64,000 nucleotides of DNA, taken from positions 52,199-116,198 of the forward strand of contig NZ_JAUFPS010000005.1 of the NCBI RefSeq assembly GCF_030409315.1, written 5' to 3'. This document shows positions 1-64,000 of the stretch, piece after piece (positions within the stretch are counted from its first letter, which is position 1; each line of letters starts with the position of its first letter). A program made the position numbers and the translations under genes. Below the pieces are notes generated by a model. It was not told the origin of the DNA. It did not search any database and worked only from the letters and a program-made list of their open reading frames with translations. The DNA is from Mucilaginibacter flavus (GTDB lineage Bacteria; Bacteroidota; Bacteroidia; Sphingobacteriales; Sphingobacteriaceae).

Positions 1-718
1 ATGGTATACCGATGATGTGAAGGGACAGGAAGCTTTGGCCCACAAACTTGGCTTTAAAAAGGTATCGCAAATGAAATTAGCCGTTGCCAAAAACATCCGT
101 GATTTTTGCGCCGGCGGAGGGTTCCTGTTTGCCATGTGTTCTGGCACCGATACTTTTGATATCGCCCTGGCATCAGCCAATACAGATATTTGCGAACGCA
201 TGTTTGATGGCGATGCCGCCGATCCGGATGCCCAATCAAAACTGGATTTTACGCAAACCTTCGCGTTTCAGAATTTCACGCTGGATATGAACCCGATGTC
301 GCACCAGTTTAGCAATATCGATGTAACCACCACCCGACAGGTTGAACGTACCCGCGATTTTTTTACGCTGTTTGATTTTTCGGCCAAATGGGATGTGGTG
401 CCCAGTATGCTCACCCAGGATCACGACAAGGTGATTAAAGGTTTCATGGGCCTTACCACGGCCTATAACAAAAGTATGCTGAAACCAGGCGTAACCATTA
501 TGGGCGAAATGAAAACTGCCAACGAAGCCCGCTACATCCACGGCGAGTTTGGCAAAGGCCAATGGACCTTTTACGGCGGCCACGACCCCGAAGACTACCA
601 ACACGCCGTAGGCGACCCACCAACGGATCTTAAACTACACCCCAATTCGGCCGGCTACCGGCTGATTTTAAACAATGTGCTTTTCCCGGCGGCAAAGAAG
701 AAGAAACAGAAAACGTGA
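1..718 (+). CDS. C-terminal part of a conserved Bacteroidota protein (family often auto-labelled asparagine synthetase B), 5' truncated
   Basis: The reading frame is open from the left edge (W-Y-T-D-D before the GTG at 17), so the gene starts outside the window and about 238 residues remain. Recognisable stretches are CAGGGFLFAMCSGTDTFD, FDGDAADPDAQSKLDF and, near the end, GKGQWTFYGGHDPEDYQ followed by LNNVLFPA and a Lys-rich tail. From memory this matches a roughly 400-residue exported Bacteroidota family that databases often call asparagine synthetase B. No ATP-pyrophosphatase or class II amidotransferase signature of true AsnB is visible, so I would not transfer that function. The GGHDPEDYQH ending is reminiscent of ThuA/glutamine-amidotransferase-like folds, but that is inference. 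Confidence 0.6.
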   Translation, partial: WYTDDVKGQEALAHKLGFKKVSQMKLAVAKNIRDFCAGGGFLFAMCSGTDTFDIALASANTDICERMFDGDAADPDAQSKLDFTQTFAFQNFTLDMNPMSHQFSNIDVTTTRQVERTRDFFTLFDFSAKWDVVPSMLTQDHDKVIKGFMGLTTAYNKSMLKPGVTIMGEMKTANEARYIHGEFGKGQWTFYGGHDPEDYQHAVGDPPTDLKLHPNSAGYRLILNNVLFPAAKKKKQKT

Positions 719-966
719 TTTAGTAGTAAGATTTTTTGATGTGCAGATATGCAGATTTCAGATGTGCAGATGAATTTGTCTGAACCGGGATTGAACAGAT
801 TCATCAGTTTTTTTGGATTTTTGGAAAAAGAATCCTGTTAATCCTTTAATCCGATAAATCCCGGTTCAGAAAAAATTCTGTTAATCCTTAAATTCCAAAA
901 ATTCAGGTTTCAGACAAATCGGGCTAAAACTGTCTTAGCTCTTGATTCTTGTCTCTTGATTCTCTT
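719..966. repeat. Spacer made of short degenerate repeats
   Basis: No gene is seen. The spacer holds repeated TGCAGAT words (about 741-772), two related copies of a TCTGTTAATCCTTAAAT...GGTTCAGA-type sequence (about 833-916), and a period-7 tract (cttagct, cttgatt, cttgtct, cttgatt, ctctttt) at 934-968. The last tract runs into the stop codon of the minus-strand porin gene. It lies between convergent genes; no clean U-tract terminator hairpin was found. Confidence 0.6.
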
Positions 967-3063
967 TTAATTATAAAACGTCCAGCTTACACCAAACTTC
1001 AGCAGGTGATCTTGCATAGGGTAACGGTTTACAGTATAGTATCCGCGGCTTTGCAGACCCTGGTTGGCATAATCATAGGCCAGGAACAGGTTGGTGCGTT
1101 GCAGGGTTGCTTTAAAATAAACCGACGCTACCGGGTACGATGAAAAAGTGATATCCGGTCCGTTATAAAACTGACCTAAACCAACCGCGTACGATGGCGC
1201 AACGTATGGGGTATTGTACCTCACACTTATCCCTACGTTTGATTGCAACACATTAAAAAACGTTTTGGCTATATAGAGGTTACTATAGGTGTAAAGTTCG
1301 GGCGTGCGCAGGGTTGATTGATAATCTGTTTTTTGATAAACAATATAGTTATCAAAATGCAGGTTGTGGTATTTTAAGTTTTTGCCCACACTTACTTTAA
1401 GCAGGTTTATATCATTACTCAGCTGTACCGGGTGCGCGTCATTACCGCCGGCCTGGGCGGTGAAATACAGGTAGCCGGATATCAGGAAGTACTCGGCCTT
1501 AATATCCAGCTGCAAGGGGTTATTGATATAGGTGAACGAAGCGCTGGTAGTTTTAGTTTTATCGAAACTATTGTGGAAAATGTAGTGATTGGAAATCCAG
1601 TTGGTGTAGACCAATGGTGGCGTACTGTTTTGCGAATAAGCCTCTAAAATTATTTTACCGGCTTTATCATTACCGGCCAGGGTAAGTTTGGCATCATAAT
1701 AATAGTCGCCAAAGTCGCGGCCCTGGGCTATCTGCCTGAAATCGGCATCCAGCCCTATCCTATCGCTAAAGCGGTATCCCAATTTAGCTTTAAGCGTAAT
1801 ATCCTGAAATGTATTGTTTTGAACTTTGTTTTGATGGATGTATTGATAACCGTACTGATTAAGCAAGGTATCGCTCACATATTGGGCGTAATTATAAAAA
1901 TCATGTACCAGGCCTAAATCGAGTTTAACTTCATTCTTCACAAACTTTACCGATTTACTCCTGAGGTAAAAGCTATACGAAAACTCATTTTGAATATGCG
2001 TTACCACCAATGAATCGCGCGAGCGGGTATTGCTGAAATAATAATCCGGGAATACCCCATAAGTATCGGGCTGGTTGGTTTGCAGGTAATTGTATTTACT
2101 GCTTTGTACAAACAAAGTGTGGGCAACACGCTGCGTAGGCAAAATTTTGGAGTTTGCTTTTCCTTTGTTCAAACTATCAATTCGGCCTAAATAGTAAAAC
2201 TGTTTAAGGTATAAGCTTTTATCGCCCCAGTTTTCATAGCTGTTAGGCAAGCGTACCTGCGCCGAGTTTTTGAAAAACAGACTGTTACTTGGCGCGGTAA
2301 AAACAGAGTCGTTAAGGATAGACCCTGTTTCTGGCGCTTTTAAATTATTGTATATGATATTGGCCAACAGGTTGTACCGTTTACCTTTTGACTGATACCA
2401 GGTAAATAAAGCGGCATTAACATCACTTACATTTTGCTGCAAAATGCTGCTGTAGCTATAATACCCTCTTGAACCATTAAAGTTAAGATTAAAGCCTACG
2501 TTCCAATTAGGTTTTATATTTTGGGTATGCAGTATTTTAAATACCTGCTCGGCCGAACTACCAAAACCATTAAATAATGTAAGGTTGGTATACGCTACCC
2601 GGGCATTGTAGTACTTAATATCCTGCGGGTGCAAGGCATAAACATCAAGCGCGTGCAGGCCGGCATCAAAACCTATTCTTTGGCTTGGCTCAAACAGCAG
2701 GCTACGCTGCGATACACCGTTATAACCCAAACTTATTTTAGGGCTACGCGGATCATTAAGCGGACTAAAATTTTCAAAATTGTAAATCCCCGTATCCAAA
2801 GCAAAAGTTTGTGTGCTATCGCTCAGGAAACGCTCCATCGTCATCCTGATAAACTTGGAGCTAAATACAACCGAATCTCTTTTATTGTCTTCTTTTTTAC
2901 GCAGGCTGTCCAGAAGCTCGTCGTCAGTAACTTTCTTCTCTGTCCGGGCCGTATCACGGGTAGACAGTGGCCTTCCACGGTTAATTTGCCCATATTGCGC
3001 AAAAGCCGACTGAACACCAAGGCACAGCAATAACAATAAAATATATCTAACCTTTATACGCAT
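967..3063 (-). CDS. Putative outer-membrane porin (Porin_10-type beta-barrel)
   Basis: A 698-residue exported protein with an N-terminal signal peptide (hydrophobic LLLLLCLGVQS, cleavage likely after SAFA). A charged, disordered stretch follows (about residues 25-70), then alternating amphipathic strands rich in Tyr, Asn and Ser to the end, finishing in SWTFYN, the aromatic-terminal strand expected of an outer-membrane barrel. The blocks FSPLNDPRSPKISLGYNG and LTLFNGFGSSAEQVF resemble the Bacteroidota putative porin family, from memory. It is the last gene of the lpxK-PNP-porin operon: its ATG overlaps the PNP stop as TAATG, so translation is probably coupled. The substrate cannot be read from the sequence. 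Confidence 0.75.
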   Translation of the reverse strand: MRIKVRYILLLLLCLGVQSAFAQYGQINRGRPLSTRDTARTEKKVTDDELLDSLRKKEDNKRDSVVFSSKFIRMTMERFLSDSTQTFALDTGIYNFENFSPLNDPRSPKISLGYNGVSQRSLLFEPSQRIGFDAGLHALDVYALHPQDIKYYNARVAYTNLTLFNGFGSSAEQVFKILHTQNIKPNWNVGFNLNFNGSRGYYSYSSILQQNVSDVNAALFTWYQSKGKRYNLLANIIYNNLKAPETGSILNDSVFTAPSNSLFFKNSAQVRLPNSYENWGDKSLYLKQFYYLGRIDSLNKGKANSKILPTQRVAHTLFVQSSKYNYLQTNQPDTYGVFPDYYFSNTRSRDSLVVTHIQNEFSYSFYLRSKSVKFVKNEVKLDLGLVHDFYNYAQYVSDTLLNQYGYQYIHQNKVQNNTFQDITLKAKLGYRFSDRIGLDADFRQIAQGRDFGDYYYDAKLTLAGNDKAGKIILEAYSQNSTPPLVYTNWISNHYIFHNSFDKTKTTSASFTYINNPLQLDIKAEYFLISGYLYFTAQAGGNDAHPVQLSNDINLLKVSVGKNLKYHNLHFDNYIVYQKTDYQSTLRTPELYTYSNLYIAKTFFNVLQSNVGISVRYNTPYVAPSYAVGLGQFYNGPDITFSSYPVASVYFKATLQRTNLFLAYDYANQGLQSRGYYTVNRYPMQDHLLKFGVSWTFYN

Positions 3064-3878
3064 TAATTGCCCGCTATCAGATTTTTGAGGATCAGGGTAA
3101 GTTTTGGCTCAGCTTCTTCGGCCACACGAATTATCTCTTCAAGCGATACAGGTTCCAACACTTCGGTAAAACCTTCATCTGTTAATACAGATATGGCAAA
3201 TACCGGAATGCCCATATGGTTGGCTACAATAACTTCGGGAACGGTGCTCATACCAACGGCGTCGCCGCCAATGATCCTTAAGTAAGTGTACTCGGCCTTG
3301 GTTTCTAAATTAGGGCCGGTTACAGCAACATAAACTCCCTTGTGGCAGGTAATATTGTTTGCTGCCGCGATTGTTAATGCTTTATCAATAAGTGTGCGCT
3401 GGTAAGGCTGGCTCATATCCGGAAAACGCGGACCAAGCTCTTCATAATTTCTGCCCACCAAGGGGTTTTGCGGTTGCAGGTTAATATGGTCTGAAATTAC
3501 CATCAGGTCGCCCTTCTTAAAATCAGAATTAAGCGATCCGCTGGCGTTTGATACATACAGGGTTTTAATGCCCAGGTATTTCATCACCCTAACCGGGAAG
3601 GTAATCTGTTGCATGTTATAGCCTTCATAATAATGCAAGCGGCCTTGCATAGCTACTACTTTAACACCTCCCAGGGTACCAAATATCAGTTTGCCCGAAT
3701 GAAACTCTAAAGTCGAGATAGGAAAATCGGGAATGTTGGAATACATCAGTTGTTTTTCAACCACAATTTCCTTAACCAGGCCGCCCAGGCCGGTGCCTAA
3801 AATTATACCTACTTCGGGTTCAAAATCGCCAATACGGTTTTTAATATACCGGGCGGTGCTTTCAATATTGTCTAACAT
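3063..3878 (-). CDS. Purine-nucleoside phosphorylase, trimeric (PNP/MTAP) type
   Basis: A 271-residue cytosolic enzyme of purine salvage that cleaves purine (deoxy)nucleosides with phosphate. Family blocks are in order: GIILGTGLGGLV near the N-terminus, FHSGKL, MQGRLHYYEGY (phosphate and ribose site), VSNASGSLN, ISDHINLQPQNPLVG, GPNLETKAEY and GGDAVGMSTVPEVIVA. Length fits the trimeric family (about 270-290). The position that is Asn243 in human PNP (S-L-I-T-N) reads S-V-L-T-D here, Asp234, as in methylthioadenosine phosphorylases, so preference for 6-oxo versus 6-amino purines is open. The start codon lies inside the 3' end of lpxK (17-nt overlap), indicating coupled expression. Confidence 0.9.
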   Translation of the reverse strand: MLDNIESTARYIKNRIGDFEPEVGIILGTGLGGLVKEIVVEKQLMYSNIPDFPISTLEFHSGKLIFGTLGGVKVVAMQGRLHYYEGYNMQQITFPVRVMKYLGIKTLYVSNASGSLNSDFKKGDLMVISDHINLQPQNPLVGRNYEELGPRFPDMSQPYQRTLIDKALTIAAANNITCHKGVYVAVTGPNLETKAEYTYLRIIGGDAVGMSTVPEVIVANHMGIPVFAISVLTDEGFTEVLEPVSLEEIIRVAEEAEPKLTLILKNLIAGN

Positions 3879-4905
3879 ATGCTGTTGCTAAATTATCAAA
3901 CTGTTGCCTGCCATTATTTAAAAAACTGATGCCGATGGGCAACACCAAAACAGGGAGTTTTTTAACGGCCGGCAGTAAAGCCTGTTCCCCTAAACGCTGT
4001 GCATCCTTTTCTGTTGTGATAATGATTTTTTTTTGTGATGCACAGGCCGCGAAATCATCGGCAAGTTTACTGATATTTTTTAAGGTAAACTGGTGATGGT
4101 CGGGATATTTATGGTGATGGATGTTTGGAGTAAGCTTTTTTAAATGCGATAATAAAGGCGCGGCGTTGGCTATGCCGGTAAGCAAAAATACAGTGGTATG
4201 ATCATCAACCGTGTAATAAACTGTATCGTTTTCCATATTGTGAAAAGCGAGGTAGCTTATAGCTGTAAAAAACAAATGCTGATGCTTATAGGGCTTGATG
4301 TGTTTTTTAATAAGGCCAATCTCCTCTTCGGCCAACGTTGGCGGGCATTTGCTAATCACTATAACATCTGCCCTTTCGCGCCCGCTGAAAGGCTCGCGGA
4401 GGTTACCGGCCGGTAGCATCAAACGGGGTTCGGTGAGCCTGCCGTAGTCAAACAACAAGATACTGAACCCAGGTTTTAAAGCCCGGTGCTGGAAAGCGTC
4501 ATCAAGTATTACGGGCCGGTATTTGTTATTTAATTTCTCAATCCCCTCAACCCGTTTTTCACATACGGCCACGGTAACGTCCGGGAACTTGTTTTTAAAT
4601 TGCGCGGGTTCATCGCCAACCTTTTCAGCATCTGCGGGGTTATCGGCCAACAAAAAGCCCTTGGTTTTACGGCCATAACCACGGCTAAGCGTAGCCATTT
4701 TATACTGATCTTTAAACAGGCGAACCAGGTACTCGGTCATGGGGCTTTTACCCGCACCGCCCACATCAAGGTTGCCTACTACAATGATTGGTAAATTAAA
4801 CTTTGTACTTTTAAACGCGCCGGCATCGTACATCCAATTACGGATAACCACCACCAGGCCATAAATAAGCGAGAACGGAAATAAAAGCAGGCGCAGGTAT
4901 TTCAT
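3862..4905 (-). CDS. lpxK: Tetraacyldisaccharide 4'-kinase (lipid A biosynthesis)
   Basis: LpxK phosphorylates the 4' position of the tetraacyl-disaccharide-1-phosphate intermediate to give lipid IVA at the inner membrane. The 347-residue product has an N-terminal membrane-associating hydrophobic helix (residues 4-22), the characteristic P-loop VGNLDVGGAGKSPMTEYL, the LSRGYGRKTKG block, DDAFQHRALKPG (conserved D-D-x-F-Q-H) and a LLPAGNLREP block. Length and motif order are normal for the family. It heads the minus-strand operon with PNP and the porin; the grouping of a lipid A enzyme with salvage and porin genes looks like simple co-transcription rather than a shared pathway. Confidence 0.95.
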   Translation of the reverse strand: MKYLRLLLFPFSLIYGLVVVIRNWMYDAGAFKSTKFNLPIIVVGNLDVGGAGKSPMTEYLVRLFKDQYKMATLSRGYGRKTKGFLLADNPADAEKVGDEPAQFKNKFPDVTVAVCEKRVEGIEKLNNKYRPVILDDAFQHRALKPGFSILLFDYGRLTEPRLMLPAGNLREPFSGRERADVIVISKCPPTLAEEEIGLIKKHIKPYKHQHLFFTAISYLAFHNMENDTVYYTVDDHTTVFLLTGIANAAPLLSHLKKLTPNIHHHKYPDHHQFTLKNISKLADDFAACASQKKIIITTEKDAQRLGEQALLPAVKKLPVLVLPIGISFLNNGRQQFDNLATAYVRQY

Positions 4906-4949
4906 ATTTGGTGTAAAGATATAACGTAAATACGTATTTGCGTTATTCC

Positions 4950-5162
4950 TCAGGAAATCGGGAAAAGTGAATCATTGGCAATATCCAACAACGATACAGC
5001 TTGTTCTTTACTTACAGAAGGGAAATCATCTAAAAAATCATCCAAAGAAACACCCGCCTCTAAATGATCAAATAAAGATTCAACCGGAACGCGTGTGCCT
5101 GTAAAAACCGGCTGCCCCCCTAAAATATCAGTATCAATATTGATAACTTGTTGAATATTCAT
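4950..5162 (-). CDS. DUF433-family protein, orphan antitoxin-like
   Basis: A 70-residue protein reading VINIDTDILGGQPVFTGTRVPV then FDHLEAGVSLDDFLDDFPSV, the classic DUF433 layout (PVIxGTRVxV plus the LDDFLxDFPxV helix). DUF433 proteins resemble a winged-helix antitoxin and are usually followed by a DUF5615/PIN-like toxin gene. Here the downstream neighbour, 44 nt away, is lpxK, and no toxin is present on either side, so it appears to be a solitary antitoxin-like gene. The start ATG at 5162 is the only one in frame. Confidence 0.85.
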   Translation of the reverse strand: MNIQQVINIDTDILGGQPVFTGTRVPVESLFDHLEAGVSLDDFLDDFPSVSKEQAVSLLDIANDSLFPIS

Positions 5163-5518
5163 GTATAAAGATACAAATATTTGATTTTAATATGCTATTA
5201 CGAAAATACCTTCAACAATTTTTTTGAGAACGTTGATTATTGCGGAAATCGCTTTTAAACGAACATGGCTCATTTTGGCTAAAGCCACTTTGTGTATTGT
5301 TATTTTCCGCCCCATAAATGGGACGGCAATGAATATAAAGATGGCTTTTAGGTTTGGCTTTCTATTTATTGCCGTTTTGGCTTTAGCCAACGGTTAATAG
5401 AGGTATCCGGAAAGATGGCTTTAGCCAAAAAATGCTGGTTTGAATTTCCAAACCTATTTCCCTGATTTTAACAGCCGTTATACTTAATTTTATTTAAATT
5501 AGTTTTCTATAAAAACCT
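5163..5518. repeat. Dispersed palindromic repeat element with 15-bp inverted ends
   Basis: No convincing gene. The words ttttggctaaagcca (5273-5287) and tggctttagccaaaa (5416-5430) are exact reverse complements. A further copy of tggctttagccaa lies at 5378-5390. Between them a hairpin, CCG(C)CCC ataaat GGG(A)CGG, occupies 5307-5326. A 67-codon minus-strand frame overlaps most of this but has low-complexity, repeat-derived composition, so I treat it as non-coding. The layout of hairpin plus terminal inverted repeats suggests a small non-autonomous or REP-like element. Confidence 0.6.
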
Positions 5519-6214
5519 ATGGAAGCCCTGCAACATATCCAGCTTACTTTCAAATGCCCTAAAACCCTGGCAGAGCTTACACCATGCAACAACGATTGGT
5601 ATTGCAAGGGCTGCCACAAAGTAATACGCGATTTTAGGGGAATGGCAGAGGCTGATATTATAGGCAGCATAGATTTTAGCAATAAAATGCATTGCGGCAT
5701 ATTTGATGCCGATAGGATAACGAGTATACCTCAACCTAAATGGCAACGATGGTTCTCGGCCACCCTAATGGCTTTGGGCTTAACGGCCTTAAATAACGTT
5801 GTACTTGCCCAGCATAAAAAATTACAGGCAAAACCAGCGACGGGAATCACAAAACCTATTGTTGATACGGCCAAAGAACAGGCTACAATAGGTATAGTTT
5901 TTGTCCCGATGGAGATTCAACCAGAATATCCGGGTGGCATCACGAAATTCGAGGAATTCATTACCAAAAACCTCGATTTAAAAGGCTTATCCATTTCCGA
6001 AAGCAAAAGAGGATTGGTACAATTCACAGTGGAAAAGGATGGTTCTATAGCCGACATTAAGGTGGTGAAAAATATTAGCCCCGAAATAGATGAAAAAATT
6101 GTTCAACTGATAAAAAAGTCATTTAGATGGAGGCCAGGCATCCAAAACGGAAGACCTGCGAAAGTGGCTTTTACTATACCTATTGCTATTGACCCTGCAC
6201 CCGAATCGAAATAA
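5519..6214 (+). CDS. TonB C-terminal domain protein with N-terminal Cys-rich module
   Basis: A 231-residue protein in three parts. Residues 1-65 carry four spaced cysteines (C13, C23, C29, C32, the last two as C-K-G-C) followed by VIRDF and a later HCGIF, matching a small zinc-ribbon-like module common in Bacteroidota in front of carboxypeptidase-regulatory or TonB domains. Residues about 76-98 form a transmembrane helix (WFSATLMALGLTALNNVVL). Residues about 135-225 look like a TonB C-terminal domain: YPGGITKFEEFITKN, then LVQFTVEKDGSIADIKVVK, and a final SFRWRPGIQNGRPAKVAFTIPI. It is probably an energy transducer or a TonB-like periplasmic interaction protein. Its stop codon lies 1 nt before the ATG of the beta-lactamase-like gene. 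Confidence 0.75.
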   Translation: MEALQHIQLTFKCPKTLAELTPCNNDWYCKGCHKVIRDFRGMAEADIIGSIDFSNKMHCGIFDADRITSIPQPKWQRWFSATLMALGLTALNNVVLAQHKKLQAKPATGITKPIVDTAKEQATIGIVFVPMEIQPEYPGGITKFEEFITKNLDLKGLSISESKRGLVQFTVEKDGSIADIKVVKNISPEIDEKIVQLIKKSFRWRPGIQNGRPAKVAFTIPIAIDPAPESK

Positions 6215-6215
6215 A

Positions 6216-7127
6216 ATGATAAAAATTAAACTCGCCGCGCTTTTCCTGCTTATCGCCACCACATCTATCGCCCAAACCGATAAAAAGCTAACCGCCCAAA
6301 TAACCGAAGCAGTTAAAGGCTTTCATGGGCAGGTTGGCATCTATGTACATAACCTTAAAACCGGCAAAACGGTTGCGCTTAATGCCGATACGTTATTCCC
6401 TACGGCCAGCATGATTAAGGTGAGCATTCAGTGCGGGGTGATGGATAAAATTGATAAAGGCGAATTAAAATACAATCAGAAATTAGCTTACCGCGATTCT
6501 TTACTTTACGCCGGCGAAGATATACTCGGCTCTTTTAAAAATGGCGATACCATACAGCTAAGCAAGGTTGCTATGCTAATGATTACCATGAGCGACAACA
6601 CCGCAAGCCTGTGGCTGCAAAAACTGGCAGGCGGCGAATACATCAATAACTGGCTGCAGCAAAACGGCTTTAAGGTAATGCGTGTAAACTCCAGGGTGCC
6701 AGGCAGGGAAGCTATCCGCAAAATATATGGCTGGGGCGTAAGCACACCTTATGAAATGTGTAAGCTTTTTACCATGATCAGGAACGGTGAAGCCGTGAGC
6801 CCTGCCGCCAGCGAACGGATGTACCGTAACATGGGGCGCATTTATTGGGACGAACATGCGCTGTCACAGATTCCGCCTTATGTGCATACCATCAGCAAGC
6901 AGGGCGCGGTTGATGAATCGCGCTCCGAAACCGTATTGGTAAACGCCCCTCATGGCGATTACGTATTCTCTATCATCACCAATCACAATACCGATCAAAG
7001 CTGGGGAACCACCAACGAGGCCGGACTACTCATCAAAAAAATATCGGCCCTGCTATGGCATTACTATGAACCCGACAACAACTGGAAACCCGCCGAAGGC
7101 GTAGACAAATTTATGCGAAACGAATAG
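6216..7127 (+). CDS. Class A beta-lactamase-like serine hydrolase
   Basis: A 303-residue exported protein; the ATG at 6216 is preferred because it begins the signal peptide MIKIKLAALFLLIATTSIAQ. The active-site serine motif is S65-M-I-K68, the S-D-N loop is at 126-128, and the third box is K-Q-G (228-230) rather than K-T-G. The omega loop around VPGREAIRK is shorter than in TEM-type enzymes, so the glutamate equivalent to E166 can only be tentatively assigned (E165 of G-R-E). These changes argue for a distant class A-like enzyme, possibly a penicillin-interacting or resistance enzyme; antibiotic resistance cannot be claimed from sequence alone. It follows the TonB-like gene almost without a gap. 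Confidence 0.8.
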   Translation: MIKIKLAALFLLIATTSIAQTDKKLTAQITEAVKGFHGQVGIYVHNLKTGKTVALNADTLFPTASMIKVSIQCGVMDKIDKGELKYNQKLAYRDSLLYAGEDILGSFKNGDTIQLSKVAMLMITMSDNTASLWLQKLAGGEYINNWLQQNGFKVMRVNSRVPGREAIRKIYGWGVSTPYEMCKLFTMIRNGEAVSPAASERMYRNMGRIYWDEHALSQIPPYVHTISKQGAVDESRSETVLVNAPHGDYVFSIITNHNTDQSWGTTNEAGLLIKKISALLWHYYEPDNNWKPAEGVDKFMRNE

Positions 7128-7142
7128 CTGCGCAGTCATTAT

Positions 7143-7290
7143 GCTGCGCGTCATTGAGTCATTTCGCTGCGCGTCATTGAGTCATTTCGCTGCGCTGTCA
7201 TTGAGTCATTTGTTCAGCTGCCATTTTGCAGTGCTGGGTCAGATCTTTAGGCAATGACCAAATGACGCAAAGCAAATGACCTAATGATGT
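7143..7290. repeat. Three 23-bp tandem copies followed by an inverted GAC/AATG tract
   Basis: Unit gctgcgcgtcattgagtcatttc occurs at 7143-7165 and 7166-7188 and, with one change cluster, at 7189-7211. Downstream, 7252-7285 reads caatgacc, aaatgacg, caaatgacc, aatgat, i.e. the same words on the other strand. Together they could fold as a long imperfect hairpin between the beta-lactamase-like gene and the TonB receptor gene. Confidence 0.8.
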
Positions 7291-7400
7291 GAAACAAACG
7301 TAATATTTCCGTTTGAGTTGCCGTTAATTGTTGGTTGTTTGCTATTATTGGCAATTATATCAATGTGTTTAAAACACACATACCAGTTACAACCAAACAA

Positions 7401-9758
7401 ATGAAAAAAACACTTACTTTTATTGTATTGCTGCTGCTTTGTATATCTGTACAAGCGCAAAATATGACCAATGTTAATGGCACTGTTACCGACCGTATTC
7501 AACAAGGTATTGCCGGGGCTTCAGTTTACCTGCTTAACACTAATTACCATACTATTGCCGATAAAAAGGGCAATTTCTCGCTACAAAACATTCCTACTGG
7601 TACTTATATGCTACACGTCAGCGCTGTAGGTTTTGCAAGCAAAAATCAATCGATTGCAATCAACGGCAATCAATCTTTGAACATCAGCCTTAGCGATGAT
7701 AACCGACAATTAGATGAAGTTACCGTAACCGCGCAAAAATACGAGGAAGATGCTCAAAAGGTACCTTTCAGTATCTCTACATTAACCGCCAAACAGGTAA
7801 AGGACTATGGTCTTTGGGATTTAAAAGATCTTACGGCCATTGTACCAAATCTAAACTCGGCAGGTCCGGGCGATAGTCGCACGGTGAGCGGTATCCGCGG
7901 TGTTGTTACGACCTCATATGATCCGGCTGTGGCTACTTATGTTGATGGTGTAAACCAGTATGGGTTGGATACCTATATTCCGCAACTGTTGGATATAGAT
8001 AGGATTGAAGTACTGCGCGGGCCGCAGGGAACATTGTACGGACGTAATGCTACCGGCGGCGTTATCAACATTATTACCAAACAACCCAGTAATACGGTTA
8101 GCGGCTTTGCAGGGTTGGATTTTGGCAACTACGGCCAGCAACGCTACACCCTGGGCATTAAAGCACCGTTAATAAAAGACCGTTTATTTTTAGGCGTAGC
8201 CGGTGTATACTCGGGCTTTAACGGATTTTATACCAATACTTTTAATAATACCCATTTTGATAAACAGCATTTCTTTTTAGGTAACTACTATTTAAAATTC
8301 CTGGCTACCTCCAAGTTAGCCTTCACCTTAAATGTAAAGAATTACAACAACCGTAACAATGGCGCGTTTACGCTGGCCGGCTCGCCCGAGGAAGCTTTGG
8401 CTAAGCCTTACCAGGTTGATCAGAATGCTACTACCAAAATGATTGATAACACTTTTCATTCATCTTTGGCAATCAACTACACAGGTCGTAGTTTCAACTT
8501 TACTTCACAGTCATCATACCAGGTAAATAACCGCTATTACACCACCCCTATCGATGGTGATTTTTCACCCATCGACGCTGTTTCTGTAATTAACAATTAT
8601 GGCGGCGACTGGAACAAGGTACGTACAGGAATCCAGGAGTTTAGGTTTACCTCTCCTGCTTCATCTACCTCAAAATTAAAATGGACTGCCGGCACTTATG
8701 GTTTTTATCACTACGCGCCAAACAAACAAGGCACTCATTTTGGTGCCGATGCAGCCGCGGTTGGTTCACCAATTAGCAATTTCACCAGTATCAACACCAA
8801 TACTGATCGCAACTTTGGTTTAGCCGCTTACGGGCAGGTAACTTATGCTGTTAGTCCGCAATTTGATATTACCGCAGGTTTGCGTTATGATTACGAGCAT
8901 AAAAAAGAAAACGTTGAAGGCGAGTTTAAACCAGATGGACAAGACGCGGTTGTTACCAGGTCTGATACTTCGTCAAAAGCCAACTTTAAAGCGTTTTCTC
9001 CAAAGCTGAACATTGCTTATCACCTGTCAATAAATAATGATTTGTACGCCACCTATAGCCGTGGATTCAGGGCTGGGGGCATTACTGAGTTAGGCTCTGA
9101 TCCATCTTCACCTCCTTTATACACTTTTAAACCAGAGTACAGCAATAACTTTGAGGTTGGCTCAAAAAACAGCTTTTTTGATAATAAGCTGCGTGCAAAC
9201 GTGGCCTTGTTTTACACCCGCATCACCGATGCGCAGGTGCCAACACTAATTTTACCAGATGCTATCACTATCACCAAAAATGCCGGTAAACTGAGCAGCA
9301 AAGGTGCTGAGCTGGAGTTAAACGCTACCCCTGTTAAAGGTTTATTGATTGACGAAAACTTTGGCTACACCCATGCCCGTTATACCGATTTAGCTGTTGG
9401 CAACAACGGCGAGGTGGTAAACCTGAAAGGCAACAGGCAAATTTATACCCCTGCTGTTACCAACATGTTTGCCCTGCAATACGGCTACGGCTTAAACGAC
9501 AAGATAAAAACCAGGCTGGTAGCCCGTGGCGAATGGCGTTTATTAGGTAATGAGTATTTTGACCTTGCCAACAAAATTGAGCAAAAAGCATACAGCAAAT
9601 TCAACGCCCGTGTGGGTGTGGAAACCAAATGTTTCAGCCTGTTTTTATGGGAAAGCAACATTGCAAACAAAAAAGCTATTGATTACGCCTATGATTTTGG
9701 CGCCACGCACTTAGGTAACCCACGTACTTACGGAGTATCGTTAAGTACTAATTTTTAA
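7401..9758 (+). CDS. TonB-dependent outer-membrane receptor
   Basis: A 785-residue receptor for energy-coupled uptake across the outer membrane. I choose ATG 7401 because it opens the signal peptide MKKTLTFIVLLLLCISVQAQ; the longer frame would need a TTG start. After the signal comes a CarboxypepD_reg-like beta-sandwich (about 22-105), then a TonB box-like region, a plug domain (KVPFSISTLTAKQVKDYG through IEVLRGPQGTLYGRNATGG, about 115-240) and a 22-strand-type barrel ending in GVSLSTNF. No SusD partner is adjacent, so this is not a classic polysaccharide (SusC) system. The plug sequence resembles siderophore or small-molecule receptors; the ligand is unknown. Confidence 0.93.
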   Translation: MKKTLTFIVLLLLCISVQAQNMTNVNGTVTDRIQQGIAGASVYLLNTNYHTIADKKGNFSLQNIPTGTYMLHVSAVGFASKNQSIAINGNQSLNISLSDDNRQLDEVTVTAQKYEEDAQKVPFSISTLTAKQVKDYGLWDLKDLTAIVPNLNSAGPGDSRTVSGIRGVVTTSYDPAVATYVDGVNQYGLDTYIPQLLDIDRIEVLRGPQGTLYGRNATGGVINIITKQPSNTVSGFAGLDFGNYGQQRYTLGIKAPLIKDRLFLGVAGVYSGFNGFYTNTFNNTHFDKQHFFLGNYYLKFLATSKLAFTLNVKNYNNRNNGAFTLAGSPEEALAKPYQVDQNATTKMIDNTFHSSLAINYTGRSFNFTSQSSYQVNNRYYTTPIDGDFSPIDAVSVINNYGGDWNKVRTGIQEFRFTSPASSTSKLKWTAGTYGFYHYAPNKQGTHFGADAAAVGSPISNFTSINTNTDRNFGLAAYGQVTYAVSPQFDITAGLRYDYEHKKENVEGEFKPDGQDAVVTRSDTSSKANFKAFSPKLNIAYHLSINNDLYATYSRGFRAGGITELGSDPSSPPLYTFKPEYSNNFEVGSKNSFFDNKLRANVALFYTRITDAQVPTLILPDAITITKNAGKLSSKGAELELNATPVKGLLIDENFGYTHARYTDLAVGNNGEVVNLKGNRQIYTPAVTNMFALQYGYGLNDKIKTRLVARGEWRLLGNEYFDLANKIEQKAYSKFNARVGVETKCFSLFLWESNIANKKAIDYAYDFGATHLGNPRTYGVSLSTNF

Positions 9759-9775
9759 TATTGTTTTAATACCCA

Positions 9776-9827
9776 AAGATGTAATTTAGACTGTCTTTTA
9801 ACTATCAAGACATCTAAATTACATCTT
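9776..9827 (+). promoter_or_regulatory. 21-bp hairpin ending one base before a start codon
   Basis: Arms aagatgtaatttaga (9776-9790) and tctaaattacatctt (9813-9827) are perfect complements. Inside them tgtctt (9792-9797) pairs with aagaca (9807-9812), leaving one bulged C (9791) and a 9-nt loop. The 3' arm ends at 9827 and the ATG of the SH3-domain gene is 9828-9830. It may be the terminator of the upstream receptor gene, an operator, or an element that masks the ribosome entry site. There is no U-tract after it. Confidence 0.7.
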
Positions 9828-10487
9828 ATGAAAAAACGCCTTTTATCACTGCCTGTTTTATTTTTCCTTTTGGTTTTTAACCTTGTTGTTAAAGCTCATA
9901 CTGCTCCGGCCACTAAATTAAACGTTTGGCTTCTTCAAGGTGTTCAACTCAAAGCAAGTCCATCCGAAAAAAGCAAAACAATTGCTACACTTCCCTACGG
10001 TACATCGGTTAATACAATAAAAGAAACCAGTCCTCAAAAATCATTTACTGTCGACTTTAAAAGTGACGCCTTTAAAAAGCCCTATAAACTAAAAGGCCAA
10101 TGGGTTAAAGTTGATTTTAATGGCAAAACAGGTTATGTGTTTGATGGATTCCTATCGGCATTGCCCCCATTGCATAAAGATGTGCACGGCAATTTTGAAC
10201 CGCAGGAAGATTATTTAAAGCGTAATTACGGTGTTAAAAAAATCGAAAAAATATCGAACAGGAAAGCCGGTCCATTAACCACAACCTATTATAACAACGG
10301 CATTAAAAGTGTGGAAATGGGCATGGAGGGTTGTTTTGATCACCAACTTTATTTCACCAAAATAACCCTTAACGAGGCGGTGTTATTACAAAAGGTTTTG
10401 TATGTTGGAGCCGATGCGGCGCAAAATATCAAAGTTGAAAGACTTGATAACAACAACATCAAAATATCATCGTACGATTGTGATTGA
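9828..10487 (+). CDS. Exported protein with bacterial SH3-like domain
   Basis: A 219-residue protein with a signal peptide (MKKRLLSLPVLFFLLVFNLVVKA). An SH3b-like domain covers about residues 32-105: LNVWLLQGVQLKASPSEKSK, ATLPYGTSVNTI, and GQWVKVDFNGKTGYVFDGFLS, the typical closing strand. The C-terminal half (TTTYYNNGIKSVEMGMEG onward) is not recognised. SH3b domains often bind cell-wall peptides; that role here is only an inference. Translation starts directly at the base of a large hairpin, which may control expression. The stop is followed about 60 nt later by the NTF2-like gene on the same strand. Confidence 0.7.
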   Translation: MKKRLLSLPVLFFLLVFNLVVKAHTAPATKLNVWLLQGVQLKASPSEKSKTIATLPYGTSVNTIKETSPQKSFTVDFKSDAFKKPYKLKGQWVKVDFNGKTGYVFDGFLSALPPLHKDVHGNFEPQEDYLKRNYGVKKIEKISNRKAGPLTTTYYNNGIKSVEMGMEGCFDHQLYFTKITLNEAVLLQKVLYVGADAAQNIKVERLDNNNIKISSYDCD

Positions 10488-10547
10488 TATATTTGTTAAT
10501 TTAGTTTGAACTAACCGGCTTCAAATCAACTAAATTATCCTTATCAA

Positions 10548-11072
10548 ATGAAAAATATTGTTTTATTAACCGCTGCTGTTTTCACTTTTGCAGCCAGCCA
10601 ATGCCCCGCCCAGGTAATTACCAAATATGGCGATAATGTAAGTACGCTTGATGGTATCATTAAAGCGTATTACGACGTGGTAACCGTAAAAAAAGGCGAA
10701 CAGGTGTATTATGAGCGCGACAGCCTGCTGCATGTTCCAGACGCGCACGTAGGCTCGGGCTATATTGATAAACAGGGTAAACAGCGTTTTAATTATATGA
10801 CGCTTAAAAAATATCACCAGCTTTCCGATGCATCTTTATCCCGCGACGGGTTTGACGAAAGGGAGATTTCGCGCAAGATTGAACATTTCGGCAGCATTTA
10901 CCACGTGTTCAGCACCTATGAATCGCGCAATACCAAAAACGGACCAATCATTGAACGTGGCATCAACAGCATTGAACTATTTAACGATGGCACCCGCTTT
11001 TGGATACTGGCCTGGTTTTATGACGGCGAACGCAAGGACAACACGATACCGGGGGAATATTTGGGGAATTAG
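10548..11072 (+). CDS. Exported NTF2-like (SnoaL-like) protein
   Basis: A 174-residue protein with a signal peptide (MKNIVLLTAAVFTFAASQCPA). The rest has the cone-fold outline: a helix TLDGIIKAYYDVVTVKKGE, then DSLLHVPDAHVG, and C-terminal strands GINSIELFNDGTRFWILAWFYDGER ending in IPGEYLGN. The phrase with an Asp-Gly turn, a tryptophan and a final IPxEYL is characteristic of Bacteroidota SnoaL/NTF2-like exported proteins. Catalytic function unknown. A period-7 tract (agaatca, agaagtt, agagtca, agagtca) begins at its stop codon. Confidence 0.65.
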   Translation: MKNIVLLTAAVFTFAASQCPAQVITKYGDNVSTLDGIIKAYYDVVTVKKGEQVYYERDSLLHVPDAHVGSGYIDKQGKQRFNYMTLKKYHQLSDASLSRDGFDEREISRKIEHFGSIYHVFSTYESRNTKNGPIIERGINSIELFNDGTRFWILAWFYDGERKDNTIPGEYLGN

Positions 11073-11486
11073 AATCAAGAAGTTAGAGTCAAGAGTCAAG
11101 ACATGGAATGTTATCCGACGTGATGTTGAATTGTAAAATGAGGCCGACGCTAAAAGTTGCAATGACGACGGGCAAAGAAAAAAATGGGGTCATGCTGAGC
11201 TTGTCGAAGCACGCGGGCAAAGGCCTCTACGCGCGCCCTTCGACAGGCTCAGGGTGACAGCCCCTTAAAAAACAACTTATCATAATGCTTGATGGGTCCT
11301 GAAACAAGTCCAAAATAACTTTGATAACAACAAGGGCCGGATGATTAATTCTCCCGGCCCTTGTTATTTTTTGTCTTGATTCTTGACTCTTGATTCTAAA
11401 AGTCTTTTCACTGCCGGAAGATCAACTCTCCCGGCCCTTTGTGTTATTTTTCTGTCTTGATTCTTGACTCTAATCTCTTGATTCTA
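11073..11486. repeat. Intergenic repeats: period-7 tracts, an inverted repeat and a duplicated terminator-like block
   Basis: No gene. Contents: a period-7 tract at 11071-11105; a 21-nt imperfect inverted repeat (gtcatgctgagcttgtcgaag, 11189-11209, and its complement at 11238-11258, 18/21 matches); a terminator at 11329-11372; and complementary period-7 tracts at 11375-11395 and 11456-11485 (cttgatt, cttgact). A block containing CTCCCGGCCCTTxTTATTTTT plus the tract is present twice (about 11350-11395 and 11428-11485), suggesting a local duplication. Confidence 0.75.
11329..11372 (+). terminator. Rho-independent terminator
   Basis: Arms aacaagggccgg (11329-11340) and ccggcccttgtt (11354-11365) are perfect complements, with a 13-nt loop and a following attttttg run. 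It would end plus-strand transcription from the NTF2-like gene. Facing convergent transcription from the minus-strand receptor gene is also likely. Confidence 0.8.
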
Positions 11487-14033
11487 TTAACGTCCGCCTG
11501 TAGCACCACCACCGGCGTTGCCGCCTTGGTCGCCTTGTTTCTGGTCGTCGTTGTTAACGCCTTTTTTCTGTTGCTGCGGATTGCTGAAGCTTAACTTACC
11601 AAAGCTGTAGCTAAACGTAATACCGAACGAACGGAAAGGGAAAGCGGTTGAGCTTTGTAACGAGAAAGCGCTGCTGCTGATGTTTTGATCAAAATGTTTG
11701 TCCCTGGCAAATGGCTGCACAGTGTTAAAGCCGATAGCCAGTTTTTTATCCATAAACTGTTTCTTTAAACCAAAAGCATAAATGCCAAATGCCGGGCTGG
11801 TACCTTGTATGGTACGGCGGGCCGAGTTGGTAAAGCCAAATAATTCGGCAAGGAAGTTATGCGGAAATTGGTATGACGCGCTTCCGAAAGCCGAATACTG
11901 GAAGTAAACACCGGTTGCCGAAGCCTTGTCTTTATACTCATCAAATATAGTTGGGTTATAAGTATAACCGTTGATGCTGGCCCTGATGGTTAACGGTTTA
12001 ATCGGGTTGATAGACCCGAAGAAACTTGCGCCAAACGAATTGTTTTTACCAATGTTTTGGTAAGCCGTACGTGTTGCATGCACAACCTGGTGACGAATAG
12101 TTTCTGTTAAAGTATCGGCAATACCCTCAATCATGTTATTGGTATTTTTATAATATACCGAGAAGTTGATCACCGATGATTTAATGAACTTGTTGATGTT
12201 TAACTCAACAGTTTGTGATACCTCTGGTGCCAGGTTAACATTACCTACAGATTGGCTTTGGATTGAGCTACGGTTGATAAACGGATTTAAAAACTGCAAG
12301 CTTGGCCTTTGAATACGTTTACTATAGGATAGTTTTAATGTTTGGGTACCCAGTTGTTTTTGTATAGTTAAGCTTGGCACATAAGTAGTATAGTTTGATG
12401 TGAACGGTGATAGATTTTGAAAAGCATCGCCGGCTGTAGTGGCATCCTGGTAAGGGTTTTGCGGATCGCCTTTGATCCTGGTATTTTCAACACGACCGCC
12501 AGCCAATATCGAATAATTTTTTGGCAGGGTGAATGTTAATACAGCGTAACCCGCGTATACGTTTTGGGTATAATCATACAGGTTTGAGTTCAACGAATCG
12601 CGCACCGCGTTGTTACCAGCGTCGTCAGTATCAAAAATATCGTAGTTACTGTTTATACGACGTTGGATAGTTTTACCACCGGCTTCAACCTTTACTACTT
12701 TATTTAAAGGCAGGGTATAATCGGCCTGGAAAGTGTACTCATTGTTTTTACCATTGTTATCACCAATCTGGCTTGGGTTAACCGCGGTAAATAAGTTGTT
12801 GTAGTTGGTAGTGATTAAGCTGTGGCTCCACTGACCCGATAAGGTAAATTCTTCACCCTCTTTTTTAAATTTGTGGGTATAATCTAAATTCCAGTCAAAA
12901 CCACCAAAGTGATTGTGCGATTTGGTATTGCTGGTATATTGGCTTAAAATACTGCCTGCCTGTATGTTGTTTACGCCGCTTCCATCGGTGTTAAAACCAC
13001 CATCATTAAGCCTAAAAGTAGTATTAAAGCTGTTGTAGGCATTAACCTCATAACCCATAGTTACCGAACCAATAGCACCATGCCTTTTAATACGGCTTGA
13101 TGAATTGTTAAAGTTATGACGGGTTACATCACCATTGCCATCGTAAAATTTTTGATCGAATACTGTTGTTGATACCTGCGGCCAGGTTAAGTTACCACCC
13201 GCGTTTACACCTAAACTAAACCTGTTTTTGTTATAGTTTAAGTTAACGTTGCCATTATTTTGACGGGTACCAACACCGCCGCTCACAGAACCGCTAATGC
13301 CCGATACATTTTTTTGTTTGGTGATGATGTTAATGATACCACCAGAACCTTCGGCATCATATTTTGCCGATGGCGATGTTACAACTTCGATGGTTTTGAT
13401 CTGATCGGCAGGGATGGTTTTCAATACATCTGATAAACTGGCCGATGTAGCGCCCGATGGTTTACCGTTAATTAATACCTTAACGTTTTGATCGCCACGG
13501 ATAGATACGTTACCATTGATATCTACGTTAACCAAGGGTACTTTTTGCAATACGTCTGTAGCGTTACCACCGGCCGAGGTGAGGTCTTTTTCGGCATTGA
13601 AAACGATTTTATCAATCTTGTTTTCAATTAGCGGTGCCTGGCCAACAACATTAACGGTTGCCAGTGCATGCGCGCCTGGCGAGATAAATACGTTTCCCAA
13701 TTTATTATCGGGCTTTGAAGCCGTTGTAGTTACAGGCTCAACAATTTTTGTTGGATAACCGATAAAAGTAATTTTAAGGCTGTAAGTGCCTGGCTTTACG
13801 TTATCAATTTTAAAATTACCTTTCTCGTCGGTAAGTACACCATTAAGCGGCGATTTACCGCCTACGCGGTATAAGCCAACAGTAGTGTAATCCATTGGTT
13901 TTTTGGTAACTGAATCGATAACCGTGCCCGAAATACGGCCCACAATATTAGGACCGCCGCCACCAACCCCAAACTGGGCTTTGGCCGAAAGAGCAAAACA
14001 GAATAATGCTATAAGTATGTAAAAACGTTTCAT
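11487..14033 (-). CDS. TonB-receptor-like outer-membrane beta-barrel protein
   Basis: An 848-residue outer-membrane protein: signal peptide MKRFYILIALFCFALSAKA, CarboxypepD_reg-like domain (about 30-115: GRISGTVIDSVTKKPMDYTT ... IDNVKPGTYSLKITFIGY), plug domain (about 130-245: DVLQKVPLVNVDINGNVSIRG, PSAKYDAEGSGGIINIITK), then a barrel. This matches the outer membrane protein beta-barrel family related to TonB-dependent receptors but without a SusD partner. The barrel appears to end near FGITFSYSFGKLSF. About 35 more residues, rich in Gln, Asp and Gly (NDDQKQGDQGGNAGGGATGG), follow as a hydrophilic tail. Ligand unknown. Confidence 0.85.
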   Translation of the reverse strand: MKRFYILIALFCFALSAKAQFGVGGGGPNIVGRISGTVIDSVTKKPMDYTTVGLYRVGGKSPLNGVLTDEKGNFKIDNVKPGTYSLKITFIGYPTKIVEPVTTTASKPDNKLGNVFISPGAHALATVNVVGQAPLIENKIDKIVFNAEKDLTSAGGNATDVLQKVPLVNVDINGNVSIRGDQNVKVLINGKPSGATSASLSDVLKTIPADQIKTIEVVTSPSAKYDAEGSGGIINIITKQKNVSGISGSVSGGVGTRQNNGNVNLNYNKNRFSLGVNAGGNLTWPQVSTTVFDQKFYDGNGDVTRHNFNNSSSRIKRHGAIGSVTMGYEVNAYNSFNTTFRLNDGGFNTDGSGVNNIQAGSILSQYTSNTKSHNHFGGFDWNLDYTHKFKKEGEEFTLSGQWSHSLITTNYNNLFTAVNPSQIGDNNGKNNEYTFQADYTLPLNKVVKVEAGGKTIQRRINSNYDIFDTDDAGNNAVRDSLNSNLYDYTQNVYAGYAVLTFTLPKNYSILAGGRVENTRIKGDPQNPYQDATTAGDAFQNLSPFTSNYTTYVPSLTIQKQLGTQTLKLSYSKRIQRPSLQFLNPFINRSSIQSQSVGNVNLAPEVSQTVELNINKFIKSSVINFSVYYKNTNNMIEGIADTLTETIRHQVVHATRTAYQNIGKNNSFGASFFGSINPIKPLTIRASINGYTYNPTIFDEYKDKASATGVYFQYSAFGSASYQFPHNFLAELFGFTNSARRTIQGTSPAFGIYAFGLKKQFMDKKLAIGFNTVQPFARDKHFDQNISSSAFSLQSSTAFPFRSFGITFSYSFGKLSFSNPQQQKKGVNNDDQKQGDQGGNAGGGATGGR

Positions 14034-14168
14034 TTATGTTTATTTTGGTAATTGGAGGCGAAAATAGTTTAAATGTTACACGGCAAAACCTTATTTTTTT
14101 GATAAAGTATCAATTGTCATGTACATGTTACACTATGATGATAATTAAGCAATGGCTATTTAGAATGA

Positions 14169-15113
14169 CTATTGATAGCTCAATTTTTGAGAAAATTTGA
14201 GGCACGGCTCCTCTATTAGTTTATAAAATACCCATGCAAATAAAATGCTTAAAGCAAAACCGGTTACATAGGCTATTCCGTTAAACAATAACGCTTTGGG
14301 CAGTAACCTACCCAACCATACCACAGTATTGGCACCAATCATATCATGGGTAAGGTATAATGAGAATGAAATTTTTGAAAAAAAACTCACTATTGGTCTT
14401 TTTTTTAATGGCAGTAACAACAATACTAAAGCCAATAAAGCTATTGCGGTTTGCAGTATCCCTAAGCTGTAAATGCCACACACTATTATTATTATACCGG
14501 GTATTAAAACGGATTGAAGGCTTTTAGCCTTTGCTATGTACAAATAATATAATATGCCCAATGCAAAAGCAGGAAAACAAACAATCAGCGTTACTATAGG
14601 CAACTTAATTAATAAAGCGCATACACTTAGGAGAGCAAGAACCCATTGCCCCCATTTGCCTGTAAAAAGCGGAAAGCAAAAAGCTACGAACAAATAAAAT
14701 TGGAATTCGATACCCAAGGTCCAATACACAGGACTAAGGTAGGGTTGCGCTAAAAAAACATTCAGGTAAGCAACATGACAAACCGCGTTAAGCCAATCGG
14801 GATGGTAATGATCTATCCAGAAAAAGTTGATGATAATGGCCAGTATAATCGAGGTGATATAAGGAGGTTCAATGCGGATAATTCTTTTGAGGATAAACTT
14901 ACCACTTAACCGCCAGGTATAATTTTGCGGGATAGCCCAGCAAATAATAAAACCGGATAAAAGGAAAAACATATAAACACCCAGCCAGCCATATTTTATA
15001 ACAGGCAAAACCTTACCGCCCAAATGAAACAAAGCCACCGCGAGCGAAGCTATCGCCCGGATATAATCAACCTGGTGGATGTGTTTTTTTTGCCTTGTAG
15101 CGGATGCAGTCAT
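14169..15113 (-). CDS. Acyltransferase 3 family membrane protein
   Basis: A 314-residue polytopic inner-membrane protein with roughly nine to ten hydrophobic helices. The family start is clear: VDYIRAIASLAVALFHLGG, with the conserved His of the FH motif, then GWLGVYMFFLLSGFII. The loop RIEPPYI and the central PVYWTLGIEFQFYLF (W-T-L-x-x-E-x-x-F-Y) match Acyl_transf_3/OafA-type enzymes, which O-acylate envelope sugars or other cell-surface molecules. No glycan cluster is nearby, so the substrate is open. It lies downstream of leuS but is separated by a strong hairpin. Confidence 0.85.
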   Translation of the reverse strand: MTASATRQKKHIHQVDYIRAIASLAVALFHLGGKVLPVIKYGWLGVYMFFLLSGFIICWAIPQNYTWRLSGKFILKRIIRIEPPYITSIILAIIINFFWIDHYHPDWLNAVCHVAYLNVFLAQPYLSPVYWTLGIEFQFYLFVAFCFPLFTGKWGQWVLALLSVCALLIKLPIVTLIVCFPAFALGILYYLYIAKAKSLQSVLIPGIIIIVCGIYSLGILQTAIALLALVLLLLPLKKRPIVSFFSKISFSLYLTHDMIGANTVVWLGRLLPKALLFNGIAYVTGFALSILFAWVFYKLIEEPCLKFSQKLSYQ

Positions 15114-15183
15114 GTATACCGGCGTTATGTTTCCGGCTGGTGGTAAGATAATGAAAATATAGGGTGATTATAAAAGAGCGGAA

Positions 15184-15216
15184 AGACTTACGAAGTTTTT
15201 GAAACTTCGTAAGTCT
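15184..15216 (-). terminator. 15-bp perfect hairpin after leuS
   Basis: agacttacgaagttt (15184-15198) and aaacttcgtaagtct (15202-15216) pair perfectly around a 3-nt loop, 21 nt past the leuS stop on the minus strand. The U-tract is weak, so it could equally be a dispersed palindrome that acts as a terminator. Confidence 0.6.
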
Positions 15217-15237
15217 GGTATCTAAAGTGTGATGATC

Positions 15238-18039
15238 TTAAATCACCATATTTACAATCCGGCCCTTAACAACGATAACCTTTTTAGGGGTTTTACCGTC
15301 AAGGTATTTCTGCACGTCGGCGTTGGCTAAAACTGTTGCTTCAATATCTTTTACATCAAGGCTCAATGAAATGTTAAGATTCATTTTCATTTTACCGTTG
15401 ATGCTGATAGGGTAAGCAAACTCGTCCTCAACCAAATAAGCAGCGTTAAATTTAGGGAACGGCGCATATGATAAAGTACCCGCCGGGTTACCCAGCAAAG
15501 TCCACAATTCTTCACAAATGTGTGGGGCGTATGATGATAAAATGATCACCATATCTTGCAAAACGGCGCGGTTGTTCGATTTCAGATCGGTTAATTCATT
15601 TACCGCGATCATGAAGCTGGATACTGAAGTATTGAACGAGAAGCGCTCAATATCTTCTTCCACCTTGCGGATAATCTTATGTAAAGATTTCAACTCCGCT
15701 TTTGAAGGTTCGGCATCTGATACACCAAACTCCCAGGCATCGTTGTGGAACAACCTCCAGAATTTACGCAGAAATTTAAACACGCCCTCAATGCCATTGG
15801 TATTCCAGGGTTTACTTTGTTCCAGCGGACCAAGGAACATTTCGTACATGCGCAAAGTATCGGCACCATAACGTTGCGCTATATCATCGGGATTTACAAC
15901 GTTGTAATAACGTTTTGACATTTTTTCAACCTCAACGCCACAGATGTATTTGCCGTTCTCTAAAATAAATTCAGCATCTGCAAATTCAGGCCGCCATTGT
16001 TTGAATTTGGCAAGATTTAATACTTCGTTTTCTACAATGTTTACATCAACATGCAATGGCGAAGTTTTATGTTCTTTGATCAGACCATGAGATACAAAAG
16101 TATTAGTACCACGACCTTCTTCATCTACCAAACGATAAACAAAGTTGCTACGCCCCTGAATCATCCCCTGGTTAATCAGTTTTTTGAAAGGTTCTTCTTC
16201 TCCTACTTTACCAATATCCTTCAAAAACTTATTCCAAAAGCGGCTGTATAACAAGTGCCCGGTAGCATGCTCAGATCCGCCGATGTACAAATCCACATCC
16301 TTCCAGTAAGCGATAGCCTCTGGCGATGCAAATTCTTTATCGTTTTGGGCATCCATGTAGCGATACCAATACCAACTTGAACCTGCCCAACCAGGCATGG
16401 TGCTTAATTCATAGTCGCCTTCGGCGTGCTTCCAACCTTCGGCTCTTGCAAGAGGTGGTTCTCCGCTTTCGGTTGGTAAGTATTTATCAACCTCGGGCAA
16501 TAACAATGGCAAATGATCCTCTTCAATTAAATAAGGCAAACCATCTTTAAAGTAAACCGGCACCGGTTCGCCCCAGTAGCGCTGGCGACCGAATATGGCA
16601 TCGCGCATCCTGAAGTTTATTTTGGCTTTGCCTGCGCCTACTGCCTCTAATTTGGCAATAACGGCAGCAGTACCGGCTTTATAATCCAACCCGTTCATAA
16701 ATTCCGAGTTGATATAGGTGCCTTCCTTGGTTGGGTCGGCTTCGGTATCAATTTTTTGAATATCGATGATAGGTACTATCGGCAAATTGAAATGCTTGGC
16801 AAACAAATAATCGCGCTGATCGCCCGATGGTACCGCCATTACCGCGCCTGTGCCGTAACCGGCCAGTACGTAATCGGCAATCCAGATAGGGATTTGCTGA
16901 CCATTAAGCGGATTTAACACATAACTGCCGGTAAACGCGCCCGATACGGTTTTGGCGTCAGCCATCCTATCCAACTCCGATTTCTTTTTGGTAACTGCTA
17001 TGTACGCGTCAATATCAGCCTTTTGCTCCGGCGTAGTCAACGAAGCTACCAGCTCATGCTCGGGCGCTATCACCAAAAACGTAACACCGAAGATGGTATC
17101 AACGCGGGTTGTGAAAACCTCTATATAGTCAGTGGTGAGTGGTGAGTGGTGAGTAGTTTTGTCTATTGGAAAACGAACAGACGCGCCGGTGCTTTTGCCT
17201 ATCCAGTTGCGCTGCATTTCTTTTAGTGGCTCGGGCCAGTCAATAGTGTCGAGGCCTTGTAACAGGCGCTCGGCGTAGGCGGTGATGCGCATGCTCCACT
17301 GCATCATCTTTTTTTGCTCAACAGGGTAACCGCCGCGCTCGCTAAAACCGTCTTTCACCTCGTCGTTTGCCAATACGGTACCTAAGGCGGGGCACCAGTT
17401 TACGGTGCTTTCGCGCAGGTAGGTAAGGCGGTATTTTAAAAGTTCTACCTGTTGTTCCTGGTTGCTCAACGCTTTCCATTCACCGGCGGTAAAAGTCAAT
17501 ATATCTTCGTCACAAACAGCGTTGATTCCTGCCGATCCGTTTTGTTCAAAATGGGCTACCAGGCTGGCAATGCTTTCGGCTTTATCGGCATCTTTATTAT
17601 ACCAGCTGTTAAACAGTTGCATAAAGATCCACTGCGTCCATTTATAATAATCGGGCGAGCTGGTGCGTACTTCGCGACTCCAGTCAAACGAAAAACCAAT
17701 CTGATCTAACTGCCGGCGGTAGGTAGCGATGTTATCCTCGGTAGTTACCGCGGGGTGCTGCCCGGTTTGTATGGCATACTGCTCGGCCGGTAAGCCAAAA
17801 CTATCATACCCCATTGGGTGCAACACGTTAAAACCTTTTAAGCGTTTATAACGGGCAAAAATATCAGAAGCGATATAGCCCAGCGGATGGCCCACGTGCA
17901 AGCCCGCCCCCGATGGGTAAGGGAACATATCCAGCACGTAATACTTGGGTTTGTTGCTTTTATCCTCGGCTTTAAACGTTCCGTTTACGGCCCAAAACTG
18001 CTGCCATTTTTGCTCTATATCTTTAAATTGATAGTCCAT
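15238..18039 (-). CDS. leuS: Leucyl-tRNA synthetase
   Basis: LeuRS charges tRNA-Leu in the cytoplasm. The 933-residue product has the class I signature [15 protein letters not shown] (HVGH at 48-51), the CP1 editing domain with [10 protein letters not shown], the [14 protein letters not shown] block, the PVPVYFKDG and SGEPPLARA connective region, and the catalytic KMSKR loop (about residues 703-708, followed by YYNVVNPDD). A C-terminal tRNA-binding helical domain ends in KGRIVNMVI. Unusually, about ten residues in the editing domain, just before the FTTR strand ([10 protein letters not shown]), are encoded by a period-7 repeat tract of the kind otherwise found between genes. The frame is intact. 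Confidence 0.97.
17131..17158. repeat. Period-7 repeat tract inside leuS
   Basis: agtggtg occurs three times in perfect tandem, followed by agtagtt (17131-17158). On the coding (minus) strand it encodes roughly T-T-H-H-S-P-L-T-T. Comparable tracts elsewhere in the window are intergenic. Confidence 0.9.
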
Positions 18040-18375
18040 ATTGGTATTTACAGGTATAAGGTTGCGAAATTAAGAAAATCCCTATTAGTATGGTAGTTTA
18101 TTGGCGATTAGTTGTGTGGTGCGGGGTATATGGTGCGGGGAGCGGGTTGCAGGGTGCGGGTAAAAGGTTTAAGTGTACCGCAGCACAGAGAAGACGGATA
18201 AACCGACAAAGCTCGCTTCCAAAATACAGCTCCCCGAACCTCGCAACCCGAACCTCGAACCAAAATTTAGCTCCCCGAACCTCGAACCCGACACCCCGCA
18301 CTTAAAATTCTCCCAACTTATTTTTTTATTATACGTATATAAGGTAGTTTTATATAAAATTTTAAGCCTTAAATA
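18040..18375. repeat. leuS upstream region with G-rich and C-rich period-7 tracts
   Basis: No gene is seen between the divergent leuS and the lipoprotein pseudogene. A G-rich tract (tggtgcg, gggtata, tggtgcg, gggagcg, ggttgca, gggtgcg) spans 18117-18160. C-rich tracts made of ctccccg, aacctcg and aacccg words span 18230-18264 and 18271-18301. The two sets are roughly complementary and could form a long imperfect stem. Open frames through this region are repeat-derived and are not called. Confidence 0.75.
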
Positions 18376-19171
18376 ATGAAACACAACTACAAAATTATCA
18401 TGATAGCCCTTGCGGGCGCTGTACTTACCTACGCGGGTTGCAGTAAGTTAAAAGATGATGGCAGTACGCCAAATACCAGCACCGTAAGCACCACAGTTGT
18501 AAATACGCAAATGGCTTCAACGCTTAGCGAAGCGCTTTACGGCGCGGAGGGAGGCTTCAGCATTTCTGACGGGCTTGATTATCCGTCAAACGTGGACTTT
18601 AAAGCGAAAGGAAAAGTAAGGGTTGAATCATTACGAAAATTTGGTTGCGGATTTAAAATTGACACCACGTTTTCGGCAAGTTTGGGCAGTAGTGATACTT
18701 CAAAATTGGATATGGGAAAAAATTAACTACCAAGTAGCCTGTACCAGCGATAAAATATCAAGCGTAAGCATTGCCGATAGCTTAAACCTTACCATAGTTG
18801 GCAGCGGCAATAACATTACCGAAAAATACGGCAAAAACTTTTTGTTAAAAAGTTTAAATCCTGGGGTAAGCAATACCAAACTTCAATTGGATGGAAAGTT
18901 AAACCTATCGGTTAAAGGCACTTATAAAGAAGGCACCGCCACAAAGGCAATTGACGCCACATTTAACTTCAATCTATCTACCCTGGTTATCGATCGCTCA
19001 AAAGATGCCGACATTATTAGCGGTTCTGCAACATTTTCAACAAAGGGAACTTATGATAAAGGCACCTGGAACTACGCTGGCAAAATTGATTTCCTTGGCG
19101 ATCATAAAGCCAAAATTACCATCAATGGCCAGGTAACTACCATAAACGTAAGGACAGGCAGGCTTTTATAG
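18376..19171 (+). pseudogene. Lipoprotein gene broken by a +1 frameshift in an A6 run
   Basis: The first frame (18376 to the stop at 18724-18726) gives MKHNYKIIMIALAGAVLTYAG followed by a lipobox Cys and ends in SKLDMGKN. The second frame (about 18715-19171) continues INYQVACTSDKISSV to GRLL. Together they align end to end with the intact 260-residue paralogue at 19442: the DGLDYPSNVDFKAKGKVRV block, the GCGF motif and the final WNYAGKIDFLGDHKA match. The break is at the run AAAAAA, 18717-18722: with five As the frame would read D-M-G-K-I-N-Y. It could be a true pseudogene, a phase-variable or slippage-decoded gene, or a sequencing error. Confidence 0.7.
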
Positions 19172-19186
19172 TAACCTGCCAGCATT

Positions 19187-19230
19187 AAAAAATCCCCGTT
19201 ATTGATAAAGTAACGGGGATTTTTTATTTG
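19187..19230 (+). terminator. Rho-independent terminator
   Basis: Arms aaaaaatccccgtta (19187-19201) and taacggggatttttt (19211-19225) are perfect complements around a 9-nt loop, followed by further T residues. It ends transcription of the frameshifted lipoprotein gene and separates it from the intact paralogue. Confidence 0.85.
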
Positions 19231-19441
19231 CCTGTATCGGTAAATATTTCCCCATTAGTGTAGAAAAATATCCCCTAATTTTGAGGTCTCAATCATCAGT
19301 TTGTTAATTTATAATTAACCTTAAATTAAATATCCTTTTTGTTTAAGGTGTAAATTATACTTGTTTTAAAACATTCTGTATGTGGTATGCTTGTTGCCCA
19401 TTTCGGTTACCAAATAAATTCAAATCTTATCTATTAAAACT

Positions 19442-20224
19442 ATGAAGCTAAATTTACGCGCCGCATTACCATTACTTATGGGCGTTGCCATTTCTTATTC
19501 CGCTTGTAAAAAAACCGAAAACAAACCACAATCAACCACAACCGACAATGCCGCAGTAAGCCAGGCAAGTGCTGCCATTGGTAAAAACCTTGCACAATCA
19601 TTAGTTGGCGCATTTGGCGGTGCCAGCATTAAAGATGGTGTTAACCCATCAACAACATTTAAAGCAGCTTCAAAAACTAAAGTTCAAAGTACAGACGTAG
19701 GTTGCGGTTTTTATACTGATAACAGCTTAAACCTTGTTTGGAACCAGGGCGATACCTTAAAAGCTACCAAAACCGGTGGTTACAGCTATTATTTTGTGTG
19801 TAATGGTGCAGCTACCATTGGTTACAACCTGGTAGATTCCATCAAAACTGTTGGCAGCGGTCCTGGTTATTCTTTTGTGTATAACACCGTTCAAAAATAT
19901 ACTGTGCGCGGTTTAAATACCAACAACTCAAACTTTTCATTAAACGGCACCATGCAGGCCAATGCCGATAACAACTACACTAAACCAGTATCTGCTACAT
20001 CGGTACATGTTACATACACCTTTACAAATTTGTATGTACACGGCGATGACAACTTTGATATTACCAGCGGCAACGCAACTTTTGTATCAAAAGGTTCATT
20101 TAACGGTGGCGGCTGGGAGTACAGTGGCACATTACGCTTTTTGGGTAACCACAAAGCTCAAATGGTTTTCTTAAACCACGAATACCTTGTTGACCTTACA
20201 ACCGGTGCTACTACACCTAACTAA
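19442..20224 (+). CDS. Lipoprotein, intact paralogue of the frameshifted neighbour
   Basis: A 260-residue predicted lipoprotein: hydrophobic leader MKLNLRAALPLLMGVAISYSAC with the lipobox cysteine followed by K-K, so it is likely anchored in a membrane and possibly at the surface. A Thr/Ala/Ser-rich linker follows, then a beta-rich domain with GGASIKDGVN, VGCGFYTDNSLNL and a closing GGWEYSGTLRFLGNHKAQ. It shares this architecture with the broken gene at 18376, so the two are a tandem duplication. No recognised family or function. A terminator with three G-U pairs follows the stop. Confidence 0.75.
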   Translation: MKLNLRAALPLLMGVAISYSACKKTENKPQSTTTDNAAVSQASAAIGKNLAQSLVGAFGGASIKDGVNPSTTFKAASKTKVQSTDVGCGFYTDNSLNLVWNQGDTLKATKTGGYSYYFVCNGAATIGYNLVDSIKTVGSGPGYSFVYNTVQKYTVRGLNTNNSNFSLNGTMQANADNNYTKPVSATSVHVTYTFTNLYVHGDDNFDITSGNATFVSKGSFNGGGWEYSGTLRFLGNHKAQMVFLNHEYLVDLTTGATTPN

Positions 20225-20569
20225 TAAACGCTTTTCATAATAAATTAAAGTAGAGCTCTTCTCGTTTTCGGGGAGGGCTTTTTTGTTTTGGTCATTGGTC
20301 ATTGGTCATTGGTCATTGGTCATTGGTCATTGGTCATTGGTCATTGGTCATTGGTCATTGGTCATTGGTCATTAAAGCAAGGCAATTCGGCTGATGTTGT
20401 TTTAAAATTCTCAAATAAAAACTAATGACTAATGACAAGCGAAGCGACAATGACCAATGATAGCGAAGCGCAATGACTATTTTTTTTAGCTTATTTTATT
20501 TTTGTTGATTGAATAGCGGGCTATTTTCAACTTTGATTTTGTTAACTTAGGTTTTCCAATCTCAATCAA
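20225..20569. repeat. Terminator, twelve perfect 7-bp copies and a complementary tract
   Basis: No gene. A terminator-type stem lies at 20254-20263 with 20270-20279 (three G-U pairs on the plus-strand RNA, then TTTTTG). The unit ggtcatt is repeated twelve times without error at 20290-20373. After a 47-nt gap, period-7 words actaatg, actaatg, acaagcg, aagcgac, aatgacc, aatgata (20421-20462) run in the complementary sense. Confidence 0.9.
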
Positions 20570-22327
20570 ATGAAAAAAATATCCTTGCTGTTTATTCCAC
20601 TTTGTATCCTTGTTAGCTGTAAACCCAAACCGGCCAACGACGCAGGTACACTTTCTGGTGATGCCGCTTTTCAAAAGCTGGCCGATGAGTATATTGACGG
20701 CTACCTGGCCTGGCGACCGGCCAATGGTGTTGCCTTAGGCTATCACCAGTACGATGGTAAGGTTACGGATATCAGCAAGGCGTCATTAGATAAGGAGCTT
20801 GCCCGTTTAAAAGATTATGACACCAAACTCACCGCGGCTGATACTGCTTCATTTAGTCCGAAAACGTTTTATGATTTCAGGATTTTGCGGTCGGCAGTTA
20901 AGCAGGAAATCTGGACGTTTGAGGACATGGGAACTTATACTAAAAATCCCATGACTTATGCCGGTGCTGTTGATGTGAGCATCTATATCAAAAGAAACTT
21001 CGCGCCGATAGAGGATCGCGTAAAATCCATCATCGCTATTGAAAAACTGGCACCTCAATTAATGGCCGATGCCAAAAAGAATTTGAACGACACGCTGGCC
21101 AAACCTTATGTAGAAACCGCGATTCAGATAGCGCAAGGCTCTGCAGACTTTTTAGGTGGCGACCTGAAGGTTGCGCTTAAAGATGTAAAGAACGATACCC
21201 TGATGAAAACGTTCAATACCGTAAATGACGCCGCCATTGCCGCTGTTAAAGATTTTGCCGCTTACCTGCAAAAAGATAAATTACCCAAAGCCAACAACAA
21301 ATACGCCATAGGCACTGCTAACTATCAGAAAATGCTGTTGTATAGCGAGGGCATTAAGCTATCGCCGGATAAAGTATTGCAGATCGGTTTAGCAGAGCTG
21401 AAAAAAGAACAGGGGTCTTTTAACGCTGCCGCTCATATCATCAACCCCAACAAAAAACCGGTTGATGTATACCACGATTTGCAAAAAGACCATCCCACTG
21501 CAGAAAGCCTGATCCCGGATGCTAAGAAGACATTGGAACAGATCCGCCAGTTTTTGATTGACAAAAGCATTGTAACCATGCCATCAGAAGTGCGGGTTAA
21601 GGTAGAAGAAACTCCGCAATATGCCCGTGCTACAGGCACCGCCTCGATGGATACGCCTGGTCCGTTTGAAACAAAGGCTACCGAAGCCTATTATTACATT
21701 ACACCTGTCGATCCAAAATGGACCGCCCAGCAAAAAGAAGACTGGTTAAAACAGTTTGATTTTTATACTACCGATAACGTGAGCATCCACGAAGCTTACC
21801 CTGGTCATTACACCCAGTTTTTACATTTAAACGCGTCATCGGCAACCCGCCTTGAAAAGATATTTGGTAGCTATGCCTACGTAGAAGGCTGGGCACATTA
21901 CTGCGAAAAAATGATGACCGACGCGGGTTACGGCAATACCGGCGATGGCGTGAAAGCTGCCAAATACCGCCTGGCACAATCGGGCGATGCTTTACTAAGA
22001 CTTTGCCGCCTTTGCGTATCTATCAAAACCCATACGCAGGGGATGAATGTAGATGATGCCACCAAATTTTTTATGGCCAACTGGTACCAGGGCGATAAAC
22101 CATCGCGCCAGGAAGCGTTGCGCGGTACTTTTGATCCGGGCTACTTGTTTTATACCATAGGCAAACTGGAAATTCTGAAACTACGTGAGGATTACAAAAA
22201 ACAGGAAGGCACCAACTACTCACTCAAAAAATTCAACGACGAAGTACTTGATCACGGCATGCCCCAGATAGGTATGCTGCGCGAAATTATGCTGAAGGAT
22301 AAAAGTATTTGGGGAGATGTGTTGTAA
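20570..22327 (+). CDS. DUF885 family lipoprotein, putative metallohydrolase
   Basis: A 585-residue protein with a lipoprotein leader (LLFIPLCILVS-C17-KPKP). Its body matches DUF885: YDFRILRSAVKQEIWTFEDM, a central helical region, YARATGTASMDTPGPFE, and the signature VSIHEAYPGHYTQF (H-E-x-x-P-G-H, about residues 407-413), followed by YVEGWAHYCEKMM. The His/Glu pattern suggests a zinc peptidase-like active site, although substrates of DUF885 proteins are largely unknown. It ends in LKDKSIWGDVL. It is transcribed alone; a bidirectional terminator hairpin at 22429-22468 follows. Confidence 0.85.
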   Translation: MKKISLLFIPLCILVSCKPKPANDAGTLSGDAAFQKLADEYIDGYLAWRPANGVALGYHQYDGKVTDISKASLDKELARLKDYDTKLTAADTASFSPKTFYDFRILRSAVKQEIWTFEDMGTYTKNPMTYAGAVDVSIYIKRNFAPIEDRVKSIIAIEKLAPQLMADAKKNLNDTLAKPYVETAIQIAQGSADFLGGDLKVALKDVKNDTLMKTFNTVNDAAIAAVKDFAAYLQKDKLPKANNKYAIGTANYQKMLLYSEGIKLSPDKVLQIGLAELKKEQGSFNAAAHIINPNKKPVDVYHDLQKDHPTAESLIPDAKKTLEQIRQFLIDKSIVTMPSEVRVKVEETPQYARATGTASMDTPGPFETKATEAYYYITPVDPKWTAQQKEDWLKQFDFYTTDNVSIHEAYPGHYTQFLHLNASSATRLEKIFGSYAYVEGWAHYCEKMMTDAGYGNTGDGVKAAKYRLAQSGDALLRLCRLCVSIKTHTQGMNVDDATKFFMANWYQGDKPSRQEALRGTFDPGYLFYTIGKLEILKLREDYKKQEGTNYSLKKFNDEVLDHGMPQIGMLREIMLKDKSIWGDVL

Positions 22328-22428
22328 GTTGGTTGATTGAGTTGGATTAGGTCGATTAAGTTAGAGTGAGTTGATTAGGTTGGACCAAGGACGCTCAACT
22401 CTAAGGACAATATGTGTAGATGATATTA

Positions 22429-22470
22429 AAAAAGGCTTACCGGGATTTAAAATTCGCTAAGCCTTTTTCA
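22429..22470. terminator. Bidirectional terminator
   Basis: aaaaaggctta (22429-22439) pairs perfectly with taagccttttt (22458-22468) between the convergent DUF885 gene and the micro-lipoprotein gene. A and T runs on both sides suit termination in both directions. Confidence 0.8.
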
Positions 22471-22486
22471 TTTATGCTGTTTTTAT

Positions 22487-22609
22487 TTATGGTGCAGCCG
22501 GTTTTGGCGGCGGTGGCGGATGTGGCATATTACGCGGTGGCGCGCAGCTGGTGGTTAATGTGGCAACCGTGGCTATAAGCAACAGTATGCCGGTAATTCG
22601 TTTTTTCAT
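22487..22609 (-). CDS. Micro-lipoprotein (40 aa), Pro-rich
   Basis: A 40-residue product starting at ATG 22609 (the longer in-frame extension lacks a leader; this start gives M-K-K-R-I-T-G). It has a hydrophobic stretch ILLLIATVATLTTS, a lipobox cysteine (T-T-S-C), then APPRN and a proline-rich tail. It resembles the second small gene 217 nt upstream (S-C-x-x-P-R-N-x-P-x-P), so the two form a paralogous pair. Such tiny lipoproteins are usually missed by annotation; the function is unknown. Confidence 0.6.
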   Translation of the reverse strand: MKKRITGILLLIATVATLTTSCAPPRNMPHPPPPPKPAAP

Positions 22610-22679
22610 GGTGATGTTTTTATTATATAATAATTGCAAGCCGCGAATTGTTTTAGCCGATTGGTTTTCAATGAGCAAT

Positions 22680-22826
22680 ATTCTCAGCTGTTCAGCTGTC
22701 CGAAGTCAGAGACTTTGAACAACGCAAGACAACGAGGAGTTTTGAACATTGAGGAAAATCGATTTAAAGTCGTGCTGAACTTGTTTCAGCATCCCACCGG
22801 ACAGATATCCCGCTTGAGTCTATACC
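22680..22826. repeat. Spacer with a small palindrome of the dispersed GCTGAACTTGTTTCAGC type
   Basis: At about 22771-22792 the sequence tcgtgctgaacttgtttcagc holds a gctgaa/ttcagc inverted repeat resembling the larger CTGAGC...GTCGAAG repeat at 11189. The remaining bases show no gene. Confidence 0.5.
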
Positions 22827-22943
22827 CTACTCCGTTTTGGGTGCCGGTGTTGGGTTAGGTAAATTACGTGGCGTGCCACAGCTTGTTGCCAGCATAGCAA
22901 CCAGGGCCGCCAACAATACTATTCTTGTAAACTTTTTTGTCAT
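22827..22943 (-). CDS. Micro-lipoprotein (38 aa), Pro-rich paralogue
   Basis: A 38-codon gene: ATG at 22943, stop TAG at 22829-22827. The product begins M-T-K-K-F-T-R-I, has a hydrophobic LLAALVAMLAT, then the lipobox T-S-C followed by G-T-P-R-N-L-P-N-P-T-P-A-P. The C-x-x-P-R-N-x-P-x-P pattern is shared with the gene at 22487-22609, which supports both being real and lipidated. Same strand and close spacing; a shared transcript is possible. Function unknown. Confidence 0.55.
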   Translation of the reverse strand: MTKKFTRIVLLAALVAMLATSCGTPRNLPNPTPAPKTE

Positions 22944-23034
22944 AAGTAGAATGTTTACAGGTTAATATAAACGGGCGGGAATTGTTTTAAAAGCAGAGAA
23001 TTTAGACGAATTAAGAGTGAGTCAAATGAAAAAA

Positions 23035-23244
23035 TTATTCAATCCCCATTCCAACCCTGTATTCCTGCTGAACAATCAACAAACAATTGGCGCACAGGCA
23101 GCCTTCGTAAAGCTCGCTCACGTATTGCACCTCATTTATGGTAAGCTGCACGGTACTGCACTGGCATTTGGTGAATGAATTGGCTTTACATTCAAAAGGG
23201 GCCTCACAGCGTTCGCAACGGATGATTTCGTGTTTTGGGTGCAT
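23035..23244 (-). CDS. Small cysteine-rich CWC-type protein
   Basis: A 69-residue cytosolic protein beginning MHPKHEIIRCERCEAPFECK. Cysteines fall as C-x2-C-x5-C-x8-C-x-C and then C-x-C-x2-C near the end (EGCLCANCLLI), a pattern matching the cysteine-rich CWC family, expected to bind zinc. I prefer the ATG at 23244 because residues upstream in the same frame are encoded by a repeat tract (agtccggaagtcggg-type words at 23252-23290). No partner is obvious; nrdA lies 3' on the same side with a terminator between. Confidence 0.7.
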   Translation of the reverse strand: MHPKHEIIRCERCEAPFECKANSFTKCQCSTVQLTINEVQYVSELYEGCLCANCLLIVQQEYRVGMGIE

Positions 23245-23352
23245 TTTTATTAGTCCGGAAGTCGGGAAAGTCCGCAAAGTCCGAAAGTTGATTTCGCCAA
23301 AGGTCGACAAGTTTGCCGGCAAATAAAAGCTTTGCAAATCATTATAATGTAA

Positions 23353-23382
23353 AAGGCCGGTAGCTATTAAACTACCGACCTT
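23353..23382 (-). terminator. Terminator after nrdA
   Basis: aaggccggtag (23353-23363) pairs with ctaccgacctt (23372-23382) with one mismatch. On the minus strand it is followed by a TTTT run, so it ends nrdA transcription 41 nt past the stop codon. Confidence 0.7.
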
Positions 23383-23423
23383 CTTTATCTTTCGGACTTT
23401 CCGACTTCTTTACTTTCGGACTA

Positions 23424-25796
23424 TTATGCTGAACAGGTAACGCAACCTTCTTCCATTGAGCAGCTCGGGCCTTCTGGTACGCTGTCAACAACCTGGTCTA
23501 CATGGTCTGGAATAACCGGCTCCATATTTTTACCACCCTGGTTTTCAACAGTGAACTTAACAGCTTGTGAAGCGGCTTGAGTACGCAGGTAATACATACC
23601 TGTTTTTAAGCCTTTTTTCCATGCGTAGAAGTGCATTGAGGTTAATTTTGAAGCGTTTGGCGCGTTGATGAACAGGTTTAATGATTGTGATTGACAAACA
23701 TATGCACCTCTATCGGCAGCCATATCAATGATGTTACGCATCTTAATTTCCCAAACTGTTTTGTACAGTTCTTTGATATCGGCAGGTATTTCGGCAATAT
23801 CCTGGATAGATCCGTTCGCGCTGATGATCTTATCTTTCATTGCAGGGGTCCATAAGCCAAGGTTAACCAAATCGCGCAGTAAGTATTTGTTTACTACAAT
23901 GAACTCGCCACTTAATACACGGCGGGTGTAAATGTTTGAGGTATATGGCTCAAAACACTCATTGTTACCCAAAATTTGCGAAGTTGAAGCGGTTGGCATT
24001 GGCGCAACTAATAATGAGTTACGTACACCATGGTTCATTACGTCTAAACGAAGGTTTTCCCAATCCCAACGGGTGCTGGCCGGCGATACATTCCATAAAT
24101 CAAACTGGAATTTACCTTTTGATAATGGCGAACCTTTGAAGGTTTCGTAAGCGCCATCTTTAATAGCCAGGTCTTTTGAAGCTGTCATAGCTGCAAAGTA
24201 GATGGTTTCAAAGATCTCTTTGTTCAGTTGTTTAGCTTCATCGCTTTCAAACGGCATACGCAGCTGGATGAAAGTATCGGCCAAACCTTGTACACCTAAA
24301 CCAATAGGGCGATGACGCAAGTTTGAATACTCGGCCTCTTTAACCGGGTAATAATTATGATCGATGATCTTATTGAGGTTTAAAGTAGCCTGGTAAGTAA
24401 CATCGTATAATTTGTTATGGTCAAATGTGCCATTGATGATGTAGCGTGGCAATGCTAATGAAGCCAGGTTACAAACCGCAACTTCGTTTGCATCGGTGTA
24501 CTCCATAATTTCGGTACAAAGGTTTGAGCTTTTAATAGTACCTAAATTTTGCTGGTTTGATTTGCTGTTGGCAGCATCTTTATACAACAGGTATGGTGTA
24601 CCGGTTTCTACCTGGGCATCTAACACAGCAAACCAAAGTTCCTGCGCTTTAATAACACGGCGGGCACGGCCTTCTTTTTCGTAACGGGTGTATAGTTCAA
24701 CAAACTCTTCGCCAAAGCAATCGGCCAGGCCTGGTGCTTCGTGCGGGCAAAATAAACTCCACTCTTCGTTAGCTTCAACGCGTTGCATGAACAAGTCAGA
24801 TACCCAAAGGGCATAAAACAAATCGCGGGCACGCATTTCTTCTTTACCGTGGTTTTTACGCAGATCTAAAAATTCAAAGATATCTGCATGCCAAGGCTCT
24901 AAATAAATAGCGAAAGCACCTTTACGTTTGCCACCACCCTGATCAACATAACGGGCAGTATCATTAAACACACGCAGCATTGGGATAATACCGTTGCTGG
25001 TACCGTTTGTGCCGCTGATGTACGAACCTGTAGCACGCACATTGTGGATGCTTAGGCCAATACCACCTGCGCTTTGCGAAATTTTGGCGGTTTGTTTTAA
25101 AGTATCGTAAATACCATCAATGCTATCATCTTTCATGGTTAACAAAAAGCATGACGACATTTGTGGTTTTGGAGTACCTGCATTAAATAATGTAGGCGTA
25201 GCATGTGTAAACCAACGCTCGCTCATTAAGTGGTAAGTTTTGATAGCGCTTTCAATATCCTCTTTGTGTATACCAACAGATACACGCATAAACAGGTGCT
25301 GAGGGCGCTCGGCTATTTTACCGTTAATTTTTAAAAGGTATGATTTTTCGAGGGTTTTAAAGCCGAAGTAATCAAAACCAAAATCGCGGTCATAAATAAT
25401 ACTGCTGTCTAAAAGTTCGGCGTTTTTCTGGATCACTTCCCAAACGTCATCGGCAATAAGCGAGGCTTCTTTACCTGTTTTAGGGTCGATGTACTCATGC
25501 AGCAAACGCATGGTTTCAGAGAACGATTTGATGGTGTTTTTGTGCAGGTTTGATACAGCTATACGTGAAGCCAACAAAGCATAATCCGGATGCTTGGTAG
25601 TTAAGGATGCTGCCGTTTCGGCTGCAAGGTTATCCAGTTCTGATGTGGTTACCCCATCAAACAACCCTTCAATTACTTTTTTTGCCACATCAATTGGATC
25701 AACCAATTGGAATCCATAGCACAGTTTTTCAATACGTGCCGTGATCTTGTCGAATTTTACCGACTCTTTTCTTCCGTCTCTTTTTACTACAAGCAT
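23424..25796 (-). CDS. nrdA: Ribonucleoside-diphosphate reductase, class I alpha subunit
   Basis: The large subunit of aerobic ribonucleotide reductase, which makes dNTPs from NDPs with a radical supplied by NrdB. The 790-residue product starts with an ATP-cone ([17 protein letters not shown]), expected to mediate allosteric dATP control. Catalytic-core blocks follow: [76 protein letters not shown] and TRRVLSGEF. The mobile tail ends [12 protein letters not shown], carrying the shuttle cysteines for thioredoxin/glutaredoxin. It is downstream of nrdB on the same strand, separated by a 242-nt spacer with period-7 tracts. Confidence 0.97.
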
Positions 25797-26038
25797 GTTT
25801 GTTGGTATTTAGTAGTTAGTATCAAGCAGCAAAACCTGAAACTAACCCGTGGATATATATATGTTAACTAATTCTTTTTTTGTATCAAGTAGTTAGTATC
25901 AAGTATCAAGACCTTCTATTACCACTTGGTGTGATGTTTTTTCTTTTATTTATGGTAGTCGTATCTATAGTTTTCCAATCCCCGCGTTCTCCGGTCTTAC
26001 TACTTGATACTTGCTACTTACTACTAAGAGCTACGCTC
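25797..26038. repeat. nrdB-nrdA spacer with inverted period-7 tracts
   Basis: agtagtt, agtatca, agcagca at 25811-25831; agtagtt, agtatca, agtatca at 25888-25908; and the complementary cttacta, cttgata, cttgcta, cttacta at 25996-26023. The right tract ends 15 nt before the nrdB stop on the minus strand. No gene. Confidence 0.8.
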
Positions 26039-27013
26039 TTAAAAGTCCTCGTCTAAAGAAAATGCCTTGCTCTCTGAGGTGCTGTTCAGCACACCGCTTT
26101 TCTGATAGTCGCCTACGCGTTTTTCAAAAAAGTTGGTTTTACCTTGTAAAGAGATCATCTCCATAAAGTCGAACGGATTGCTTGCACCGTAGTGTTTTTC
26201 GTAGCCAAGCTCGCCTAACCATCTGTCGGCTACAAACTCAATGTACTGGCTCATCATTTTGGCGTTCATGCCAATCAGGTTAACCGGTAAGGCATCAGTC
26301 ACAAATTCTTTTTCAATTTCAACCGCGTCTGTAATGATCTTGGTAACCGCTTCGGCGCTTAACCTGTTTTTTAACATTTTATATAATAAGCAAGCAAACT
26401 CGCAGTGTGAACCCTCGTCACGGGAAATCAGCTCATTGCTGAACGTTAATCCCGGCATCAGGCCGCGTTTTTTTAGCCAGAAGATAGAGCAGAAGCTACC
26501 CGAGAAGAAAATACCTTCAACAGCCGCAAAAGCCACCAAACGCTCGGCAAAGTTGCCGTTGTTTATCCAACGTAGTGCCCACTCCGCTTTTTTGGTTACG
26601 CATGGTATAGTATCAATAGCGTGGAAAAGACGATCCTTTTCGGCGGCATCTTTGATGTAGGTATCAATTAACAGGGCGTAGGTTTCAGAGTGGATGTTTT
26701 CCATCATGATCTGGAAACCGTAAAAGCAACGGGCCTCTGGCAATTGCACTTCGCTCATGAAATTCACGGCTAAATTTTCATTTACAATGCCATCGCTGGC
26801 AGCAAAGAAAGCCAGGATGTGCGAAATGAAATGCTTCTCGCCCGAATTAAGGTTTTCCCAATGCTTCATATCGTCCGAAAGATCGATCTCCTCGGCCGTC
26901 CAGAAACTGGCTTCGGCCTTTTTATACATCTCCCAAATAGCCGGATACTTAATAGGCAGTATCACAAACCTGTCCTTGTTCTCTTTCAGTAATATTTCGT
27001 CGTCCTGTATCAT
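26039..27013 (-). CDS. nrdB: Ribonucleoside-diphosphate reductase, class I beta subunit
   Basis: The small subunit that houses the metal centre and radical of class I ribonucleotide reductase. The 324-residue protein shows [18 protein letters not shown] (first Glu/Asp ligand region), [19 protein letters not shown] with the E-x-x-H ligand pair and the tyrosine at the radical position, and a second ligand helix ([19 protein letters not shown]-x-x-H). The C-terminus F-S-L-D-E-D-F is the peptide that docks onto NrdA. Order nrdB-nrdA, as often in Bacteroidota. Composition and length are normal. Confidence 0.97.
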
Positions 27014-27586
27014 TGGTCCCTGTTTTTTTATCCTTACAATTATTACGTAGCGCCATCAGACACCAAAGCCGGCCTTATTAAAAAATAAAGCTTCCAAGTT
27101 GCTGTGATTAGCTCGACCAATCACAATTTTTAGTATGTAAATCTCTGACAGCTAAGTGTTTGCAGTATTGGATGATGAATGCATCCGGCTGTCTGTTGAA
27201 TACCTTTTTATTACCTTGTAGAACAAAGTTAAGGTTTGAGTTGGTATGCTGTTAGTCTTAGTTTTTAACAAAGCCCCGAGTTATTAACACTTTGTCGCTT
27301 TATTTTTACAAATAGATAAAAGATTGAAAATTAATGAACTTGATTACAGCTAATTAAAAAAGATCCCCGAAATTCACCGTCTAAAAACTTGCCAAAAACA
27401 ATAATTTAACATTATAAATTACTTGACTTAACACAGACAATTATTGCGAATAGCATAATACCCTAAGTAAGTGGCAATAAGAATCTCGAAATTGAACCCT
27501 GAAAGTAGTCCACAAAACCAAATGTGGAAAAACAAAATATCCCGAACGACTATCATCGCCCGGGATATTCCTGTAATGTTTAAGAA
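27014..27586. other. 573-nt spacer upstream of nrdB, no gene seen
   Basis: AT-rich sequence without a credible coding frame. On the minus strand a TAACTTTG box (27231-27224) fits the Bacteroidota minus-7 consensus TAnnTTTG and could start the nrdB transcript with a leader of about 200 nt, but no matching minus-33 TTTG lies 19 nt upstream. The terminator of msrB occupies 27536-27569. I looked for an NrdR-box pair and could not identify one with confidence. Confidence 0.5.
27536..27569 (-). terminator. Terminator after msrB
   Basis: aatatcccg (27536-27544) and cgggatatt (27561-27569) pair perfectly. On the minus strand the stem is followed by ttgttttt. It lies 18 nt past the msrB stop. Confidence 0.8.
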
Positions 27587-27958
27587 TTATTTTACGTCGG
27601 CAGCCGATACGAATTTCATTGACACTGAATTTACACAATGACGTGTATTTTTGGGAGTAAGGTACTCGCCTTCAAAAACGTGACCCAAGTGGGCACCGCA
27701 GTTGGCGCATACAATTTCAACCCTGCGACCATCTGCATCGGGCACCCGTTTTACCGCGCCGGGAATCTCGTCGTCAAAACTTGGCCATCCGCAATGAGAT
27801 TCAAATTTCGATTCGGAAGTGTACAGCGGCGTATCGCAGCGTTTACAAACGTATAAACCTTCGGCCTTGTTATTTAACAGCGCCCCGGTAAACGGGCGCT
27901 CGGTTCCTTTATGTAATATGATATATTCTTCTTCGGGCGTTAATTTGTTGTATTCCAT
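27587..27958 (-). CDS. msrB: Peptide-methionine (R)-S-oxide reductase
   Basis: MsrB repairs oxidised methionine by reducing methionine-R-sulfoxide. The 123-residue protein is a single SelR domain. Zinc-binding pairs C-K-R-C and C-A-N-C flank the conserved [36 protein letters not shown] contains the catalytic cysteine in the R-x-C-x-N-S context, and MKF closes the domain. The protein has no signal peptide, so it should act in the cytoplasm. The start lies just downstream of a period-8 attattga tract (27964-27995). Confidence 0.95.
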
Positions 27959-28088
27959 TTTTAATTATTGAATTATTGATTGACTGAATTATTGAATGGG
28001 AAAACAGTCTGTTTTACTATATAAAGATACGACAATTAAGAAGGTTTGATTGTTTTTAGGGGGGATGTTTACATGGTTTTGACACCCC

Positions 28089-28865
28089 TTAAACTTTGTG
28101 TTCTAAAGCATATTCAATCTCATCCGGGTTGTCGACCACAGCTACTATGGTTCCGTTTTTGTTGATGATGAAATGGGTGGGGAACGCGTTAATATGAAGT
28201 GTTTGAGTGATGAAGGGGCGTTGCCCGGCCACAACCTGGTAATTAAACTGTTTACGTTTTAAAAACGCCTGTAGCTTAGGTTTGGTATCAAACGCGAGGC
28301 TTACAAACACAACATCTTTACGAGCTTTATATTTGGCTACAATGGCATTTAGTTCGGGCATTTCTTCCTCACAGCGACCGCAGCCTATATACCAGCATTT
28401 AAGCACTATGGTTTTGCCTTTGGTGTTGGTGTTATCATATTTGTTACCGTTAATATCGGTAAAACTAAACGTGGGGAAAGGTTTGCCTTGCCGGTTGTAA
28501 TGATCTAAAAAGATGGTGGCAAAGCTTTGTATGTAAGTCAATCGTTTTTTTCCGGCCTCGCTGTTTACCTTACATAACTGGTAGTATAATTTACCATCTG
28601 CCGAACTAAGCTTGAGGGGCAGGTAGCTGCCGGTGCTAAGCTTTTCAAAAAACGTCTGCTTGCTTATAACTTTTAACCCTGCGTCATAAGGCACAATATC
28701 TCGCGTAATTTTAAAAAAGTATAAGCCCACATAATTGTAAAAGCTGTCGTCGCTTTTCAATATTTCATCTGCTTTTATAACAGGGGCACCAGCTTGCGCG
28801 TAAGTAAAGATGGTTGCTGATGTTAGTGCAACCAAGAGGAGCGCGCAAAAGCATATCTTTTTCAT
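28089..28865 (-). CDS. Exported TlpA-like thioredoxin-fold protein
   Basis: A 258-residue periplasmic-type protein with a signal peptide (ICFCALLLVALTSATIFTYAQA). The C-terminal half is a thioredoxin fold: FPTFSFTDINGNKYDNTN, then KTIVLKCWYIGCGRCEEEMP with the redox pair C-G-R-C, and NAFPTHFIINKNGTIV with the cis-proline. This TlpA/ResA layout is common in Bacteroidota thiol-disulfide proteins that reduce cysteines in the periplasm. The N-terminal 100 residues form an unassigned domain. No cytochrome-maturation genes lie beside it, so the partner is unknown. Confidence 0.85.
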   Translation of the reverse strand: MKKICFCALLLVALTSATIFTYAQAGAPVIKADEILKSDDSFYNYVGLYFFKITRDIVPYDAGLKVISKQTFFEKLSTGSYLPLKLSSADGKLYYQLCKVNSEAGKKRLTYIQSFATIFLDHYNRQGKPFPTFSFTDINGNKYDNTNTKGKTIVLKCWYIGCGRCEEEMPELNAIVAKYKARKDVVFVSLAFDTKPKLQAFLKRKQFNYQVVAGQRPFITQTLHINAFPTHFIINKNGTIVAVVDNPDEIEYALEHKV

Positions 28866-28920
28866 GGCAGATAATTGGTTTTATAAAGTAAAGCCTTTGG
28901 GCAGTATAATCCAAATGCTT

Positions 28921-30453
28921 TTAAGGGGTTACCACATCCAAATGATATTCCTGTATCATCGGCTCATGCTCGGGCGTTAGTGTAAAGCTTACTTTGATGT
29001 TGGCGTTCTCACATTTAATAATAAAATAGCCCCGCAATTGGTTCTCCGATTTTACATCGCTCACGCTTACCATTTTACCTGCTTTGGTAAAGGCTTCGGC
29101 GGTGGCAAGTTTTAGCTTTTCGGGGAAGTAGTCCATAAAAAAGTTATCGGCGAAAATGCCACTTTCCTTGGCCTTGCTCCAGTCGGCAATAACTTTCAGC
29201 AGGTCGTTTTTGCGTTGCTCTAATATTAGCGAGGCAGGTAACTGGCGGGGTTTAATATTGGTGAGCGCCATAATGGTATCCAGTACCTGGGTATTAGGGT
29301 AACCGGCACGGGCATAGGTTAGGTTAGCAAATGATACTACACCGATGCCATAGTCGGGCATTATATTCCATTGACTACCAAAACCGGGCAAGCCGCCGGT
29401 GTGGCCAATGTAAACCCGGTTATCGCAATCCTTTGCCCAGCGCAGGCCATAAGCGTAAGCGCTTACATTGGGGCAAGGCCTGCCGGTAGTAGTTTTGGCA
29501 TTGGCCGTTAAATAATTTACATCCCATGGGTATTGCATTTCGCGGATGGAGCTGCGCTTAACCGGCCCGGTTTCGGCATCATCGCGCGGTGGCCAGGCAT
29601 CCAGGTGTAATGACATGTAAATGCTGAAATCCTCAATAGAGGTAATCAGCCCGCCCATGGCACCGTAAGCACCATCGTGCAGTAAAGGTTGCTCAACCCA
29701 TTTATCATCAAGCCAGCGGTAGCCCAGGGCCAGTTGATCTTTGGGCACTTTGGTATACTCCCAGTAAGTGTGCGTCATGCCCAGGGGCTTCAGGATATTA
29801 TCGGTAATGTAATTTTCATAGGTTTTGCCCGATACCTTTTTAATGATATAACCCAGCGTGGCAAAACCCAGGTTGCTGTACTCATAACCCTGCCCGGGGT
29901 TATTGGAAAACGAAACACCTTTTTTATACAACGCTACCAACTCATCATCGCTCACGGCCAGTTGCCTGTCGCCCCAGGGATTATCCTCCGGATAGCCGGC
30001 ACAGTGGGTAAGCAGGTTGCGTACCGTAACAGGCGTGGCATCTTTAGTAAGATATTTGGTATTCTTGATTTCGGGAATGTATAGGTAAGCCGGATCATCC
30101 AGTTTTAATTTACCCTCGTCCCTGAGTTTTAATATAGCCATGGCCGTTAGGCTTTTAGTCATGGAAGCTATCCGGAAATCTGATTTTGAAGTAACCGGGA
30201 TTTTATTGGGCACATCCGTATAGCCGAGATTACCGGTATGCACCAGCTTGCCATCAACAATAATTCCGTAAGCTACGCCCGGCCAGTGATTATCTTCGGC
30301 GTATTTTTTATAAATCTGGTCGATGATAGGATAGGTAGCTTCAATCTTTTTTAACCTGTCGGGATCAGTAAAGGTGGCCGGCTTATAAGTTTGGGCCGAG
30401 GCTGCTGCGCCGCAGGAAAGTAGAAATAACCAAAGCAGATTTTTTTTGATCAT
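28921..30453 (-). CDS. Serine hydrolase of the beta-lactamase (class C/EstB-like) family
   Basis: A 510-residue exported enzyme with a signal peptide (LLWLFLLSCGAAASA). The beta-lactamase domain covers about residues 40-400: catalytic motif IASMTKSLTAMAIL (S-M-T-K), the Y-S-N box in YEYSNLGFATLGYI, and the H-T-G-G box in YIGHTGGLPGFGSQ. A C-terminal domain of about 110 residues (LPASLILEQRKNDLLKVIAD onward) resembles the accessory region of Bacteroidota serine hydrolases. Likely peptidase or esterase; resistance to beta-lactams cannot be inferred. It lies 55 nt upstream of the TlpA-like gene on the same strand. Confidence 0.85.
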   Translation of the reverse strand: MIKKNLLWLFLLSCGAAASAQTYKPATFTDPDRLKKIEATYPIIDQIYKKYAEDNHWPGVAYGIIVDGKLVHTGNLGYTDVPNKIPVTSKSDFRIASMTKSLTAMAILKLRDEGKLKLDDPAYLYIPEIKNTKYLTKDATPVTVRNLLTHCAGYPEDNPWGDRQLAVSDDELVALYKKGVSFSNNPGQGYEYSNLGFATLGYIIKKVSGKTYENYITDNILKPLGMTHTYWEYTKVPKDQLALGYRWLDDKWVEQPLLHDGAYGAMGGLITSIEDFSIYMSLHLDAWPPRDDAETGPVKRSSIREMQYPWDVNYLTANAKTTTGRPCPNVSAYAYGLRWAKDCDNRVYIGHTGGLPGFGSQWNIMPDYGIGVVSFANLTYARAGYPNTQVLDTIMALTNIKPRQLPASLILEQRKNDLLKVIADWSKAKESGIFADNFFMDYFPEKLKLATAEAFTKAGKMVSVSDVKSENQLRGYFIIKCENANIKVSFTLTPEHEPMIQEYHLDVVTP

Positions 30454-30506
30454 GGCGATGTTTTAATGCTGATGTTCCTAAAATAAGGAAAATGTAGGTT
30501 GGGAGT

Positions 30507-31028
30507 TCAGGGTAGCGGAAACTTTTTTCTATCAATAAAATTAAATTGTTTTTTGAAATAAATCCTCGGCACTCTGCTCAAAAATACCTGCATAATTCTA
30601 TCATTAGCCAGCAAGGGTACGGTAAATTTGGTTATCAATATTTGTTCGGCGGTATTAGTGTAAATAACCATATAGGTGTAATTGCCAAACTTGCCTAAGT
30701 CCTTTTGCTCGTATATTTCAACCTTAGCAATACTCCCCCTGTTAATAGTAATGGTGACGTTTTGATGAATGTAAGTGAGCGTAGTTCTGTCCTCGCTGAT
30801 TGTTATTCGCTTGCTATTATCATACCTGTTAAATTGCCTGGTTATTAGTACAACATACATTTGAAAGTATAAAAGCACTGCAGGTAGCGTTATTACAAAA
30901 AACAAGGCCAGGGGCGACATATACATTTTTATCAATGCAAAAAGTATCAGCCCAACCATCATCCCCGCCAAAACAAGTTCGGCTATAACTGATTTACCCT
31001 TATAAACATACGCGTTAGCTTGTTTCAT
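30507..31028 (-). CDS. Membrane protein with a PH-like cytosolic domain, hypothetical
   Basis: A 173-residue protein with two adjacent transmembrane helices (about 14-33 and 38-63). A beta-rich hydrophilic domain follows, with RITISEDRTTLTYIHQNVTITINRGSI-like alternation and IAKVEIYEQKDLGKFGNY. The outline suggests a bacterial PH-like domain, but no family motif is certain. No function is assigned. It is immediately upstream of the serine hydrolase gene, 53 nt apart, and downstream of sucD but separated from it by a terminator. Confidence 0.6.
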   Translation of the reverse strand: MKQANAYVYKGKSVIAELVLAGMMVGLILFALIKMYMSPLALFFVITLPAVLLYFQMYVVLITRQFNRYDNSKRITISEDRTTLTYIHQNVTITINRGSIAKVEIYEQKDLGKFGNYTYMVIYTNTAEQILITKFTVPLLANDRIMQVFLSRVPRIYFKKQFNFIDRKKFPLP

Positions 31029-31076
31029 ACCCTGTGAAATGGTTGCCGGTAAATTAACTCAAAATATCACCACAAA

Positions 31077-31112
31077 AAAATCCCGGCCAAAAAATGACCG
31101 GGATTTTAATAT
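31077..31112 (-). terminator. Terminator after sucD
   Basis: aaaatcccgg (31077-31086) and ccgggatttt (31098-31107) pair perfectly around an 11-nt loop. The minus-strand transcript of sucD, ending at 31164, would stop here. A period-7 tract (acctttc, gccttta, acctttc, agctttc) lies between the stop and the hairpin. Confidence 0.8.
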
Positions 31113-31163
31113 ATCATTTGCGAACCTTTCGCCTTTAACCTTTCAGCTTTCGCCTCAAAAGTA

Positions 31164-32042
31164 TTAAGCTAATTTAGCCAATTCCTCTGCCATGGCAGCG
31201 CCAATTTCGGCCGGAGATTCAACTACGCGAATACCGCACTCGGCCATAATTTTCATTTTGGCAGCAGCTGTATCATCGGCACCACCAACAATAGCGCCCG
31301 CGTGGCCCATACGGCGACCCGGAGGCGCTGTTTGGCCGGCAATAAAGCCTACTACTGGTTTAGTACCAAATTCTTTAATCCAACGGGCAGCATCAGCTTC
31401 CATACCACCACCAATTTCACCAATCATGATGATACCGTGTGTGTCCGGATCGTTCATTAATAATTCAACGGCTTCTTTGGTTGGGGTACCAATAATCGGG
31501 TCGCCACCAATACCAATAGCGGTGGTAATACCTAAACCGGCTTTAACAACCTGGTCAACCGCTTCGTAAGTTAAAGTACCCGATTTTGAAACTACACCCA
31601 CATTACCTTTTTTGAAGATAAAGCCTGGCATAATACCAATTTTACTTTCGTCGGCAGTAATAATGCCCGGGCAGTTAGGACCAATAAGGCGCGCGTCTTT
31701 ATCGGTTAAATATTCTTTTACCGCAATCATATCCTTTGTTGGGATACCTTCGGTGATACAAACAATAACTTTAATGCCGGCTTCTGCAGCTTCCATAATG
31801 GCATCGGCGCCAAAAGCGGGAGGTACAAAAATGATAGATACATCGGCACCGGTTTGGTCAACCGCGTCTTTAACGGTATTAAACACCGGACGATCTAAAT
31901 GTTGCTGACCACCCTTACCTGGTGTAACACCACCAACCAGCTGAGTACCATAAGCAATCATTTGTTCGGCATGGTAGCTGCCTTCTTTACCGGTGAAACC
32001 CTGTACAATAACTTTTGAATCTTTATTTACGAGAACGCTCAT
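31164..32042 (-). CDS. sucD: Succinate-CoA ligase (ADP-forming) alpha subunit
   Basis: The alpha subunit of succinyl-CoA synthetase (TCA cycle, substrate-level phosphorylation). The 292-residue protein has the N-terminal CoA-binding Rossmann domain ([28 protein letters not shown]), [20 protein letters not shown], the [20 protein letters not shown] block, and the active-site phosphohistidine region [13 protein letters not shown]. Length is standard. The beta subunit gene sucC is not in the window; in Bacteroidota the two are often unlinked. Confidence 0.97.
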
Positions 32043-32324
32043 TGGTTTTTTTCGTTTTAGTACGGCAAAGCTAAAGTTTTTGTCCGAATGTCAAACCCCT
32101 AAAGCTTTTAATACCGCAATAATTTAATTAGTTAACATAAAAGTGACGTTGAAGTATTTTTGCTTTCAGGGGGATTAGTGCCTTGTTGATCCAAACAAGG
32201 TCGAATAATATCGAATACTGAATTTTGAATATCCAACACCGAAGGTTTTACTTCATTATTCAATATTGGGCGTTCGGTGTTCGATATTAAATCGGCATTA
32301 AACCTTTAACTTCCCATCGCAAAC
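32043..32324. repeat. Spacer with a 16-nt inverted repeat
   Basis: aatatccaacaccgaa (32228-32243) and ttcggtgttcgatatt (32273-32288) are complementary in 15 of 16 positions, with further GAAT/ATTC words around them. No gene seen. It could act as the GH30 terminator region on the minus strand. Confidence 0.65.
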
Positions 32325-33800
32325 TTATTTCCCCGCGGCCAGCAAAAAGGTATTAAACGAATCGGCTTTTAAAACCGGATTGATTACTTTATTACCCAAT
32401 TTAATGGCTACTGTTTTATCGGCCTCACCATCGTTTTGTATCACTACCACAACGCTATTATCGGGATTTTTAAAAGCCAGTAAATTATTAAAGCTACCGC
32501 TGGTGGCTAATAGTTTGGCACCCGGCTTCACAAAATGACTCAGGTGCTTTAGCAGGTAATATTCATAATTAAACTTGTAGGTATGCGCGGTGGTATCAAC
32601 ACTCACCAGCGAGTTTTGGCTCCAGCCCCAATGGCTGATGCCGCCCTCTTTGAGCGATATGTTCCAATACATATAAGCGTTGGCTCCGCTGTTAAAATAG
32701 TGTTTCATTAAATCCCAGGTATAGCGACAGTACTTCCAGTCGTTTTGGCCGTCGCCGCATTCCTGTTCGCTTTGGTAAAGGGTAAGGTTGGGGTAACGCT
32801 GGTGAATACCGGCTATAGCGCCCTTTCCCGCCCATTGAAAGCCTACACCTTTTATATATTTGGCACTCGCGGGGATAGTGAGCAGGGTATCCGTTAGTTT
32901 TTCATTGGCACGCTCAACCGTGCCAAAAAATACGTTTACACCGCGCTGCTGCATTTCGGGCCCAAGGTAGCTTACAAAATTGGCCAGGCTGTGCGCCGTC
33001 CAGGTGCAGCTTGGAAAAACCTGGGCCGAATTAAATTCGTTTTGCGGCATTACCATCCCTATTTTAATGCCTTGCTGCTTGTAAGCATCAATGAATTTAC
33101 CAAAGTATTGGGCATAGGTTTTAAAATGCTGTTCATCCTGTATAAACATATCTGTACCTTCTTTACCAACCTGGTTAGGCTGTAAGCCGTTTTCGGCGTG
33201 CGAAAAATCCATCCCGACCAGTTTATGGCCACCGGCCTCATATTGGGCTATCATTTCTTTTGTGGGGATCATGGCAGCCGCGTAATGCTTGTTCTTTTTT
33301 AGCCATTGCGGCGGGCTCCAGGGAGATGCCCACAGCTGTAGCTTGGGGTTATACTTCTGCGCGTCTTTAATAAAAGGTACCAGGGTGTTCATATCATGGG
33401 CTATACTAAAATCCTTCAACCCAAAATCGCCATCGGTTTCATCATAAGAGTACCAGTTAAGCGAAAAGTCATTTGCCCCCACAGGCATCCGGCATATATT
33501 AAAGTTTGCTCCTACGCCAGGAGCAAAAAGTTCCTGCATAATGCTTTCCCTATCTGTGCTACTGAGCAATTGTAGGGAAGTATAACCCAGCTCATTAAAG
33601 CAGCCACCGAAACCGATAATGGTTTGTTTAGGGCTGGCGGTTAAAATTTCAACATCCGCGGCAGGGCTTTTAACCGTTATACTTTTAACACTGTTGCTTG
33701 TCCAATGATCCGTTTGAGTACTGGAAACCCAGGTTGCAGTTTGCGCAATCGATTGCGAACCTATACCTGCCATTAAAATGGAAAGAAATATCTTTTTCAT
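32325..33800 (-). CDS. Glycoside hydrolase family 30 (glucosylceramidase-like)
   Basis: A 491-residue exported enzyme with a signal peptide (KKIFLSILMAGIGSQSIAQ). The GH30 barrel shows QTIIGFGGCFNELG near the N-terminus, NICRMPVGANDFS, LWASPWSPPQWLKKN, the acid/base glutamate in MVMPQNEFNS, and the nucleophile in LYQSEQECGDGQNDW. A beta-sandwich domain closes the protein (FVKPGAKLLATSGSFNNLLA onward). GH30 members act on beta-glucosides, beta-1,6-glucans or xylans; the exact substrate is open. It is monocistronic with no SusC/D pair nearby. Confidence 0.92.
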   Translation of the reverse strand: MKKIFLSILMAGIGSQSIAQTATWVSSTQTDHWTSNSVKSITVKSPAADVEILTASPKQTIIGFGGCFNELGYTSLQLLSSTDRESIMQELFAPGVGANFNICRMPVGANDFSLNWYSYDETDGDFGLKDFSIAHDMNTLVPFIKDAQKYNPKLQLWASPWSPPQWLKKNKHYAAAMIPTKEMIAQYEAGGHKLVGMDFSHAENGLQPNQVGKEGTDMFIQDEQHFKTYAQYFGKFIDAYKQQGIKIGMVMPQNEFNSAQVFPSCTWTAHSLANFVSYLGPEMQQRGVNVFFGTVERANEKLTDTLLTIPASAKYIKGVGFQWAGKGAIAGIHQRYPNLTLYQSEQECGDGQNDWKYCRYTWDLMKHYFNSGANAYMYWNISLKEGGISHWGWSQNSLVSVDTTAHTYKFNYEYYLLKHLSHFVKPGAKLLATSGSFNNLLAFKNPDNSVVVVIQNDGEADKTVAIKLGNKVINPVLKADSFNTFLLAAGK

Positions 33801-34071
33801 ATCATTTAAAATTCCCGGGCTAAACAGTTTAGCTCCGGCTTGTAAAATTGATTAACGGTATTATTGGTTTATGAGAGACAAAACAGCTATGTGTTTTATT
33901 GACACAATGATAAGTAAAGGTTTTTGAATTTGCAATAAGCGCAGGCATTATTATATCAAGACAATCGAATAGAAAGGAAATCGTTTTAGCATTTTGCTAA
34001 ACTTAATTTCACTGTTTAGCTATTGGAATGAAATGAAATTGAGCGCTAAGCAGGGGCCTATTATCCCCCAA

Positions 34072-35316
34072 TCAAAAAACTTCGCCTTCAAGGGGCCGGG
34101 GGGCAAACTCCCCCTCACTCTTCGCTATTACAATGGTAGCTACCCCATTGCCTATTACGTTGGTAATGGCCCGCGCTTCTGACATAAACCTATCTACCCC
34201 AAACAAAATGGCCAGCCCTTCAATCGGGATAACCTTAAGTGCGGTAAGTGTGCTGGTGAGTACAATAAAGCCGCTTCCCGTTACGCCCGCCGCACCTTTA
34301 GATGTAATCATCAGGATACCGATAATAACCAATTGCCGCTCTAAAGATAAGGGCACCTTAAAAACCTGCGCCAAAAATATCACCGACATAGATAGATATA
34401 TAGTAGTACCATCCAGGTTAAATGAATACCCGGCCGGAATCACCAGGCCCACTACCGAACGCGAGCAACCAAATTTTTCCATCTTTTCCATCATCGCAGG
34501 CAATGCCGACTCGGATGACGACGTACCCAGCACAATCAAAATTTCCTGCCGGATAAATTTCAGGTACTGCCACAGGCTAAATTTGTACAGGTAACAAATG
34601 ATATTAAGCACCACGAAAATGAACAGGGCCATAGTTAAATAAACCGATCCTAACAGCATGCCCAAAGGTTTGAGGGTGGCCACGCCATATTTACTGATGG
34701 TAAAAGCCATCCCACCGAAAGCGCCGATTGGGGCAACCTTCATCACTATTTTCATGATGTTAAAAAACACCTTGGCTATTTTATCAAACAGGTTAATTAC
34801 CACCTGGCCGGTATCGCCCATGCGGCTCAGCCCAAAGCCAAACAACACCGCGAAAAACAGCACCTGCAAAATATCGCCTTTGGCAAAAGCATCAAAGGCG
34901 TTAGTTGGTACTATGTGAGTAATAAAATCGCCCCAATGCATTTCGGCAGCTGCTTTTTGATAGGTAGCCAGTTTACCGCTGGTATCTACGGCCGCGTGAC
35001 CGGTAAAGCTATCGCCGGGTTTAACGATGTTGGCTACGGTAATACCTATAATAAGAGCAAAAGAGGTCACAATCTCAAAATAAAGCAACGCCTTGCCACC
35101 TACCCTGCCCACCTTTTTCATATCGCTCATGCCGGCTATGCCCAGCACAATGGTAAAAAATATGATAGGCGCTATCAGCATGGTAATTAAACTGATAAAT
35201 GTTTTGCTAATCACCTCGGCCGTTGGACCAATACCTTTAAAGTATAACCCAACAATGAGCCCCAATATGATGGCGATAAGTACCTGGAAATTTAAATTAG
35301 CAAAGAGGCGTTTCAT
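34072..35316 (-). CDS. dctA: Dicarboxylate:cation symporter
   Basis: A 414-residue polytopic transporter of the DAACS family, closest in motifs to C4-dicarboxylate carriers (DctA). Family hallmarks are the hairpin serine-rich motif GTSSSESALPAMMEKMEKFG, VIPAGYSFNLDGTTIYL, and DRFMSEARAITNVIGNGVAT with conserved Asp/Arg/Asn. It imports succinate, fumarate, malate or aspartate with protons or sodium at the inner membrane. The last residues, E-G-E-F-A-P-R-P-L-E-G-E-V-F, are encoded by a G/C-rich repeat of the type found between genes, so the original C-terminus was probably altered. Confidence 0.9.
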   Translation of the reverse strand: MKRLFANLNFQVLIAIILGLIVGLYFKGIGPTAEVISKTFISLITMLIAPIIFFTIVLGIAGMSDMKKVGRVGGKALLYFEIVTSFALIIGITVANIVKPGDSFTGHAAVDTSGKLATYQKAAAEMHWGDFITHIVPTNAFDAFAKGDILQVLFFAVLFGFGLSRMGDTGQVVINLFDKIAKVFFNIMKIVMKVAPIGAFGGMAFTISKYGVATLKPLGMLLGSVYLTMALFIFVVLNIICYLYKFSLWQYLKFIRQEILIVLGTSSSESALPAMMEKMEKFGCSRSVVGLVIPAGYSFNLDGTTIYLSMSVIFLAQVFKVPLSLERQLVIIGILMITSKGAAGVTGSGFIVLTSTLTALKVIPIEGLAILFGVDRFMSEARAITNVIGNGVATIVIAKSEGEFAPRPLEGEVF

Positions 35317-35511
35317 GGTTAACTGGTATAAGGCTCTCCCGGAGAACCGGGAACTGTACTATTTTACCGGCAAGATAATAAAACTTAACCCAACCTAATC
35401 AACCCATTCCAACCCAATCAACTTAATCAACCAACAAATTAATCCTTTTCAATATATAATAGTCCTATATGTGTATTTGGTTTAAAAGCCGGTACATTAA
35501 AATTATACACC

Positions 35512-35694
35512 ATGAAAAAGAGATTTGTTGCATTTGCACTATTAATATCAGCAGTTGTATTATCAGTAACCTCGGGTTGTGTAGTACGTGACGGATATGG
35601 CCGTGGATACCACCATGATGGGTACCACCACGGATATTATGATGGTTATCATGACGATCGTGGACACGACCACGATGGCTATAACCATTATTAA
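35512..35694 (+). CDS. Small His/Tyr/Gly/Asp-rich lipoprotein
   Basis: A 60-residue product: leader RFVAFALLISAVVLSVTSG followed by the lipobox cysteine, then V-V-R-D-G-Y and a mature region of about 38 residues of which most are His, Asp, Gly and Tyr (repeats of H-x-G-Y and D-G-Y). Such composition suggests divalent metal binding (inference). No homologous family is named. A terminator hairpin (35731-35741 with 35747-35757, then tttgtttt) follows. Confidence 0.65.
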   Translation: MKKRFVAFALLISAVVLSVTSGCVVRDGYGRGYHHDGYHHGYYDGYHDDRGHDHDGYNHY

Positions 35695-35730
35695 TATTTA
35701 ATATAAAGATTGTTGTTGAGTGATTGTTAG

Positions 35731-35765
35731 CAGGGCGGTGATTTTATCATCGCTCTGTTTGTTTT
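35731..35765 (+). terminator. Terminator after the small lipoprotein gene
   Basis: cagggcggtga (35731-35741) pairs with tcatcgctctg (35747-35757) with two G-U-type pairs, followed by TTTGTTTT. Confidence 0.65.
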
Positions 35766-35935
35766 ATAGATTATGCTCCCCACCAAATCTAACCCTATAT
35801 CTTCACCAAAGCTTCATCAAATAGTTGCTATGAGCAACTAACTTAGCGGCACTAATTTATTTAATGCTCAACACTTTACCCCATTGCTACGTAACAGGTA
35901 AATCCTGGCTAATTGCGTGCGGATTAAACCTTTTT

Positions 35936-36841
35936 ATGAAGAAAAATCTTTACTTAACACTTTTCACCCTATTATTTATTCTTACTGCCCACATTGCTTT
36001 TGCACAAACGGCTTCGGTTGATACCATTGGCGATAAAGGCGAGAAAAAATCGGGACTAAAGATTGGCCTTAATTATTTGAGCAATGCGGTACTACTGGGC
36101 CGGGCCGATACGGTAAGAACATCACTACTTGAACCCGAAATAAAATACACCTTTGCCCCCGGCATTTACATTACCGGCAATTTAGAGTACGTTCCCAACC
36201 GCAAAAAGCATCATGTTGATGGTGGCAGCCTGGGTTTAGGTTATGATTTTGAAATCGGCGATAACTTAAGTGGAGGAGTATCTTATACCAAATTGTTCTA
36301 CAGCTCATCAAGCACGCAGATCGGTTCGGCTATCAGCCATTCCTTTAACGCCAATTTAGATTATAACATCGGCGATATCATTACCCCATCTATCAGTGTA
36401 GACTACAATATTATTAAACAAGGTTTTGGTAATGATGTATTGCTCAACGCCGGTATTAACCACGATTTTACAATTGAAGATGTATTTGGTGACGGCGACG
36501 AACTCACCTTTACCCCTACCGCGACCGTAAACGCGGGCACACAAAACTTTTACGACGCCTACTTCTCTGTAAAAAAATATAAAGTAACTCAAAAAGGCCA
36601 GGCCAAAGAAGCCAGGGCAAAAGCACTGTTGGCGGCAAACGCCGCGAAGCTAAGCCAATTCACCTTGCTGGATTATGAACTATCTATGCCCATCGAATAC
36701 AAAACAGGTATCTTCATTTTCAGCGTGACGCCTACTTATGCCATCGCGAGGAATAAGCTGCCCGCGCAAATCACATCAACCATGGTAAATAGCAATAACG
36801 GGATATTTTATTTGCAGGTTGGGGTGGTGGTGAAGATATAG
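35936..36841 (+). CDS. Predicted outer-membrane beta-barrel protein
   Basis: A 301-residue exported protein; ATG 35936 is chosen because it begins the signal peptide MKKNLYLTLFTLLFILTAHIAFAQ (an in-frame ATG at 35864 gives an uncharged, unlikely leader). The mature part alternates short amphipathic strands with turns (LKIGLNYLSNAVLLG, YITGNLEYVPNRKK, NLSGGVSYTKLFYSS) and ends FYLQVGVVVKI, typical of small outer-membrane barrels. An Ala-rich helix (QAKEARAKALLAANAAKLSQ) interrupts the last part. Function unknown. Confidence 0.65.
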   Translation: MKKNLYLTLFTLLFILTAHIAFAQTASVDTIGDKGEKKSGLKIGLNYLSNAVLLGRADTVRTSLLEPEIKYTFAPGIYITGNLEYVPNRKKHHVDGGSLGLGYDFEIGDNLSGGVSYTKLFYSSSSTQIGSAISHSFNANLDYNIGDIITPSISVDYNIIKQGFGNDVLLNAGINHDFTIEDVFGDGDELTFTPTATVNAGTQNFYDAYFSVKKYKVTQKGQAKEARAKALLAANAAKLSQFTLLDYELSMPIEYKTGIFIFSVTPTYAIARNKLPAQITSTMVNSNNGIFYLQVGVVVKI

Positions 36842-36887
36842 ACACGGATTTCATTTGGGTTAAAACCGTATCTTGTTCTGAATTTAA

Positions 36888-37625
36888 ATGCATGATTTAA
36901 TGAATCCCTACTTCCCCTTAGATAATCATTTCAATAATTTATATGGTGAGATTGGCGAAACAATTAAACAACTTTATCCAATTGGCCTGGCAAGAGAGAC
37001 CAATGAATATAAAGAGCACTTAGGTATAAAAAGTGTAATGAAAGTTTTCGAAGAAAATGGCTTCCATAATGCAAAGTTTAATAAACCATGGAAAGAGTTT
37101 TTAAAAAAAATCAAATTCGGAACTAAAAAAAAGATTCACAATATCAGCTATCTTACTAATCCCAGTTTTAGTGGAGAACTAATTTTGGAGCGATATAATG
37201 ACGATGCGCTCTGTAGGGTAAAGAAGATTGTGTTTTCAGTTAGCCAGGTAGCACACTTTTTTACCATTTATGGAGTGGACGAAACATATATAAAAGAAAA
37301 GGAAAAACCTTCGTTAAATGGATATCATGCCATAAATGTGATCACAGAATCGCCTTACAGCGAATTTGAAAGTAGCTTTAAAAATATACATACCGCAATA
37401 GCAGCACATTTTGTTGAATATAAATTTGTACCGATAAGGGCATCTTTATACACGGTAAAAGATTTGCAAACACCTTACAGCGATTTACACGAATGCAGCA
37501 TTCACAATGCCCTATTTGACAATTCCTTTGATTATCAGCAGGTACGTTTTTTTAGAGGAGAAATGTTTTATGGCGCGCCCCGAAGCAATATTGATGTTGT
37601 TTTACTACCACCACCAGTAGTGTAG
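36888..37625 (+). CDS. Hypothetical protein, AT-rich
   Basis: A 245-residue soluble protein without signal peptide or membrane helix. It begins MHDLMNPYFPLDNHFNNLYG; a second ATG at 36900 is an equally possible start. No motif I recognise; it is rich in Phe, Tyr, Asn and Lys, and the gene is visibly more AT-rich than its neighbours, which may mean recent acquisition. A gene remnant on the opposite strand lies just behind it. Confidence 0.55.
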   Translation: MHDLMNPYFPLDNHFNNLYGEIGETIKQLYPIGLARETNEYKEHLGIKSVMKVFEENGFHNAKFNKPWKEFLKKIKFGTKKKIHNISYLTNPSFSGELILERYNDDALCRVKKIVFSVSQVAHFFTIYGVDETYIKEKEKPSLNGYHAINVITESPYSEFESSFKNIHTAIAAHFVEYKFVPIRASLYTVKDLQTPYSDLHECSIHNALFDNSFDYQQVRFFRGEMFYGAPRSNIDVVLLPPPVV

Positions 37626-37632
37626 CATCGGA

Positions 37633-37749
37633 TTAATACTTTTTTAGATATTCTTCTCTTACGTGTCCCTGTCCCATTGAAACAAAAGCTTTGTAGCGAC
37701 CCATCCTTAATATTTTTTGTCCGTAGGTGCCAAACCCCAAGGCATGGCC
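37633..37749 (-). pseudogene. C-terminal remnant of an unidentified gene
   Basis: A minus-strand frame of 38 codons, open from an in-frame TAG (37752-37750) to TAA (37635-37633), reads G-H-A-L-G-F-G-T-Y-G-Q-K-I-L then RMGRYKAFVSMGQGHVREEY and ends L-K-K-Y. This is protein-like in composition yet has no start in place, so it looks like the tail of a decayed gene. Confidence 0.35.
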
Positions 37750-37898
37750 CTACAATGGAGGTTAAAACTCAATAAATCCCATCGCAATAAAAGCAAGCTA
37801 TTAGTCTAAAAAAATGCCTTAAAAACCTTCATTTACAGCCTCAATGCTGCTCTATTGCCGCCATATCAGCCAATTACAAAAACTTTTTTACGCAAGCC

Positions 37899-37929
37899 CT
37901 TGAAAATCAAAAAATAGTACCTACCTTTG
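37899..37929 (+). promoter_or_regulatory. Bacteroidota housekeeping promoter of the str operon
   Basis: A cTTG (37899-37902) is followed after 19 nt by TACCTTTG (37922-37929), matching the TTTG / TAnnTTTG consensus of the Bacteroidota primary sigma factor with correct spacing. The expected transcript start is about 37936, giving an untranslated leader of roughly 40 nt before rpsL. Confidence 0.75.
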
Positions 37930-37974
37930 CAGTCCTTAAAATAAGGATAAAACTGTAAATACAAAAAGGAAAAA

Positions 37975-38397
37975 ATGCCTACTATTCAGCAATTAGTTAG
38001 AAAAGGTAGAGTAGCTCTGGTTGACAAGAGTAAGTCACCAGCGTTGGACAGCTGTCCACAGCGAAGAGGCGTATGCACACGCGTGTATACCACTACCCCT
38101 AAAAAACCAAACTCAGCAATGCGTAAAGTTGCCCGTGTGCGCTTAACCAACGGTAAAGAAGTAAATGCTTACATCCCGGGTGAAGGTCACAACTTACAGG
38201 AGCACTCTATCGTTTTGATCCGCGGTGGTCGTGTTAAGGATTTACCAGGTGTACGTTACCACATCATCCGTGGCGCGTTAGATACATCAGGTGTTGCCGG
38301 TCGTAACCAACGTCGTTCTAAATACGGAACAAAACGTCCTAAACCAGGTCAGGCAGCTGCACCTACCAAAGGCGCACCAGCTAAGAAGAAAAAATAA
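37975..38397 (+). CDS. rpsL: 30S ribosomal protein S12
   Basis: A 140-residue S12 of the 30S decoding centre. Canonical stretches: [52 protein letters not shown] (K43-equivalent region), [27 protein letters not shown]. The wild-type lysines at the two classical streptomycin-resistance positions appear to be present (TTPKKPNS and GRVKDLP). Slightly longer than the E. coli protein, with an Ala/Lys-rich tail ([11 protein letters not shown]). First gene of the str cluster. Confidence 0.98.
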
Positions 38398-38399
38398 TT

Positions 38400-38417
38400 A
38401 AGGAGGATAGAAAGCAA
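38400..38417 (+). promoter_or_regulatory. Perfect Shine-Dalgarno sequence before rpsG
   Basis: AAGGAGG at 38400-38406 with 10 nt to the ATG at 38417. The other starts inspected here (rpsL, fusA, rpsJ, ilvD, nrdA) lack this, as is usual in Bacteroidota, so this site stands out. Confidence 0.85.
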
Positions 38418-38884
38418 TGAGAAAGTCAAAACCAAAAAAGAGAATTATCCTTCCTGATCCACGGTTCAATGATACCATGGTTACAAGGTTTGTAAATAAC
38501 ATGATGTATGATGGTAAAAAATCTACCGCGTACGCTATATTTTATAACGCAGTTGATATTGTTGAAAAGAAAACCAGCGAAAGCGGTTTAGAAACCTGGA
38601 AAAAGGCTTTAAACAATGTTATGCCAGCTGTAGAAGTTAAAAGCCGCCGTGTAGGTGGTGCTAACTTCCAGGTACCAACCGAAGTTCGTCCGGAGCGTAA
38701 AATCGCTTTAGGTATGAAATGGTTAATCAGCTATGCCCGTCGTCGTGGTGAAAAAACCATGATGGAGAAATTAGCCGGCGAAATCATCTCAGCAGCTAAA
38801 GGTGAAGGTGCAGCAGTGAAAAAGAAAGAAGATACGCATAAAATGGCTGAAGCCAACAAAGCGTTCTCACACTTTAGATTCTAA
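38417..38884 (+). CDS. rpsG: 30S ribosomal protein S7
   Basis: A 155-residue S7, the primary binder of the 16S 3' major domain and, in E. coli, the translational repressor of the str operon. Recognisable blocks: [73 protein letters not shown] ([16 protein letters not shown]). It begins 19 nt after rpsL and carries a full Shine-Dalgarno sequence, which could be linked to S7 autoregulation. An inverted pair of period-8 tracts follows before fusA. Confidence 0.98.
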
Positions 38885-39060
38885 TTATTGAATTAGTGAG
38901 TTAGTGAATTATTGATTTAGTAACATTAGGCTAATCAGTAATTCACAACTTTGCAAGTTCATTAATAAAAATTACTGAATAACAGGATCAGTGATTTGAA
39001 ACCATTAAAGTAATTTATTTTTTCACTCACTAATTCACTAATTCAATAACTCAATAATTA
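38884..39060. repeat. rpsG-fusA spacer with inverted period-8 tracts
   Basis: attgaatt, agtgagtt, agtgaatt, attgattt words at about 38887-38921, and the complementary actcacta, attcacta, attcaata, actcaata at about 39024-39057, which ends just before the fusA ATG at 39063. The arms could fold into a stem around a loop of about 100 nt. Confidence 0.8.
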
Positions 39061-39062
39061 AT

Positions 39063-41174
39063 ATGTCAAGAGATCTAAGATTTACAAGAAATATAGGTAT
39101 TGCCGCTCACATTGATGCCGGTAAAACCACTACTACCGAACGTATCCTTTACTATGCTGGTGTAAGCCACAAAATTGGTGAGGTACACGAAGGTGCAGCT
39201 ACCATGGACTGGATGGCACAAGAGCAGGAACGTGGTATTACCATTACATCTGCTGCTACAACAGTTAACTGGAACTACAGAGGTCAAAAATACCATATCA
39301 ACATTATTGATACCCCGGGTCACGTGGATTTTACTGTAGAAGTAAACCGCTCACTGCGTGTATTAGATGGTTTGGTGTTCCTTTTTAGCGCTGTTGATGG
39401 TGTTGAGCCTCAATCAGAAACTAACTGGCGCCTTGCCAACAACTACAACGTTGCCCGTATTGGTTTCGTTAACAAAATGGACCGTTCTGGTGCCGACTTT
39501 TTAAATGTTGTAAAACAGGTAAAAAGCATGTTAGGCAGCAACGCTGTGCCTCTTCAATTACCTATCGGTTCTGAAGAGAAATTTCAGGGTGTTGTTGACT
39601 TAATTAACTGGAGAGGTGTTGTTTGGAATGAGCATGATAAAGGTATGACCTTTACTGAAGTGCCTATCCCGGAGGATATGTTGGAAGAAGCAACCGAGTG
39701 GAGAGAGAAATTACTTGAATCAGTAGCTGAGTATGACGAAAGCCTGATGGAGAAATTCTTTGACGCACCTGAAACTATTACCGAGCGTGAAGTACTTGAC
39801 GCTTTACGTAAAGCCGTTTTAGATGCTAAAATTGTTCCTATGGTATGTGGTTCATCTTTCAAAAACAAAGGTGTACAAACCATGCTTGATTACGTGATGG
39901 AATTGCTACCTTCACCTATGGATGTTGAAGGTATCATTGGTACCAACCCAGACACCGGCGAAGAAATTTTACGCAGACCATCTGAAAAAGAACCATTTGC
40001 AGCATTAGCGTTTAAAATCGCGACAGATCCTTTCGTAGGTCGTTTGTGCTTTATCCGCGTATACTCAGGTAACCTTGAGGCTGGCTCATATGTGCATAAC
40101 ATGCGTTCTGATAACAAAGAGCGTATCTCCCGTATCTTCCAGATGCATGCTAACAAGCAAAACCCAATCCCTAACGTAGGTGCAGGTGATATTGCTGCGG
40201 TAGTAGGCTTTAAAGATATCAAAACCGGTGATACCCTTTGCGACGAGAAACACCCGATCATCCTGGAGTCAATGAATTTCCCTGACCCGGTTATCGGTTT
40301 AGCTATTGAGCCTAAAACTCAGGCCGACGTTGATAAATTAGGTATTGCTTTAGGTAAATTATCTGAAGAAGATCCTACCTTCCACGTAAAATCTGACGAA
40401 GAAACCGGTCAAACCGTAATTAGCGGTATGGGCGAGCTTCACTTAGATATCATCATGGACCGCTTAAAACGTGAGTTTAAAGTAGAGGTTAACCAGGGTG
40501 CGCCACAAGTAGCTTACAAAGAGTCAATCACCGGTACTGTACAGCACCGCGAAACTTATAAAAAACAAACTGGTGGTCGTGGTAAATTTGCCGATATCCA
40601 GGTTATACTTTCACCAAACGATGAAGGCCAGGAAGGCTTACAGTTTGTGAATGAAATCAGCGGTGGTTCAATCCCACGTGAGTTTATTCCATCTGTTGAA
40701 AAAGGCTTCAAAGCTTCAATGGACAATGGTGTATTGGCAGGCTATCCTTTAACCAGCTTAAAAGTTAGGTTAATTGACGGTTCATTCCACGCGGTCGATT
40801 CAGACGCGCTATCTTTCGAGTTAGCTGCTAAGATGGCTTACCGTGAGGCATTACCAAAATGTAAACCAGTATTGTTAGAGCCGATCATGAAAATCGAGAT
40901 CCTTACCCCAGAAGAAAACATGGGTGATGTAATCGGTGACATGAACCGTCGTCGTGGCCAGCTGTTAGGTATGGATTCACGCGCAGGTGCACAGGTTATT
41001 AAAGCAACTGTACCACTTTCAGAAATGTTTGGTTATGTAACCCAGTTACGTACTATCACATCTGGCCGTGCTACTTCAACCATGGAGTTTGATCACTATG
41101 CTGAAGCACCACGTAACGTACAGGAAGAAGTAGTAGCCAAAGCAAGAGGCAAAAGAGCTGCTGCAAACGCATAA
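39063..41174 (+). CDS. fusA: Elongation factor G
   Basis: A translational GTPase of 703 residues that drives translocation. G-domain motifs: G1 [13 protein letters not shown], switch [11 protein letters not shown]3 [10 protein letters not shown]4 NKMDR. Then the G' insert, domain II, and domains III-V with EVNRSL... and [26 protein letters not shown], and the C-terminal [22 protein letters not shown]. Length and order are normal for the canonical EF-G. Third gene of the str cluster; no tuf follows. Confidence 0.98.
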
Positions 41175-41323
41175 TTTAAGTTGAATGGTTGATTGAGTGA
41201 GTGGTTGATTGAGTTTTAAAAACCTAATCAACTTAATCTAACTCAATCAACCTAATCAACTAACAGATAAACAATCAATTGCCCTAATAAATAGCTCTTA
41301 GGGTAATCAAATTAACAAACAAA
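41175..41323. repeat. fusA-rpsJ spacer with inverted repeat tracts
   Basis: ttgattgagtgagtggttgattgag (about 41189-41213) is answered by aacctaatc, aacttaatc, taactcaatc, aacctaatc words at about 41220-41260 in the complementary sense. No gene. Confidence 0.7.
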
Positions 41324-41629
41324 ATGAGCCAAAGAATCAGGATCAAATTAAAATCTTACGATTACAACCTGGTAGATAAATCTGCTGAGAAAATCGTAAA
41401 AACAGTAAAGCCAACAGGCGCTGTAGTTAGCGGACCACTTCCGTTACCAACCGAAAAGAAAATTTTCACCGTATTACGTTCACCACACGTAAACAAAAAG
41501 GCACGTGAGCAATTCCAACTTTGCTCATACAAACGTTTATTAGATATTTACAGCTCTAACTCAAAAACTGTAGATGCCCTAATGAAATTGGAGTTGCCAA
41601 GCGGCGTTGAGGTTGAAATCAAAGTTTGA
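41324..41629 (+). CDS. rpsJ: 30S ribosomal protein S10
   Basis: A 101-residue S10: [60 protein letters not shown], and [17 protein letters not shown] end. Structural protein of the 30S head, and NusE in transcription antitermination. In many Bacteroidota rpsJ continues directly into rplC-rplD-rplW; here it is followed by a strong terminator and a lipoprotein gene, so the S10 block is split from this str cluster. Confidence 0.97.
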
Positions 41630-41665
41630 TAGATGCCCGGTCCACTGAAAGGTGTGGAACAACAT

Positions 41666-41702
41666 AAAAAACACCATCCGTTTTCGGGTGGTGTTTTTTT
41701 GT
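41666..41702 (+). terminator. Rho-independent terminator of the str operon
   Basis: aaaaaacaccatccg (41666-41680), a tttt loop, and cgggtggtgtttttt (41685-41699) form a 15-bp stem with one wobble, followed by further T residues. Confidence 0.9.
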
Positions 41703-41724
41703 TTATATAGACTTATATTTAGCT

Positions 41725-42117
41725 ATGCGAAAAGCCCTTTTAGTAACTATAATTGCTTTATTAAACTTTAGCTGTTCAGAACGCCATAGAATTACTAAAA
41801 TGGCCTCTGCACTTGGCAAGTGTGAAAGTGAATGGAAGTACTTTACATTAACCAAACCCATCAAAGGCATAGTTTTATTGCATACAAAAGGCTATTGTGG
41901 ATTTTCTCATACACATGCGAATACTATAATAATTGTTAACAACACGGATACCATTCGGGTTAATGGTCCTTGTTACACTCAGAATATCGATATATCCGAT
42001 TCAGTAATAGTTACCCAATACGACGATAACGGCAATGTTACCGGAGCTGCCGGAGATGGAAAATATGATTGTTCGATAAAGAAAACCTGTTACGGCCTGA
42101 TAAAAAAAATAAAATAG
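41725..42117 (+). CDS. Small lipoprotein, hypothetical
   Basis: A 130-residue predicted lipoprotein: leader KALLVTIIALLNFS followed by the lipobox cysteine (F-S-C-S). The mature part has five further cysteines (C33, C58, C82, C115 and C121) and the stretch VNNTDTIRVNGPCYTQN. No family recognised. It sits alone between the str terminator and a gene remnant. AT-rich composition. Confidence 0.6.
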   Translation: MRKALLVTIIALLNFSCSERHRITKMASALGKCESEWKYFTLTKPIKGIVLLHTKGYCGFSHTHANTIIIVNNTDTIRVNGPCYTQNIDISDSVIVTQYDDNGNVTGAAGDGKYDCSIKKTCYGLIKKIK

Positions 42118-42140
42118 TCGTTAACATTTTTGAATAACAC

Positions 42141-42339
42141 ATGAAGAAAAACAAGAAATAAGAAACCAAAAATTACAGATCCCGTTGTTCACAAAACGTC
42201 TTACGAACACTTAAATAAAGAAACATTATCCCTTCATATTCTCAATGCCATCGCAAAAGGGCAAGCTGATTTTAAAGCGAACCGTATAATAACTTTAGAA
42301 GAATTTAAGAAACGGCTAAGTTCCATTTATCAATATTGA
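42141..42339 (+). pseudogene. Broken small gene, antitoxin-like remnant
   Basis: An ATG at 42141 begins M-K-K-N-K-K and hits TAA at 42159. From about 42170 another frame is open to TGA 42337-42339 and reads I-T-D-P-V-V-H-K-T-S-Y-E-H-L, then NAIAKGQADFKANRIITLEE and F-K-K-R-L-S-S-I-Y-Q-Y. The I-x-x-G-x-x-D-F ... T-L-E-E-F pattern resembles the C-terminus of type II antitoxins. One frameshift in the A-rich start region would join the two. Identity is uncertain. Confidence 0.35.
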
Positions 42340-42348
42340 CAAAGCCGC

Positions 42349-42735
42349 TTATTCCTTTGTTTTTTCATCCTCAATCACTTCCTCTGTAAAAGTCAACCTG
42401 TTTCCAAAGGGATCATGTACAGTAACGTTTATTTCATTTGGGTTCCATTCCGGCACCTCTAAACCTGGTCGGTTATATTTGTACTGTTTGGCTAACAGAT
42501 TCTGATGGTAGGCCCTTAAGCCGGTAAACTCCCCTATCAATATATGCGCTCCGGGACTTGAGTCGCCATGATGTTCTGACAGGTGAAGTATCACATCGCG
42601 CAATGATACCTGCATATACAGCGGGGCCTCATCTGGCTGGTGTTTCCAATCTATTTTAAAACCAAGCCAGTGTATGTAAAATTCAATGGCTTTATTATAA
42701 TCAAAAACGCGAAGGATGGGTTTTACCGTTGTCAT
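42349..42735 (-). CDS. VOC (glyoxalase/bleomycin-resistance-like) protein
   Basis: A 128-residue protein with the vicinal-oxygen-chelate layout: an N-terminal KPILRVFDYNKAIEFYIHWLGF (beta-alpha module), a central LRDVILHLSEHHGD with a metal-type His-x-Ser-Glu-His, and NVTVHDPFGNRLTFTEE, the D-P-x-G-N-x-L-x-F closing motif. This is the bleomycin-resistance/glyoxalase superfamily; the specific substrate is unknown. Single gene on the minus strand, convergent with the remnant at 42141. Confidence 0.85.
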   Translation of the reverse strand: MTTVKPILRVFDYNKAIEFYIHWLGFKIDWKHQPDEAPLYMQVSLRDVILHLSEHHGDSSPGAHILIGEFTGLRAYHQNLLAKQYKYNRPGLEVPEWNPNEINVTVHDPFGNRLTFTEEVIEDEKTKE

Positions 42736-43265
42736 AATACATCTACATCAATTACCAATTAATAAAATTAACTCAACTACTATAATTTGGCAGAAAAGCT
42801 AAATAAACAAAGCTAACCGTTGTGTTTTTCCGCTCAGTTACAAAGTTTCCCTTAAATTAACAACAGGTAAGGCAAACAGTTGGTCTTACCCGCATTTGTG
42901 ACAACCTGGTTCTCAGCAAAAAAATAGGATTCTCACCATCCCGTTTTTTGCAACTTTTTCTGCAAGCAACCCCATTTCAGGAAGAAAATCAGCAACTTAC
43001 TATGCATGCATAAAATATGTACCGAATACCGTTTTGAACTTTGGTCTATTTTATAAAAATTTATATATCTTTAAATTATATATTTACATAATTTTATATT
43101 GATTTAATTAAATAAATCAATATAAAATACTTTTTGAAAAAATAAAAGTTAACTATTGTTATTCCTTGATGCTATTTCTACCTTGTGATTACTGATTCAA
43201 GCAATCAACAAAACCTGATCAACAACAAAGAATATTTACAAAGTTAGTTTATCTAAAGCAACAAA
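42736..43265. other. 530-nt leader region of the ilv-leu operon
   Basis: No gene. AT-rich, with a possible promoter (TTTG at 43040-43043 and TATCTTTA at 43066-43073, spacing longer than standard) and a 16-bp perfect palindrome at 43091-43128. I found no leader peptide with runs of Leu, Ile or Val codons and no T-box-like element. Confidence 0.5.
43091..43128 (+). promoter_or_regulatory. 16-bp AT-only palindrome upstream of ilvD
   Basis: attttatattgattta (43091-43106) and taaatcaatataaaat (43113-43128) are perfect complements around a 6-nt loop, about 140 nt before the ilvD ATG. A possible operator or attenuator-type stem. Confidence 0.6.
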
Positions 43266-44975
43266 ATGAGTTCATCATCAGATACTACCACAGCTATAGA
43301 ATTGAATAAGTATAGCAAAACTTTCACCCAGGACCCTACCCAGCCGGCTGCACAGGCCATGCTTTACGGAATTGGTTTAACAGATGATGACATGCTTAAA
43401 GCGCAGGTTGGCGTAGCCAGCATGGGTTATGATGGCAACACCTGTAACATGCACTTAAACGATTTGGCTAAATTAGTTAAGCAAGGCATTTGGGATGAAG
43501 ATTTGGTAGGCTTGATATTCAACACCATTGGTGTAAGCGACGGTATGGGTAACGGTACCCCTGGTATGCGCTACTCTTTGATAAGCCGCGATGTTATTGC
43601 CGATTCTATCGAGGCTATTACCGGTGCTCAATATTATGACGGATTGGTAACCCTACCTGGTTGTGATAAAAACATGCCTGGCTCTATCATGGCTATGGGC
43701 AGGTTAAACCGCCCATCTATTATGGTATATGGTGGTACCATCCACCCGGGCCATTGGAAAGGCGAAGATTTGAACATTGTATCGGCATTTGAAGCCTTAG
43801 GCAAAAAAATAGCCGGCACCATTACTCCCGAGGATTTTAAAGGAGTTATAAAAAATGCCTGCCCAAGCGCGGGTGCCTGCGGTGGTGTTTATACAGCCAA
43901 TACTATGGCAGCAGCTATTGAGGCATTGGGTATGAGCTTGCCATACTCATCAAGCAATCCTGCTTTAAGCGACGAGAAAAAAGCTGAATGCTTAGCAGCA
44001 GGTAAAGCGATAAAACTGCTATTAGAAAAAGATATTAAACCAAGCGACATCATGACCCGCAAGGCTTTTGAAAACGCTATGGTAGTAATTATGGTATTAG
44101 GTGGCAGTACCAACGCGGTATTGCACATGATAGCCATGGCCAAAAGCGTTGATGTAAAAGTTACGCAAGACGATTTTCAGACTATAAGCGATCGTATCCC
44201 TGTATTGGCAGATATGAAGCCAAGCGGTAAATATATGATGACCGATTTGCACGCTGTAGGTGGCGTACCGGCGGTAATGAAATACTGCCTGCAACAAGGC
44301 TGGTTACACGGCGATTGCCTTACCGTAACCGGAAAAACCCTGGCCGAAAACCTGGAAGAAGTACCAGGATTGGATTTCAGCAAACAGGACATCATTTGGC
44401 CGGTTGAAAAACCGGTTAAAGCTACCGGCCACTTACAAATTCTTTACGGAAACCTGGCCGAAGGTGGCAGCGTTGCCAAAATCAGCGGTAAAGAGGGCGA
44501 GCGTTTTGCAGGTCCGGCCCGTGTATTTGACGGCGAAGCGTCCTTAATGGACGGTATTATGTCCGGCAAAGTAAAAGCAGGCGATGTGGTTGTTATTCGT
44601 AACGTTGGCCCTAAAGGCGCGCCTGGTATGCCCGAAATGTTAAAACCAACATCGGCCATTTTTGGAGCTGGTTTAGGGGCTTCGGTAGCCTTGATCACCG
44701 ATGGTCGTTTTAGCGGCGGTACCCACGGCTTTGTGGTAGGTCACATCACTCCAGAAGCTTATGAAGGTGGTTTGATAGGCTTAGTGAAGGATGAAGATCG
44801 TATTGAAATTGACGCAACCACCAACACCATGATACTAAAAGTATCTGATGAGGAAATAGCGGCCCGCAAAGCAGCATGGCAACAACCGGCGCTAAAAGCA
44901 TCAAAAGGGTTATTATACCGCTACGCGAAAACGGTAAGCTCGGCAGCAGAAGGTTGCGTTACTGACGAAATGTAA
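43266..44975 (+). CDS. ilvD: Dihydroxy-acid dehydratase
   Basis: IlvD dehydrates 2,3-dihydroxy-isovalerate and -methylvalerate to the keto acids of valine and isoleucine. The 569-residue protein carries iron-sulfur cysteines in [12 protein letters not shown] and [18 protein letters not shown], and the conserved [29 protein letters not shown] ([15 protein letters not shown]), [16 protein letters not shown] and ending with AEGCVTDEM. Length is normal. It is the first gene of the ilv-leu operon. The spacer to ilvB carries an inverted pair of period-7 acgt tracts. Confidence 0.97.
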
Positions 44976-45071
44976 AAGACGTTATACGTACTACGTTTTA
45001 CGTGGTACGGTGATAAAGAATTTAATATATAACAAAAACGTAGTACGTAAAACGTATCACGTATAACAAAA
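44976..45071. repeat. ilvD-ilvB spacer: inverted pair of period-7 tracts
   Basis: acgttat, acgtact, acgtttt, acgtggt (44979-45006) and the complementary aaaacgt, agtacgt, aaaacgt, atcacgt (45035-45062), which ends 9 nt before the ilvB ATG. Confidence 0.85.
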
Positions 45072-46817
45072 ATGGATATGGAAGCTATACAAGAAGTACT
45101 TACTGAAGAAAAACCTACAGAAACCGGTATTGAGGTTTCAGGGTCGGTAGCATTATTGGAGGCATTGATTGTTGAGGGAGTTGATACTATCTTCGGCTAT
45201 CCGGGTGGCGCTATTATGCCCATCTACGATGCTTTATTCGACTACAATGATAAGCTCAACCATATCCTGGTCCGTCATGAGCAGGGCGGCATTCACGCCG
45301 GCCAGGGCTATGCGCGCACATCGGGTAAATGCGGTGTTGTATTTGCAACCAGCGGCCCCGGTGCAACCAACCTGGTAACAGGTTTAGCCGATGCGCAAAT
45401 TGACAGCACACCGCTGGTATGTATCACTGGCCAGGTTTTCGCTCACCTTTTAGGCACCGATGCCTTCCAGGAAACTGATGTAATTAACATTACCACACCG
45501 GTAACCAAATGGAACTACCAGATTACCGACGCTACTGAAATTCCTGAAGTGATTGCCAAGGCATTTTATATCGCAAAAAGCGGTCGCCCGGGTCCTGTTT
45601 TGATCGACATTACCAAAAACGCGCAGATCCAGTTATTTAACTATAAAGGTTATACACCTTGTAGCCATATCCGCAGCTACAGGCCAAAACCTATTGTTAG
45701 GCCACAATATATTGAACAGGCTGCGGCTTTGATCAACGAGGCAAAAAAACCATTTATCCTTTTTGGCCAGGGCGTTATTTTAGGCAGTGCCGAGCAGGAG
45801 TTTAAAGCTTTTGTTGAAAAAAGCGGTATCCCTGCAGCATGGACAGTATTAGGCGCTGGTGCTATCCCTACAGATCACCCTTTAAACGTGGGTATGTTAG
45901 GTATGCACGGTAACTACGGACCAAACGTTTTAACCAACGAGTGCGACGTACTCATCGCTATAGGCATGCGTTTTGACGACCGTGTAACCGGCCGTTTAGA
46001 TAAATATGCCAAACAGGCTAAAGTGGTTCACCTGGATATTGACCCTGCCGAGATCGACAAAAACGTAAAATCAACCGTACCTGTTTGGGGCGATTGTAAA
46101 GAAACGCTGCCATTGCTTACCGCTTTGGTTGACGAAAAACAACATACCGAATGGCTTGCAAAATTCAATGATTATACCCGCCAGGAAGTTGAGCAGGTAA
46201 TTGAAAAAGAACTTAACCCTACCACGGCCGAAATGACCATGGGCGAGGTTATTAAACAATTGAATGAAATAACAAAAGGTGAAGCCGTAATTGTTACCGA
46301 CGTTGGTCAGCACCAGATGGTGGCTTGCCGTTACGCGCAGTTTAACAACACCCGCAGCAACGTAACCAGCGGCGGCCTTGGTACTATGGGCTTTGCATTA
46401 CCTGCCGCTATAGGGGCTAAATTTGGCGCTCAGGACCGTACCGTAGTAGCTATTATTGGCGATGGCGGTTTCCAGATGACCTGCCAGGAGTTGGGTACTA
46501 TTATGCAAAGCGGCATCGATGTAAAAATCATTATCCTTAATAACCGTTTCCTGGGTATGGTAAGGCAATGGCAGGAATTGTTTAACTCGCGCCGTTACTC
46601 ATTTGTTGACATCCAAAGCCCCGATTTTGTGGCCCTGGCAGCAGCATACCGTATCCCCGGCAAAACGATAGACAACCGTGCAGACCTTCCATCGGCATTA
46701 AGCGAAATGCTGAACAACAAAGGATCATTCCTTTTAGAAGTAATGGTTACCAAAGAGAATAACGTATTCCCTATGGTACCACAAGGTTGTAGTGTAAGCG
46801 AGATCAGGTTAAAATAG
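45072..46817 (+). CDS. ilvB: Acetolactate synthase, large (catalytic) subunit
   Basis: This enzyme makes acetolactate or acetohydroxybutyrate from pyruvate with thiamine diphosphate. The 581-residue protein has GVDTIFGYPGGAIMPIYDAL, the catalytic glutamate in LVRHEQGGIHAGQGYA, ATSGPGATNLVTGLADAQ, a central FAD-binding domain, and the ThDP motif GDGGFQMTCQELGTI ... NNRFLGMVRQWQE. Length fits AHAS I-type subunits. Its regulatory partner ilvN follows after a short spacer with a C-run/G-run repeat. A 20-residue acidic N-terminal tail precedes the domain. Confidence 0.97.
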   Translation: MDMEAIQEVLTEEKPTETGIEVSGSVALLEALIVEGVDTIFGYPGGAIMPIYDALFDYNDKLNHILVRHEQGGIHAGQGYARTSGKCGVVFATSGPGATNLVTGLADAQIDSTPLVCITGQVFAHLLGTDAFQETDVINITTPVTKWNYQITDATEIPEVIAKAFYIAKSGRPGPVLIDITKNAQIQLFNYKGYTPCSHIRSYRPKPIVRPQYIEQAAALINEAKKPFILFGQGVILGSAEQEFKAFVEKSGIPAAWTVLGAGAIPTDHPLNVGMLGMHGNYGPNVLTNECDVLIAIGMRFDDRVTGRLDKYAKQAKVVHLDIDPAEIDKNVKSTVPVWGDCKETLPLLTALVDEKQHTEWLAKFNDYTRQEVEQVIEKELNPTTAEMTMGEVIKQLNEITKGEAVIVTDVGQHQMVACRYAQFNNTRSNVTSGGLGTMGFALPAAIGAKFGAQDRTVVAIIGDGGFQMTCQELGTIMQSGIDVKIIILNNRFLGMVRQWQELFNSRRYSFVDIQSPDFVALAAAYRIPGKTIDNRADLPSALSEMLNNKGSFLLEVMVTKENNVFPMVPQGCSVSEIRLK

Positions 46818-46855
46818 CCCCCTACCCCCCTGAAGGGGGAATTAAAAAAGAAATC
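46818..46855. repeat. C-run/G-run palindromic repeat between ilvB and ilvN
   Basis: ccccctacccccctgaagggggaa (46819-46842): C-runs followed by a G-run, folding into a small stem. The same family occurs around leuB, in the leuC leader and at the 3' end of dctA. Confidence 0.75.
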
Positions 46856-47458
46856 ATGACCCAGGAATCAGAAAAACAGGAATTTAACATCACGGTTTAT
46901 ACCGAAAACCAGATTGGTTTATTGAACCGGATTGCCATTATATTTACACGTCGTAAAATCAACATTGATAGCTTGAACACATCTCCGTCTGAAATTGACA
47001 AGATACATAGGTTCAACATCGTGATCAATGAGTCGGAAGACGTGGTACGTAAACTTACACGCCAGATTGAAAAACAGGTAGAAGTATTAAAATGCTACTA
47101 CCACACCAATGCCGATGTTATTTGGCAGGAAATGGCGTTATATAAAGTATCAACCGATGTAATTGCCGAAAAGGTAAGCGTTGAGCGTTTATTGCGCGAA
47201 AACGGTGCGCGCGCGGTGGTGATCCGTAAGGATTACACCGTGTTTGAAACCACCGGCCACCGCGAGGAAACCGATAACCTCATCAGCATATTACAGCCTT
47301 ATGGGCTTATAGAATTTGTACGTAGCGCGCGTGTGGCAATTATTAAAGATAGTGACGGATTTAACCGTAAATTGCGCGAGTTTGAGCGCCTTGAACCAGG
47401 TGAAGACGTTATTGAAAACGAATATTTAAACCAGGGGCAAAAGGTGTTTACGATGTAA
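46856..47458 (+). CDS. ilvN: Acetolactate synthase, small (regulatory) subunit
   Basis: A 200-residue subunit that binds valine and tunes IlvB. It starts MTQESEKQEFNITVYTENQ and has an N-terminal ACT domain (IGLLNRIAIIFTRRKINIDS ... IHRFNIVINESEDVVRKL). A C-terminal domain follows (EKVSVERLLRENGARAVVIRKDY, LISILQPYGLIEFVRSARVAI). It is longer than the E. coli IlvH/IlvN proteins but similar to other Bacteroidota. The stop codon TAA overlaps the first base of a period-7 tract (aggtttg, aggtgaa, aggctaa ...). Confidence 0.95.
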   Translation: MTQESEKQEFNITVYTENQIGLLNRIAIIFTRRKINIDSLNTSPSEIDKIHRFNIVINESEDVVRKLTRQIEKQVEVLKCYYHTNADVIWQEMALYKVSTDVIAEKVSVERLLRENGARAVVIRKDYTVFETTGHREETDNLISILQPYGLIEFVRSARVAIIKDSDGFNRKLREFERLEPGEDVIENEYLNQGQKVFTM

Positions 47459-47670
47459 GGTTTGAGGTGAAAGGCTAAAGCTGAAAGGCAAAAGGCTAAT
47501 TACACCAAAGACCGTCATTGCGAGGTACGAAGCAATCTCCAAACTATACAGGACAAGCTTTCAGGTTAAGCAATGTCAACAATAAATTAGAAAACTTAAA
47601 TTACTCATAAAATCAAAATCGGTGAAATCACCACAAATCGGTGAAATCCCAAAACACAAACAATAAAACA
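47459..47670. repeat. ilvN-ilvC spacer: period-7 tract and a dispersed repeat
   Basis: Period-7 tract aggtttg, aggtgaa, aggctaa, agctgaa, aggcaaa, aggctaa at 47458-47499. A repeat beginning cgtcattgcgaggtacgaag runs to about 47551 and recurs at 57154-57192 after ilvA with only two changes. Confidence 0.85.
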
Positions 47671-48729
47671 ATGGCAAAATTAAATTTCGGCGGTACTGAA
47701 GAAAACGTAGTAACCCGCGATGAGTTCCCTTTAGCTAAAGCTCAGGAAGTATTAAAAGACGAAGTTGTAGCGGTAATTGGCTATGGCGTTCAAGGTCCGG
47801 GTCAGGCGTTAAACCAAAAAGACAATGGCATTAACGTTATTGTTGGTCAGCGTAAAGGCACCAAAACATGGGATAAAGCTATCAGCGATGGCTTTGTACC
47901 CGGCGAAACTCTTTTTGAAATTGAAGAAGCTTTAGAAAAAGGTACTGTAATTTGCTACTTATTGAGCGATGCAGCACAGATTGCTTTATGGCCAACTGTT
48001 AAAAAACACCTTACTCCAGGTAAAGCATTATACTTCTCTCACGGTTTTGGTATCACTTTTAACGAGCAAACAGGCATCGTTCCTCCTGCTGATGTTGACG
48101 TGTTTTTGGTTGCTCCTAAAGGTTCAGGTACTTCGCTACGTCGTATGTTCCTGCAAGGCCGTGGCTTAAACTCAAGCTACGCTATTTTCCAGGATGCTAC
48201 CGGTAAAGCATTTGAGCGTGTAATTTCATTAGGTATCGCTGTTGGCAGCGGTTACTTATTTGAAACCAACTTCAAAAAAGAAGTATATAGCGATTTAACC
48301 GGCGAGCGTGGTACATTGATGGGTTGTATCCAGGGTATTTTTGCCGCTCAGTACGAAGTATTGCGCAGCAATGGTCACTCTCCATCTGAAGCTTTCAACG
48401 AAACTGTTGAAGAGTTAACGCAATCATTAATGCCTTTAGTTGCAGAAAATGGTATGGATTGGATGTATGCCAACTGCTCAACTACCGCGCAACGTGGTGC
48501 TTTAGATTGGTGGAAAAAATTCCGTGACGCTACTAAACCAGTATTTGAAGACCTTTACAAAAGCGTTGCTACAGGTTTTGAATCACAACGTTCTATCGAT
48601 TCAAACAGCCAGCCGGATTACCGCGAAAAATTAGACGCCGAACTGAAAGAATTACGCGAAAGCGAATTATGGCAAGCCGGTAAAACCGTACGCAGCTTAC
48701 GCCCTGAAAACCAGGTTGTAGAAGCTTAA
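47671..48729 (+). CDS. ilvC: Ketol-acid reductoisomerase
   Basis: IlvC converts acetolactate to dihydroxyisovalerate (and the isoleucine analogue) with NADPH and magnesium. I use ATG 47671; a GTG 30 nt upstream would add a repeat-like N-terminus. The 352-residue product has the Rossmann motif VAVIGYGVQGPGQALNQKD, KGTKTWDKAISDGF, VFLVAPKGSGTSLRRMF, and the C-terminal knotted domain with SDLTGERGTLMGCIQGIF, EELTQSLMPLVAENGMDWM and NCSTTAQRGALDWW. This looks like the Bacteroidota class I enzyme. Confidence 0.96.
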   Translation: MAKLNFGGTEENVVTRDEFPLAKAQEVLKDEVVAVIGYGVQGPGQALNQKDNGINVIVGQRKGTKTWDKAISDGFVPGETLFEIEEALEKGTVICYLLSDAAQIALWPTVKKHLTPGKALYFSHGFGITFNEQTGIVPPADVDVFLVAPKGSGTSLRRMFLQGRGLNSSYAIFQDATGKAFERVISLGIAVGSGYLFETNFKKEVYSDLTGERGTLMGCIQGIFAAQYEVLRSNGHSPSEAFNETVEELTQSLMPLVAENGMDWMYANCSTTAQRGALDWWKKFRDATKPVFEDLYKSVATGFESQRSIDSNSQPDYREKLDAELKELRESELWQAGKTVRSLRPENQVVEA

Positions 48730-48878
48730 GAGCCTCACCCTGCCCTCTCCAAAGGAGAGGGTTCTGATGAGCATGTTAAAAATAAAACCCTCTCTTATAA
48801 AAAGAGAGGGTTTCAATAGATACGATTAATAATCATAAAAGTAAAGTCCTCTCCTTTGGAGAGGATTTAGGTGAGGCT
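48730..48878. repeat. ilvC-leuC spacer: nested inverted repeats and a terminator-like hairpin
   Basis: gcctcaccctgccctctccaaaggagagg (about 48732-48761) is matched in inverted sense by cctctcctttggagaggatttaggtgaggc (about 48848-48877). Between them aaccctctct ... agagagggttt (about 48785-48814) forms a strong stem. The right copy ends at the leuC ATG (48879). Confidence 0.8.
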
Positions 48879-50294
48879 ATGGGACAAACATTATTTGATA
48901 AGATATGGGATGCGCACGTCGTCAGTAGCAACGAGGGTTTTCCGGATATTTTATACATCGATACACACTTCATACATGAGGTAACCAGTCCGCAGGCATT
49001 TGATGGTTTGCGCACAAGGGGGTTACCGGTTTTCAGGCCAAAACAAACAGTGGCCACTGCAGATCATAACGTTCCAACAATTGATCAGCACCTCCCAATC
49101 AAAGAAGAACTTTCCCGCTACCAGGTTGATATGCTCACCAAAAACTGTAAAGAGTTTGGTATTGAGTTGTACGGCTTAGGTCACCCCTACCAGGGTATTG
49201 TACACGTAATTGGCCCCGAGCTGGGTATAACCCGCCCAGGTGGTACTTATGTATGCGGCGACAGCCATACATCAACACACGGCGCCTTTGGTGCTATTGC
49301 GTTTGGTATAGGCACATCGCAGGTAGAGCAGGTTATGGCAACACAATGTTTGCTGCAATCGCGCCCCAAAAGAATGAAAATTGAAGTTAACGGCACTTTG
49401 CAAAAAGGCGTTGGCGCTAAAGATATAATCCTGTACATCATCGCGCAGATCAGCGCGGCAGGTGGTACAGGCTACGCGGTAGAGTATGCCGGCGATACCA
49501 TCCGCTCACTGAGCATGGAAGGCCGCATGACCATCTGTAACATGAGCATCGAAATGGGTGCCCGTTGCGGATTGATCGCTCCGGACGAAACCACCATCAA
49601 CTACGTTAAAGGTCGCGAATTTGCCCCTAAAGGCGAAGAGTGGGATAAAGCCGTAGCTTACTGGCAAACACTTTACTCCGATGAGGACGCGGAGTTTGAT
49701 TCGGTTTTAAGCTTCAAAGCCGAAGATATTGAACCGATGATTACCTACGGTACAAACCCGGGCATGGGCATTGGCGTAACACAACACGTTCCCGAAACTG
49801 CTTCATTTGAGGCTAAAGAACAGGGGTCATACAAAAAAGCCCTTGATTACATGGGCCTGCACGATGACGAGACACTGTTAGGCAAACCTATTGATTATGT
49901 GTTTATCGGCAGCTGTACCAACTCTCGAATTGAAGACCTGCGCCAGGTGGCCGAATTTGTAAAAGGCAAGCACAAGGCAGATAACGTTACCGTATGGGTA
50001 GTTCCAGGCTCTAAACAAGTACAGGAACAAGCCATCCGCGAAGGACTGGACAAAATATTTAACGAGGCAGGCTTCCCGCTTCGCGAACCAGGCTGCAGCG
50101 CGTGTTTGGGCATGAACGAGGATAAGATCCCCGCAGGTAAATATTGCGTATCCACCTCCAACCGTAACTTTGAAGGAAGACAAGGGCCAAACAGCCGCAC
50201 CTTCCTGGCCAGCCCGTTGACAGCGGCCGCAAGCGCTATTACGGGGAAAGTGACGGATATAAGAAGCTTCTTTAACGAGGAAGAATTAGTCTGA
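48879..50294 (+). CDS. leuC: 3-isopropylmalate dehydratase, large subunit
   Basis: LeuC with LeuD isomerises 2-isopropylmalate to 3-isopropylmalate. The 471-residue protein starts [20 protein letters not shown] and has the aconitase-type iron-sulfur ligands in [16 protein letters not shown] and [14 protein letters not shown], plus [20 protein letters not shown] and TNPGMGIGV. Length is standard for bacterial LeuC. The ATG abuts a G/C-rich inverted repeat. The TGA lies inside the left arm of the inverted repeat that encloses the GxxExxY gene, so the reading frame ends within that repeat. Confidence 0.97.
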
Positions 50295-50836
50295 ATCAGA
50301 ATTTGCAGAATTTTAGAATTAGCAGAATAAATCAGTATTGATTAATGATATTCTAATTGTGCAAAGAGATGAGCTTACATATAAAATAATTGGTTGCGCT
50401 ATGAAAGTGCATAACACTCTTGGTAACGGCTTTCAGGAAGTAATTTACCAAAGATGTTTAGCAATTGAATTAGCAAAATTGGATATCAAATTTGTACGTG
50501 AAGAAGAACACACTATATTTTACGAGGGAATAAACGTTGGATCAAGAAGGGCTGATTTTATAGTAGAGGGAAAAGTATCCGTTGAATTAAAAGCGATAAT
50601 TAATTTAGAAGATGTCCATTTAGCACAGGCAAAAAACTACACGGTAGCTTATGATTTCCCTATCGGGTTACTCATAAATTTCGGTAGTCAAAGCTTACAA
50701 TATAAATTAATCTTCAATCCAAAATACAACATAAAACTTAATTGACATTAACAGCCAGAATTTAATAATAGGCAGGGATTTTGTGAACATAGACAAGCAT
50801 TCTGTAAATTCTTAAATTCTGTAAATTCTGATTCAG
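50291..50836. mobile_element. 546-bp cassette: 38-nt inverted repeats around a GxxExxY gene between leuC and leuD
   Basis: The left arm, 50291-50328, and the right arm, 50799-50836, are reverse complements in 34 of 38 positions (ctgaatcagaattt ... cagaat). The left arm contains the leuC stop codon. The right arm ends one base before the leuD ATG at 50837. The only gene inside is the GxxExxY protein. A mobile or intervening-sequence-like element is inferred from this geometry; no transposase is present. Confidence 0.6.
50338..50745 (+). CDS. GxxExxY family protein (PD-(D/E)XK nuclease-like)
   Basis: A 135-residue protein with the family signature GFQEVIYQRCL (G-x-x-E-x-x-Y), preceded by IIGCAMKVHNTLGNG, and a nuclease-type core: RRADFIVEGKVSVELKAI, giving D...E-x-K. 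The remaining part (AQAKNYTVAYDFPIGLLINFG) is a standard family ending. The start is probably TTG 50338: no ATG is in frame before residue 22, and the family needs the upstream helix. Function in the family is not established. It is the odd gene of a biosynthetic operon and sits in a cassette with inverted repeats. Confidence 0.85.
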   Translation: MINDILIVQRDELTYKIIGCAMKVHNTLGNGFQEVIYQRCLAIELAKLDIKFVREEEHTIFYEGINVGSRRADFIVEGKVSVELKAIINLEDVHLAQAKNYTVAYDFPIGLLINFGSQSLQYKLIFNPKYNIKLN

Positions 50837-51427
50837 ATGGCAACCAAAATATTCAAACATATACAAACCAGCGTGGTGCCTTTGCCTATCGAAAATATCG
50901 ATACGGATCAAATTATCCCAGCAAGGTTTTTGAAGGCCACTACCCGCGATGGTTTTGGCAATAACCTGTTCCGCGATTGGCGTTTTGATGGCGATGATAA
51001 CCCTAAACAGGATTTCGTGCTTAACAACCCTAACTATAGCGGCAAGATCCTGGTTGCGGGTAAAAACTTCGGTTGCGGCAGTAGTCGCGAGCACGCCGCC
51101 TGGGCCATTGCCGATTATGGCTTTGATGCCGTGGTAAGCAGCTTTTTTGCGGATATTTTTAAAGGCAACGCTCTTAACAATGGCTTGCTACCCGTACAGG
51201 TAAGTGAAGACTTTTTAAAGAAGATCTTCGACGCGGTTTATGCCGACGAGCATGCTGCCGTTGAAATCGACCTTGAAAACCAATTCATCCGCCTGGTAGC
51301 AACCGGCGAGCAGGAAAGCTTTGAGGTTAACCCCTACAAAAAAGCCTGCATGACCAACGGTTATGACGATATTGATTACATCCTGAGCAAAAAGGAAACG
51401 ATAGCCGAATTTGAATCGAAGAGATAG
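50837..51427 (+). CDS. leuD: 3-isopropylmalate dehydratase, small subunit
   Basis: A 196-residue swivel subunit of isopropylmalate isomerase. Blocks: [19 protein letters not shown], the RDWRF(D) region, [19 protein letters not shown] (cofactor loop) and [18 protein letters not shown]. Length is normal. Its ATG directly follows the right arm of the cassette repeat. The stop codon TAG overlaps the start of a period-7 tract (aggtaaa, aactgaa, aggtcaa, aggcgaa). Confidence 0.97.
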
Positions 51428-51585
51428 GTAAAAACTGAAAGGTCAAAGGCGAAAGGCCTAAAAAAAGGTAAAAGCTGAAAGGTCAAAGGCGAAAGGTCAA
51501 AAATGACTTAATGACCAAATGACAGCGAAGCGAAATGACGATTACCTGCCTGCAACGACCAATGAACTAATGAACCAGTGAACCA
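51426..51585. repeat. leuD-methyltransferase spacer built of period-7 words
   Basis: aggtaaa, aactgaa, aggtcaa, aggcgaa, aggccta (51426-51460) and again aggtaaa, agctgaa, aggtcaa, aggcgaa, aggtcaa (51466-51500). GAC/AATG words then run to the ATG of the next gene at 51586, whose start codon is part of the tract. Confidence 0.85.
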
Positions 51586-52383
51586 ATGAACAAAGTAATC
51601 CAAAGGGAAGGCAAAGGCACAGCGAAGTTGTTTGACGAACGTAGTTTGGCAAATGATTACGCAACCCTGGCTTCTGCGCTTAAACCTGGTTTACGGGTTT
51701 TGGATGTTGGTTGTGGTACGGGTGCGATATCGAAAGATATTGCGGCCCTGGTTGGTGATACCGGTTATGTTACGGGCATCGATAATACGGAGTTTTTTAT
51801 ACAGAGCGGCAAGGAAACTTATGCTGATGTTAAAAACCTTGATCTGATCTATACAGATCTGTTCGCTTACGAGCCGGAAGAAAAGTTCGACCTGATTGTG
51901 GCGGCACGGGTTTTACAGTGGTTAAATAACCCGGTTGAGGCATTACAAAAAATGTACTCGCTTTTAAAACCGGGTGGTACCGTATCTATATTAGATTATA
52001 ACCACGAAGCATTAGAATGGCATCCACAACCGCCGCCAAGCATGCTGAGGTTTTACGCTACTTTTTTAAGATGGCGCGGCGATGCCGGCATGAACAATCA
52101 CATAGCCGAAGATTTGCCAGGCTATTTTGAAGAGGCCGGTTTTACCAACATAGTTGAGTTTAATGCCGACGAGGTATACCAAAAAGGCGAATCGAACTTT
52201 ATTAACAAAGCTGGTATCTGGGCCAAAGTGGCGCAGTCAAAGCAAATGGTGGAGGAAGGTTATATTGACGATGAACTTCGCCTGCTGGCTATCGACGAGT
52301 ATACCGACTGGGTAACTACCGATGCCGAGCGCATGACGATGAAACTAAAAGAAATACGCGGAACAAAACCGCAAAACATCTAA
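51586..52383 (+). CDS. Class I SAM-dependent methyltransferase
   Basis: A 265-residue cytosolic protein with the SAM-binding motif RVLDVGCGTGAISKDIAALV, an acidic residue at the end of the second strand (GIDNTEFF), motif IV region LIVAARVLQWLNNP, and LKPGGTVSILDYN. The C-terminal half (RFYATFLRWRGDAGMNNHIA, FEEAGFTNIVEF) is typical of UbiE/COQ5-like or generic methyltransferases. The substrate is unknown. It lies inside the leu operon between leuD and leuB, and its ATG belongs to a repeat tract, suggesting a late insertion. Confidence 0.85.
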   Translation: MNKVIQREGKGTAKLFDERSLANDYATLASALKPGLRVLDVGCGTGAISKDIAALVGDTGYVTGIDNTEFFIQSGKETYADVKNLDLIYTDLFAYEPEEKFDLIVAARVLQWLNNPVEALQKMYSLLKPGGTVSILDYNHEALEWHPQPPPSMLRFYATFLRWRGDAGMNNHIAEDLPGYFEEAGFTNIVEFNADEVYQKGESNFINKAGIWAKVAQSKQMVEEGYIDDELRLLAIDEYTDWVTTDAERMTMKLKEIRGTKPQNI

Positions 52384-52429
52384 CTATAAAAACATAAAAA
52401 CATTCCCCCTTTAGGGGGTTAGGGGGCTT
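52384..52429. repeat. C-run/G-run palindrome before leuB
   Basis: cattccccctttagggggttagggggctt (about 52400-52428) ends one base before the leuB ATG at 52430. The inverted counterpart follows leuB at about 53504-53528. Confidence 0.75.
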
Positions 52430-53500
52430 ATGAAAAAACACATTTTAGTAATACCCGGCGACGGGATAGGCCCCGAGGTTACTACCTGGGGTAAAGCGGT
52501 TTTAGAAAAAATTGGTCAGGATTTTGGCCATGAGTTTACATTTGATGAGGCCCTGATGGGTCACGCCGGTATTGAGGCAACGGGTAACCCGTTGCCCGAT
52601 GAAACTTTGGCGAAAGCCAAAGCCAGCGACGCCATTTTATTTGGCGCTATCGGCCACATTAAATATGACAATGATCCATCTGCAAAGGTTCGTCCGGAGC
52701 AGGGATTGTTAAAGATCCGTAAAGAACTGGGCCTGTATGCCAACCTCCGCCCCATCATGTTATTTGATGAACTGCTGGATGCATCAAGCTTAAAGCCCGA
52801 AATACTGAAAGGCACCGATATCCTGTTTTTCCGCGAGTTGACAGGCGATGTATACTTTGGCGAGAAAAAACGCAGTGAAGACCGCAATACTGCGTCCGAC
52901 CTGATGATCTACTCCCGTTATGAAGTGGAACGCATCGCCATAAAAGCTTACGAAGCGGCCATGGTGCGTGGTAAAAAATTATGCTCGGTAGATAAAGCCA
53001 ACGTGTTGGAGGCTTCTCGCCTGTGGCGCGAGGTGGTACAGGAGATAGCCAAAAACTATCCTGAGGTTGAAACCGAGCACATGTTTATTGATAACGCGGC
53101 TATGCAGCTGGTTAAAAACCCTAAAAAGTTTGATGTGGTATTAACCGCCAACCTTTTTGGTGATATCCTTACCGACGAAGCATCGCAGATTGCAGGTTCA
53201 ATGGGTATGTTGGCATCGGCATCCGTAGGTGACGGTACCGGCTTTTTTGAGCCTATCCACGGTTCGGCTCATGATATTGCCGGGCAGGATAAAGCCAATC
53301 CGCTGGCCTCTATCCTATCGGTGGCACTGATGCTGGAGATCAGCTTCGGTCTTAAAGACGAAGCCAAACTAATCACCGACGCTATCGACAAAGCACTGAA
53401 ACAAGGCTACCGCACCGGAGATATCGCCGACGCGAACACCGACAAAGCCAAAATTTTAGGCACCAAAGCAATGGGCCAAAAAGTATTAGAATACCTATAG
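52430..53500 (+). CDS. leuB: 3-isopropylmalate dehydrogenase
   Basis: LeuB oxidises and decarboxylates 3-isopropylmalate with NAD. The 356-residue protein shows HILVIPGDGIGPEVTTWGKA, LLKIRKELGLYANLRPI, FFRELTGDVYFGEKKR, the VDKANVLEASRLWREVV block, DNAAMQLVKNPKKFDVVLTANLFGDILTDE, and GTGFFEPIHGSAHDIAGQ. All active-site motifs are intact. It is flanked by C-run/G-run palindromes of inverted orientation and by methyltransferase genes on both sides. Confidence 0.97.
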   Translation: MKKHILVIPGDGIGPEVTTWGKAVLEKIGQDFGHEFTFDEALMGHAGIEATGNPLPDETLAKAKASDAILFGAIGHIKYDNDPSAKVRPEQGLLKIRKELGLYANLRPIMLFDELLDASSLKPEILKGTDILFFRELTGDVYFGEKKRSEDRNTASDLMIYSRYEVERIAIKAYEAAMVRGKKLCSVDKANVLEASRLWREVVQEIAKNYPEVETEHMFIDNAAMQLVKNPKKFDVVLTANLFGDILTDEASQIAGSMGMLASASVGDGTGFFEPIHGSAHDIAGQDKANPLASILSVALMLEISFGLKDEAKLITDAIDKALKQGYRTGDIADANTDKAKILGTKAMGQKVLEYL

Positions 53501-53601
53501 GCAAAGCCCCCCAGCCCCCTAAAGGGTGAGCAGGAAATTAACACGTCATCAATCTGAAGTCAAACTAATGACTAATGACCAATGACACAATGACTAAAAT
53601 A
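53501..53601. repeat. leuB-methyltransferase spacer: palindrome and AATGAC tract
   Basis: aagccccccagccccctaaaggg (about 53504-53526) is the inverted counterpart of the repeat before leuB. Then actaatg, actaatg, accaatg (53564-53584) and acacaatgac run up to the next start codon. Confidence 0.8.
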
Positions 53602-54357
53602 ATGAAGTGGAACGCTGATTTATACGACCAAAAGCACGCCTTTGTATTCAAGTTTGGCGAAGACGTGCTCGATTTGCTGGATGTTAAACCCGGCGAGCAT
53701 ATCCTGGATATTGGTTGCGGCACAGGCCATTTAACCAAACAAATTCAGGATAAAGGTGCCATTGTTAAAGGTACCGACTATTCGCCGGATATGATTGCCC
53801 AGGCAAAGGCCCTGTTTCCCGATGTTGATTTCGCGGTAGAGAACGCTGCCGATTTTTATACTGAACAAAAATACGACGCCGTATTCAGTAACGCTGCCCT
53901 GCATTGGGTTTTGGATGCCAACGGTGCTATAAAAAGTGTATACAACGCGTTGAAACACGGCGGCCGTTTTGTAGCCGAAATGGGCGGCAAAGGCAACGTG
54001 GAGAAATTAACCCAGGCTGTAAGGCTGGTATTGATTAACCACGGTTACGTAAACCAGGCCGATGTTAAAGTATGGTTCTTCCCCTCAACGGCAGAGTATG
54101 CTAAGTTGCTGGAAGACCACGGCTTCAGGGTAACCTTCACCTCGCACTTTGATCGCAAAACACCACTACAGGATGGCGACGAAGGCGTAGCCAAATGGAT
54201 CAGGATGTTTGGTGCCCAGTTTTTGCAGGATATCCCCGAAGACGAAAAAGAACAAATATTAAAAGAAATAACCCACAAGCTTGAACCCTACTACAACGAA
54301 GGCGGCCAATGGTACGCCGATTACAAAAGGCTAAGGTTTGTGGCGGTGAAAGAATAG
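53602..54357 (+). CDS. SAM-dependent methyltransferase, trans-aconitate-methyltransferase-like
   Basis: A 251-residue protein if it starts at ATG 53602 (M-K-W-N-A-D-L-Y-D-Q). ATGs at 53590 and 53575 are in frame, but the added residues are encoded by the AATGAC tract. SAM motif HILDIGCGTGHLTKQI, then GTDYSPDMIAQAKALFPDV, motif IV YDAVFSNAALHWVLD, and GGRFVAEMGGKGN. The N-terminal W-N-A-x-L-Y-D and the H-W pair fit the trans-aconitate 2-methyltransferase-like group. Substrate unproven. It is the second methyltransferase embedded in the leu operon; sequence identity to the first looks low. Confidence 0.85.
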   Translation: MKWNADLYDQKHAFVFKFGEDVLDLLDVKPGEHILDIGCGTGHLTKQIQDKGAIVKGTDYSPDMIAQAKALFPDVDFAVENAADFYTEQKYDAVFSNAALHWVLDANGAIKSVYNALKHGGRFVAEMGGKGNVEKLTQAVRLVLINHGYVNQADVKVWFFPSTAEYAKLLEDHGFRVTFTSHFDRKTPLQDGDEGVAKWIRMFGAQFLQDIPEDEKEQILKEITHKLEPYYNEGGQWYADYKRLRFVAVKE

Positions 54358-54670
54358 CTTGCTTAGTAGTAAGTATCAAGTAGTAAGTAGTAAGATTTTT
54401 TTTGCCGCTTCACAATTTGATGCCTACGCTAAATCAACGATAAAAAGTAGTAAGTATCAAGTAGTAAGTAATAAGATTTTCTTCGCCGCTTCACAATTTG
54501 ATGCCTACGCTAAATCAACAATAAAAAGTAAGCCGTCAGTCGGTATTTTTTAAAAACGTTTTGATTGACGATATTTATAGATTAATAACAAATTGAAGTA
54601 GCAACACATCGCGTGGCAGAAGCAAATCTTACTACTTGATACTTACTACTTACTACTAAAAAAGAAAAAT
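54358..54670. repeat. 81-bp tandem duplication and inverted period-7 tracts before leuA
   Basis: Unit 54365-54445 is repeated at 54446-54526 with a few changes; each holds agtagta, agtatca, agtagta words and a ttcacaatttgatgcctacg segment. A frame through both units encodes a 27-residue repeat but has no protein character. The complementary tract cttacta, cttgata, cttacta, cttacta (54628-54655) ends 15 nt before the leuA ATG. Confidence 0.85.
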
Positions 54671-55837
54671 ATGTTACACGATCCCAACCGCGTTTATGTT
54701 TTTGATACCACGCTTCGCGATGGCGAGCAGGTACCAGGGTGCCAGTTAACCACCCCCGAAAAGATTGAGATAGCTAAAGAACTGGAACTACTGGGCGTGG
54801 ATATTATTGAGGCCGGTTTCCCGGTTTCAAGTCCGGGAGATTTTCAGAGTGTTGTCGAGATATCTAAAGCCGTTACCAACCCTACCGTTTGCGCGCTTAC
54901 CCGTGCCAACAAAGGCGATATTGATGCCGCTGTAGAATCACTAAAATATGCCAAACATCCGCGTATCCATACCGGAATTGGCTCATCAGATATGCACATT
55001 AAACACAAGTTCAACAGCACCCGCGAGGAAATTCTGGAGCGTGCCGTTGAAGCTGTAAAGTATGCCAAAAAATCTGTTGAAGATATTGAGTTTTATGCCG
55101 AGGATGCCGGCCGAGCCGATGTAGTTTACCTGGCGCAAATGGTTGAGGCCGTTATTGCCGCCGGTGCCACCGTGGTTAACATCCCCGATACCAATGGCTA
55201 CTGCCTGCCAGATCAGTACGGTGCCAAGATCAAATTCCTGAAAGAGAACGTTAAAAACATTGATAAGGCCATCATATCCGTACATTGCCATAACGATTTA
55301 GGTTTGGCCACCGCCAACTCTATTGCCGGTTTACAAAACGGTGCCCGCCAGATAGAAGGCACCATTAACGGCATTGGCGAACGCGCGGGTAATACCTCTA
55401 TTGAAGAAGTAGTGATGATCCTAAAAACGCACCAGGTTTTGGGCTTAAATACCCAGATAGACTCTAAACGTTTTTATGAGTTAAGCCAGATGATCCGCAC
55501 GCAAATGCGCATGCCGGTACAGCCAAACAAGGCTATTGTAGGCAGCAACGCTTTTGCGCATAGCTCGGGCATTCACCAGGATGGTTTCCTGAAAATGCGC
55601 GAGAATTACGAGATCATTCGCCCTGAAGATGTAGGCTTCCCGAGCGCCACAATAGTGCTAACCGCGCGCAGCGGCAGGCATGCTCTGAAGTTCCATTTGG
55701 AACGCCTTGGCTTTACATTGGATAAAGATGAATTAGCCGCTGTTTACAATAAGTTTTTAACGCTTGCCGATGTCAAGCTTGATATAAATGACGAAGACCT
55801 GCAAGGCTTAATGGCCCACAGGCTGGTAAAAAATTAA
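54671..55837 (+). CDS. leuA: 2-isopropylmalate synthase, short form
   Basis: LeuA condenses 2-ketoisovalerate with acetyl-CoA, the first committed step to leucine. The 388-residue protein has [36 protein letters not shown], the metal/acetyl-CoA site [17 protein letters not shown], and [16 protein letters not shown], then a helical linker ([18 protein letters not shown]). It ends at about the position where the C-terminal leucine-sensing domain of the 510-520-residue enzymes would begin, so that domain is absent. Two nucleotides separate its stop from ilvA. Confidence 0.95.
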
Positions 55838-55839
55838 TA

Positions 55840-57090
55840 ATGGAAACTGAAACTGCTAACCTGCTCGATTTTGATTCGGCTTACGAACGATTGAAGGAGG
55901 TTGTAAAACGCACTCCGCTGGAGTATAACGCCGGTCTATCGGCTAAATACGAGTGCGAAATATATTTGAAGCGTGAGGATCTGCAAATAGTACGGTCGTA
56001 CAAATTGCGTGGTGCTTACAACATGATCAGTCAGCTTAGCCAGGATGAGTTGAGCCGCGGCGTGGTTTGCGCCAGCGCGGGTAACCACGCCCAGGGCGTG
56101 GCCTTTAGCTGCAGCCGCCTGGGTGCCAAAGGCGTAATTTTTATGCCCGAGATTACCCCCAAGCAAAAAGTTACCCAAACCGAAATGCATGGTAAGGGCA
56201 ATATTGAAATTGTACTCACCGGCGATACGTTTGACGATTGCCTGCGCGAAGCCCTTATTTATACCGAGGCGCATGGTATGACGTTTATCCCCCCTTTTGA
56301 TAACTACCGTATTATTGAAGGCCAGGGTACCGTAGGTGTGGAGATATTGCAGAATTTGCCCGGCATCGAAGCCATCATTATGCCTATCGGCGGCGGCGGA
56401 CTGGCGGCCGGCACCGGGAGTTACCTTAAACAACACGCACCAGGCATTTACCTGGCCGGTGTTGAACCCGAAGGTGCCCCATCAATGCTGGAAGCCTTTG
56501 AAAACGGCGGACCGGTTACCCTGAAAGAAATTAACCGTTTTGTAGATGGCGCCGCTGTTAAATGCGTAGGCAAGCTTACCTACAACCTGTGCCGCGAGGT
56601 ATTAGACGATATGCTGCTTGTACCCGAAGGCAAAGTGTGTACCACCATATTGAAACTATACAACGAAGACGCCATTGTGGTTGAACCCGCCGGTGCCCTC
56701 TCTGTAGCAGTACTGGATGCCTGTAAAGATAAAATTAAAGGCAAAAAGGTAGTTTGCGTAATCAGCGGTGGTAATAATGATATTGCCCGCATGCAGGAGA
56801 TCAAGGAGAAATCCCTTTTGTATGAAGGCCTGAAGCATTACTTTATTGTACGCTTTCCGCAGCGCCCGGGAGCGTTGAAACTCTTTGTGAACAACGTATT
56901 AGGCCCCGGCGACGATATCACCCGCTTCGAGTTCATCAAAAAAACCGAAAAAGAAAACGGCCCGGCCCTGGTAGGCATCGAACTCAAAAACGCCGCCGAC
57001 TACCCCGCATTGTTAAACCGCATGGAAGCCCATCGCTTCAGCGTAATTGAGCTGAATAAGGATCAAACCTTGTTTGAGTATTTGGTTTAG
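55840..57090 (+). CDS. ilvA: Threonine dehydratase (deaminase), biosynthetic
   Basis: IlvA deaminates threonine to 2-oxobutyrate, the entry to isoleucine. The 416-residue protein is a fold-type II PLP enzyme: the PLP lysine is in VRSYKLRGAYNM, the phosphate-binding glycine loop is PIGGGGLAAG, and SAGNHAQGVAFSCSRLG is conserved. One ACT-like regulatory domain follows (LKHYFIVRFPQRPGALKLFV ... RMEAHRFSVIELN), the short form also seen in other bacteria. It is the last gene of the operon; a terminator with G-U pairs lies 149 nt downstream. Confidence 0.95.
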   Translation: METETANLLDFDSAYERLKEVVKRTPLEYNAGLSAKYECEIYLKREDLQIVRSYKLRGAYNMISQLSQDELSRGVVCASAGNHAQGVAFSCSRLGAKGVIFMPEITPKQKVTQTEMHGKGNIEIVLTGDTFDDCLREALIYTEAHGMTFIPPFDNYRIIEGQGTVGVEILQNLPGIEAIIMPIGGGGLAAGTGSYLKQHAPGIYLAGVEPEGAPSMLEAFENGGPVTLKEINRFVDGAAVKCVGKLTYNLCREVLDDMLLVPEGKVCTTILKLYNEDAIVVEPAGALSVAVLDACKDKIKGKKVVCVISGGNNDIARMQEIKEKSLLYEGLKHYFIVRFPQRPGALKLFVNNVLGPGDDITRFEFIKKTEKENGPALVGIELKNAADYPALLNRMEAHRFSVIELNKDQTLFEYLV

Positions 57091-57873
57091 TTGGGGGGTG
57101 AAAGGATAAAGGTAAAAGGCGAAAGGTAGAAGCCCCTATTTAACTCGCCCACCCGTCATTGCGAGGAACGAAGCAATCTCCAAACTGTACAGAGCTGCTT
57201 TACAGATCAAAAGGTTACCTCAAAACACCAAACATAACAAAGCCTCCCGGAGATAAAACTTAGGGGGGCTTTTGTGTTTTACTCTCCTATTTTCAGTACA
57301 GGCAAATCAGGATTAAGCCTTATAAAGGTAATTTTTTCGGGAATAATTTAAAATCTGTAAGCCTATCTAAGGACATTATACGCCAATCGTAAGTTCGTCA
57401 TTTCCTTTTGCCACTACACAAAACTTACACTAATAAAGTGATTTCACTAAATCATCGTGATTTGCATACGCGGTACACGCGACACGCTTTCACTAACTTC
57501 AGTAAATTTTGGTGAATGGTGAAAAAAATATAGCTCGGCTAATTTCTTCTTTTCGTGCAAGTATTAAGAGGTAGTGGTATAAAAGCCTACTTATGACTGT
57601 TGTTAGCTAACGGTAACTTCAATTATTAAATGCTTCGCCGGAATTACGATTCAATTAAAAGTATTAAATAATTTGACACAACGCACTTTCTACTTTTAAT
57701 TCAAAAAAACATTCTACGCAGATAGGTTGCGTAGAACATTTTCTTCTTTGTATTAATTATATTGATCGTTCTGTCAGCGAGAGGTTGTAAAAACTCAACA
57801 AACGAAATTCTCAGACCTTGCAATGAGAGCAATAACAACAAAAATAAACGATGAATAAGAAAAGTAACGAAAA
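57091..57873. other. Long spacer after ilvA: repeats, terminator, then AT-rich sequence without genes
   Basis: Period-7 tract aaaggat, aaaggta, aaaggcg, aaaggta at 57101-57128; the dispersed repeat cgtcattgcgaggaacgaag... at 57154-57192; the operon terminator at 57239-57280. From 57290 to 57850 I see only AT-rich, stop-dense sequence, followed by a micro-ORF that overlaps the AbiV-like start. Confidence 0.7.
57239..57280 (+). terminator. Terminator of the ilv-leu operon
   Basis: aaagcctccc (57239-57248) and ggggggcttt (57263-57272) pair with one G-U, followed by tgtgtttt. Confidence 0.7.
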
Positions 57874-57877
57874 ATGA
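57851..57877 (+). CDS. Possible 8-codon leader ORF overlapping the AbiV-like start
   Basis: ATG 57851 gives M-N-K-K-S-N-E-K and TGA at 57875-57877. This TGA shares bases with the ATG at 57874 (ATGA), the classic layout for translational coupling. It may be chance in an A-rich leader. Confidence 0.3.
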   Translation: MNKKSNEK

Positions 57878-58554
57878 GAGACAAGAAAATGGTTAAAACT
57901 TTGCAAAGTCAAGATCAAATAGATGGCTATTGGCATGACTGTGATTTTGTGACCGGCGCGTGTGATGCTTATGAAAATGCCAGTAAGCACTTAGCCATTA
58001 GTGAATTGCTTGCGAAACAAGAAAATTATGGTTTTAGCGTTTCGCACTTAGTTTTAGGTATAGAAGAGTTGATTAAAGCTCTGATACTAATGTTTCTCAA
58101 TTCAGATCGACATTTTATAAGTCATCCCCATAAGGAAAAACTTTTTGCAAATCATGGTTTCAAGCACATTAATGTCAAAAAGTTTTTATCTGCTTTAACT
58201 AAAGAAAGTATGGATGACTATGACAGTAATTGGTTTGACTACTATTTTAATGGCAACCCTAACAATACATTCCAACAAAAAGCTTACACAATCAGTAAGT
58301 TGTTCAATCTCGGGCAGATCAATGAACAGCAAATCGATCAAATTATACAGCTACTGGATGATGCAAATAATTTGAAAAACAAGGGCTTCTATGTCGATTA
58401 TGATGGAGGATGGTTAAGACCAGAAGACGTTGGTTTGGCAACATTTGACAACTATTCAAATATCGGTAATACTTTGATGCGTTTCGTTAAACCACTTTTC
58501 ACCACACCGTTGCTCGACAATGATGAATTAATTGAGTTTATTTATGGAAAATAA
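57874..58554 (+). CDS. AbiV-family abortive-infection-like protein (HEPN fold)
   Basis: A 226-residue alpha-helical cytosolic protein (an in-frame ATG at 57889 is an alternative start). Recognised pattern: a helix with ACDAYENASKHLAISELLAK, then SVSHLVLGIEELIKALIL (E-E-x-x-K-A, the AbiV hallmark), a short loop HPHKEKLF, and later NKGFYVDYDGGWLRPED, the conserved G-x-Y-V-D ... P motif. Lactococcal AbiV stops phage by blocking translation late in infection; a defence role here is inferred. The gene is clearly more AT-rich than the operon upstream. A second HEPN-like gene follows. Confidence 0.75.
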   Translation: MRDKKMVKTLQSQDQIDGYWHDCDFVTGACDAYENASKHLAISELLAKQENYGFSVSHLVLGIEELIKALILMFLNSDRHFISHPHKEKLFANHGFKHINVKKFLSALTKESMDDYDSNWFDYYFNGNPNNTFQQKAYTISKLFNLGQINEQQIDQIIQLLDDANNLKNKGFYVDYDGGWLRPEDVGLATFDNYSNIGNTLMRFVKPLFTTPLLDNDELIEFIYGK

Positions 58555-58756
58555 AACTTGATTTCACGACCAATCTCCTTTGTTGACTCATGTTAGAAAT
58601 TTGCCGCGTACCAATGTCCCCTACATCGGTACAAAATAAGGGAGCTACGGATGAATTGGTTGCAAAAGAAATTTAAACTGGCGTTGATTCAACAATTGTA
58701 GTGTCAAAAAAACTGCAATAATAGCATAGAGGTCATATATAACTAAATTATTAGTG

Positions 58757-59392
58757 ATGCAGAAACCAATTTTTTCCCGAAATGAGGATATTGAAAAAAT
58801 CGCCTTTTTAAATTGGCGTATACACGCTGATGATGCCATCCGGAATATGATAAATATAGCAGATGGTTATTTGAAGTCAGCCATCAGACAAGCCAGACTA
58901 TGTTTAATTTATAACGACAACAAAACTGCGGATATCCTGATCTTTCCCATTTTGGCTAATGCCAACCATGGAATTGAACTTTACTTAAAAGCATTGACTT
59001 GGATGCTGAATATAATTATGCAAAATGAAAAACGAATAGAAGGCAGTCATAATATTAAACAAATTTACCATACGGTTCGTTCAAAAATCAAAAGCTATAA
59101 AGGCAAAATTACGCCAACGGAATTCGCCGAAGCAACAGCAGAGCTGGAAGATTATATCAATGAGTTATTTGATATAACCGAGGCGACCGAACAAAAAGAT
59201 AAAATGGATTTTTCAAGGTACCCTTTTGATACAAAGTATGATAATCATTTTTATGTAGACAAAATTGGCAATGTAGAAATTGATTTAGAAAATTTTGTGA
59301 GAAGGTTCGAATTAATCGCCGAGCGTTTGGATAATATTTGTGATTTCATATATAACAATGAAATGGAAGATCTCGAAACTGAAGATGAATAA
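58757..59392 (+). CDS. HEPN-like alpha-helical protein, hypothetical
   Basis: A 211-residue protein; ATG 58757 is used instead of the GTG 3 nt upstream. The middle part reads ILIFPILANANHGIELYLKAL, then a spacer and EGSHNIKQIYHTVRSKIKS, the arrangement of HEPN-type domains (helix with I-E-L-x-L-K-A followed by S-H-x-L/I). The tail is acidic (EMEDLETEDE). The strict R-x4-6-H RNase motif is not clearly present. AT-rich, same strand and 202 nt downstream of the AbiV-like gene. I do not recognise a named family; together the pair looks like a defence module. Confidence 0.6.
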   Translation: MQKPIFSRNEDIEKIAFLNWRIHADDAIRNMINIADGYLKSAIRQARLCLIYNDNKTADILIFPILANANHGIELYLKALTWMLNIIMQNEKRIEGSHNIKQIYHTVRSKIKSYKGKITPTEFAEATAELEDYINELFDITEATEQKDKMDFSRYPFDTKYDNHFYVDKIGNVEIDLENFVRRFELIAERLDNICDFIYNNEMEDLETEDE

Positions 59393-59403
59393 TAACTCTA
59401 CTT

Positions 59404-59451
59404 GCGCAAGTCTTGTGTGTTGGCCAAAGAGCGATGGCGGACTTGTGACTT
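59404..59451. repeat. 48-bp direct repeat, copy 1
   Basis: Begins gcgcaagtcttgtgtgttgg and ends ggcggacttgtgactt; identical over 48 nt to 60756-60803. caagtc and gacttg inside it are complementary. A degenerate partial copy (cgcaaatcctgtgttagg) follows at about 59457-59474, at the end of the next gene. Confidence 0.9.
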
Positions 59452-59469
59452 ACTAACGCAAATCCTGTG

Positions 59470-60636
59470 TTAGGGTAATTTTTTTACTGCCCTACGGGTG
59501 CTCCTTTTTTTGAGCGCCGAATTGTCTTTTATCTCATAGCAAAGTAGTATCAGTAAAAATACAGTGCTGTCTATGGCAAGGGAAGCGAAGATCCAGAATA
59601 ACCTATCGCCATTGTGTTGAGCAAAGGGTTTATATACCGGCAACAATAGCAATGGCTCGCCATCGGGCACATCATTGCGGGAATGCACAGCGGCCTGGTA
59701 GTATTCAAAGTCGTTATTGCGGGGTGCTAACCTATCCATGTAAACCAGGCTATCCAGTGGTTCGCGTTTAAAGTCGGCTTCGCATTTGGCAACAAACACC
59801 CTAAAGTTCAGGTCTTTTTCCGTACGCGATAAACTGTTGCTAATAGTTTTGCTATACTTTAGGCACAACCATGCCGCAGGCCATATTTTTTGTGGCTCAG
59901 GGTCCTTTTTTAATTTGTACGCTATTGTTACTACAGCCAGCGCACCGTATTTACCTGTATCGCCATATCGGGGCATCACCCGGGTAGGATTAATATAGCG
60001 CATAAACCTGATAGAATCTGCCGGAAGTTTGGCAAGCCTTTGCATGGTGGCCATTTTATTATCAATAAGTACCAACGTTTTGGGATTTGCCGCTTTGCGC
60101 ATCGCTGCTATGAGGTTGGTATCGGGAAAAAGCCGATTAAATAAGGGTACAGCCAGGTAAGCGGTCATATCAAAATTGGTATTGTGTTTACCCGTTACTG
60201 TAAATATCACCTTGACATGCAGGGCTTTTTTCGCGCTGTAAAATTGCTTAACGGTGTAATATTTGGTAAGCGGCAGCGTAGTTATTTGGCTTATGCTATC
60301 GAGGTGAGTAATTCGGCCAGTAGCCGTTTCTACATAATATTGTGCAATACAGGTTGGTATGGCCCAGGCAAGGCCGGTTATATAAATAAAAAATACCATT
60401 GGACTTTTAACACTGCTGTATTTAAGCAGCTTTAATCGCGGGCGAAGCCAAATAATTAATATGATAAAAACCGGAATGCAGGCGCAAGCATAATTTATGG
60501 TCAACTCCGAAAGATTTATAAGGCGGAATTGGATAACCAGTAGCCAATGCAAAAAGCTATAAACAGCCAGCCAGGCAGCACCCATGTATAAAAAGGGCCA
60601 AAAAATAAGTTTAAGCTTGGCTTTAAATTGTTCCAT
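59470..60636 (-). CDS. Membrane protein with TonB-plug-like motif, hypothetical
   Basis: A 388-residue protein with three to four N-terminal transmembrane helices (about 12-32, 46-63, 79-98) and one near the C-terminus (WIFASLAIDSTVFLLILLCY). The soluble middle contains ANPKTLVLIDNKMATMQRLA ... RYGDTGKYGALAVVTIAYK, which follows the pattern of TonB-receptor plug domains (V-x-I-D-G ... Y-G-x-x-G-x-x-G-x-x-x-I-T-K). Such motifs occur in some Bacteroidota inner-membrane proteins. Parts recall the N-terminal extension of some rhomboid proteins, but no rhomboid catalytic Ser/His is visible. Bracketed by a 48-bp direct repeat. Confidence 0.6.
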   Translation of the reverse strand: MEQFKAKLKLIFWPFLYMGAAWLAVYSFLHWLLVIQFRLINLSELTINYACACIPVFIILIIWLRPRLKLLKYSSVKSPMVFFIYITGLAWAIPTCIAQYYVETATGRITHLDSISQITTLPLTKYYTVKQFYSAKKALHVKVIFTVTGKHNTNFDMTAYLAVPLFNRLFPDTNLIAAMRKAANPKTLVLIDNKMATMQRLAKLPADSIRFMRYINPTRVMPRYGDTGKYGALAVVTIAYKLKKDPEPQKIWPAAWLCLKYSKTISNSLSRTEKDLNFRVFVAKCEADFKREPLDSLVYMDRLAPRNNDFEYYQAAVHSRNDVPDGEPLLLLPVYKPFAQHNGDRLFWIFASLAIDSTVFLLILLCYEIKDNSALKKRSTRRAVKKLP

Positions 60637-61005
60637 TTTAGTATTGATATGGTTTGGTAATAAAGCCCCTTCAAATTTAAGTTTCCACTAATGCGAGGCA
60701 TGATTTAATTAGCCAATCTATAAAAAATTGGGCAAAAAACCCTTCGCTCTCCTTGGCGCAAGTCTTGTGTGTTGGCCAAAGAGCGATGGCGGACTTGTGA
60801 CTTCACAACTTCCCTTCCCACAACCCATACTCAAGACTAAGAAAAGTATGTTAACCATAATAAAAATAAATAATTGATTATCAATAATTTAACTTTTAAC
60901 ATTTCAAATTATGTTAAGTTATGTTAACCCTTAATTGACATTTGTTCGCACAAATTTATAAAGGAATCAGCTTCAATATCCCTATCTTCGTGCATACCTA
61001 AAAGC
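60637..61005. other. Spacer with direct repeat copy 2 and AT-rich sequence
   Basis: The second copy of the 48-bp repeat is at 60756-60803. 60840-60960 is very AT-rich with repeated ATGTTAA words (atgttaacc, atgttaag, atgttaaccc), possibly promoter sequence for the small gene downstream. No gene seen. Confidence 0.6.
60756..60803. repeat. 48-bp direct repeat, copy 2
   Basis: Identical to 59404-59451. The two copies flank the membrane protein gene at a distance of 1352 bp, start to start. Confidence 0.9.
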
Positions 61006-61230
61006 ATGCCCCCACGCCAAACCATTTCTTTTTTTGATAGGCTGAGTAAACAAGTGATCAGCATACAGGTTGCCGAATCGGTACAGTTGCCGCAGGGTGC
61101 CGGGTATTTTAATATTGCTACCAACCAGGTATTATTGAGCCGGGAACTGTTTGGCGAATGGGAAACATTAACCGATCATTTAGAAAAGCAGATTGAGTTT
61201 ATATTGAGCTTACAAAAAGTAGAGCGTTAA
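61006..61230 (+). CDS. Small hypothetical protein (74 aa)
   Basis: Starts MPPRQTISFFDRLSKQVISI and ends ILSLQKVER; it is soluble with a C-terminal amphipathic helix (TLTDHLEKQIEFILSLQK). No motif recognised. Codon use resembles neighbouring genes and the frame is compact, so it is probably real. It is 57 nt upstream of the AlkD-like gene on the same strand and may be co-transcribed. Confidence 0.5.
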   Translation: MPPRQTISFFDRLSKQVISIQVAESVQLPQGAGYFNIATNQVLLSRELFGEWETLTDHLEKQIEFILSLQKVER

Positions 61231-61287
61231 GTGTACCGTTTTCCCTCCACAACTCCTATATTAGGATAACAAAACCTGCTAAACACA

Positions 61288-61953
61288 ATGACTGTAACAG
61301 AGATCCTTGCAAAACTGGAGAGCCTTTCCGATATAAAGGTACGTGCAATGAATATAAAACGCAGCGGGCCTGAAAATCAGTTCGGGGTAAAAATGGGCGA
61401 TATCCGCAACGTAGCAAAAAAGATAAAACCCGATAATGAGCTGGCTAAAGCCCTGTGGGCAACCAACAACGTGGAAGCCCGTTTTGTGGCTACGTTGATT
61501 ATGGTTCCGAAAGATCTATCCATCCCCGAAATTGAGGACCTGGTTAAAACCGAACGTTATGCTTATGTGATAGACTGGTTGTACTCTTACGTTATTAAAG
61601 AATATCCTGATAAAGAAAAACTGCGCCTGCAATGGCTACATGCCGACGATGTAATGGAAGCCCGCCTTAGCTGGAGCCTTACCAGTGGCCGTATAGCCCA
61701 CAATCCTCAGGGCATTGATATCCAGGCAGTTTTGGATCGCATAGAAACCGAGATGCCCACCGCCCCACCCGACGTGCAGTGGACGATGAACTCTACGCTG
61801 GCCAATATCGGTATATATCATTCCACCTACCGGCAGCGCGCGCTTGACATTGGCGAACGCCTGGGCATATACCGCGATTATCCTGTATCAAAAGGGTGTA
61901 CCTCGCCCTTCGCCCCTATCTGGATCAACGCGATTGTAAACCGGCAGGGCTAA
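61288..61953 (+). CDS. DNA alkylation repair protein, AlkD-like
   Basis: A 221-residue all-helical protein of HEAT-like repeats. Family features: an N-terminal MTVTEILAKLESLSDIKVRA, GVKMGDIRNVAKKIKPDNELAKALW, then NNVEARFVATLIM, a W-L-Y-S-Y-V core and DDVMEARLSWSLTSGRIAH. AlkD enzymes excise positively charged alkylated bases such as 7-methylguanine. The catalytic Trp/Asp residues cannot be assigned by eye, so glycosylase activity is inferred from the family. A terminator (62016-62044) follows. Confidence 0.8.
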   Translation: MTVTEILAKLESLSDIKVRAMNIKRSGPENQFGVKMGDIRNVAKKIKPDNELAKALWATNNVEARFVATLIMVPKDLSIPEIEDLVKTERYAYVIDWLYSYVIKEYPDKEKLRLQWLHADDVMEARLSWSLTSGRIAHNPQGIDIQAVLDRIETEMPTAPPDVQWTMNSTLANIGIYHSTYRQRALDIGERLGIYRDYPVSKGCTSPFAPIWINAIVNRQG

Positions 61954-62015
61954 GGTTAAGAAATCCGCTTATCGGGAGCAGTCAACAAGTATGCTGTAGA
62001 TTATTATTACAAATA

Positions 62016-62046
62016 AAAAGCCGCCCATTATATGAGCGGCTTTTCT
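62016..62046 (+). terminator. Terminator between convergent genes
   Basis: aaaagccgc (62016-62024) and gcggctttt (62036-62044) pair perfectly around an 11-nt loop. It serves the AlkD-like gene and, on the other strand, the beta-helix gene ending at 62084. Confidence 0.85.
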
Positions 62047-62083
62047 ATTATATATATGCCTGTAAAACCCCGGACTAAGAGAT

Positions 62084-63478
62084 TTATTTTGAAAATGGAT
62101 ATTCGGTAGCGCCTATATCAAAAGCCTTACCCGAAGGGCGGCTTACGTTATAATAATCGACGTTAATACCGTACAATAAACCGTTGGCTCCTTTATCAAT
62201 CAGCGGCGATGAGGGCAGCAAATGAAAATCGCCCGCGGTGTAGTTTACAAATTTGCAAACAGCTACGTTGTTACCTACATAATTATTTACGGCTGTGAGT
62301 TTAACACTGTTGCTTTTCCTAATAATCGGACTTAATGATGCCGATTGGATGATAACGTTATTAACAACCGTGTTCATCGGGATAGTTTCAGAATTTAATT
62401 TAATACCACCTAAAGCCGAAGCAACTATGGTATTATTAATAAATTGAAAATGAGGTCCGGGCGTATATCTCGAATCTGCAAAAATACCATAGCTTTTTGA
62501 ATTTAGGATGTAGTTATTATATATCACGTTGTCGCCAAGTCCCAAAACAATGATTCCATTACCGGGCGCATTTTTTACACTATTGTTATAACAAAGCCCT
62601 CCCGTGCCCTCACCAATCTGTATCCCGTTATCCTGGTAAGCCGAAAACGGGCTCACACCTGGATTTTTAACCTCGTTAGCATAAATTGCGCACCCTTTGG
62701 TAGCACCGCCAACCTGGATTCCTTCACTACCGGTAGAATCGGTAATATTTTTGTAGATTTTAGCATTCACTACATCATGAGGTAAAACCGTGCCGCATGA
62801 GGTTGACACGCCATCCTCGTAAAAAGAATTTCCAATGTAAAGCCCCTCTCCTCCGGTTTTGTGTACATAATTGTCATGAATGATTACGTTGCGCATGGTA
62901 AAATGGCCACGCCAAGTTGCCGGATCGCACGATGGATCTGTTTTTGCCATAATGCCCGCAAAGCCGCTGTTATGCACCTCAACATTTGAGATCTCAAAAT
63001 CTGAGCTCAAATCGTCCATTGTTACTCCAATATTGCCACCATTCATTTCAAAGCCGTACTTAATGGTTGAAACGCCATTGCCCAATACTTTAAAATAGAC
63101 ACTATTTTGCGTTTTAAAAGCGTATGAGGCACTGGTAGATGTACTAAAAGTTACTTTGCCTCCCTTGTTTACAATGATGATAGGAGCCGCGGCAGTACCC
63201 TTAAGGTTTTTAAATAGCAGAGCTCCCCTTTTACCGGCAGGCACATAAATGGTAGTTCCGGGAGCAATGTTGCTTCCGTCAACCATCCAATCGGTAGTTT
63301 TTACGGTATAAGTACCGGTTCCAATAACCTGGGTTGCCAGGCTTGCTGTTTCGGCATCTAATGCAGGCGCTTTTACTGCCGGAGCCTCAATTTTTGTTTT
63401 GGTACACATCGTAAATAACGATACAACCAACGCACCAGTTATAATAAGTAGCCGGTAACTTTTTCTATTCATATCCAT
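62084..63478 (-). CDS. Right-handed parallel beta-helix lipoprotein
   Basis: A 464-residue protein with an N-terminal hydrophobic leader (LLIITGALVVSLFTM) followed by Cys-Thr-Lys, a lipoprotein-like start although the residue before Cys is Met rather than the usual Gly/Ala/Ser. The body is a parallel beta-helix: regular repeats of N-x-I/V-x-x-N such as NVEVHNSGFAGIMA, NVIIHDNYVHKTGGEGLYIG, NSVKNAPGNGIIVLG and NNYILNSKSYGIFA. It ends in PLIDKGANG ... FDIGATEYPF, common in right-handed beta-helix proteins. Such proteins bind or cleave polysaccharides; no catalytic triad is obvious. Confidence 0.8.
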   Translation of the reverse strand: MDMNRKSYRLLIITGALVVSLFTMCTKTKIEAPAVKAPALDAETASLATQVIGTGTYTVKTTDWMVDGSNIAPGTTIYVPAGKRGALLFKNLKGTAAAPIIIVNKGGKVTFSTSTSASYAFKTQNSVYFKVLGNGVSTIKYGFEMNGGNIGVTMDDLSSDFEISNVEVHNSGFAGIMAKTDPSCDPATWRGHFTMRNVIIHDNYVHKTGGEGLYIGNSFYEDGVSTSCGTVLPHDVVNAKIYKNITDSTGSEGIQVGGATKGCAIYANEVKNPGVSPFSAYQDNGIQIGEGTGGLCYNNSVKNAPGNGIIVLGLGDNVIYNNYILNSKSYGIFADSRYTPGPHFQFINNTIVASALGGIKLNSETIPMNTVVNNVIIQSASLSPIIRKSNSVKLTAVNNYVGNNVAVCKFVNYTAGDFHLLPSSPLIDKGANGLLYGINVDYYNVSRPSGKAFDIGATEYPFSK

Positions 63479-63956
63479 CCGTTTAAAGTATCGTGTTGAT
63501 GCAGATTGGGGGATAATCTACATATGTTCAACTTTCCTGTTTTCGCAGTGTCGGGTTCTTATACGCCATTTGAGGCCTTATTGTTGCCAGAAATAAGAAT
63601 GAGTATATCCCGCTTGGCCTTTAATAAACATAATTAACTGATAATTAGATATCTATATTAAAATTTAGTTAACAACTATATCATTAAACTATAACCCCAA
63701 TTATATAACTAACGATTATTTAACACATGATTAACAAGAAACATTAGTTTGGTGCCCTCCCGATACCAACAATTATTTAGTTGGCCGTCTGTGACACTTT
63801 TTGCAGACAGCAGCTCCGGTTTTGTTTTATGGATTACCGGTTTCATTAACGTTCTCCATAGACCGGAGTTGCCCAGTGAACTATTGAAACGGGGATGAAG
63901 GAAGGGTATAAAACGCGAAAAGCCCTCATCGATCTGATGAAGGCTTAAGCGATAAG
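63479..63956. other. Spacer between the beta-helix gene and the rrn operon end
   Basis: No gene. It is very AT-rich at 63630-63740. An inverted pair cagctccggt / accggagttg lies at about 63803-63812 and 63860-63869, with an inner tatgga/tccata. The 5S-side terminator is at 63920-63946. Confidence 0.5.
63920..63946 (-). terminator. rrn operon terminator
   Basis: aagccctcatc (63920-63930) and gatgaaggctt (63936-63946) form an 11-bp stem with one G-U around a 5-nt loop, just beyond the 5S 3' end on the minus strand. A ttttcgcgtttt stretch follows on that strand. Confidence 0.8.
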
Positions 63957-64000
63957 ATTTGGCACCGACCTACTCTCCCACGTTTTACCGCAGTACCATC
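63957..64000 (-). rRNA. rrf: 5S ribosomal RNA, 3' end (partial)
   Basis: On the minus strand the last 40 bases read GATGGTACTGC ... GTGGGAGAGTAGG then TCGGTGCC, the conserved helix IV/V and 3' end of 5S rRNA. The gene continues beyond the right edge, so an rRNA operon on the minus strand ends here. The exact 3' end is approximate (about 63956-63961). Confidence 0.9.

Follow-up and report, generated by a model that had tools for sequence, protein, structure and literature searches.

A GxxExxY gene between inverted repeats at leuC-leuD of Mucilaginibacter flavus and its proposed place in a RAYT/REPIN-like repeat-nuclease system

Between leuC and leuD in the 64,000-nt stretch of Mucilaginibacter flavus DNA analysed in the present study (the window), two inverted repeat arms enclose one gene of the GxxExxY family. 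With a probability of about 0.6 we regard gene and arms as belonging to a repeat-nuclease system that works like RAYT/REPIN with an unrelated enzyme. The cassette would represent the copy with the gene in a repeat family whose gene-less inverted pairs are dispersed over the genome; the GxxExxY nuclease would recognise its own arms, probably as hairpins, nick or trim them while they spread, and help in trans to spread and maintain them, as is thought for RAYTs with REPINs. We infer recognition and mobilisation from a comparative pattern. Different branches of GxxExxY carry different, matching repeat families, hence the enzyme likely recognises the repeats and helps to spread them; since this enzyme-repeat pattern is the one described for RAYTs and REPs, recognition and nicking of the arms by GxxExxY are proposed.

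More tentatively, at somewhat less than even odds, GxxExxY clades in general may be the enzymes of widespread nuclease-driven repeat systems, each of which would own, recognise and propagate one family of inverted repeats phased at about 9 nt, and which would constitute an undescribed class. The repeat families of these clades include CACAGAG, CGCAAAGACGC, CCGTTGATT, TGAACCGGGATT, TGAATCAGAATT and others. If true, this would account for much of the palindromic repeat content between genes in Bacteroidota and other phyla, and a second enzyme-repeat partnership, built on a Cas4-like nuclease, would stand beside RAYT/REPIN; tying repeat families to nuclease clades would give a testable role to GxxExxY as well as to the repeats. 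We know of no function for the GxxExxY family, whose model name is merely its motif. Judged by title or the beginning of the abstract, no paper among the matches listed connects GxxExxY with repeats, most subscription journals lying outside the search, and a passage seen to use the word GxxExxY was not about repeats.

The leuC-leuD cassette and its protein

The upstream host gene leuC (48879..50294, + strand), which matches the Aconitase family, takes its stop codon from the left arm (50291..50328, +), a copy of the genome-wide repeat TTGTCTGAATCAGAATTTACAGAATTTAAGAATTAACAGAAT; the stop at 50294 is the TGA of the arm's GTC TGA. It is followed by the GxxExxY (PDDEXK_3) gene (50359..50745, +), coding for 128 aa, by the right arm (50799..50836, -), an inverted copy of the left-arm repeat, and by the downstream host gene leuD (50837..51427, +), which matches Aconitase_C and whose first base directly follows the right arm. 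An earlier note on this DNA had described the positions of both arms, their match at 34/38 positions, the leuC TGA within the left arm and the leuD ATG at the next base past the right one, all of which hold; because 50290 and 50837 pair too, complementarity can also be counted as 35/39 (90%, 39 nt). When 50270-50860 was folded as RNA, a z of -4.5 was obtained and 0/100 shuffles were equally good.

The earlier note had likewise recognised a single enclosed GxxExxY gene with a D...E-x-K core, and this was confirmed by matches to TIGR04256 (127.8 bits, curated cut-off 35) and PF13366 (122.3 bits, cut-off 22); PDDEXK_3 and GxxExxY are the sole Pfam and NCBIfam matches of the protein. Across 99 GxxExxY sequences D73...E83-x-K85 is invariant. 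In the N-terminal part G29-x-G31..E34 is invariant and Y37 nearly so. The protein displays low dN and strong amino-acid conservation; some members of the window's clade possess internal stop codons. As for the start, the TTG at 50338 favoured before has given way to the GTG at 50359, which is the more probable one according to the homologous codon of relatives, an ATG in 15/19 and a GTG in 2/19 (the two remaining ones show an ATG one codon earlier and a codon out of frame, respectively).

Except for the first ten residues, where confidence is low, the high-confidence structure model shows a restriction-nuclease-like fold and resembles Cas4/RecB-type nucleases, so that the protein is predicted to be a nuclease of this type, the fold being taken from the model. 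Among solved structures no sequence match was obtained up to E 1. Unlike Cas4/RecB-type PD-(D/E)XK nucleases, the protein has only 128 aa and is neighboured by leu genes instead of helicase or CRISPR genes, and the N-terminal G29-x-G31..E34 with Y37 is a further distinguishing feature.

Several known kinds of element were considered and rejected: a known defence gene, as no PADLOC family matches the GxxExxY gene; a phage or plasmid gene, as matches amounted to 0 in phage records and 8 in plasmid records, each with <60% identity; and a known RNA, as no family in Rfam matched the cassette at E values up to 1.

Dispersal of the arms over the genome

Within the 6.96-Mb genome, in which the earlier note had suggested a search for further GxxExxY genes with the same arms, PF13366 matches only the leuC-leuD gene. 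The arms themselves are found genome-wide. The pattern CTGAATCAGAATTTRCAGAATTTNAGAATT, allowing at most 3 mismatches, has 72 copies in the genome and 0 in the reversed control; a 42-nt matrix retrieved 86 arms in 765 kb around these sites (small overlaps included, each arm counted once), again with 0 in the reversed control. Arms are about 40 nt long, AT-rich and, by eye, composed of units of roughly 9 nt. As pairs within 900 nt of each other in the 765 kb, 24 face inward and 0 outward, and only the window's pair, spanning 554 nt, encloses an ORF of at least 100 aa; the gene-less pairs span 82-332 nt, and pair interiors appear mostly unrelated by eye. A similar picture emerged from the arm end TTGTCTGAAYC (at most 2 mismatches), for which 46/74 strong arms have a facing partner within 350 nt and 1/74 an outward-facing one. 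A same-type partner is lacking in 38/86 arms of the 765 kb, many of which are well conserved and score as high as paired arms, while part of them face the arm end of a related family.

Doublets of the related family TGAACCGGGATT are present in this genome (G000) as well, without a gene of the matching clade. At C24, C31, C33, C38 and C45 a window-type arm is followed within few bases by an arm of the related family ACAGAATTTTGTCTGAACC, which looks as if elements insert beside one another.

The reading as a mobile cassette put forward in the earlier note survives in part: the gene and its arms make up a single unit, and the arm family looks mobile, but the arms are not private to the cassette. 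A newly jumped private cassette was rejected, given arms genome-wide and a leu-site GxxExxY gene common to many relatives.

The gene setting of the 24 pairs is co-directional in 17, convergent in 6 and divergent in 1. Of 49 gene ends that face an arm, 29 are located at -15 to 12 nt from it, compared with 6/32 upstream edges of frames that start away from the arm. Outer arm ends accordingly tend to abut stop codons, and the 'exact fit' at leuC-leuD is typical of the family.

Gene setting and RNA fold both bear on the main rival to a repeat-nuclease system, which we nevertheless consider unlikely, namely a transcribed intervening sequence, whose arms would pair in the leu operon mRNA, whose stem would be trimmed by RNase III or by the encoded nuclease, and which would persist through its harmless RNA footprint like the intervening sequence (IVS) elements of 23S rRNA. 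The strong fold and the preponderance of pairs between co-directional genes are what such an element would lead one to expect, and in another bacterium an IVS that carries an S23 ORF is reported to be cut out by RNase III (PMC4990558). Moreover, genes of PF05635, the four-helix bundle of 23S rRNA IVS, are located in inverted-repeat cassettes in 8/10 cases in this genome (L102-L111; score at least 14, no matched control); in many of them short degenerate units such as GGTCATTAGTCATT and TTGAATTATTGAATT are repeated in tandem to form the arms, and a link of the GxxExxY cassette to IVS-type elements is therefore possible. Both kinds have a small ORF in an inverted-repeat stem and a region expected to be transcribed; unlike the 23S rRNA IVS with its S23 (PF05635) ORF, the present cassette has PF13366 as its sole Pfam match, resides in a protein operon instead of rRNA and has gene-less arm copies dispersed over the genome. 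No known RNA family was found at leuC-leuD, and a purely RNA-level element alone would leave dozens of gene-less pairs with unrelated interiors unexplained.

The GxxExxY element resembles MITEs and IS elements in its terminal inverted repeats, between which an inner gene is optional, and differs in that the gene-less pairs mostly have no common interior by eye.

Arm families and protein clades within and beyond Mucilaginibacter

PF13366 is present in 116/149 Mucilaginibacter genomes. For comparison, 119 different GxxExxY loci were assembled among the matches listed, a non-random set drawn from 30 best matches, from places listed within 80 stretches and from those in 30 leuD loci. A flanking inverted repeat with a score of at least 14, a threshold chosen after the control distribution had been viewed, was detected in 94/117 loci vs 0/234 control places of the same size in the same loci; 23/117 had no flanking repeat at this score.

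To assign arm families, text patterns were used that had been written after viewing the arms and before viewing the protein tree. Nine families required 8 changes on the tree, the minimum possible (88/119 rows labelled, 24 rows without a clear repeat left unlabelled); when the 7 unclassified rows were added as a tenth group, 13 changes were needed, with a minimum of 9 and a shuffled mean of 63, and 0/200 shuffles were as low. The tree is short (137 columns) and 48/116 of its inner branches are weakly supported. It separates two leu-site clades, yet the alternative of a single clade withstands the AU test (p 0.397); for this reason two independent leu-site insertions are not claimed, and many rows are probably orthologues, which means fewer independent events than rows. 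This problem is partly answered by the survey of neighbours, since clade-specific arms recur across sites: CACAGAG arms accompany their clade at six different neighbourhoods, and of the two distant clades that have genes at the junction after glutamine synthetase, each possesses arms of its own. Arm family follows protein clade rather than site.

In the window's own clade, cut at an identity of at least 69% and with only five members placed by the tree, the arms are recognisable variants of those in the window in 18/18 loci, which are situated at leuC-leuD (11), beside ilvC (6) and at one unrelated site (L238). Arms are slightly more alike within a locus (median 0.86) than between loci (0.79; 25 loci); the idea that compensatory changes keep the leu-site arms paired was set aside on this ground, the difference being suggestive at most.

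The earlier note had held that arms at many sites lacking GxxExxY genes would reduce the cassette to an ordinary gene beside ordinary repeats. Arms do occur in this manner (72 copies genome-wide), yet the cassette need not be so reduced, given the match between arm families and protein clades throughout the genus.

Abundance of arms points in the same direction, albeit with P values that ignore phylogeny and genome size. Window-type arms were found in 18/18 genomes with the clade's gene (median 5.5, or 3.5 once two are subtracted, as counts include the arms flanking the gene) vs 73/131 without it (median 1; P 4e-6), and CACAGAG arms in 24/24 (median 15) vs 42/125 (median 0; P 2e-12). As cross-controls, CACAGAG arms showed no association with the window's clade (P 0.88), and window-type arms were somewhat commoner in genomes with a CACAGAG-clade gene (P 0.017). 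The highest copy numbers in a single Mucilaginibacter genome were 143 for window-type and 198 for CACAGAG-type arms. Many window-type arms are also present in genomes without that clade's gene, with 50 in G038, 42 in G022, 33 in G124, 29 in G111, 27 in G125, 26 in G065 and 21 in G126, and with 16 in G052, which has no PF13366 match at all; consequently, arms can be kept, or multiply, in the absence of the gene.

Such arms in genomes devoid of the gene, and a leu-site gene that looks mainly vertically inherited, would suit a further, rather improbable reading, in which GxxExxY is an ordinary conserved gene carried as a passenger, the repeats are moved by a RAYT, an insertion sequence or recombination, and the two have nothing but inheritance in common. 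It is opposed by the recurrence of one arm family with one protein clade at several sites, by different clades that retain their own arms at one site, and by the 24 pairs of the 765 kb, which enclose no other ORF of at least 100 aa.

The repeat-nuclease system, on the other hand, has a close parallel. RAYT/REP is described as a single-copy enzyme gene between two inverted repeats with dispersed gene-less inverted doublets, in which the enzyme clade matches the repeat family and genomes with the gene have more of the repeats (PMC2817692; PMC3116915). The same traits recur here: the GxxExxY gene lies between two inverted repeats, in the window and in 94/117 genus loci; gene-less inverted doublets are dispersed, 23 beside one gene-bearing pair in 765 kb; and clade and arm family correspond while arm abundance follows the gene, phylogeny being ignored and exceptions existing. 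Differences concern both partners. The enzyme is a PDDEXK_3 protein with a predicted Cas4/RecB-type fold and not a Y1 HUH transposase, and by enzyme family the cassette is outside RAYT/REPIN. Most REPs, though not all, belong to two groups tagged GTAG or CGTC according to the portion of the source consulted (PMC3733652), and both tags are absent from the window's arms. As to singlets, which among REPs are less conserved than doublets, many lone window-type arms are well conserved, and part of the lone arms face an arm end of a related family.

Beyond the genus, a scan of a genome collection with the CACAGAG clade covered 80 loci of 532 confirmed candidates, among the matches listed. Loci with full flanks among these matches carried an inverted repeat at a score of at least 14 in 44/76 cases vs 0/152 controls, and in 36/62 vs 0/124 after 14 loci titled Mucilaginibacter or already contained in the genus set had been subtracted; the other 26/62 outside loci among the matches listed had none at score 14. 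Positives belong, among the matches listed, to Bacteroidota and Acidobacteriota. Within the same matches a Planctomycetota locus scored 12.5, and two Fidelibacterota loci and one Ignavibacteriota locus do not stand out.

At the junction of the RuvX and O-methyltransferase genes, GxxExxY cassettes exist in both orientations, with arms of two families (L044, L049, L057, L061, L176, L179, L181, L197-L199, L205, L208, L209, L213, L217, L219, L220), and look as if flipped or repeatedly inserted.

History of the leu site and of other junctions

The earlier note had looked to relatives for leuC-leuD junctions with and without the cassette, and both were found. In the first 30 loci, the window's own included, 10 junctions contain GxxExxY and 16, by eye, an ABM-like ORF, G036 possessing both; 2/30 have almost nothing between the two genes (2 and 9 nt), and 3/30 hold other hairpins only. 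The ABM-like ORF of L120 matches PF03992. Depending on the species, these junctions (L112-L141) are occupied by an ABM-like ORF, TGTCATTGCGAGG palindromes, AGATTTGAGATATGAGA hairpins, GxxExxY cassettes or nearly nothing. The idea that the arms form a hairpin which sets the leuC:leuD ratio or serves as an attenuator, with the gene incidental, could draw on the leuC stop supplied by one arm, the leuD start abutting the other and the stop codons at outer arm ends elsewhere (29/49 vs 6/32), but is very improbable in view of the varying junction content in the 30 relatives' loci examined and of the same arms beside dozens of unrelated genes.

Where relatives possess a second leu arrangement, GxxExxY is situated between ilvC and ABM or leuB, and in many relatives the cassette lies upstream of the ABM gene or its former place, at leuC/leuD or ilvC/leuB. 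The nearest relative by leuD (G014, 97%) has a leuC-leuD junction without GxxExxY. To judge from these gene orders, one old insertion upstream of ABM would fit, with ABM disappearing later from the lineage of the window, though the tree stops short of proving this. The leuC-leuD cassette is probably old, mostly inherited vertically and once located upstream of an ABM gene which this genome no longer has.

Gene-less arm pairs come and go between relatives. The window's genome carries a window-type pair at hutU-hutI, where 0/29 other loci show an arm of this type at up to 7 mismatches. Intact arms occur at murE-mraY in 4/30 loci (L352, L355, L359, L362), in two of which (L352 and L355) the stop of the upstream gene is the arm's TGA; L358 has, by eye, a seemingly interrupted arm, and in 8/30 loci only 24-39 nt separate the genes. 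A clean target duplication was not seen by eye at leuC-leuD, hutU-hutI or murE-mraY, where no very close empty allele was available for comparison. At murE-mraY of L353, L354, L357, L363 and L377 an ORF that resembles a four-helix bundle by eye is accompanied by arms like GATGTGCAGATTTCAGATGTGCAGAT, and, again by eye, arms of this kind turn up without such a gene close to several repeats in the window's genome.
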